24,238 bases of DNA, taken from IMG/VR virus record IMGVR_UViG_3300043446_001541, positions 1 to 24,238 of that record; one strand, given 5' to 3'. This document shows positions 1 through 24,238 of the stretch, in pieces. Both the position numbers and the translations under genes were made by a program. The notes beneath the pieces are model-generated. The model worked only from the letters and a program-made list of their open reading frames with translations, ran no database searches and had not been told where the DNA came from. The stretch is from a virus. The first letter of the stretch is position 1, and the number at the start of each line of letters is the position of its first letter.

Positions 1-465
1 CTTACACGTTCATATTCAACAAGTAAAACAGGTTTGAACAAAGACAACATACATCACATCCTGACTATTAAAAACTCTGTGGTCACAAACGGATTAGCTG
101 GTGCTAACAACGGCAACTATATTCTAAATGCCAAAGAAGCCATTGTTAAAAGTTTAAGTTTATCAGTACAGAGCACAGACCCTGTGGAAGTTTATCTATA
201 CTTTGAACCTAGTAGTTTCTCAGCACAGCACGAATACTATGCTATCACACGCTGTAATGAAGTTCGTAGCACAGTTACGGGTACATTTGACAACTCTATA
301 GACACACCTATCTACACAGGTTTCTGTGGTATCAACGGAACTATCAACATTGATCTAAGTGCTTATCGCATCACAGTTCCTCCAGGAAGTTGGTTGAGCA
401 TTGCTGTAAAGAGCACAAACTCAATCAGTCCCTGTATCGCAGGATTGACATGGAGTGAGGATTAA
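1..465 (+). CDS. Structural-looking protein, 5' end cut by window
   Basis: The frame is open from the first base to the TAA at 463-465, so the gene begins upstream. The first possible in-window start is a TTG at 34 with no ribosome binding site, and I do not believe it is real. The 155 visible residues are rich in Ser, Thr, Asn, Ile and Tyr and alternate polar and hydrophobic residues, as beta-sandwich virion proteins do. They contain no catalytic motif, membrane segment or cysteine cluster that I recognise. The next gene starts 14 bases downstream. A head or tail surface protein is my best guess from composition and neighbours; no family is recognised. Confidence 0.6.
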   Translation, partial: LTRSYSTSKTGLNKDNIHHILTIKNSVVTNGLAGANNGNYILNAKEAIVKSLSLSVQSTDPVEVYLYFEPSSFSAQHEYYAITRCNEVRSTVTGTFDNSIDTPIYTGFCGINGTINIDLSAYRITVPPGSWLSIAVKSTNSISPCIAGLTWSED

Positions 466-479
466 GGATAAGTAATAGT

Positions 480-884
480 ATGAAAGTAAAAGAACTATTA
501 ATGGAAGGTATGAGCAAGCGTGATACTTACAGTATCTTGCTTGAGTTCATTCGCTTTGCCGCTGAACACTTAGAATTAAAACAACTACCAAAGTTTGAAT
601 TTAAGTTTGATACTAAACGTAGTGTTGAACATCACAGCTTTGGTGGGTATGGTTCTGAACATATTAGCATCACAGTAGTTAACAGACACATTATGGATGT
701 GTGTCGTACACTAGCTCACGAACTTGTACACTACAAACAAGATCTAAACAAAGAGCTAGAAGGTGAAAATCCTGGCGCAACAGGATCACCACAAGAAAAC
801 GAAGCTAATGCTGAAGCCGCAGTTATTATGCGTAATTGGGGTAAGAAGCATCCAACACTATTTGACAAAGAAAGCATAATGTAA
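480..884 (+). CDS. Putative zinc metalloprotease (HExxH, SprT/minigluzincin-like)
   Basis: This 134-residue protein carries HELVH at residues 80-84, the zinc-binding HExxH motif with its catalytic Glu81. A Glu-rich helix follows at about 105-114, and Glu108 or Glu112 could be the third zinc ligand, as in gluzincin folds. The length is that of a bare catalytic domain with no signal peptide or membrane helix. The start is the ATG at 480, preceded by AAGGA. The N-terminus (MKVKELLME) resembles the capsid-targeting peptides of T4 internal head proteins, which are cleaved after (I/L)xE, so packaging in the virion is possible. The motif is seen; the family assignment is from general knowledge; the substrate is unknown. 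A strong terminator follows directly. Confidence 0.72.
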   Translation: MKVKELLMEGMSKRDTYSILLEFIRFAAEHLELKQLPKFEFKFDTKRSVEHHSFGGYGSEHISITVVNRHIMDVCRTLAHELVHYKQDLNKELEGENPGATGSPQENEANAEAAVIMRNWGKKHPTLFDKESIM

Positions 885-908
885 AAAAAGGGCTCCGAAG
901 AGCCCTTT
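883..908. terminator. Bidirectional intrinsic terminator
   Basis: A perfect 6-bp stem (GGGCTC at 890-895, GAGCCC at 900-905) closes a four-base loop. Read on the minus strand the loop is TTCG closed by C-G, an exceptionally stable tetraloop, and it is followed by seven T (883-889 complement). On the plus strand it is followed by only TTT. It lies between convergent genes and should end the minus-strand operon well and the plus-strand operon moderately. Confidence 0.9.
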
Positions 909-944
909 AGTGTTTTTATAGTATCAACCTACTAAAAGCTATGC

Positions 945-1211
945 TTACTTCTTGATTCCGCTATTAACAAAACCATAGAACTTTTCAGCAGCCTCTAGAA
1001 CTTTGTCAAGTCCTGGAAACTCTGGCATTGCTACTGAGCTAACAAGTTGTCCTGTCTTCTCATCACGCTTGGCTGAAATTTCCCAACCTGCGTACTTGTA
1101 TTTGTATTCTTGTTCAACATGTTCCTTAGCCAATGCTAGGATGTCTGCACGGATTTCATAACCGTTCTTGTTGAATTTAACTTCTGGTAGTTTTGGTGTT
1201 TCAAATGACAT
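945..1211 (-). CDS. Conserved-looking small protein, unknown function
   Basis: This 88-residue acidic-to-neutral protein starts at an ATG (1209-1211) preceded by AAGGAG at good spacing. It is the last gene of the minus-strand operon and is closed by the terminator at 883-908. The central stretch (residues about 23-55) is rich in Lys, Glu and Tyr, and the C-terminal third is predicted helical. It has no signal peptide, membrane segment or cysteine. It sits immediately downstream of the phasin-like gene with a one-base gap, suggesting translational coupling and possibly a shared role. I do not recognise a family. Confidence 0.7.
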   Translation of the reverse strand: MSFETPKLPEVKFNKNGYEIRADILALAKEHVEQEYKYKYAGWEISAKRDEKTGQLVSSVAMPEFPGLDKVLEAAEKFYGFVNSGIKK

Positions 1212-1212
1212 A

Positions 1213-1488
1213 TTATTCTCCTTGTGTGTTAATGTCTGTGTTGGCCTTTTTTGCAGTCTTAGCCTTGACTGTTTTTTCCTCTACTTTTGGAAAGAGAAAC
1301 TTGCTGATTGACTCAACACTATATTGAGTTAACTCTAATGCGTTATTGGTCAACATCTTAGCAAAAGCTGTTTGAGCTACGATATAGTCATTAGCCGCTT
1401 TGTTTAGTGTAGGATCCTTGAAAACTTGGTTAGTAATAGTTTTCTTAGTATCTTGAAAGATGTCGATATAGAAATTTGGTGTAAACAT
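1213..1488 (-). CDS. Phasin-like small helical protein
   Basis: The start chosen is the ATG at 1486-1488, preceded by AGGAG eight bases away; an upstream in-frame ATG at 1539 has no such site. The 91-residue product has a helical, phasin-like pattern: an aromatic N-terminus, amphipathic helices at about 25-65 (NDYIVAQTAFAKML, YSVESISKFLFPKVEE) and a Lys/Ala/Thr tail. Phasins coat polyhydroxybutyrate granules in betaproteobacteria, and similar short proteins exist in phages infecting such hosts. The similarity is by eye only, so the alternative is an unrelated helical protein. It is the fourth of five minus-strand genes. A role at host storage granules is inference. Confidence 0.5.
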   Translation of the reverse strand: MFTPNFYIDIFQDTKKTITNQVFKDPTLNKAANDYIVAQTAFAKMLTNNALELTQYSVESISKFLFPKVEEKTVKAKTAKKANTDINTQGE

Positions 1489-1533
1489 AATAATTCTCCT
1501 GTGTGTAATATGTGTAGTATTATATATCTCTTT

Positions 1534-1568
1534 TAGCAAATTTACCTAGCAAACTGGCTATTTTGCTA
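1534..1568 (-). repeat. Alternative stem-loops around the end of the membrane-peptide gene
   Basis: TAGCAAA occurs twice (1534-1540 and 1547-1553) and its complement TTTGCTA once (1562-1568). In the minus-strand transcript a single 5' arm can therefore pair with either of two downstream arms, giving two exclusive 7-bp hairpins. They span the stop codon of the 38-residue membrane-peptide gene and precede the phasin-like gene. There is no T tract, so this is not an ordinary terminator; an mRNA processing or stability element is possible. Confidence 0.35.
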
Positions 1569-1674
1569 TGAAGAGATATACAATGATAGCGACTATAAGA
1601 ATAGACGCTATTTTTTCCCCTAAGGGCATTTTAGTAGTAGCCTCTTGTGATGCCTTTTCTGTTGCGGTATTCAT
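1558..1674 (-). CDS. 38-residue single-helix membrane peptide
   Basis: The ATG at 1672-1674 follows GGGGAG at workable spacing and reads 38 codons to a TAG at 1558-1560. The first 20 residues are polar and end in MPLGEK. The rest (ASILIVAIIVYLFIAK) is an uninterrupted hydrophobic helix long enough to cross a membrane, ending in a single Lys. The reading frame overlaps the end of the upstream 33-codon gene by 44 bases. Tiny membrane peptides of this kind occur in early regions of large phages, where they may disturb host membrane enzymes or block superinfection. No family is recognised, so function is open. Confidence 0.6.
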   Translation of the reverse strand: MNTATEKASQEATTKMPLGEKIASILIVAIIVYLFIAK

Positions 1675-1732
1675 TTATAGATTCTCCCCAAGCAATTAAA
1701 AACTCGTAAACTGACTTTAGTACTTTTTTCAT
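1631..1732 (-). CDS. 33-residue basic peptide, unknown function
   Basis: The ATG at 1730-1732 shares ATGA with the stop of the gene before it and is preceded by AAGGAG, which lies inside that gene. The peptide has an amphipathic start (MKKVLKSVYEFLIAWGE) followed by a Tyr/Arg/Lys-rich end (YRNRKGITRGYY). The good binding site, the coupling and the ordered five-gene layout support translation despite the small size. No function can be given. The last 44 bases also code, in another frame, for the start of the membrane peptide. Confidence 0.6.
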   Translation of the reverse strand: MKKVLKSVYEFLIAWGESINEYRNRKGITRGYY

Positions 1733-1905
1733 AGCCAACTCTCCTTGCGCTGATCATACTGACGAGCCCAGAAATCTACTTCTGCGGCATTAGTCGGATG
1801 TTTGCTGTTGATATACTGCTCTAAACGAGTTTGATACTGCTGTTTAGGAAACATTTCCGCTAGGCGCTCTAATAGGGCTAGCATCTTGTTTGATATGGTT
1901 TTCAT
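1729..1905 (-). CDS. 58-residue small protein, first gene of minus-strand operon
   Basis: The ATG at 1903-1905 is preceded by AGAGGAT. The product is 58 residues. A Leu-rich helix (NKMLALLERLAEMF) leads into a Tyr/Gln segment and then a polar helix containing NSKHPTNAAEVDFWARQYD. It has no Cys, signal peptide or membrane helix. This layout resembles short conserved proteins seen in betaproteobacteria and their phages, including DUF3563-like ones, but I cannot assign it firmly. It is the first gene behind the minus-strand promoter at 1966-1994 and overlaps the next gene by ATGA. Confidence 0.65.
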   Translation of the reverse strand: MKTISNKMLALLERLAEMFPKQQYQTRLEQYINSKHPTNAAEVDFWARQYDQRKESWL

Positions 1906-1965
1906 TTTACATTATCCTCTGTAAGTGTGTGTAGCAACTCATGGTTTCTACTAATGTATTTAGCA

Positions 1966-1994
1966 ATTAAATGTTGCACCACAGCAGAAATCAA
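1966..1994 (-). promoter_or_regulatory. Sigma70-like promoter for minus-strand operon
   Basis: On the minus strand TTGATT (1989-1994) and TTTAAT (1966-1971) are separated by exactly 17 bases. The start would fall near 1959, leaving a leader of about 54 bases before the first ATG. Its -35 box is one arm of a palindrome whose other arm is the -35 box of the plus-strand promoter. Confidence 0.6.
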
Positions 1995-1999
1995 CCAGC

Positions 2000-2028
2000 T
2001 TGATTTTCCCAAACATCTATGCTATATT
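2000..2028 (+). promoter_or_regulatory. Sigma70-like promoter, divergent partner
   Basis: TTGATT (2000-2005), a 17-base spacer and TATATT (2023-2028) point rightward into the gene at 2056. The -35 box is the mirror image of the minus-strand one (AATCAA at 1989-1994) across a five-base centre. Confidence 0.55.
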
Positions 2029-2030
2029 AC

Positions 2031-2038
2031 GATAAATA
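2031..2038 (+). promoter_or_regulatory. T4-type late promoter box (GATAAATA)
   Basis: GATAAATA differs by one base from the T4 late consensus TATAAATA. It lies 17 bases before the ATG at 2056 and just downstream of the sigma70-like promoter, so this gene may be read both early and late. Confidence 0.5.
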
Positions 2039-2055
2039 TATATGGAAATAACTAT

Positions 2056-2307
2056 ATGCGTAAAAGTACCCGATCAATATTGCAAGAATTAAGTGACATT
2101 GGACTAAGTCGCGACACCGATTTGGTTATCGAAAACAGAGGTGCTAACTTAATACAAAGTGCCATCAACTTAATTAATCTAATACGAGAAAATTACGATA
2201 TAGAAGCAGCCGCAGAACTAGAAAGACGTTTTATAAACAGTATCAAATCAAATGATCCTTCTAAATTTAAACGTGGCATGAAGCGTATTAAGGAATCAAA
2301 AGAATGA
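2056..2307 (+). CDS. Small helical protein, unknown function
   Basis: The start chosen is the ATG at 2056, behind a weak GGAAA site and just after the promoters; the frame is open further upstream but that stretch contains the promoters. The 83-residue product looks entirely helical. It begins MRKSTRSILQEL, has an Asn/Ile/Leu-rich middle and ends in a basic segment (KFKRGMKRIKESKE). It overlaps the nucleotidyltransferase gene by ATGA and the two are surely co-translated, so it may be a partner of that enzyme. No catalytic motif is visible and I do not recognise a named family. Confidence 0.7.
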   Translation: MRKSTRSILQELSDIGLSRDTDLVIENRGANLIQSAINLINLIRENYDIEAAAELERRFINSIKSNDPSKFKRGMKRIKESKE

Positions 2308-3146
2308 GCGGTTCTGCACTAAAGAAGCTAGGTATAGACAGTTTAGAAAACAACCCAACAAAGGGTGTTTTAGTTCGCCTAACTCCAAAGCAATTTTTAC
2401 AAATTAAGAAGCAGTTACAGCCAGTGTTACAAGCAGTCGGCGACCCGGGTTTTTGGAGAGCAGGTGGAGCAGGTAGTTTTGACCCAGAGCATAGATATTC
2501 TAGCAGGGGAACAACAAAGCTAGACAGTGGCGATGTTGATGTATTCTTAGACACTGATGCACTAAAAGATGCTCTAAAACTAGATCCACAGATGGACGAC
2601 GCTGGTGTACGCAAAGTACTAGCCGCACACATGGCTAAACATTATCCTACACTACAGATAGGTAAAAACGTACACATAGGGTTTCCTGTGGGCACAGAAA
2701 TACAAGGGTTGCCAGCTTACTTCCAAGTTGACTTAATGACCATGCAACATGCCCACGAGATTGGCAAGCACCATGAGCATGATTACAGCCGCAAAGGCAG
2801 TCCATATGGCGGACAAGATCAACAGTTCGCTATGAGCAGTATTATTAACACAATTCCTGGACACCCTCCTAAGACGTTCCAATACAACGGATTTGGCGGA
2901 GCACTACAAAATCGTGCCACAGGCGAAGTTATCACACGCGACTTAGACAAAATTGCTGAAATTGCACTAGGCAAAGGACACACCGCAGAAGACTTCGGCA
3001 GTGTAGAAAGCATTATAGATGCAGTTGGGGGTATAGACAGCCCACGTTTAGAGCAGTTCCGTGCAGATATGGCTAAAAAGTACCCACACTTAAAAGAAGG
3101 TAGTGTAGACTGGTTTAAATCGATTCGCCAAAAACTAAGTCTTTAA
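2304..3146 (+). CDS. Nucleotidyltransferase-fold protein (first of two)
   Basis: The 280-residue protein has the pol-beta-type nucleotidyltransferase signature. Ser-Gly-Asp-Val-Asp at residues 75-79 supplies the metal-binding pair Asp77 and Asp79, and QVDLM around residue 143 supplies the likely third aspartate on the next strand. The usual GS dyad is replaced by a Gly-rich segment at about 53-58. A His-rich loop (KHHEH, about 155-160) and a C-terminal helical region follow. It starts with ATGA inside the previous gene, behind AAGGAA. The fold assignment is fairly safe; whether it nucleotidylates protein, RNA or a small molecule, or is inactive, cannot be read. A second, different member lies at 5135-5842. 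Confidence 0.7.
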   Translation: MSGSALKKLGIDSLENNPTKGVLVRLTPKQFLQIKKQLQPVLQAVGDPGFWRAGGAGSFDPEHRYSSRGTTKLDSGDVDVFLDTDALKDALKLDPQMDDAGVRKVLAAHMAKHYPTLQIGKNVHIGFPVGTEIQGLPAYFQVDLMTMQHAHEIGKHHEHDYSRKGSPYGGQDQQFAMSSIINTIPGHPPKTFQYNGFGGALQNRATGEVITRDLDKIAEIALGKGHTAEDFGSVESIIDAVGGIDSPRLEQFRADMAKKYPHLKEGSVDWFKSIRQKLSL

Positions 3147-3166
3147 TACTGTTTTTTAGCTCAAAC

Positions 3167-3174
3167 ACTAAATA
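3167..3174 (+). promoter_or_regulatory. Late-promoter-like box (ACTAAATA)
   Basis: ACTAAATA matches six of eight bases of the T4 late box. It stands 55 bases before the structural-looking gene at 3230, in the only gap before it. The same octamer recurs at 11445-11452 before nrdA. Confidence 0.35.
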
Positions 3175-3229
3175 CATATACAAAGCTCACAGAGTAGTGA
3201 GTTAAGCAAGCATATCGAGGAGAAATATT

Positions 3230-3586
3230 ATGCCAGCAATTACAGGAACAGTAGTAGCGAACTACTTAAAAAACGTCCGTGCTAACGGCTTAGGCCCACG
3301 CACAGTCATCGTAACAGTTAGCAAGACTGATATTACTGATGCACAATTAAACACAATTATCAATTACATGACATCTGCACAAGGTTCAAACGGTTCAGGC
3401 GACAGCGCATTCACAGTAGCTGGTCTAGCTGGTTCAACAACTGGCGGTGCGTTTGTAGCTGGTACAACTGACGTTGTTTATCTAGCCCTACAAGGCACAG
3501 GTACAATTACAACCGGTGCAGACTACGCAGGTGTAACAGGTGCAACTACAGCAGTTATTGCTACCTTTGACCAAAACTATCAGTAA
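3230..3586 (+). CDS. Small structural-looking protein
   Basis: A strong site (GAGGAG) lies seven to eight bases before the ATG. The 118 residues are dominated by Gly, Ala, Thr, Ser and Val with no cysteine, and the second half is made of short beta-prone repeats such as GTGTITTGADYAGVTGATT. It is flanked by a late-like box upstream and its own strong terminator downstream, so it forms a single-gene transcription unit. That pattern fits an abundant virion protein such as a head decoration or tail component. No family is recognised, and the role is inference from composition and layout. Confidence 0.7.
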   Translation: MPAITGTVVANYLKNVRANGLGPRTVIVTVSKTDITDAQLNTIINYMTSAQGSNGSGDSAFTVAGLAGSTTGGAFVAGTTDVVYLALQGTGTITTGADYAGVTGATTAVIATFDQNYQ

Positions 3587-3616
3587 TAGTTTAAATTCCT
3601 AGGGATGGGAAGGAAG

Positions 3617-3642
3617 GGCCTAGTTTAACTAGGCCTTTTTTT
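3617..3642 (+). terminator. Strong intrinsic terminator
   Basis: GGCCTAGT (3617-3624) and ACTAGGCC (3628-3635) form an 8-bp perfect stem with a three-base loop (in practice 7 bp with a five-base loop), followed by seven T at 3636-3642. It isolates the 118-residue protein gene from the next one. Confidence 0.93.
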
Positions 3643-3660
3643 ACGGCTGTTAAATATGTC

Positions 3661-4047
3661 ATGCGTTATATCATTCATACAACAGTTAATATTACAAACA
3701 CTGGACAATATCGTACCGAAGCTGGTGCTGAGGCCGAACGATGGAAAGAACAAAACTTTCAAACAGTATTACAAACTTTAGGTATGAGATCAAATATCTA
3801 CTTTAACAGTAAACCTCAGATGATTAATATTAAGGGAGATATTCTAGGATTTAATACAAACGAAATAATTAAAGTTTGGAGCTTTACTTTTGAAACAGAA
3901 CGAGATAACGAAGAACTAATTAATTTCTTTAAAGAAGATTTTGACGGTGTTCCGTATATAAGCGGCCTAGACGAATCAATGGAGCAAAACTTTAACGTTT
4001 TTGTAACCAAAGGCCCTGCAACTAATATTTTATTTTCTATATCTTAA
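3661..4047 (+). CDS. Conserved-looking protein of 128 residues, unknown function
   Basis: The ATG at 3661 is the only sensible start: the frame has no other start codon between it and the terminator T tract. No Shine-Dalgarno site is visible. A TTAAATA box ends only five bases before the ATG, so the message may be nearly leaderless if that box is used. The protein mixes beta-strands and helices, has an aromatic middle (IIKVWSFTFETER) and no Cys, signal or membrane segment. Its TAA shares one base with the next ATG (TAATG), coupling it to the glycosyltransferase-like gene. I do not recognise a family. Confidence 0.7.
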   Translation: MRYIIHTTVNITNTGQYRTEAGAEAERWKEQNFQTVLQTLGMRSNIYFNSKPQMINIKGDILGFNTNEIIKVWSFTFETERDNEELINFFKEDFDGVPYISGLDESMEQNFNVFVTKGPATNILFSIS

Positions 4048-4742
4048 TGGACCTTAGGGTATACTATCACAGTATTGATAACGTTGCTGGCTGGCAAGAT
4101 ATATTCTGTGAAAAGCTAGACAAAATGGTAGCCAGCAAACTAATTGATTATTGCACTCTGCATATAAACTGTCATTACAATTATCAATCTTATGATGAAC
4201 TAAAAGACAAATACCCTTACAAAAATATTGTTTGGCACAACAGTAAAGCTAGCCCAGAAGAATACGAACACCCTACCTATATATTAATGCAAGCACATGC
4301 AATGTCTAGCACGTCAGATTACTATGCATTGTATACACATTCAAAAGGACTAACGCATATCGGGAAACCAACAGAACAACGTGCCACATACTGGCGTTGG
4401 TACTTAGATCACTTCAGTATAGAATGTTGGCAAGACTGCATTGAACTGTTAAACACAGGCAAATATGATACCTGCGGAGTACAACGTGCAGAACGTACAG
4501 ATGGTTTACCTACATTTTACGAAGGTAACCAATGTTGGTATACTAGTAATTTCCTAAGAAAATCTAAACCCTTAAAACTGCCTAGTGAAGTGGGATTTGT
4601 AGCACAATATGATATTCCGCATAGTATGTACAGATCTGATGTAGAGTTATGGGCATGGTATAACAAAGATCGCTGGTATAGTTTTCATCACAGTAACACT
4701 AATTTGTACTGTGAGGAATACCCTCCAGAAAAGTATAAATAA
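4047..4742 (+). CDS. Glycosyltransferase-like protein
   Basis: The 231-residue soluble protein is rich in Tyr, Trp, His and Cys. It contains YYALYTHSKG (about 91-100), TYWRWYLDHF, and later FYEGNQCWYTSNF. HSKG plus YWR(W) and a Gly-x-Gln-x-Trp-Tyr stretch recall glycosyltransferases of the rhamnan-synthesis/DUF-type groups, which act on sugar chains; I hold this loosely because no DxD motif stands out. T4-like phages often glycosylate DNA or virion proteins, so such a role would make sense. The start is coupled to the previous stop, and the last codons (TAT AAA TAA) themselves form a late-promoter box. Confidence 0.55.
   Translation: MDLRVYYHSIDNVAGWQDIFCEKLDKMVASKLIDYCTLHINCHYNYQSYDELKDKYPYKNIVWHNSKASPEEYEHPTYILMQAHAMSSTSDYYALYTHSKGLTHIGKPTEQRATYWRWYLDHFSIECWQDCIELLNTGKYDTCGVQRAERTDGLPTFYEGNQCWYTSNFLRKSKPLKLPSEVGFVAQYDIPHSMYRSDVELWAWYNKDRWYSFHHSNTNLYCEEYPPEKYK
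4734..4741 (+). promoter_or_regulatory. T4-type late promoter, exact TATAAATA
   Basis: An exact late consensus is made by the last two sense codons and stop codon of the glycosyltransferase-like gene. It would start transcripts near 4747 for the gene at 4819. Confidence 0.65.
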
Positions 4743-4818
4743 CTCATAAGGCAATAAAAGGCAAACATTAGGCACATGCTCAGAAGAGCCCTGACTTAAT
4801 TATGGAGACCAGCCCTTT

Positions 4819-5118
4819 ATGGCCACAGCCGCAGAACGAATTGCAGTAGTAGAAACTAAAGTTGCAAACTTAGACGAAAAAATGGATCACATTCAATGTG
4901 ACATTCGTGACAACCACCAGTCTATTATTGCTACTCTTCAAACCATGCGCGACGAAAGCACACGTCAGCATAATGAGCTAGCCGGAAAAGTTAAAGAGCT
5001 AGAAGGTTTTAAAAACAAATGGGCACGTTGGGCTATGATGGGCCTAGCGTTTTTAGCAGGTGCAGGGTGGCTTGGAAACGCAAACCTACCAGTAATTGTT
5101 AAGTTCCTCGGATTGTAA
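4819..5118 (+). CDS. Coiled-coil protein with C-terminal membrane helix (XhlA/holin-accessory-like)
   Basis: A GGAG site lies about ten bases before the ATG. Residues 1-70 form a heptad-rich coiled coil (ERIAVVETKVANLDEKMD and onward). Residues about 73-97 form one hydrophobic helix (MMGLAFLAGAGWLG...). This order matches XhlA-type haemolysin/holin accessory proteins and some tail-membrane proteins of phages. It sits behind an exact late promoter, as expected for a lysis or virion gene. The endolysin and a three-helix holin candidate lie 14 kb away, so a lysis role is possible but unproven. Confidence 0.65.
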   Translation: MATAAERIAVVETKVANLDEKMDHIQCDIRDNHQSIIATLQTMRDESTRQHNELAGKVKELEGFKNKWARWAMMGLAFLAGAGWLGNANLPVIVKFLGL

Positions 5119-5134
5119 TTGTAAATAATGAACT

Positions 5135-5842
5135 ATGCAATTCTTAGAATTCGAAGAATCGATCAAACCAGTAGTCTATCACGACAAATTAAATCCTAAA
5201 ATATGGAACGGCACTTCACTAGACATAGAAGTGCGATACAAGTTAATGGCAATAGCCATGCACTTTGCTAAGTTCCTAAATGTATCAAAATTAAATCTTA
5301 GAGACATTACACTAAGTGGCTCTAATGCTAGCTTTGGTTATAGCGACAGCAGTGACATTGATCTGCATTTAGTTGTTGACGTACCTAAAGACAAACCCGA
5401 GTTACCCGAGCTTTACACAGCTAAAAAGAACGAATACAACTTTACACACGATATCAAAATTAAAGGTATCGATGTAGAGTTATATGTACAAGATGTACAA
5501 CAAGTGCATCGTTCAGCTGGAATCTATTCTGTGTTAAACGATCGTTGGCTCAGTAAACCTAAACACCAACCGCCAACAATTAACGATCAAGATGTTAAAA
5601 GTAAAGCTCGAAATTATGCCGCAAGAATCAATGCCGCAATGCGCTCAAATGACTTAAATACTTGTAAAGAAGCTATGGCTGAAATTCGAAGACTACGTCA
5701 AACTGGTCTTGAACAAGGCGGAGAGCATTCAGTAGAAAATTTAGCCTTTAAGCTGTTGCGTTCTAGAGGCAAGATTGACAAATTTAGAAAATTTATTAAC
5801 AAATTACAAAGTGCAGAATTGAGCCTTGGAGAACAAAAATGA
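5135..5842 (+). CDS. Nucleotidyltransferase-fold protein (second)
   Basis: This 235-residue protein carries the clearest nucleotidyltransferase signature in the window. Gly62-Ser63 is followed by Asp74-Ile-Asp76 in SGSNASFGY...SSDIDLHL, and the third acidic strand follows at GIDVELYV (Asp113). The C-terminal half is helical and basic. That is the arrangement of minimal nucleotidyltransferases and of tRNA- or antibiotic-modifying relatives. The start ATG has only a weak binding site; a late-like TGTAAATA lies at 5120-5127, eight bases upstream. The end overlaps the next gene by ATGA. The N-terminus (MQFLEFEE) resembles the short leader peptides of other proteins here. Substrate unknown. Confidence 0.75.
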   Translation: MQFLEFEESIKPVVYHDKLNPKIWNGTSLDIEVRYKLMAIAMHFAKFLNVSKLNLRDITLSGSNASFGYSDSSDIDLHLVVDVPKDKPELPELYTAKKNEYNFTHDIKIKGIDVELYVQDVQQVHRSAGIYSVLNDRWLSKPKHQPPTINDQDVKSKARNYAARINAAMRSNDLNTCKEAMAEIRRLRQTGLEQGGEHSVENLAFKLLRSRGKIDKFRKFINKLQSAELSLGEQK

Positions 5843-6702
5843 AAGTACAACAGATTGTAGGTGAACACAAGAAAGGTTTTAGAGCTAAGAAATATGCTCG
5901 TAAGCCTACTAATACTATTGCGCCTAAGAAACCAGAAGCTATCAAACCACAAGGTGCAGTTGCTCCAGGCGAAGATAAAAAGAAAATAAACGAAGCTCCG
6001 GGTGACGCTGAGTTGTTTGCCCAAGTCGATGCTTTAATGAAATCTAATCCGCAGTTCGCCGCAGAAGTTAAGTCAAGGCAATTATCATTAGTTAGAGGTA
6101 TTGGTCCTGATGCTCAACGACACAATGCACAAGTTATGCAACAGTATAGAGAACTAGTACAAAAGTACTCAGGCGGTGTAAAAGAAACTGCTCCGGGCGC
6201 TGTAGTTGGTAAAATTGCCGCAGTTAATCAAGCACAGGGTACTGCAAACATCACAGGTCCAGATGGTTCAACTAAGACTGTTGACGTATCTCAGCTAAAG
6301 CCAGGCGAAAATAATACAGTAACACTAAACACTCCAGACATTCAGCCAGGAACTACAGTTAATGCTGAAAAGAACATGGAAGAAGCTCCGGAGACTCCTT
6401 ATTATGTTGACAACAGTTCTGGAACACCAATGGCAAAAACAGGTGGTCGTGGACCGACACAGATTGTTGCAAGCACAAAATGGCAAGTAGTTACTCCAGA
6501 AATTGAAAAAGCAATTATATCACAAGGTTTCCGCAAAGTAACGTTACAGTTTAACAATAAACAGTTTGCAGGTTATGAAGGCGGCGATCAGAAGCTAGGT
6601 TCTAAGATCATTGTTAGTCCAGCAGATTTCCAAGCACTATCTGCTAGACCAGCACAAGAATCTAAAGAGCTAGACGATATTAGGAAACTATCGGGTCTAT
6701 GA
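5839..6702 (+). CDS. Unknown protein with basic leader and beta-rich core
   Basis: The 287-residue product begins with a basic Pro/Lys/Ala-rich segment (residues 1-50). It continues with a helical stretch (about 55-110), then a beta-rich domain at about 120-180 (VVGKIAAVNQAQGTANITGPDG is a KOW- or Sm-like strand pattern). The C-terminal domain ends in KELDDIRKLSGL. It has no Cys. The low-complexity, disordered linkers and late-type neighbours suggest a virion or capsid-internal protein. It is coupled by ATGA at both ends. I recognise no family, and the domain limits are by eye. Confidence 0.65.
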   Translation: MKVQQIVGEHKKGFRAKKYARKPTNTIAPKKPEAIKPQGAVAPGEDKKKINEAPGDAELFAQVDALMKSNPQFAAEVKSRQLSLVRGIGPDAQRHNAQVMQQYRELVQKYSGGVKETAPGAVVGKIAAVNQAQGTANITGPDGSTKTVDVSQLKPGENNTVTLNTPDIQPGTTVNAEKNMEEAPETPYYVDNSSGTPMAKTGGRGPTQIVASTKWQVVTPEIEKAIISQGFRKVTLQFNNKQFAGYEGGDQKLGSKIIVSPADFQALSARPAQESKELDDIRKLSGL

Positions 6703-6908
6703 AAGTTAGTGATCTAATTGACGATTTTAACATTTGGACAACAAATGAAGAAGCAGAGCTACTTAAGAAATTAAGTAGCCCTGTTAAATTGTCGCGCTTG
6801 AGCGAGCAAGAGCAATTCAAAGTTCAGGCCATGATCCGCAAAAGTTTGGTAACTAAGATAGGAATGACAGATCCTAGCGTAGTTGCAAATGAAACATACA
6901 AAAAATAA
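6699..6908 (+). CDS. 69-residue small protein, unknown function
   Basis: It starts with ATGA inside the previous gene and is predicted wholly helical. The N-terminus MKVSDLIDDF resembles the leader-like starts of its neighbours, and the middle (LKKLSSPVKLSRLSEQEQFKVQAMIRKS) is amphipathic. Translation is supported by coupling on both sides. Function cannot be read. Confidence 0.6.
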   Translation: MKVSDLIDDFNIWTTNEEAELLKKLSSPVKLSRLSEQEQFKVQAMIRKSLVTKIGMTDPSVVANETYKK

Positions 6909-7344
6909 ACTCCCCAAAATAAAAATCAAAGAGTTAGCCGAGCAGTTTTCTCATCAGCTAGATGCAAAGTTGCCCATTTCTGTCATGCCTAATGGGGATA
7001 TAGTATATAAACAGTATCTTGTAAGACACTTGCCTTCAGGCAATTGGGGACTGTACGATATCAATTGCAAAGATTTAAAAGATCAGTTTTATCTAAAAAC
7101 CTGTGCTCTTATGGCTGCTAAAGCGTATAATAATGTACAGCTAGAAAAGTACTACGAGATCAAAGACGTTGATAACAAATATTGGGCAAGCTATTCTAAT
7201 TTACAAATTTACAAGAATAATATTAAGACAGCTAAAGATTTTGACAGGTACGTAATACTGTTAAATAAACTAGAAGAATCAGAAGCAAGGGCTAATCATT
7301 TTAAGGAGCAGATCTCTAGAATGTTTAGTTGGAGTTTTGTATAA
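6889..7344 (+). CDS. Conserved-looking protein of 151 residues, unknown function
   Basis: I prefer the ATG at 6889 over the in-frame TTG two codons earlier; neither has a good binding site, and the gene overlaps the previous one by 20 bases. The protein starts basic (KHTKNKLPKIKIKEL). It has a middle built of Tyr/Trp-rich strands (IVYKQYLVRHLPSGNWGLYD) and ends in a charged helix followed by MFSWSFV. It has two cysteines and no signal or membrane helix. Its stop codon TAA lies inside an exact late-promoter box. I do not recognise the family. Confidence 0.65.
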   Translation: MKHTKNKLPKIKIKELAEQFSHQLDAKLPISVMPNGDIVYKQYLVRHLPSGNWGLYDINCKDLKDQFYLKTCALMAAKAYNNVQLEKYYEIKDVDNKYWASYSNLQIYKNNIKTAKDFDRYVILLNKLEESEARANHFKEQISRMFSWSFV

Positions 7345-7347
7345 ATA
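7340..7347 (+). promoter_or_regulatory. T4-type late promoter, exact TATAAATA
   Basis: The box overlaps the stop codon of the upstream gene (GTA TAA ATA) and lies 27 bases before the ATG at 7375. Confidence 0.7.
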
Positions 7348-7374
7348 CACAATAAGAAGCTTAGGGATACCACC

Positions 7375-8385
7375 ATGCAAATAAGAGAATTTTCCGCACC
7401 AGTTACTAGCAAGCAGATCAACGAAAGTCTTGCTAAAAAGTTTGGTTTTAAAATTAATTTAGAACAGTTTACAACAGAGCAACTTGAAGATGCTCGTAAT
7501 AAACTGCGTACAAAGATCAGTCAATTTGAAATGAATGAAAGTTTTGACTCTGTGCTAGAAAGCCCAGAATATCAAAAGACACGTATGTTCCTTGACTGTA
7601 TTAACGCAGAAATCATGGAACGCGAACAGCGTGTTGAAGAAGGCGTTTGTGATGACTGCGGTGAAAGTCCTTGCGAATGCGATCACGAAGATACTAACGA
7701 TAAAAAAGAATCAAAGATGGAAAGTAAAAGCTACACAGCATTTATTCGTAACCGCGGATCAAAACTATCTGTTCCAGACAGCTGGATCAATAGTGCTATT
7801 AAACGCATCGAACTAGGCGAATCAGATAGAGCAGAACTAAAGGCAGAGTTAAAATTACGTTACGATTTAAATGAATCACAAGCCAGCTGGATGTTACTAG
7901 AAGGCGAAGAAGACAAAGCTGAGATTATCATGGCTACTAAAGACATGGTTGACCGTATTACTGGTTGGCTAGAAGACGTTGCTGCCATGAAAGCTGAACA
8001 GCTATTAGAATTATTAGACTCTATAAGAGCTCAACAAGGTAGTGATGTTGCTCAACAATATCAAGAAGCAGTTAAACCTGCTTTAGAGGCAATTTACACA
8101 GCGTTAGAAACAAGTCGTCAGGGATTATCAGGCGCATTGGCAATTGTATCAGGCGGTGAGGCACCAACAATGGGCGCACCAGCAGGCGGTATGGGCGGTA
8201 TGGACCAGGCAGCGGCAGGGCTTGATGCAGAGGTTGGCAGTATTGCACCTCCTGCTCCAGGCGAAGAAGGCGAAATGCCAGGCGAAGAAGAAACACCTCC
8301 AGCTCCAGAAGTTGGTCGTGCAAAAAGAGAAAGCGTCGATTACAGCAGACGCTTAGGCCTACTACTAAACTCAAAAAAAAAGTAA
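7375..8385 (+). CDS. Candidate head/prohead-core protein; zero-frame product of a frameshift gene
   Basis: The 336-residue acidic protein has several parts. The leader (MQIREFSAP) is followed by an Asn/Glu-rich helix region. A Cys cluster (CDDCGESPCECDH, about 99-111) could bind zinc. A long amphipathic helix pair follows (about 175-260). The Gly/Met/Ala/Pro/Glu low-complexity tail (about 270-320) is followed by a basic end. This, plus its exact late promoter, recalls scaffold or core proteins of T4-like heads, but no family is firmly recognised. The last codons are AAA AAA AAG, then TAA, forming an in-phase A AAA AAG slippery site inside nine A. In the -1 frame translation would run on to 8711, giving 445 residues. 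Confidence 0.8.
   Translation: MQIREFSAPVTSKQINESLAKKFGFKINLEQFTTEQLEDARNKLRTKISQFEMNESFDSVLESPEYQKTRMFLDCINAEIMEREQRVEEGVCDDCGESPCECDHEDTNDKKESKMESKSYTAFIRNRGSKLSVPDSWINSAIKRIELGESDRAELKAELKLRYDLNESQASWMLLEGEEDKAEIIMATKDMVDRITGWLEDVAAMKAEQLLELLDSIRAQQGSDVAQQYQEAVKPALEAIYTALETSRQGLSGALAIVSGGEAPTMGAPAGGMGGMDQAAAGLDAEVGSIAPPAPGEEGEMPGEEETPPAPEVGRAKRESVDYSRRLGLLLNSKKK
8376..8382 (+). promoter_or_regulatory. Candidate -1 ribosomal frameshift site, A AAA AAG
   Basis: The heptamer is in the correct phase (codons 8377-8379 AAA and 8380-8382 AAG) and directly precedes the zero-frame stop TAA at 8383-8385. The same heptamer drives dnaX frameshifting in Escherichia coli. The -1 frame continues with GTA at 8382 and is open to 8711. 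Confidence 0.6.
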
Positions 8386-8395
8386 TTAGGGAAAC

Positions 8396-8431
8396 TGCGG
8401 ACCCCTTAGTTTTAACACTAAGGAGTCTGCA
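8396..8431 (+). other. Stem-loop downstream of the slippery site
   Basis: TGCGGAC (8396-8402) pairs with GTCTGCA (8425-8431), with one G-U pair. After a C/A mismatch, CCTTAGT (8404-8410) pairs with ACTAAGG (8417-8423) around a six-base loop, giving 14 bp. No T tract follows, so it is not a terminator. It begins 13 bases after the heptamer, somewhat longer than the usual 5-9. A second small hairpin (GGTGC/GCACC, 8451-8464) covers the region just before the ATG at 8466. Confidence 0.7.
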
Positions 8432-8465
8432 AGCAAGTGCTAATAATAAAGGTGCAGAAGCACCG

Positions 8466-8711
8466 ATGACTTGGCAAGCACTTAGTTCAATTGGCTCTTC
8501 AATGGGCGCACCTCAAGTAAACTACGACGGCTTTGCAGCCGCATGGGATTCTGAAGACGAAACCGGAATCTTGCATCAACTAGTCGATCGCTTTGACGCA
8601 AACGGTCTAGTTATTAAAACCAATAACAAAGATAATATGCCGCAACAAGGACAGCAACAAGCTGGCGAACTTGAAAAAATGGCTAAACGTGCTACAAAGT
8701 TAGGCAAATAA
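8466..8711 (+). CDS. C-terminal -1 frame extension of the 7375 gene (or separate 81-residue gene)
   Basis: From its own ATG this frame gives 81 residues (MTWQALSSIGSS...), with an acidic middle and a Gln/Lys-rich end. The ATG has no convincing ribosome binding site and a GGTGC/GCACC hairpin sits directly in front. The same frame, however, is open without a stop from the slippery site and reads naturally through the gap (VIRETADPLVLTLRSLQAS...). I therefore think it is mainly the 109-residue extension made by -1 frameshifting, with the ATG start as the alternative. An assembly that dropped one A from the homopolymer would look the same. Function unknown. Confidence 0.6.
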   Translation: MTWQALSSIGSSMGAPQVNYDGFAAAWDSEDETGILHQLVDRFDANGLVIKTNNKDNMPQQGQQQAGELEKMAKRATKLGK

Positions 8712-8715
8712 TATA

Positions 8716-8752
8716 TTGACAAATGGTGCAAGTGACTATATACTTGCACCAT
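8716..8752 (+). promoter_or_regulatory. Consensus sigma70 promoter overlapped by an 11-bp inverted repeat
   Basis: TTGACA (8716-8721), 17 bases, TATACT (8739-8744). The arms ATGGTGCAAGT (8723-8733) and ACTTGCACCAT (8742-8752) are a perfect inverted repeat with an eight-base centre covering spacer, -10 box and start point. The expected start is at or next to the A of the ATG at 8751. The repeat looks like an operator. Confidence 0.8.
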
Positions 8753-9470
8753 GACTCTCTTAACTTCAAAATATAACTATACTCCAATTAGCAGAGAGAG
8801 CGTTGAAGGCCGCCGCCTTTACGCTACTCCAGACGGTAGCAAAGTTCCGTCAGTAACAACAATACTTGATAAAACAAAACCACAAGAAAAGATCGAAGCG
8901 TTAATGCGCTGGAAAAAATCTGTGGGTGAAAAGAAAGCACAAGAAATTGTTACGGAAGCCGCAGGCCGCGGCACTAGAATGCACAAGTTCTTAGAAGACT
9001 ATATTACACTAGGAACATTAGCTGATCCAGGAACAAATCCCTACAGTAAACAAAGTCATGCTATGGCCAAGCATATCATTAGCGAAGGCCTTAAAAACGT
9101 TAACGAAGTATGGGGAGTTGAAGTTCCGTTATACTTTCCTGGTTTATATGCGGGAACTACTGATGGATGCGGATTACATCTAAATGATGAATCTATCCTA
9201 GACTATAAGCAAACTAATAAACCTAAGAAAGAAGAGTGGATTGAAGATTACTACTTACAATTAACTGCTTATGCTCTAGCACACAACGAAGTACATGGTA
9301 CAAACATACGCAAAGGTGTAGTCTTAATGTGTGTTAGCCCTAAGTTAAACGAACAGCTAATTATGACAGAAGAGCCTAAGTACCAGGAATTTATCTTAAA
9401 ACCAGAAGACTTTGGATATTGGGAAAAACGCTGGTGGGATAGGGTGGAGCAGTACTACCGAGAAAACTGA
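8751..9470 (+). CDS. PD-(D/E)XK exonuclease, RecB/Cas4-like
   Basis: The 239-residue enzyme shows the ordered motifs of RecB/Cas4-type nucleases. His78 is in RGTRMHKFLE. Asp138 is in YAGTTDG. Asp151-x-Lys153 is in ILDYKQTNK. The QxxxY motif is Gln170 to Tyr174 in YYLQLTAYALA. There is no Cas4-type C-terminal cysteine cluster, so no Fe-S cluster is expected. It should cut DNA with Mg2+, in recombination, repair or host DNA breakdown. It is transcribed from its own strong host-type promoter, apparently without a leader, and may be controlled through the overlapping palindrome. No cas genes are nearby, so a CRISPR role is unlikely. Confidence 0.85.
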   Translation: MTLLTSKYNYTPISRESVEGRRLYATPDGSKVPSVTTILDKTKPQEKIEALMRWKKSVGEKKAQEIVTEAAGRGTRMHKFLEDYITLGTLADPGTNPYSKQSHAMAKHIISEGLKNVNEVWGVEVPLYFPGLYAGTTDGCGLHLNDESILDYKQTNKPKKEEWIEDYYLQLTAYALAHNEVHGTNIRKGVVLMCVSPKLNEQLIMTEEPKYQEFILKPEDFGYWEKRWWDRVEQYYREN

Positions 9471-9476
9471 TAAATA
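9469..9476 (+). promoter_or_regulatory. T4-type late promoter box (GATAAATA)
   Basis: The box overlaps the TGA stop of the nuclease gene and stands 22 bases before the tail-fibre ATG. Confidence 0.6.
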
Positions 9477-9498
9477 TCCTATATAGAGGATATTAACT

Positions 9499-11283
9499 AT
9501 GGCAGTCGTGCAAATTAGCCGCATTCAAATCAGACGCGGCAAAGCCCAGAGCGGAACAGGAATCCCACAATTAGCCAGTGGCGAATTGGCATGGGCTCTT
9601 GATACCCAAGAACTTTACATTGGTAACGGAAGCGTTGCTGAAGGTGCGCCTGCTGTAGGTAACACTAAAATTATTACTGAGTTAGACCTTGGTGTAAACG
9701 GTAACATTCTTAACATTTTAAAGTACATTTATAAATCAACAGATACCGGTATACAAACAGGCCCGACTGCTAATGATCCTATCGAAAGAGGTATTCAAGA
9801 GCGTCTCGATGATCAAGTAAATCTAAAAGATTTCATCAGCGCAGATGATGTTAATAACAACGATTATACTGCATCGATACAACGTGCAATTGATCAGTTG
9901 TATGCTAACAACAATACAACACCTGCAAATGCTAACACAGCAGATGGTGTTAGAAATAGAGTAGTTTTAAATATCCCAGCCGGCATTTATCCTATTACTT
10001 CTACACTATTGATTCCTAGCTATGCTACAATTATTGGCGAAGGCCAAGATAAAACAATTATTCAATATTCTGGAAGTGATTCTATTGTTTCTTTTGTTAA
10101 CGATACAGACGTTAGTCTTAATTTAACACAGACAAAGCATGTTAAGATCAGCGGTATAACTTTTGAAACTGATTCAGCCAATGCGCCAGGCATCGAATTA
10201 ACATCAGTAAGAGATAGTGAGTTTAGCGATATTGCTATAGTTGGTAACTGGACTGGTTCTGGTTCTAATACTAGTAGCAAAGGACTATGGTTAGACGGAC
10301 ATAATATTGCGTTAACCTATTATGCAACTGAGCAAAATACTTTTAAAAATATTTCTATTACAAAGTTTTCTTATGCCGTTTATGCAAAACAAGATATTCG
10401 CGCAAACTATTTTAGTAATGTATATGTTGAAGACTGCCGCCAAGGATTTGTACTAGGTGGAGATTTCCAAATAGGTGATCAAAGCGGTGCAGGTACAGGA
10501 CAAACATATGGTCCTCGTGAAACATTTTTAAGCAATGCTAGATTTTATAATGTAAAACAACACGCAATTAATGTTTACAAAGGAACTGGTAACACTTTCA
10601 CAGACATTCAGTTAATCAACGTTGGTAACGACGGTGGTGGAAATCGCTTTGCTGCCTTTCCACAAATCTTTATTTGGCAAAACAATAATAAATTAACTGA
10701 AGGGAATGTTACAAAAAATATATTCTCCGACAGGTCATTTAATGATGCCGGCGATTTGTCTTATGTAGACAATGCACCTACGTTGGTTACTGTTCCTTAT
10801 ATACCTGAAGTTGCAGGTTATGGTGCTTACGACTCGTTTAGTTCAAAAGAAAGATCTGTAACTGGGACAACAACTTTATTCAATCTTGGTAGATTGCCGT
10901 TAAATTCGGACGATCAAGGAAACCCTACTGGTGTTATTCATTACACTATTGATTATCATTACACCAGTGACGGCTCTGGCGGATTCGAATTCAGCCGCAA
11001 AGGTGTGTTTAATATTGTTGCCAATTACGACAATCAAACTATACAGTATTCGGACGACTATGATTATCTTGGCTCCGATGTAACCTATACCGAAATGGGC
11101 ACCGGTAACGTTAGATATGTGTCACAGGCATTAGACTTACGTGCTACATTCCTCGATCAAAATAGCCAAGACTGGAGCTCAACCAATGACCCAGCTGGGC
11201 CAAAGAGCATAGGTTTTTGCTATTACAATCTGCTCAACGGTGATCAAGGCACGTTCACTTATAGCTACAAAGTCAGTTTCTAA
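9499..11283 (+). CDS. Tail fibre/spike protein with beta-helix
   Basis: The 594-residue protein begins with a module typical of phage fibre and tropism proteins (RIQIRRG...GIPQLASGELAWALDTQELYIGNG, residues about 8-43), which anchors such proteins to the virion. Residues about 110-410 hold the repeating short strands of a right-handed parallel beta-helix of the pectate-lyase type (VVLNIPAGIYPITSTLLIPS, HVKISGITFETDS and so on). A separate beta-rich C-terminal domain follows. GAGGA precedes the ATG. It probably forms a trimer that binds, and may cut, host surface polysaccharide; I cannot point to catalytic residues. The late box upstream fits a virion role. Confidence 0.85.
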   Translation: MAVVQISRIQIRRGKAQSGTGIPQLASGELAWALDTQELYIGNGSVAEGAPAVGNTKIITELDLGVNGNILNILKYIYKSTDTGIQTGPTANDPIERGIQERLDDQVNLKDFISADDVNNNDYTASIQRAIDQLYANNNTTPANANTADGVRNRVVLNIPAGIYPITSTLLIPSYATIIGEGQDKTIIQYSGSDSIVSFVNDTDVSLNLTQTKHVKISGITFETDSANAPGIELTSVRDSEFSDIAIVGNWTGSGSNTSSKGLWLDGHNIALTYYATEQNTFKNISITKFSYAVYAKQDIRANYFSNVYVEDCRQGFVLGGDFQIGDQSGAGTGQTYGPRETFLSNARFYNVKQHAINVYKGTGNTFTDIQLINVGNDGGGNRFAAFPQIFIWQNNNKLTEGNVTKNIFSDRSFNDAGDLSYVDNAPTLVTVPYIPEVAGYGAYDSFSSKERSVTGTTTLFNLGRLPLNSDDQGNPTGVIHYTIDYHYTSDGSGGFEFSRKGVFNIVANYDNQTIQYSDDYDYLGSDVTYTEMGTGNVRYVSQALDLRATFLDQNSQDWSSTNDPAGPKSIGFCYYNLLNGDQGTFTYSYKVSF

Positions 11284-11296
11284 TTAACTTTGTAGC
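11264..11296 (+). other. Stem-loop straddling the tail-fibre stop codon
   Basis: GCTACAAAGT (11264-11273) and ACTTTGTAGC (11287-11296) are a perfect 10-bp inverted repeat around a 13-base loop that contains the stop codon. No T tract follows, so it is a poor terminator; it may protect the 3' end of the message. Confidence 0.55.
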
Positions 11297-11304
11297 CATC
11301 TTCC

Positions 11305-11333
11305 TTGCTTTATTCTAAATCTACGTATATAAT
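11305..11333 (+). promoter_or_regulatory. Promoter before nrdA (sigma70-like; possible middle promoter)
   Basis: TTGCTT (11305-11310), 17 bases, TATAAT (11328-11333). TTGCTTTA also resembles the MotA box of T4 middle promoters, but it sits a few bases too far from the -10 box for the T4 spacing. The 11284-11497 gap holds this promoter, a late-like ACTAAATA (11445-11452) and nothing else that I can read. Confidence 0.5.
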
Positions 11334-11497
11334 TTTTTTCTAATCTGTGATAAGATTTGATAGTAGCTGTTAACCCTTAAAAATATATTAAAAACTATAG
11401 TTTAAGCGTGGTTATCAATATAATTTGTCCGTTTGGGTACTGGTACTAAATACTTCCTAAACACAAACTATTATCAATCACTACAGAGCGAGAAGAA

Positions 11498-13855
11498 ATG
11501 ACAAATATAACAGTAATCAAAAGATCCGGAAAAAGAGAACCACTAGCAGTCGAAAAGTGGCAAGCTCAAGTTGCAAAGGTGTGTAGCGGGATTGCTGATG
11601 TTAGCCAGTCGATGATTGAGATCAAGAGTCAACCTCATTTTTACAACGGCATCACAACAAAAGAAATTGACGAAATTACGCTTAGGGCGATTGTTGATTT
11701 GATTGACGTTGAATCAAATCCAGACATTGGACATACAAACTATCAATATGTTGCAGGCAAACAGCGTGTCAGCATGTTGCGTAAAGATGTATACGGCGAC
11801 TATCAAGTTCCACACATTTATGAAATAATTAAAAAGAATATAGAAGTAGGTCTATATACTCCAGAACTTCTTAAGTGGTACACAGAAGATGACTGGAACA
11901 AAATGAATGACATGTTAGATCATTCTAAAGATGAAGAATACAGTTATGCCGCAATTGAACAACTAATTGAAAAATATCTAGTACGCAATCGTGCAACTAA
12001 GGAAATTTACGAAACTCCGCAAATTCGCTATATGGTTGCCGCAGCCACAGTATTCCATAAAGAAGAGCCAAATAGTGCTCGAATGAAATATATAAAGGAG
12101 TATTACAATGCGGCAAGCGACGGCCTATTTACTCTTGCTACTCCAGTTCTGGCTGGTCTCGGGACACCAACAAAGCAATTCAGTAGTTGTGTGCTTATCC
12201 GTAGTGATGACGATCTTGATAGTATTTTTGCTTCGGGCGAAATGATGGCCAAGTATGCTAGCAAGAGAGCTGGCATTGGTTTAGAAATTGGCAGACTGCG
12301 TCCATTAGGAAGTCCTATTCGTGGTGGCGAGATTATGCACACAGGTATGATACCATTCCTGAAAAAATGGTTCGGTGATTTAAGGAGTTGTTCACAAGGT
12401 GGAATTCGTAATGCATCTGCTACTGTCTTTTATCCTATTTGGCACCATCAGTTTGATGATCTCATTGTTCTCAAGAACAACCAAGGTACAGAAGAGACAC
12501 GAGTACGACACATGGACTACGGGGTCGTCCTGTCGGCCTTCTTTTGGAGAAGATTTAAAAACAAAGAAAACATCACATTCTTTGACCCCAACGAAGTACC
12601 AGACCTTTATGAAGCTTTCTACAAAAACACGCAACGGTTTGAAGATTTATATGTCAAATACGAGAAAATGGCGGGTCTTAGAAAGAAAACAATGTCGGCT
12701 GAAGAAGTCTTCAAAAGTGGAATCTTAAAGGAGAGAACTGATACAGGACGCATTTACCTAGTGTTCATCGATAACGTGATGAACCAAGGACCATTTGATC
12801 CTGAATACCACACAATTTATCAGTCAAACTTATGCTGTGAAATACTTTTACCAACTAAGCCTTTCAAGCGCCTTGATGACGATGCTGGTAGGATCGCTCT
12901 CTGTACTCTTGGATCTATCAACTGGGGAGCATTCCGCAACCCAGAAGATATGCGCAGGGCTTGTCGTATTCTTCAGCGCAGTCTATGTAATATATTGGAC
13001 TATCAAGACTTCCTCTCAATCCAATCAAAACTGAGCAATGACGAAATCCAACCATTAGGTATTGGCGTTACTAACTTAGCTTACTGGCATGCCAAGCGTG
13101 GAATGAAGTACGGCGAAAAGGACGCACTACAAGAAGTTAAGAGCTGGATGGAACATCAGGCATATTACCTTACAGAAGCCACAGTTGAGCTTGCTAAGGA
13201 ACGTGGTGCTTGTTTACATAGTGACAAAACACGTTACGGCCAGGGCGTATTTCCTTGGGAACTTCGAGCAAACGGAGTTAACGGACTTGCTGATTTCACA
13301 CCCGAACTTGACTGGGAAACACTACGTACAAATATGAAACAATATGGAGTTCGTAATGCTACACTTATGGCTATTGCCCCTGTTGAAAGTTCTAGTGTTG
13401 TTATTAATAGTACTAATGGCATCGAAATGCCTATGTCGCTTATTTCAACTAAGGAAAGCAAAGCAGGTTCCTTTACACAAGTTGTCCCTGAGTATCATAA
13501 ACTCAAGAACAAATATCAACTGATGTGGGAACAGAAAGACTGCGATGGCTATATTAAAACAGCCGCAGTATTAGCGGCATACGTAGACCAATCAATTAGT
13601 ACCAACACATTCTATAATCCAGCACATTTCCCAGAGCGTAAAGTTCCAACTACATTAATTGTTAAAAACTTAATGCAAGCTCAAATTTGGGGACTAAAGA
13701 CTTTCTACTACAGCCTAATTAACAAGCAAGGCGCCAAGGCTCCTGTAGAAGCTATTGCTGAGTCCTATGTTAACGGGCATAGCATTGGAGGAATTAATGG
13801 GCACACAGTGGACGTTGACCTATTAGAAGATGATTGCGAGGCATGCAAGTTATGA
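11498..13855 (+). CDS. nrdA: Ribonucleotide reductase class Ia, large subunit
   Basis: The 785-residue protein is full length and closely follows the bacterial NrdA pattern. An N-terminal ATP-cone (about 1-90) is followed by the redox cysteine Cys231 in FSSCVLI, and the active-site triad Asn444, Cys446, Glu448 in SNLCCEI. The second redox cysteine is Cys469 in LCTLGS. The radical-transfer tyrosines lie in TFYYS near residue 740, and a C-terminal Cys780-x-x-Cys783 passes electrons. It reduces ribonucleoside diphosphates with NrdB and is re-reduced by glutaredoxin, whose gene lies downstream. GAGAAG precedes the ATG. The stop overlaps a small gene by ATGA. All key residues are present. Confidence 0.97.
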   Translation: MTNITVIKRSGKREPLAVEKWQAQVAKVCSGIADVSQSMIEIKSQPHFYNGITTKEIDEITLRAIVDLIDVESNPDIGHTNYQYVAGKQRVSMLRKDVYGDYQVPHIYEIIKKNIEVGLYTPELLKWYTEDDWNKMNDMLDHSKDEEYSYAAIEQLIEKYLVRNRATKEIYETPQIRYMVAAATVFHKEEPNSARMKYIKEYYNAASDGLFTLATPVLAGLGTPTKQFSSCVLIRSDDDLDSIFASGEMMAKYASKRAGIGLEIGRLRPLGSPIRGGEIMHTGMIPFLKKWFGDLRSCSQGGIRNASATVFYPIWHHQFDDLIVLKNNQGTEETRVRHMDYGVVLSAFFWRRFKNKENITFFDPNEVPDLYEAFYKNTQRFEDLYVKYEKMAGLRKKTMSAEEVFKSGILKERTDTGRIYLVFIDNVMNQGPFDPEYHTIYQSNLCCEILLPTKPFKRLDDDAGRIALCTLGSINWGAFRNPEDMRRACRILQRSLCNILDYQDFLSIQSKLSNDEIQPLGIGVTNLAYWHAKRGMKYGEKDALQEVKSWMEHQAYYLTEATVELAKERGACLHSDKTRYGQGVFPWELRANGVNGLADFTPELDWETLRTNMKQYGVRNATLMAIAPVESSSVVINSTNGIEMPMSLISTKESKAGSFTQVVPEYHKLKNKYQLMWEQKDCDGYIKTAAVLAAYVDQSISTNTFYNPAHFPERKVPTTLIVKNLMQAQIWGLKTFYYSLINKQGAKAPVEAIAESYVNGHSIGGINGHTVDVDLLEDDCEACKL

Positions 13856-14019
13856 TTCACATTAGAGACGAAGGCGGCATTGTACGCAATGGGTTTAACT
13901 TCTATCCATTGACTAGCAATCAATTCGGATTTGTTTTTAAGTTAAAGAGTTTCAATCTATTCGTAAGATATAATAAAAAATTAGGTATATTTAAATGTCA
14001 CAAGCACAGTATAATTTAA
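13852..14019 (+). CDS. 55-residue protein between nrdA and nrdB
   Basis: The ATG at 13852 shares ATGA with the nrdA stop, and the frame ends 25 bases inside nrdB. The peptide is basic and aromatic (GFNFYPLTSNQFGFVFKLKSF, then FVRYNKKLGIFKCHKH). It reads like two or three beta-strands; it has one Cys and two His near the end. Tight coupling to nrdA argues that it is translated. It could be a modulator of the reductase or a small unrelated protein; the sequence does not say which. Confidence 0.6.
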   Translation: MIHIRDEGGIVRNGFNFYPLTSNQFGFVFKLKSFNLFVRYNKKLGIFKCHKHSII

Positions 14020-15095
14020 ACACAAAGACAGACTATCTTAATCGCAAAATGTTTTTGGACCCAGCTGGTCCAGTTACTATTCAACGATTTGAAGAGGTTA
14101 AGTACAATAAGATTGCAGACTTTGAAAAGACTGCTAGAGGTTTCTTCTGGGTACCTGAAGAGATTAGTCTAACTAAAGATGCACAAGACTTTAAGGACGC
14201 ATCAGATGCAGTTAAACATATCTTTACTAGTAACCTGCTTAGGCAAACTGCTCTTGACAGTCTGCAGGGTCGCGGCCCAAGTCAAATCTTTACTCCGGTC
14301 ATAAGTCTACCAGAACTAGAAGCACTTGTTTATAACTGGACATTCTTTGAAACTAATATTCATAGTCGTTCATACAGTCACATTATCCGTAACATCTACA
14401 ACGTTCCTAAGGATGTGTTTAATACTATCCACGACACGCAAGAGATTGTTAACATGGCTAGTAGTGTTGGTGCCTACTATGACAAGTTGCACGTTGCTAA
14501 CTGCAATGTAGAATCTGGATTAATGGTTGAAGAAGATTATTATATCAAGGCAATCTATCTAGCCTTACACGCAAGTTATGCCTTGGAAGCATTCCGCTTT
14601 ATGGTTAGCTTTGCTACAAGCCTAGCAATGGTTGAGAATAAGATCTTTATTGGCAACGGCAATATCATCAGCTTAATCTTGCAAGATGAACTTCTACATA
14701 AAGGCTGGACTGCTTATCTAATTAATCAAGTAGTCAAGGAAGATCCACGCTTTGCTAAGGCAGCACAAAATTGCCAAGAAGAAGTTTTGCAAATTTATAA
14801 AGATGTTATTGCAGAAGAGAAAGCCTGGGCTGACTACTTGTTTATGAAAGGTCCGGTTATTGGACTAAATGCTAACATTCTTAAAGACTTTGTTGATTAT
14901 ACTGCCGTTAGTGCATTAAAAGATATTGGTATTAAGTATTGGTCACCGGCACCAAAGACTACACCTATTCCTTGGTTTAACAAGCATAGCGATACTAGTA
15001 AGAAACAAACTGCTCTTCAAGAAAACGAATCGACTAATTATGTCATTGGTGTCATGTCAGATGCAATTGACTACAACGTCTTACCAACTATTTAA
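13995..15095 (+). CDS. nrdB: Ribonucleotide reductase class Ia, small subunit
   Basis: The 366-residue NrdB houses the di-iron centre and tyrosyl radical. Visible ligands are Asp88 (ALDSLQGR), Glu119 and His123 (FFETNIHSRSY), a Glu in YALEAFRF, and Glu/His in QDELLHKGW. The radical tyrosine is Tyr127. Compared with the Escherichia coli sequence as I recall it (ETIHSRSY), there is one extra residue (Asn121) between the first Glu and His ligands. The C-terminal tail (DAIDYNVLPTI) should dock on NrdA. The binding site before the ATG is poor, so translation may depend on the overlapping 55-codon gene. Nine bases separate it from the glutaredoxin gene. Confidence 0.96.
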   Translation: MSQAQYNLNTKTDYLNRKMFLDPAGPVTIQRFEEVKYNKIADFEKTARGFFWVPEEISLTKDAQDFKDASDAVKHIFTSNLLRQTALDSLQGRGPSQIFTPVISLPELEALVYNWTFFETNIHSRSYSHIIRNIYNVPKDVFNTIHDTQEIVNMASSVGAYYDKLHVANCNVESGLMVEEDYYIKAIYLALHASYALEAFRFMVSFATSLAMVENKIFIGNGNIISLILQDELLHKGWTAYLINQVVKEDPRFAKAAQNCQEEVLQIYKDVIAEEKAWADYLFMKGPVIGLNANILKDFVDYTAVSALKDIGIKYWSPAPKTTPIPWFNKHSDTSKKQTALQENESTNYVIGVMSDAIDYNVLPTI

Positions 15096-15104
15096 GGAAA
15101 TAAA

Positions 15105-15344
15105 ATGAAAGCCATTGTATGGAGTAAAAATCAGTGCCCCTATTGTGATCAAGCTAAAAACTTGCTTAGAATGAAAGGCGTCGAATACGAAGAAAGAAAT
15201 ATTAATGCTGGTTGGGATAGGGAAGATTTATTAGCCGCAGTACCCGGAGCCAGGACTGTTCCGCAGATATTTTTAGATGATAAATTAGTAGGCGGGTTCA
15301 CAGAACTTAAAAAATATTTTGAAGAGGTTAAAAATGCTAATTGA
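15105..15344 (+). CDS. Glutaredoxin
   Basis: The 79-residue protein has the dithiol active site Cys11-Pro-Tyr-Cys14, the cis-proline TVP loop (ARTVPQIFL) and the Gly-Gly glutathione-binding turn (LVGGF), in the order of the glutaredoxin fold. AAGGAA precedes the ATG. It is the natural electron donor for the phage ribonucleotide reductase encoded just upstream. Its end overlaps the next gene by 11 bases. Confidence 0.95.
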   Translation: MKAIVWSKNQCPYCDQAKNLLRMKGVEYEERNINAGWDREDLLAAVPGARTVPQIFLDDKLVGGFTELKKYFEEVKNAN

Positions 15345-15624
15345 TAGAGGCGTAACAGCAGGTGAAGTAATCACGTTAAAATTAACCAGTGGAGAAGAAC
15401 TAGTAGCTAAGTTATCAGAGGAAACACCAACTTACTATAAATTAAAAAATCCAATGGTTATAGGTATGGGGCAAAAAGGTCCGGGACTAATGCCTTACTT
15501 GTTTACAGTCAGTCCAGAAAAAGAAGTAAAATTGCTCAAAACTACCGTAACTGTAGCAGAAGCAACTGACAAGCAGTTTGCCGACCAATTTATCGAAACA
15601 ACCACCGGAATTAAGCTAGTATAA
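15334..15624 (+). CDS. Sm-like-looking small protein, unknown function
   Basis: I take the ATG at 15334, preceded by GAGG, rather than an upstream in-frame ATG at 15319 inside the glutaredoxin gene. The 96-residue protein has a strand pattern (GEVITLKLTSGEELVAKLSEET...YYKLKNPMVIGMG) reminiscent of the Sm1 motif of Sm/Hfq-type barrels, followed by a second strand-rich half. That is only a pattern match. It belongs to the nrd operon by position. Its stop TAA is inside an exact late-promoter box. Confidence 0.65.
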   Translation: MLIDRGVTAGEVITLKLTSGEELVAKLSEETPTYYKLKNPMVIGMGQKGPGLMPYLFTVSPEKEVKLLKTTVTVAEATDKQFADQFIETTTGIKLV

Positions 15625-15627
15625 ATA
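15620..15627 (+). promoter_or_regulatory. T4-type late promoter, exact TATAAATA
   Basis: It overlaps the upstream stop codon (GTA TAA ATA) and lies 18 bases before the ATG at 15646, marking the switch from nrd genes to tail genes. Confidence 0.7.
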
Positions 15628-15645
15628 ATGCTATAAGGAAATAGC

Positions 15646-16392
15646 ATGGCAACTATTATAGTAAACACACTCTCTGGGTATACCAATGGTACAGTCAATA
15701 TCCCCGACTATACTGTTGAGTTTGCCACATTAAACGGTAATTTAACAACATTAAATACTACCCTTAATACCCAGTTTGGGTTGTTGCTTACATACTTGCA
15801 AAAAAATCACGGACAAGAAGCGGCTGTTGTGCCAGGCACACCGGCTGCTATTTCTAAGGCTCATGCATTTTCATCGATCGATGCCGCTATGTCTCTTGCA
15901 CTAACTTTAGAAAAGATAGCGGAAATGAATGAGAATGTTAGAGGTTTACAGAACTCAATTGCTACAGTGGCAGTTCATATAGCCAACGGAGTTACTACTC
16001 AACAGGTTGCCCTAGCAGATCAAATAGCTAATAATAAATTTCAGCAACAGACTACGAATGCCGCCTTAGAGCGTTCTAATCTACCACAAACAGAAGTTAA
16101 GCCAGCTGATCTACAAACACAGATACAAACTACAGTTAGTACTGTATTGCCTGTAAAGGCAGCAATTAGTAGCGCAAGTTTAGTAGAATCGTCAATTACA
16201 AATGCAGGTAGTTGGGCATTATCTCAAGCTACTGATATAGTTAAGAACTCCTTTATTGGCGCAGGCGCGGCATCGGCAGCAACTACTATTAAAGGTTGGA
16301 TAGGAATCAAAGATCCTCCAGTCCCAGTAAAGGTTGCAGAAGCTGGATTAAACAAAGCCAAAGCTACATTCTTAGCAGGCCCAGGATTATAA
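15646..16392 (+). CDS. Virion-type protein upstream of the PAAR tip
   Basis: AAGGAA precedes the ATG. The 248-residue protein begins with a Thr/Asn-rich beta segment. It then has a long Ala/Gln/Asn-rich helical region (about 65-160; many Gln, no Cys), and ends with an Ala/Gly-rich segment (FIGAGAASAATTIKGWIG) and a Lys/Ala tail. It lies one base before the PAAR gene behind a late promoter, so a tail or baseplate role is likely. The Ala/Gly stretch could insert in a membrane. I recognise no family. Confidence 0.7.
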   Translation: MATIIVNTLSGYTNGTVNIPDYTVEFATLNGNLTTLNTTLNTQFGLLLTYLQKNHGQEAAVVPGTPAAISKAHAFSSIDAAMSLALTLEKIAEMNENVRGLQNSIATVAVHIANGVTTQQVALADQIANNKFQQQTTNAALERSNLPQTEVKPADLQTQIQTTVSTVLPVKAAISSASLVESSITNAGSWALSQATDIVKNSFIGAGAASAATTIKGWIGIKDPPVPVKVAEAGLNKAKATFLAGPGL

Positions 16393-16393
16393 A

Positions 16394-16651
16394 ATGCCAC
16401 ACGGTGTTGCTAGAGCCGATAAAGACGTTGCAGGTTCTCGGGTTCTTATCAGAGGTTCAACAAACGTTTTTGTCAACAACACAGGTGCTGTCATGGCCAA
16501 TGATTCTGTGAACTCATCAGGTGTTATGGTCATTACGGGCTCAAACTCTGTCTTTGTAAACAACAAGCCTTTGGCTAGAGAAAGTGACGGCCTAGCCAAC
16601 GGCCAACTCATTACCACCGGTAGTACTAACGTTTTTTCAGAAAACAGTTAA
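16394..16651 (+). CDS. PAAR-domain tail-spike tip protein (T4 gp5.4-like)
   Basis: The 85 residues are one PAAR-type domain: MPHGVARADKD at the start, then three related strand repeats (VLIRGSTNVFVNN, VMVITGSNSVFVNN, QLITTGSTNVFSEN). Such proteins cap the central spike with a sharp cone, often metal-bound, that pierces the outer membrane. Length equals that of minimal PAAR proteins with no effector fusion. There is no clear binding site, so it is probably coupled to the upstream gene one base away. Confidence 0.88.
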   Translation: MPHGVARADKDVAGSRVLIRGSTNVFVNNTGAVMANDSVNSSGVMVITGSNSVFVNNKPLARESDGLANGQLITTGSTNVFSENS

Positions 16652-16727
16652 CCAAAAGAATAGACATTTATTTTTTAGCCTTGTACACTAGGTATAAGTA
16701 CTCTGTACTTAGACAAAGGAGAATTAA

Positions 16728-16928
16728 ATGTCACAAAATAGATTCGGTGATTTCCAAGCAATCGTAGAAGCAATGGAAGGCGATTTCGAAAAGTTCTACG
16801 ATAAAGAAGTTGGTGCCGCAGGTACTCGTGTTCGTAAGCATTTACAAGAACTAGCCAAGCTATGCAAGGAAGTTCGTAACGATGTTACAGCAGTTAAGAA
16901 TGCTCGTAAAGAAGCATCTGGTAAATAA
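16728..16928 (+). CDS. Histone H1-like (Hc1-type) DNA-binding protein
   Basis: AAAGGAG lies seven to eight bases before the ATG. The 66-residue protein is a helical hairpin: an acidic first helix (IVEAMEGDFEKFYDKE), then AAGTRVRKHLQELAKLCKEVR and a basic end. The AAGTRVRK...LQEL core is the hallmark of bacterial Hc1-like proteins that bind and compact DNA. The basic tail is shorter than in chlamydial Hc1. A role in packing host or phage DNA is inferred from the family. A weak promoter (TTGTAC, 17 bases, TGTACT at 16681-16709) may serve it. Confidence 0.75.
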   Translation: MSQNRFGDFQAIVEAMEGDFEKFYDKEVGAAGTRVRKHLQELAKLCKEVRNDVTAVKNARKEASGK

Positions 16929-16982
16929 ATTGTCAACATAAAAGCTGGCTAAGGCGTTATTATATTAGCCTGGGAGGTTGAT

Positions 16983-17288
16983 ATGAAGAAACTACTAGCA
17001 ATTACACTTTTAACAATTAGTTCAGCATCTTTCGCTGGCCCTTACCATCATCATGGACACTGGCGACACGGTGGCGGCAACTCTTGGTTTTGGGTTGCAC
17101 CAACGGTAATTGGGGGAGTAATTGGTTACGAAATTGCCCGTAACCAAACTCCTGTAGTTGTACAGCAACCTCCGGTTGTTATACAAAATCCACCTGTTGT
17201 TGTCCAACAAAATCAAAATTGTAGCCCTTGGACAGAAATCCAAAATCTAGATGGCACAATTACTAGAACAAGGACTTGTACTCAGTAA
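16983..17288 (+). CDS. Exported His-rich, Pro/Val/Gln-repeat protein
   Basis: GGGAGG precedes the ATG. Residues 1-18 are a classical Sec signal peptide (KKLLAITLLTISSASFA) with probable cleavage before Gly19. A histidine cluster (HHHGHWRHG, 22-31), a short glycine-zipper-like hydrophobic stretch (VIGGVIGYEIA) and three PPVV-type repeats follow. The C-terminal segment carries two Cys. Proteins like this are usually periplasmic or outer-membrane associated; the His cluster could bind metal. Its stop shares one base with the iscU start (TAATG), so the two are co-translated. It looks host-derived. Function is unknown. Confidence 0.75.
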   Translation: MKKLLAITLLTISSASFAGPYHHHGHWRHGGGNSWFWVAPTVIGGVIGYEIARNQTPVVVQQPPVVIQNPPVVVQQNQNCSPWTEIQNLDGTITRTRTCTQ

Positions 17289-17680
17289 TGGCTTATTCAA
17301 CCCAAGTTATCGACCATTATGAAAATCCTCGCAATGTAGGGTCATTTTCTAAAGACGAAGAAGGGGTTGGTACCGGAATGGTAGGTGCACCGGCTTGCGG
17401 TGATGTGATGAAACTTCAAATCAAAGTAAATACAGATGGAGTAATCACAGATGCCAAATTTAAAACGTATGGTTGTGGAAGCGCGATTGCGTCGAGTTCG
17501 CTCGTTACTGAGTGGCTCAAAGGACGGACACTTACTGAAGCGGAACAGATCAAAAATAGCGAAATTGCTACTGAGCTTGCCCTCCCCCCTGTTAAGATTC
17601 ATTGTTCAATACTTGCAGAAGATGCGATCAAAGCGGCCGTAAATGATTACCGTAACAGACACAGCCAAACAGAAAATTAA
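17288..17680 (+). CDS. iscU: Fe-S cluster scaffold protein IscU
   Basis: The ATG at 17288 gives 130 residues that match the Escherichia coli protein even in numbering: Cys37, Asp39, Cys63 and Cys106 bind the nascent cluster, and LPPVK at 99-103 is the motif by which HscA grips IscU. In the family it receives sulfur from IscS and passes [2Fe-2S] clusters to carriers. No iscS, hscB, hscA or fdx is in this window, so it must work with host partners. Codons in 17460-17640 look more G+C-rich than the neighbourhood, suggesting fairly recent capture. It is coupled upstream to the His-rich exported protein and overlaps iscA by 38 bases. Confidence 0.95.
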   Translation: MAYSTQVIDHYENPRNVGSFSKDEEGVGTGMVGAPACGDVMKLQIKVNTDGVITDAKFKTYGCGSAIASSSLVTEWLKGRTLTEAEQIKNSEIATELALPPVKIHCSILAEDAIKAAVNDYRNRHSQTEN

Positions 17681-17969
17681 AAAACTTCTTGAGCGCAGGG
17701 GTAAAGGTGTTGGTATCCGTCTAGGAGTTAAAACTACAGGGTGTAGCGGTCTTGCCTATACGTTAGAATATGTAGATGAATATACTTCTGAGCCAGGCGT
17801 AACTAACTTTGCCCAACCAGAATTTGTAGTGTTAGTTGATGCCAAAAGTCTAGTTTATATGAATGGACTTGTTGTAGATTGGGTTCGCAATGGACTCAAT
17901 GAAGGATTTGAGTTTAAAAATCCAAATGAACGAGATCGCTGTGGATGTGGCGAATCTTTTCGAGTATAA
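17643..17969 (+). CDS. iscA: A-type Fe-S carrier (IscA/ErpA family)
   Basis: The 108-residue protein has the three ligand cysteines of A-type carriers: Cys34 in TTGCSGLAY and Cys100-x-Cys102 in CGCGESF at the end. These proteins accept clusters from IscU and hand them to client enzymes, or donate iron. Length and motif spacing are normal. It lies 38 bases inside iscU in another frame, an unusually deep overlap. IscA, ErpA and SufA cannot be separated safely by eye; the position after iscU favours IscA. Confidence 0.92.
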   Translation: MITVTDTAKQKIKKLLERRGKGVGIRLGVKTTGCSGLAYTLEYVDEYTSEPGVTNFAQPEFVVLVDAKSLVYMNGLVVDWVRNGLNEGFEFKNPNERDRCGCGESFRV

Positions 17970-17974
17970 ATCAT

Positions 17975-18003
17975 TTGACAAAAACCAAAAAATAGTCTAT
18001 ACT
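17975..18003 (+). promoter_or_regulatory. Consensus sigma70 promoter
   Basis: TTGACA (17975-17980), 17 bases, TATACT (17998-18003). It lies in the gap after iscA and would start near 18010, just before the ribosome binding site of the next gene. Confidence 0.8.
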
Positions 18004-18034
18004 TAAGGCATAGTTTGTTTTTTGGAGAATTACT

Positions 18035-18430
18035 TTGACAATGCATTTAGAAGGACCTTGGCTTTCAACCACAGGTAAGAAAAAAGGCAAGCAAAAGTTT
18101 CGTTCTGCCGAACACGCACGAAAGGCTAGAGAATTGGACGAAAGCTGGAAAGCTCTACAGAAAAAATGGGCTCTAGAAGCCGAGGATAAAAAACGTAAGA
18201 AAGCGATGTCTGCTCCTACGATGAATCCCTTGGTATCTAAGCCGTTTGTTAGAGATACAGGTCCAAAAATTCCTAGCCTTAATCCTGAAGACATGAGTCC
18301 TTGTACTAGAGCTCCGGACAAAGTTTACACAGGAACAATGATTAAAGGTATTGGCACTATGCACAAGAGTAATGCTGTACCTATTTTTAGTAATGAAGAT
18401 GCTGTAGAAATTGCCAAAATGAGGCGATAA
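18035..18430 (+). CDS. Basic protein of 131 residues, unknown function
   Basis: GGAG at 18024-18027 is spaced seven bases from a TTG at 18035 but thirteen from the in-frame ATG at 18041, so TTG is the better start, giving two extra residues. The protein begins MHLEGPWLSTTGKKKGKQKF. A charged helix rich in Lys, Arg and Glu follows (about 20-60), then a Pro-rich middle. The end contains GIGTMHKSNAVPIFSNEDAVEIAKMRR. It could bind nucleic acid. It has its own strong host-type promoter, so it is probably made early. I recognise no family. Confidence 0.75.
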   Translation: MTMHLEGPWLSTTGKKKGKQKFRSAEHARKARELDESWKALQKKWALEAEDKKRKKAMSAPTMNPLVSKPFVRDTGPKIPSLNPEDMSPCTRAPDKVYTGTMIKGIGTMHKSNAVPIFSNEDAVEIAKMRR

Positions 18431-18479
18431 TTACCTTTTTCTCTAGGTATTTTCATACTATGGACTATATAATATACGT

Positions 18480-18725
18480 TTCGCAAAGAAACTAAGATAG
18501 TTGGTTTGATATGGTAGCGAAATATCCAACTCAAACCGGCGGGTCTTGGCTAATGAGAAACCCGTATTTTCGGGATGCCAAGGGTCGCCAAAGGCACAAT
18601 ATGTTATGAGCATATTGCGTCCGATGGAGACAACTACACGAAAGTAGGGTTCTTTCAGGGGCCTCGTGTAAGTTTACTCCCTTAGTGTAATGTTGTAGCA
18701 AGATGTAGTTTTGCGCTATAACACC
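18480..18725 (+). ncRNA. Candidate structured RNA in the gap before the endolysin gene
   Basis: The 312-base gap 18431-18742 has no gene but at least four strong, ordered hairpins. H1: GGTTTGA (18503-18509) with TCAAACC (18531-18537). H2: GGCG/CGCC (18538-18541, 18586-18589), CTTGGC/GCCAAG (18545-18550, 18577-18582) and CCCG/CGGG (18561-18564, 18571-18574). H3: CAATATG/CATATTG (18597-18603, 18611-18617). H4: TACACGA/TCGTGTA (18635-18641, 18664-18670). CGGGT (18540-18544) can also pair with ACCCG (18560-18564), so H2 may switch. TATAAT at 18468-18473 would set a start near 18480. It fits no tRNA, tmRNA, RNase P, 6S or riboswitch signature that I know. It is either a free RNA or a long leader of the endolysin message. 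Ends are approximate. Confidence 0.55.
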
Positions 18726-18742
18726 AAATGAAAGGAGGACTT

Positions 18743-19303
18743 ATGGAAAAGTCAATTCGTTTTATACTCTGCCTTCTTGGCTTTATTGCCGTGGCAACGT
18801 TAGTACAGTCTTTGGTTGACAAAAAATTTGACAACCTAAGACAAGTAAATGGTTACTACTCGCAAGATGTAGTAACAATTAAAACTCGAGAGCAACAACT
18901 TGATTGTCTTGCTCAAAACATTTATCGAGAAGCCGGTTACGAACCTTTTGAAGGTAAAGTAGCCGTAGCACAAGTTACCATGAATCGAGTCAAGGATGGC
19001 CGATTTGGTAAAGATGTGTGCGGAGTGATTTATCACAAAAGTGTTATAATGGACAAAGTAGTATGCCAATTCTCGTGGGCATGTGATCAAGCCGCTAAAA
19101 CACGACCTGTTAATCCTAGCGCATACAAAGAAAGTTATGAAGTAGCAAAGAAAGTTCTTTTAGAAGGATTTCAATTAAGCGTTCTAAAGGATGCCTTGTA
19201 TTATCACGCTAACTACGTGAACCCAAGGTGGCCGCTAGAAAAGATTGGGTCTATTGGTAATCACATTTTCTACAGAGGAAAGAAGGATAAAAATGAAATT
19301 TAA
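18743..19303 (+). CDS. Cell-wall hydrolase of the SleB family (endolysin, membrane-anchored)
   Basis: The ATG at 18743 follows AAGGAGG at ideal spacing; an ATG at 18728 lies before that site and is not used. Residues about 6-24 are a hydrophobic N-terminal helix with a polar flank, suiting a signal-anchor or signal-arrest-release endolysin exported by Sec. From residue about 52 the SleB/hydrolase-2 domain follows: AQNIYREAGYEPFEGKVAV with the likely catalytic Glu, VTMNRV, CQFSWACD, DALYYHANYVNPRW and IGNHIFYR. It should cleave peptidoglycan glycan strands. The next gene overlaps by 11 bases and encodes a membrane protein, making a lysis pair. Confidence 0.85.
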   Translation: MEKSIRFILCLLGFIAVATLVQSLVDKKFDNLRQVNGYYSQDVVTIKTREQQLDCLAQNIYREAGYEPFEGKVAVAQVTMNRVKDGRFGKDVCGVIYHKSVIMDKVVCQFSWACDQAAKTRPVNPSAYKESYEVAKKVLLEGFQLSVLKDALYYHANYVNPRWPLEKIGSIGNHIFYRGKKDKNEI

Positions 19304-19625
19304 AGATCTTGCAATTTTGCCGCACTTTGATAACATGGAACAGTTTAAGAATTGGACTGTAGAAAAAGTCAGCCATATTAGTGCAGAGACGTTTGGTTGG
19401 CTAGCAATTATCGTGTTACATGCAAGTACCATTCCTAGTTTGCTAGCAGTTATGAGTGGGCTTACTGATCGTCTTCCTGCCGTAGACTTAGTTATGCTGG
19501 TTTGGGGCGGCTTGGGCCTGCTGTTTGTTAAAGCCGCAGTTCAAAAAGACATGCTCAATGTAGTAACAATAGGTTTTGGCTTTATTGTACAGGCTGTTTT
19601 AATGGCTCTAATTTTCTTCAAATAA
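19293..19625 (+). CDS. Three-helix membrane protein, candidate holin
   Basis: The ATG at 19293 follows AAGGA. The 110-residue protein has a polar start (MKFKDLAILPHFDNMEQF...) and three hydrophobic segments at about 31-52, 58-80 and 87-108, ending in FFK. Small size, three helices and overlap with the endolysin gene fit a class I holin that would open the inner membrane. If the endolysin is a signal-arrest-release type, this would be a pinholin. No holin family signature is recognised, so the call rests on topology and position. Confidence 0.6.
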   Translation: MKFKDLAILPHFDNMEQFKNWTVEKVSHISAETFGWLAIIVLHASTIPSLLAVMSGLTDRLPAVDLVMLVWGGLGLLFVKAAVQKDMLNVVTIGFGFIVQAVLMALIFFK

Positions 19626-19634
19626 TTTGTTAAA

Positions 19635-19669
19635 ATTGCCCTTTTAACTTACAATGTTTTAAGGGCAAT
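19635..19669 (+). terminator. Inverted repeat after the holin candidate, weak terminator
   Basis: ATTGCCCTT (19635-19643) and AAGGGCAAT (19661-19669) form a 9-bp stem with a 17-base loop. No T tract follows on the plus strand; the minus strand has TTTT. It may end or stabilise the lysis message. Confidence 0.45.
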
Positions 19670-19674
19670 CAGCA

Positions 19675-19682
19675 GATAAATA
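19675..19682 (+). promoter_or_regulatory. T4-type late promoter box (GATAAATA)
   Basis: It lies 24 bases before the ATG at 19707, between the inverted repeat and an AGGAG binding site. Confidence 0.6.
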
Positions 19683-19706
19683 TTAGATAACATTTAGGAG
19701 CATAAA

Positions 19707-20348
19707 ATGCCATCAGGATTCGTACAAGATTCAAACCAATTAAGTCCAGGACTATATCGTGTCGTAATTGACATGTCTGGATACCCAACTACAGACGGTA
19801 ATACAAACGGTGCTGTGAGCCCTACTAGTTCAGATAACGTAGGTTCGGGTGTAAATCAAATCACCGCAGTTCCAACAACACTAGCCGCTGGAAAACAACG
19901 TGCCCGTGGCAATATGCGTTTTCGCAACATAGTCAATCGTTTAAGCGGGGTAGGCGACTGTCAGATTTTAGACATCGAAGTTGGTGGCCAAACTGACGGA
20001 GATAGCCAAGCTACTAGTCTTGCTTTCTCAGTTAAGTATGAGCGTCCACAAGATCTTCTAAACACAATTAGAGCCGCAGTTTATGCAGAGTCAGGCTCAT
20101 ACAACAACGCAGGTTCAGTTGCTATTACAACTATTGTTCTTGGTCTAGAAGAACTAGTTGTTCGTGGTGTTCGTGATGCTACTACTGCCACAACAAGAGT
20201 TTATGACGGTACCCTAAGCAGTGACAAGCAAATGTCGCTAACAGTAGCCGCTCCTGATACAGCCGCTAACGTTCTAGCCGATGTTACAGTTGCACTGATC
20301 GATGGAACTGAATTAGTTACATCAGACGAGTCAGGCACAGCAGAATAA
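19707..20348 (+). CDS. Virion structural-looking protein
   Basis: AGGAG precedes the ATG and a late box precedes that. The 213 residues are beta-rich and heavy in Ser, Thr, Gly, Asp and Val, with disordered Gly/Ser/Asn loops near the start (TTDGNTNGAVSPTSSDNVGS), a charged central segment (KQRARGNMRFRNIVNR) and an acidic end. One Cys, no signal, no membrane helix. The features fit an abundant head or tail protein, but no named family is recognised. It ends eight bases before the membrane/coiled-coil gene. Confidence 0.7.
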   Translation: MPSGFVQDSNQLSPGLYRVVIDMSGYPTTDGNTNGAVSPTSSDNVGSGVNQITAVPTTLAAGKQRARGNMRFRNIVNRLSGVGDCQILDIEVGGQTDGDSQATSLAFSVKYERPQDLLNTIRAAVYAESGSYNNAGSVAITTIVLGLEELVVRGVRDATTATTRVYDGTLSSDKQMSLTVAAPDTAANVLADVTVALIDGTELVTSDESGTAE

Positions 20349-20355
20349 GGATCTT

Positions 20356-21687
20356 ATGATTTTAGCTTGGTTGTTACTTCTTACTGGTTTAACAATCTCA
20401 GCGGTCGCAATTTACTACTCTGTAGTGGGTTTGACCGCTATTTTCTCTGCGGCAGTGATTCCAATTATTATTATGGGGTCAGCCTTAGAGGTAGGTAAAC
20501 TAGTTTGTGCTAGCTGGTTAAAGGCCAATTGGGAACGTGCTCCGTTCTTTATGAAAGCCTATATGACTACTGCCGTAGTTGTCCTTATGCTTATTACTAG
20601 CATGGGCATCTTTGGATTTCTTTCTAAAGCACATAATGACCAAAATTTAGTAAGCGGCGATGTTCAAAGTAAAATTGCTGTCTACGACGAAAAAATCAAG
20701 ACAGCAAAGGAAAACATTGATGCAAATCGCAAAGCACTCAAACAAATGGATGAGGCTGTGGACCAAGTTATGGGTCGAAGTGCAGATGAAAAAGGTGCGG
20801 ACAAGGCAGTTGCGCTCCGTAGAGGGCAGGCCAAAGAACGCACTAGATTACTTTCTGAGATTACAGCCGAACAGAAAATTATTGCCCAGCTTAGTGAAGA
20901 ACGGGCACCCATCGCCGCTGAAGTACGCAAGGTGGAAGCAGAAGTTGGTCCAATAAAATACATTGCCAAGTTTATCTACGGAGAAGACGGTGCCAACGAA
21001 AATATGCTTGAAAAAGCAGTTACCTGGGTCATCATTCTAATCGTTGTTGTATTTGATCCTCTAGCAGTTATCATGTTGCTAGGAGCACAGATGACCTTTG
21101 GTTGGGCTAGAGAACAGAAAGAACAGGATATCTACACACCTGATCCGTATATTGCAGACGTTGGTGAAAAGCCAACAGAAGAAGAACTCAAAGATGATTT
21201 TCTTCCTACATACGATGAGATAACACCCAAGGCCGAAGAACCTGTTGTTAATGAGCAAACACATCCTTATCTATATAAAGGTGACTTCCATAAACGTCCC
21301 GAAGGTATGAAACCAGTGCCTCCAATGGTAGCAACACCTGCAGAACACAATGTAGAATCAGAAGATCCTCCAATGCCGCTTGATCAATGGAACAAAATGA
21401 TCGAAGAGGCAGAACGTGCAGTCCAAGTTGAAAAAACACAAACCACACTTGAAGATAGACTAGCATCTGGAGAATCTTATATTGACGGTGAAGGTAAAGA
21501 GCATTCTGTTACCAACGACGATTTAGAACGCCCAGGTGATTACTTAACTCCAAACTACGAAGGTGTTAAACTACCTGATACCGGTGAGTGGGTGCAAACT
21601 GGCCCAGACTTTGAAGACGAGTCTAAAAAAAAGACTTATATAACCAAGGACGAATTGGGTCATCAACAAGTGAAGACCAGGGACTAA
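20356..21687 (+). CDS. Membrane protein with long coiled coil; zero-frame product of a frameshift gene
   Basis: The 443-residue protein starts with two adjacent hydrophobic segments (about 2-24 and 27-48) and has a third at 70-91. A charged coiled coil runs from about 100 to 205, a fourth membrane segment lies at 220-246, and a 190-residue acidic, Pro-rich tail follows. AAGGAT precedes the ATG. It resembles proteins labelled only as coil-containing in marine and freshwater phages; the function is unknown. Near the end SKKK is encoded by TCT AAA AAA AAG, an in-phase A AAA AAG site. A -1 slip would replace the last 17 residues with 110 others, giving 536 in total. Confidence 0.75.
   Translation: MILAWLLLLTGLTISAVAIYYSVVGLTAIFSAAVIPIIIMGSALEVGKLVCASWLKANWERAPFFMKAYMTTAVVVLMLITSMGIFGFLSKAHNDQNLVSGDVQSKIAVYDEKIKTAKENIDANRKALKQMDEAVDQVMGRSADEKGADKAVALRRGQAKERTRLLSEITAEQKIIAQLSEERAPIAAEVRKVEAEVGPIKYIAKFIYGEDGANENMLEKAVTWVIILIVVVFDPLAVIMLLGAQMTFGWAREQKEQDIYTPDPYIADVGEKPTEEELKDDFLPTYDEITPKAEEPVVNEQTHPYLYKGDFHKRPEGMKPVPPMVATPAEHNVESEDPPMPLDQWNKMIEEAERAVQVEKTQTTLEDRLASGESYIDGEGKEHSVTNDDLERPGDYLTPNYEGVKLPDTGEWVQTGPDFEDESKKKTYITKDELGHQQVKTRD
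21627..21633 (+). promoter_or_regulatory. Second candidate -1 frameshift site, A AAA AAG
   Basis: Codons 21628-21630 AAA and 21631-21633 AAG put the heptamer in the right phase inside eight A. The -1 frame has a TAA at 21624-21626, immediately before the site, and is then open to 21965. Only a weak 4-bp stem (CCAA/TTGG, 21644-21647 and 21655-21658) follows. Confidence 0.5.
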
Positions 21688-21779
21688 CCTACGTACAAAA
21701 TTCTGAACAAACTGAAGAAAGCATTTGGAGTAAGATTCAAAAAAGATTACATTCAAAACCAAAAGACGAACTGTATAGA

Positions 21780-21965
21780 ATGTACGATGAAAATAAGTTC
21801 TCTGATCTAATTATTGACCAGTTTAAAGACCCTGCATTGTACAATTTTATCGAAGAAACTAAAAAAGGTCCAAAGTTTGCCAATTACACTTCTGAAAGAC
21901 TTGAAGAATATATAAGTAGAATATATGAACTTAGGAAAAATAACAGTAATAACACCCCCAGATAA
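21780..21965 (+). CDS. C-terminal -1 frame extension of the 20356 gene (or separate 61-residue gene)
   Basis: From its own ATG this frame gives 61 charged, helical residues (MYDENKFSDLIIDQF...YISRIYELRK). No binding site precedes the ATG. The frame is open from the slippery site at 21627, through a plausible linker (GLTYVQNSEQTEESIWSKIQKRL), into this segment, so I favour a 110-residue extension of the membrane/coiled-coil protein. A true separate start, or one A lost in assembly, are the alternatives. It overlaps the next gene by 41 bases. Confidence 0.55.
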   Translation: MYDENKFSDLIIDQFKDPALYNFIEETKKGPKFANYTSERLEEYISRIYELRKNNSNNTPR

Positions 21966-22338
21966 ACTGTTTAATTTAACATTGAGCTATTTGTTGGTTA
22001 AACCATCAGTACATGTTAAACAACAATTTCAAACTATTTTAAGCCAAAGCGTTGATGATCTAAATGTTTTTATATATGACGAGTCAGACAACGACATTAG
22101 TTGGTTATTGAGCGTAGCACACCAAGTTGATTGTGTAATCATTGATGTTGACAACTGTGACACTATTACAAAACAGTTTATTACATTTTTAATAGCACAA
22201 CCACATGCTCATTACATTACCAAAGATGAAACAACTCCCTACAACTTAATTTCTAAAAATAGAATTTGGGATCTTGATTTCATTGTTGAACAAATTAACA
22301 ATCAGGACGACGAGGAAGAGGAAGATGATGCAACATAA
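21925..22338 (+). CDS. Conserved-looking acidic protein of 137 residues, unknown function
   Basis: The ATG at 21925 lies inside the preceding frame. The protein alternates strands and helices (GKITVITPPDKL, DLNVFIYDES, VDCVIIDVDNCD, PHAHYITKDE) in the manner of a Rossmann-like or receiver-type alpha/beta fold. It ends in an extremely acidic tail (NNQDDEEEEDDAT). The strand ending VIIDVDNCD would place an Asp where receiver domains are phosphorylated, but the other receiver residues are not evident. The DNA for the acidic tail is purine-rich and serves as ribosome binding site for the bS21 gene. No family recognised. Confidence 0.7.
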   Translation: MNLGKITVITPPDKLFNLTLSYLLVKPSVHVKQQFQTILSQSVDDLNVFIYDESDNDISWLLSVAHQVDCVIIDVDNCDTITKQFITFLIAQPHAHYITKDETTPYNLISKNRIWDLDFIVEQINNQDDEEEEDDAT

Positions 22339-22558
22339 AAAAGTAGGAACTGGTGTAAATGTTAAGGATGGCGAAAATATTAATTCTGCGTTAAGACGTT
22401 TCAAGCGTAAAGTTGATGATGCCGGTACACTAGATACTCTACGTGCCAAAGAGTTTTACGAAAAGCCAACTACAGCTCGTAAACGTGCCAAAGGTGCCGC
22501 AAAAGCACGTTGGAAGAAGAAGCTCGAAAAAGAACAACTGCCACCAAAAATGTATTGA
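22325..22558 (+). CDS. rpsU: Ribosomal protein bS21
   Basis: The 77-residue protein is a complete bS21: GVNVKDGENINSALRRFKRKV at the start, the basic helix AKEFYEKPTTARKRAKGAAKARWKKK and a short tail. Host bS21 sits next to the 3' end of 16S rRNA and aids initiation; phage copies are known and may swap into host ribosomes to favour phage messages. Two ATG codons (22325 and 22328) compete: the GAGGA at 22318-22322 is better spaced for the second. Its stop TGA is part of the TTGACA of the next promoter. Confidence 0.93.
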   Translation: MMQHKKVGTGVNVKDGENINSALRRFKRKVDDAGTLDTLRAKEFYEKPTTARKRAKGAAKARWKKKLEKEQLPPKMY

Positions 22559-22583
22559 CATTGCGCTTGTTTGGTGCTATAAT
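22555..22583 (+). promoter_or_regulatory. Perfect consensus sigma70 promoter
   Basis: TTGACA (22555-22560), 17 bases, TATAAT (22578-22583), both hexamers perfect. The start would be near 22590, for the exonuclease gene at 22613. The -35 box overlaps the stop codon of the bS21 gene. Confidence 0.92.
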
Positions 22584-22612
22584 TTAAGTTCACAATATAG
22601 AAAGAACTTATA

Positions 22613-23197
22613 ATGGCACTAACAGACGTAATGATTGACTTAGAAACTTTGGCGACATCTTCGGATGCCGCCATTCTTACGATTGGCGCAGTAAAATTTG
22701 ATCCTTTTGGTAGAGAACTTACTGATCCAGAAATGGTAAGTTTCTATGCAAGAGTTGACTTAGACAGTTGCGACGAAATCAATCTTGTCACTAATGACGA
22801 CACAATTGAATGGTGGGCAAAACAAACGCCCGAAGCAAAATACGAAGCATTTGAAAATCCAGATAGACAACATATACGAGAAGTGTTTGATCAATTGTAT
22901 AAGTTTTGCTGGGGTGCTAAACGTGTTTGGTCAAATGGTGCTGCCTTTGATATTGTAATCTGCGAAACAGTTTATAAACGACTTAACAAAGCAGTTCCTT
23001 GGAATTTTTGGCAAGTGCGTGATGTACGCACAGCATTTGATTTAGGCATCAACCCAAATCGCCCTGAAACTACAGCGCACAATGCGTTGGCAGATGCATA
23101 TGAACAGGCAATCTGTATTCAAAATGTCTATAATGTTTTAAGGACTAGCACTAAGTCTGATGGAACGTACATTAACCCATTTGCAAATCAAAGATGA
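22613..23197 (+). CDS. DexA-like DEDD 3'-5' exonuclease
   Basis: The 194-residue protein has the DEDDh exonuclease residues in order: Asp9 and Glu11 in MIDLETL, Asp113 in WSNGAAFDIVI, and His156 with Asp161 in TAHNALADAYEQ. Length and motifs match T4 DexA and related Rv2179c-like enzymes that trim DNA or RNA from 3' ends. It is read from a perfect host-type promoter, so it should be made early, for host nucleic-acid breakdown or nucleotide recycling. It overlaps the HD hydrolase gene by ATGA. Confidence 0.88.
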   Translation: MALTDVMIDLETLATSSDAAILTIGAVKFDPFGRELTDPEMVSFYARVDLDSCDEINLVTNDDTIEWWAKQTPEAKYEAFENPDRQHIREVFDQLYKFCWGAKRVWSNGAAFDIVICETVYKRLNKAVPWNFWQVRDVRTAFDLGINPNRPETTAHNALADAYEQAICIQNVYNVLRTSTKSDGTYINPFANQR

Positions 23198-23775
23198 AAA
23201 CACTAGAAACTGTTTCAGGAAAGAAAATTAATGTAACCTCCCCAGACCCGAGCACTATTGAAATTACCGACATTGCTTGGGCTCTTAGCCGTATGCCTCG
23301 CTTTAGCGGTCATAGCATACCTTACATTCCATATTCTGTAGCACAGCATTGTATCCAAGTTATGAAGGAACTTGCTCCTCACGGGCATAGGATCCAGTTA
23401 CACGGATTGTTACACGATGCCGCTGAAGCATACATTAACGACTTACCTAGTCCTGTAAAACATATTCCAGAAATACATGCCGTAATTAGTAAGCTGGAAG
23501 ATCGCTTAATGCTAACTATTTACGAAGCAATAGGTATAGACCCTCCCACTGAGGAAGAAGAAAAGATTGTTAAAATTGCAGACAAGCATCAACAGGCCGT
23601 TGAAGCTTACAATTTTATGCACTCACGTGGGCACGATTGGAATTTGCCTAAAGTTAGTTTTAAAAAATTACAAGAATTTGAACAACCACTTACTAGCGTA
23701 AAGGCATACGACTTGTACTTAGAATACTTCGAAATTTTACTAGAAAAAATTAAAAAAGAAGATAATCCGGTATAA
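23194..23775 (+). CDS. HD-domain phosphohydrolase (YfbR-like)
   Basis: The 193-residue enzyme has the HD-superfamily metal ligands His52 (SVAQHCIQV), His74-Asp75 (GLLHDAAEAY) and Asp130 (IADKHQQAV), plus the INDLPSPVKH segment typical of YfbR-type nucleotide hydrolases. These remove phosphate from deoxynucleoside monophosphates. With DexA upstream and ribonucleotide reductase nearby, a role in nucleotide recycling is likely. Its stop TAA lies in an exact late-promoter box. Confidence 0.85.
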   Translation: MKTLETVSGKKINVTSPDPSTIEITDIAWALSRMPRFSGHSIPYIPYSVAQHCIQVMKELAPHGHRIQLHGLLHDAAEAYINDLPSPVKHIPEIHAVISKLEDRLMLTIYEAIGIDPPTEEEEKIVKIADKHQQAVEAYNFMHSRGHDWNLPKVSFKKLQEFEQPLTSVKAYDLYLEYFEILLEKIKKEDNPV

Positions 23776-23778
23776 ATA
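23771..23778 (+). promoter_or_regulatory. T4-type late promoter, exact TATAAATA
   Basis: It overlaps the stop of the HD gene (GTA TAA ATA) and lies 60 bases before dnaK, whose ATG has an AAGGAG site. Confidence 0.65.
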
Positions 23779-23838
23779 AATTTGTAGAACGCCAATAGGG
23801 TTCTATTAAATTCTTGCTTAAACATAAGGAGATAAAAG

Positions 23839-24238
23839 ATGAGCAAAATCATTGGTATTGACCTCGGCACCACAAATTCGTGTGTAGCCATTCTAGAAAA
23901 CGGTGTAGCTAAAGTTATTGAAAACTCAGAAGGCGCCCGTACAACACCCTCAATCGTTGCGTACACACAGGATGAGATCCTAGTTGGTGCTACCGCAAAA
24001 CGACAAGCAGTAACAAATCCAAAAAATACAATCTATGCGGCCAAGCGTTTGATTGGACGTAAGTTCGAAGAGCAAGCCGTGCAGAAAGATATTGACCTAA
24101 TGCCATACAGCATTATCAAAGCTGACAACGGCGATGCATGGGTACAAGTTGATGATAAAAAACTAGCCCCTCCACAGATTTCAGCAGAAGTTCTTCGTAA
24201 GATGAAGAAGACAGCAGAAGACTATCTTGGTCAAGAAG
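23839..24238 (+). CDS. dnaK: Chaperone DnaK (Hsp70), 3' end cut by window
   Basis: AAGGAG precedes the ATG. The 133 visible residues are the start of the Hsp70 ATPase domain: [15 protein letters not shown] (phosphate-1 loop), [32 protein letters not shown] and [20 protein letters not shown]. They are very close to proteobacterial DnaK as I remember it. The family binds unfolded peptides with DnaJ and GrpE, neither seen here. A late box stands upstream, and the other gene order is phage-like, so this is a phage-borne copy. Whether the substrate-binding domain is intact lies outside the window. Confidence 0.93.

Follow-up and report, generated by a model that had tools for sequence, protein, structure and literature searches.

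A run of nine adenines as a probable programmed −1 recoding site joining two virion proteins in giant freshwater phages

Introduction

Recoding of phage structural proteins and slippage on runs of A are both known. In T7 (gp10A/B), T3, Lactobacillus phage A2 and Listeria PSA, a structural protein is made in a short form and in a form extended at its C-terminus through the −1 (or +1) frame; the proteins concerned are major capsid or tail-tube proteins. The gpG/gpGT pair of phage lambda is likewise a programmed −1 extension in a morphogenesis gene, in this case of tail chaperones encoded beside the tape measure gene. In bacteria, Shigella spa13, Citrobacter rodentium tssM1 and Thermus dnaX carry 9–11 A, give rise to short and long forms and have stops of other frames nearby; the extension of spa13 comprises 112 aa. 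Nine A slip efficiently in vivo (PMC5009743), and a 9-A run of conserved length among homologues is very likely to reflect purposeful transcriptional slippage (Baranov et al. 2005, PMC1088944). In retroviruses, the Gag-Pol fusion made by a slip can bring a minor partner into the particle at a set ratio.

An ordinary gene pair is the closest counterpart of the locus described below. RaK2-like jumbo phages share the gene order structural gene 27, structural gene 28, exonuclease, nrdA, the pair being represented by 121Q 27/28, CBB_298/299, GAP32_293/294 and RaK2 gp400/gp399. Mass spectrometry of CBB virions recovered 10 peptides of CBB_298 and 2 of CBB_299 (PMC5259590), which we identified as genes 27 and 28 from the constant offset in gene order (helicase 291, nrdA 303). 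In nine outgroup phages, the two genes are separate ORFs, 8–28 nt apart and in varying relative frames, and their junction contains an ATG and no long A run.

The locus studied here lies on a stretch of 24,238 nucleotides, called the window throughout. It is a fragment from the record of an uncultivated virus in a large clade of giant freshwater phages. Like the T7 group, it is predicted to yield a structural protein in a short and a C-terminally extended form, but the protein is a virion protein other than the major capsid protein, the site is A9 and the added domain is a different one. It shares the long A run, the two predicted products and the nearby stops with spa13, tssM1 and dnaX; unlike these bacterial genes, it encodes a virion protein of a phage and has both an in-phase ribosomal heptamer and a selected hairpin on the 3′ side. 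The proteins are unrelated to those of lambda, and the locus does not lie between a major tail protein and a tape measure gene. An earlier note on this DNA had rightly set the tail chaperone frameshift apart as a different setting, as the genes around this locus encode virion proteins, an exonuclease and NrdA. With the RaK2-like pair the window shares gene order, a homologous N-terminal protein and the length and position of the extension. Both RaK2-like proteins are found in CBB virions. The first protein of the window carries about 150 additional N-terminal residues, and in the window clade the second protein appears to have no start of its own and to be reached only by slippage.

Materials and Methods

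Relatives were gathered with the 336-aa protein and with alignments, at 80 loci per scan, and up to 587 relatives were matched. Readable 3′ ends were available for 354 loci, 352 of which belong to the window clade; the other two were taken as the outgroup phages 121Q and XaC1 because their gene ends match. The clade set comprised 89 distinct extensions and 71 lineages less than 75% identical. Since many contigs were retrieved twice, lineages and not loci served as the unit of counting.

Results

Relatives and gene neighbourhood

INPHARED held no direct match to either protein (tblastn) or to the region (blastn), and the GTDB genomes searched contained no relative. Both a gp23-like major capsid protein and a gp20-like portal are encoded in four of seven large relatives, which marks the group as T4-related tailed phages, the window itself being a fragment. 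The link to RaK2-like phages surfaced with a consensus query of the N-terminal protein (E 0.3–4) and was later confirmed by profile comparison and synteny. The two genes framing the region are:

7375–8385, plus strand: zero-frame gene of 336 aa, homologue of a RaK2-like virion structural protein (121Q gene 27, CBB_298, GAP32_293)
8751–9470, plus strand: exonuclease gene, conserved as the next gene downstream (121Q gene 29; phrog_298, E 8e-50; blastp 44% to 121Q gp29, E 5e-57)

Window proteins match 121Q in the same order, namely gp27 (blastp E 1.5e-8; hhalign E 2e-8), the exonuclease and NrdA (E 1e-68). The 336-aa protein also matches PHROG 14154 (head and packaging, E 7e-12), so that homology and gene order place it in the 121Q gene 27 family (phrog_14154) and its correspondence to gene 27 of RaK2-like jumbo phages is, as far as sequence can tell, firm. 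We call it a virion protein on account of the mass spectrometry of the homologues CBB_298/299 and the PHROG match. The structure of this N-terminal protein is mostly helical and gave no useful fold match. In Agrobacterium phage Atu_ph07 (3393–5708 of locus L362), the gene 27 homologue has 771 aa, including a long C-terminal region that the other phages examined lack, and is followed by a separate gene 28-like ORF.

Several other genes of the window deserve mention. Directly after the exonuclease gene lies a putative tail fibre (9499–11283) that combines an Mtd_N-like N-terminus with a pectate-lyase-like domain. A small PAAR-motif protein (16394–16651) is probably a spike tip. Overlapping IscU/NifU-like (17282–17680; PF01592, E 1.5e-51) and IscA-like (17643–17969; PF01521, E 4.6e-19) iron-sulphur assembly genes follow, and the start of an Hsp70/DnaK gene (23839–24237; PF00012, E 6.6e-54), cut by the contig end, is a possible clue to the host.

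The junction and its conservation

Direct reading shows that the zero-frame gene ends in TCA (8371) AAA AAA AAG TAA, in agreement with the earlier note, with the following elements:

8373–8381, plus strand: slippage site of nine A, with A at all nine positions in 71/71 lineages; the next base is G 8382
8376–8382, plus strand: heptamer A AAA AAG in exact −1 phase, replaced by A AAA AAA in 7/71 and by A AAA AAC in 6/71 lineages
8383–8385, plus strand: zero-frame stop TAA directly after the site (TAA in 70/71 lineages, TAG in 1/71)
8382–8711, plus strand: −1-frame extension of 109 aa, in the position held by gene 28 of RaK2-like phages (CBB_299, GAP32_294)

A second in-phase heptamer, A AAA AAA at 8373–8379, overlaps the first. 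Conservation of the heptamer in relatives, proposed as a check, was found throughout: an X XXY YYZ heptamer (A AAA AA[G/A/C]) stands in −1 phase in all 71 lineages. The run has nine A in most lineages and 10–11 where the base following it is A; this base is G in 58 lineages, A in 7, C in 6 and T in none. Thus, AAG outnumbers AAA by 58 to 7 at the site, against a lysine codon usage of 0.67 AAA and 33% AAG in the same genes. The first A of the run is the synonymous third base of TCA, a codon accounting for 68% of TCN, and is A in 71/71 lineages; it lies outside A AAA AAG and inside the second in-phase heptamer. At the level of loci, all 352 of the clade have at least nine A, then G, A or C, then TAA or TAG at the gene end, and the extension is in the −1 frame wherever this could be scored. 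The recurrence of A9[G/A/C]TAA/TAG with a −1-frame extension at every clade locus examined excludes a chance origin. Outside this site, 628 kb of sequence from these phages contain no run of at least nine A, compared with about 21 expected under a fourth-order Markov model; T runs of at least nine show the same trend weakly (0 versus about 3). The site, its frame, its universality and the avoidance of such A runs elsewhere are firm at the level of sequence.

A selected downstream frame

Translation confirmed that the −1 frame is open from the site to 8711. The 109 extension residues are encoded by 8382–8708 and followed by a stop at 8709–8711, so that two products of 336 and 445 residues (336+109) are predicted, as before. 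Extension dN/dS has a median of 0.17 (range 0.04–0.40; Nei-Gojobori, 44 pairs), which indicates that the extension evolves as a protein under selection. The in-frame conserved site combined with an open, protein-selected downstream frame strongly indicates a programmed recoding site, by whatever mechanism. Conserved residues begin at the junction (E4, P8, L9 and L13 in window numbering) and lie upstream of the ATG at 8466.

The extension occupies the place of gene 28 (~110 aa), between gene 27 and the exonuclease gene. HHalign compared it with gene 28 at a probability of 4–21%, and its best score of 24.1 exceeded all 200 column shuffles (maximum 19.6). Position, length and this weak profile score together lend moderate support to a correspondence with gene 28. 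Pfam and PHROG returned nothing credible for the extension. An AlphaFold2 model (pLDDT 73) has the helix-strand-helix-helix-strand-strand order of winged helices; as Foldseek matches were weak (best E 0.17), no fold is claimed. The earlier statement that a C-terminal domain is added to a probable capsid-internal protein holds for a C-terminal domain on a virion protein; the capsid-internal location is presumed.

Hairpins around the site

Two downstream structures were considered:

8396–8431, plus strand: RNA hairpin of 14 bp with one 1x1 mismatch, starting 13 nt after the heptamer; selected
8451–8464, plus strand: second hairpin before ATG 8466; folds, weakly conserved

The first hairpin folds as had been claimed. 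A 108-nt fold in the window scored z = −5.0 against dinucleotide shuffles. Over the 71 lineages, 45-nt windows about 10 nt past the site had a mean of −13.3 kcal/mol, compared with −5.4 kcal/mol for synonymous −1-frame codon shuffles; the signal (mean z −2.8) was gone by a start at +28 nt, and a hairpin of −8 kcal/mol or lower was present in 62/71 lineages. Covariation was 0.218 versus 0.113 in shuffled alignments (0/500) and at most 0.155 in slid structures, in a 48-lineage alignment that leans towards structure because lineages with clearly different stem placement were left out. These data argue firmly for a real hairpin selected beyond its codons. Its conservation in relatives holds for selection and covariation, and not for distance, as the stem starts 3–28 nt from the heptamer. 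The usual spacing of a frameshift stimulator is 5–9 nt, with 11–14 nt also known (PMC5009743), and so variable a spacing does not fit a classical stimulator; neither polymerase nor ribosomal slippage accounts for it. An enclosing lower stem that would shorten the spacer was rejected, since pairing within the spacer was not above expectation. Rfam gave no match.

The second hairpin, described earlier as shielding the ATG at 8466, does fold in the window; at its distance the signal in relatives is weak (mean z −0.7) and the position of the ATG is not conserved, so that this hairpin is probably not part of the device. Upstream of the run, a modest signal was seen (mean z about −1.1), and a 5′ nascent hairpin stimulating polymerase slippage was discarded because the lineages shared no common structure and had no hairpin consistently placed immediately 5′ of the run. 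One lineage (L267) has the longest run, 11 A (CAA AAA AAA AAA TAA), and is the only one of the 71 that lacks a predicted hairpin; slippage may be stronger there and manage without a stimulator.

Closure of the third frame

The third frame is closed immediately after the site:

8387–8389, plus strand: +1-frame stop TAG; a +1 stop occurs within 5 codons in 71/71 lineages

The expectation for closure within 5 codons is 68%, with a maximum of 83% in 200 synonymous simulations, and control stretches further downstream showed no comparable excess. At wobble positions where T makes a +1 stop, T and C stand at 71:1 against a background of 2945:1903 (61% T), and beyond the first +1 stop the ratio returns to 80:57. 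The T:C bias and the excess of stops indicate that selection removes +1-frame products.

Candidate processing motifs

Two short motifs resemble prohead-protease sites:

7417–7425, plus strand: I-N-E codons (residues 15–17, [L/I]NE), possibly a prohead-protease site ending a capsid-targeting leader
8385–8393, plus strand: I-R-E codons in the −1 frame, an [ILV]xE motif at the junction and a possible protease cut site

N16 and E17 are invariant (49/49), and [LI]NE[SNG] occurs in 65/71 lineages. An [ILV]xE lies within the first 14 extension residues in 70/71 lineages compared with 2.4% of other windows, the strict form [IL]xE just after the junction in 36/71; in the gene 28 proteins of RaK2-like phages, an ITE or LTE stands close to the N-terminus. 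The conserved E after the junction also helps to form a +1 TGA, so that its conservation has two possible causes. Similar short leaders (MKV/MQ... then acidic), resembling capsid-targeting leaders, begin the products of 480–884, 5135–5842, 5839–6702, 6699–6908 and 7375–8385. Among the leader-bearing neighbours, one has HExxH and one is nucleotidyltransferase-like (GSNASFGYSDSSDIDLHL); these genes are possibly a set of head-packaged proteins.

Discussion

We conclude, with a probability of roughly 0.86, that programmed −1 recoding at A9[G/A/C] joins two virion proteins. Part of expression would slip by one base before the stop and continue in the −1 frame, so that the 336-aa virion protein would be accompanied by a rarer fusion of 445 aa that carries the second domain. 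Any product entering the +1 frame would end after a few more residues and be much like the short form. The earlier reading stands as to a programmed −1 event, whose machine may be RNA polymerase at least as well as the ribosome. A mainly transcriptional event comes close to even odds, joint action of polymerase and ribosome and a mainly ribosomal event are each possible at distinctly lower odds, and anything else is improbable.

If slippage were purely transcriptional, RNA polymerase would add one A to part of the transcripts, which would then be translated normally. We give this account a substantial chance, somewhat short of even. A run of at least nine A that is conserved, and avoided elsewhere, fits transcriptional slippage; both other frames are closed, and Shigella spa13, Citrobacter tssM1 and Thermus dnaX provide precedents (PMC5009743, PMC4256274). 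Selection for +1 stops is to be expected if polymerase slippage yields transcripts with 8 or 11 A. However, a downstream RNA hairpin cannot affect polymerase at the A run, which leaves the selected 3′ hairpin without a role, the 5′ side offers no consistent hairpin in its stead, and the strong AAG bias would have to be explained solely as avoidance of A10.

A purely ribosomal event, in which tandem tRNA-Lys slips on A AAA AAG (or A AAA AAA) and the hairpin and a slow stop act as stimulators, seems rather unlikely to us. It accounts well for the in-phase heptamer in all lineages, for the strong, covarying stem-loop and for the preference for AAG over AAA against genomic usage, which agrees with the known preference of −1 slippage. 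It does not explain why nine A are invariant when heptamers need six or seven, nor the avoidance of such runs elsewhere, and A AAA AAC in six lineages, the unusual stem distances and the selected +1 stops speak against it. As ribosomes may slip two bases on A9, and such −2 slips could have caused selection for +1 stops, the latter are compatible with a ribosomal mechanism. Taken together, the +1 stops and the absence of A runs elsewhere somewhat favour RNA polymerase slippage, by which some mRNAs would gain an A; the polymerase may act alone or together with ribosomes slipping on A AAA AAG. We lean to this without claiming it, and some ribosomal slippage probably accompanies that of the polymerase.

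Independent initiation of the extension, from ATG 8466 or another internal start, is very unlikely, even though RaK2-like phages encode the counterpart separately, from an ATG of its own. Conserved residues precede 8466, the Met itself varies among relatives, an ATG is missing from the first 45 extension codons in 20/71 lineages, and an SD-like site precedes any start in only 5/71; the start-codon and SD evidence largely refutes a start at 8466. Loss of one A from a ten-A run in assembly or sequencing, the main rival in the earlier note and conceivable because homopolymers are error-prone, is refuted by the recurrence of this run and this break of frame, amid diverging flanks, in hundreds of contigs assembled from many metagenomes, and by the selection on the +1 stops and hairpin, and has a negligible chance.

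Programmed −1 recoding at the A run may also serve delivery into the head. Internal proteins of T4 reach the core by means of a capsid-targeting leader, and the prohead protease trims them (PMC5694885). The fusion of the window clade would ride into the prohead on the leader of the first protein, and the frequency of the slip would set the proportion in which the particle receives the two proteins. The T4 protease gp21 cleaves after [LI]xE. Cleavage at the [ILV]xE of the junction may follow, and it is possible, albeit doubtful, that the second protein is freed inside the head in a Gag-Pol-like manner, with the slip rate setting the ratio. Gag-Pol has no homology to the window, and the sole pointer to cleavage here is the [ILV]xE motif. 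Just as tentatively, the second gene of the relatives, with its leader-like start and [IL]TE at the matching place, would be replaced by slippage in the window clade.

The comparison with RaK2-like phages suggests that a decoding slip has taken over the role of an ordinary gene start found in better-known relatives. In the open-access papers searched, we did not find T4-related jumbo phages in which a pair linked by slippage stands in place of two separate genes. In hundreds of contigs, gene callers will return one gene cut short and a second that is either wrong or absent. Use of RNA polymerase slippage by a phage becomes testable, the productive cases in the literature searched being bacterial genes, IS elements and RNA viruses. 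The reference phage collection yielded no isolate of this group, in 71 lineages of which the recoding is invariant. Two genes with ordinary starts, set beside a pair linked by slippage, offer a natural experiment on why viruses recode, be it for stoichiometry or for co-delivery.
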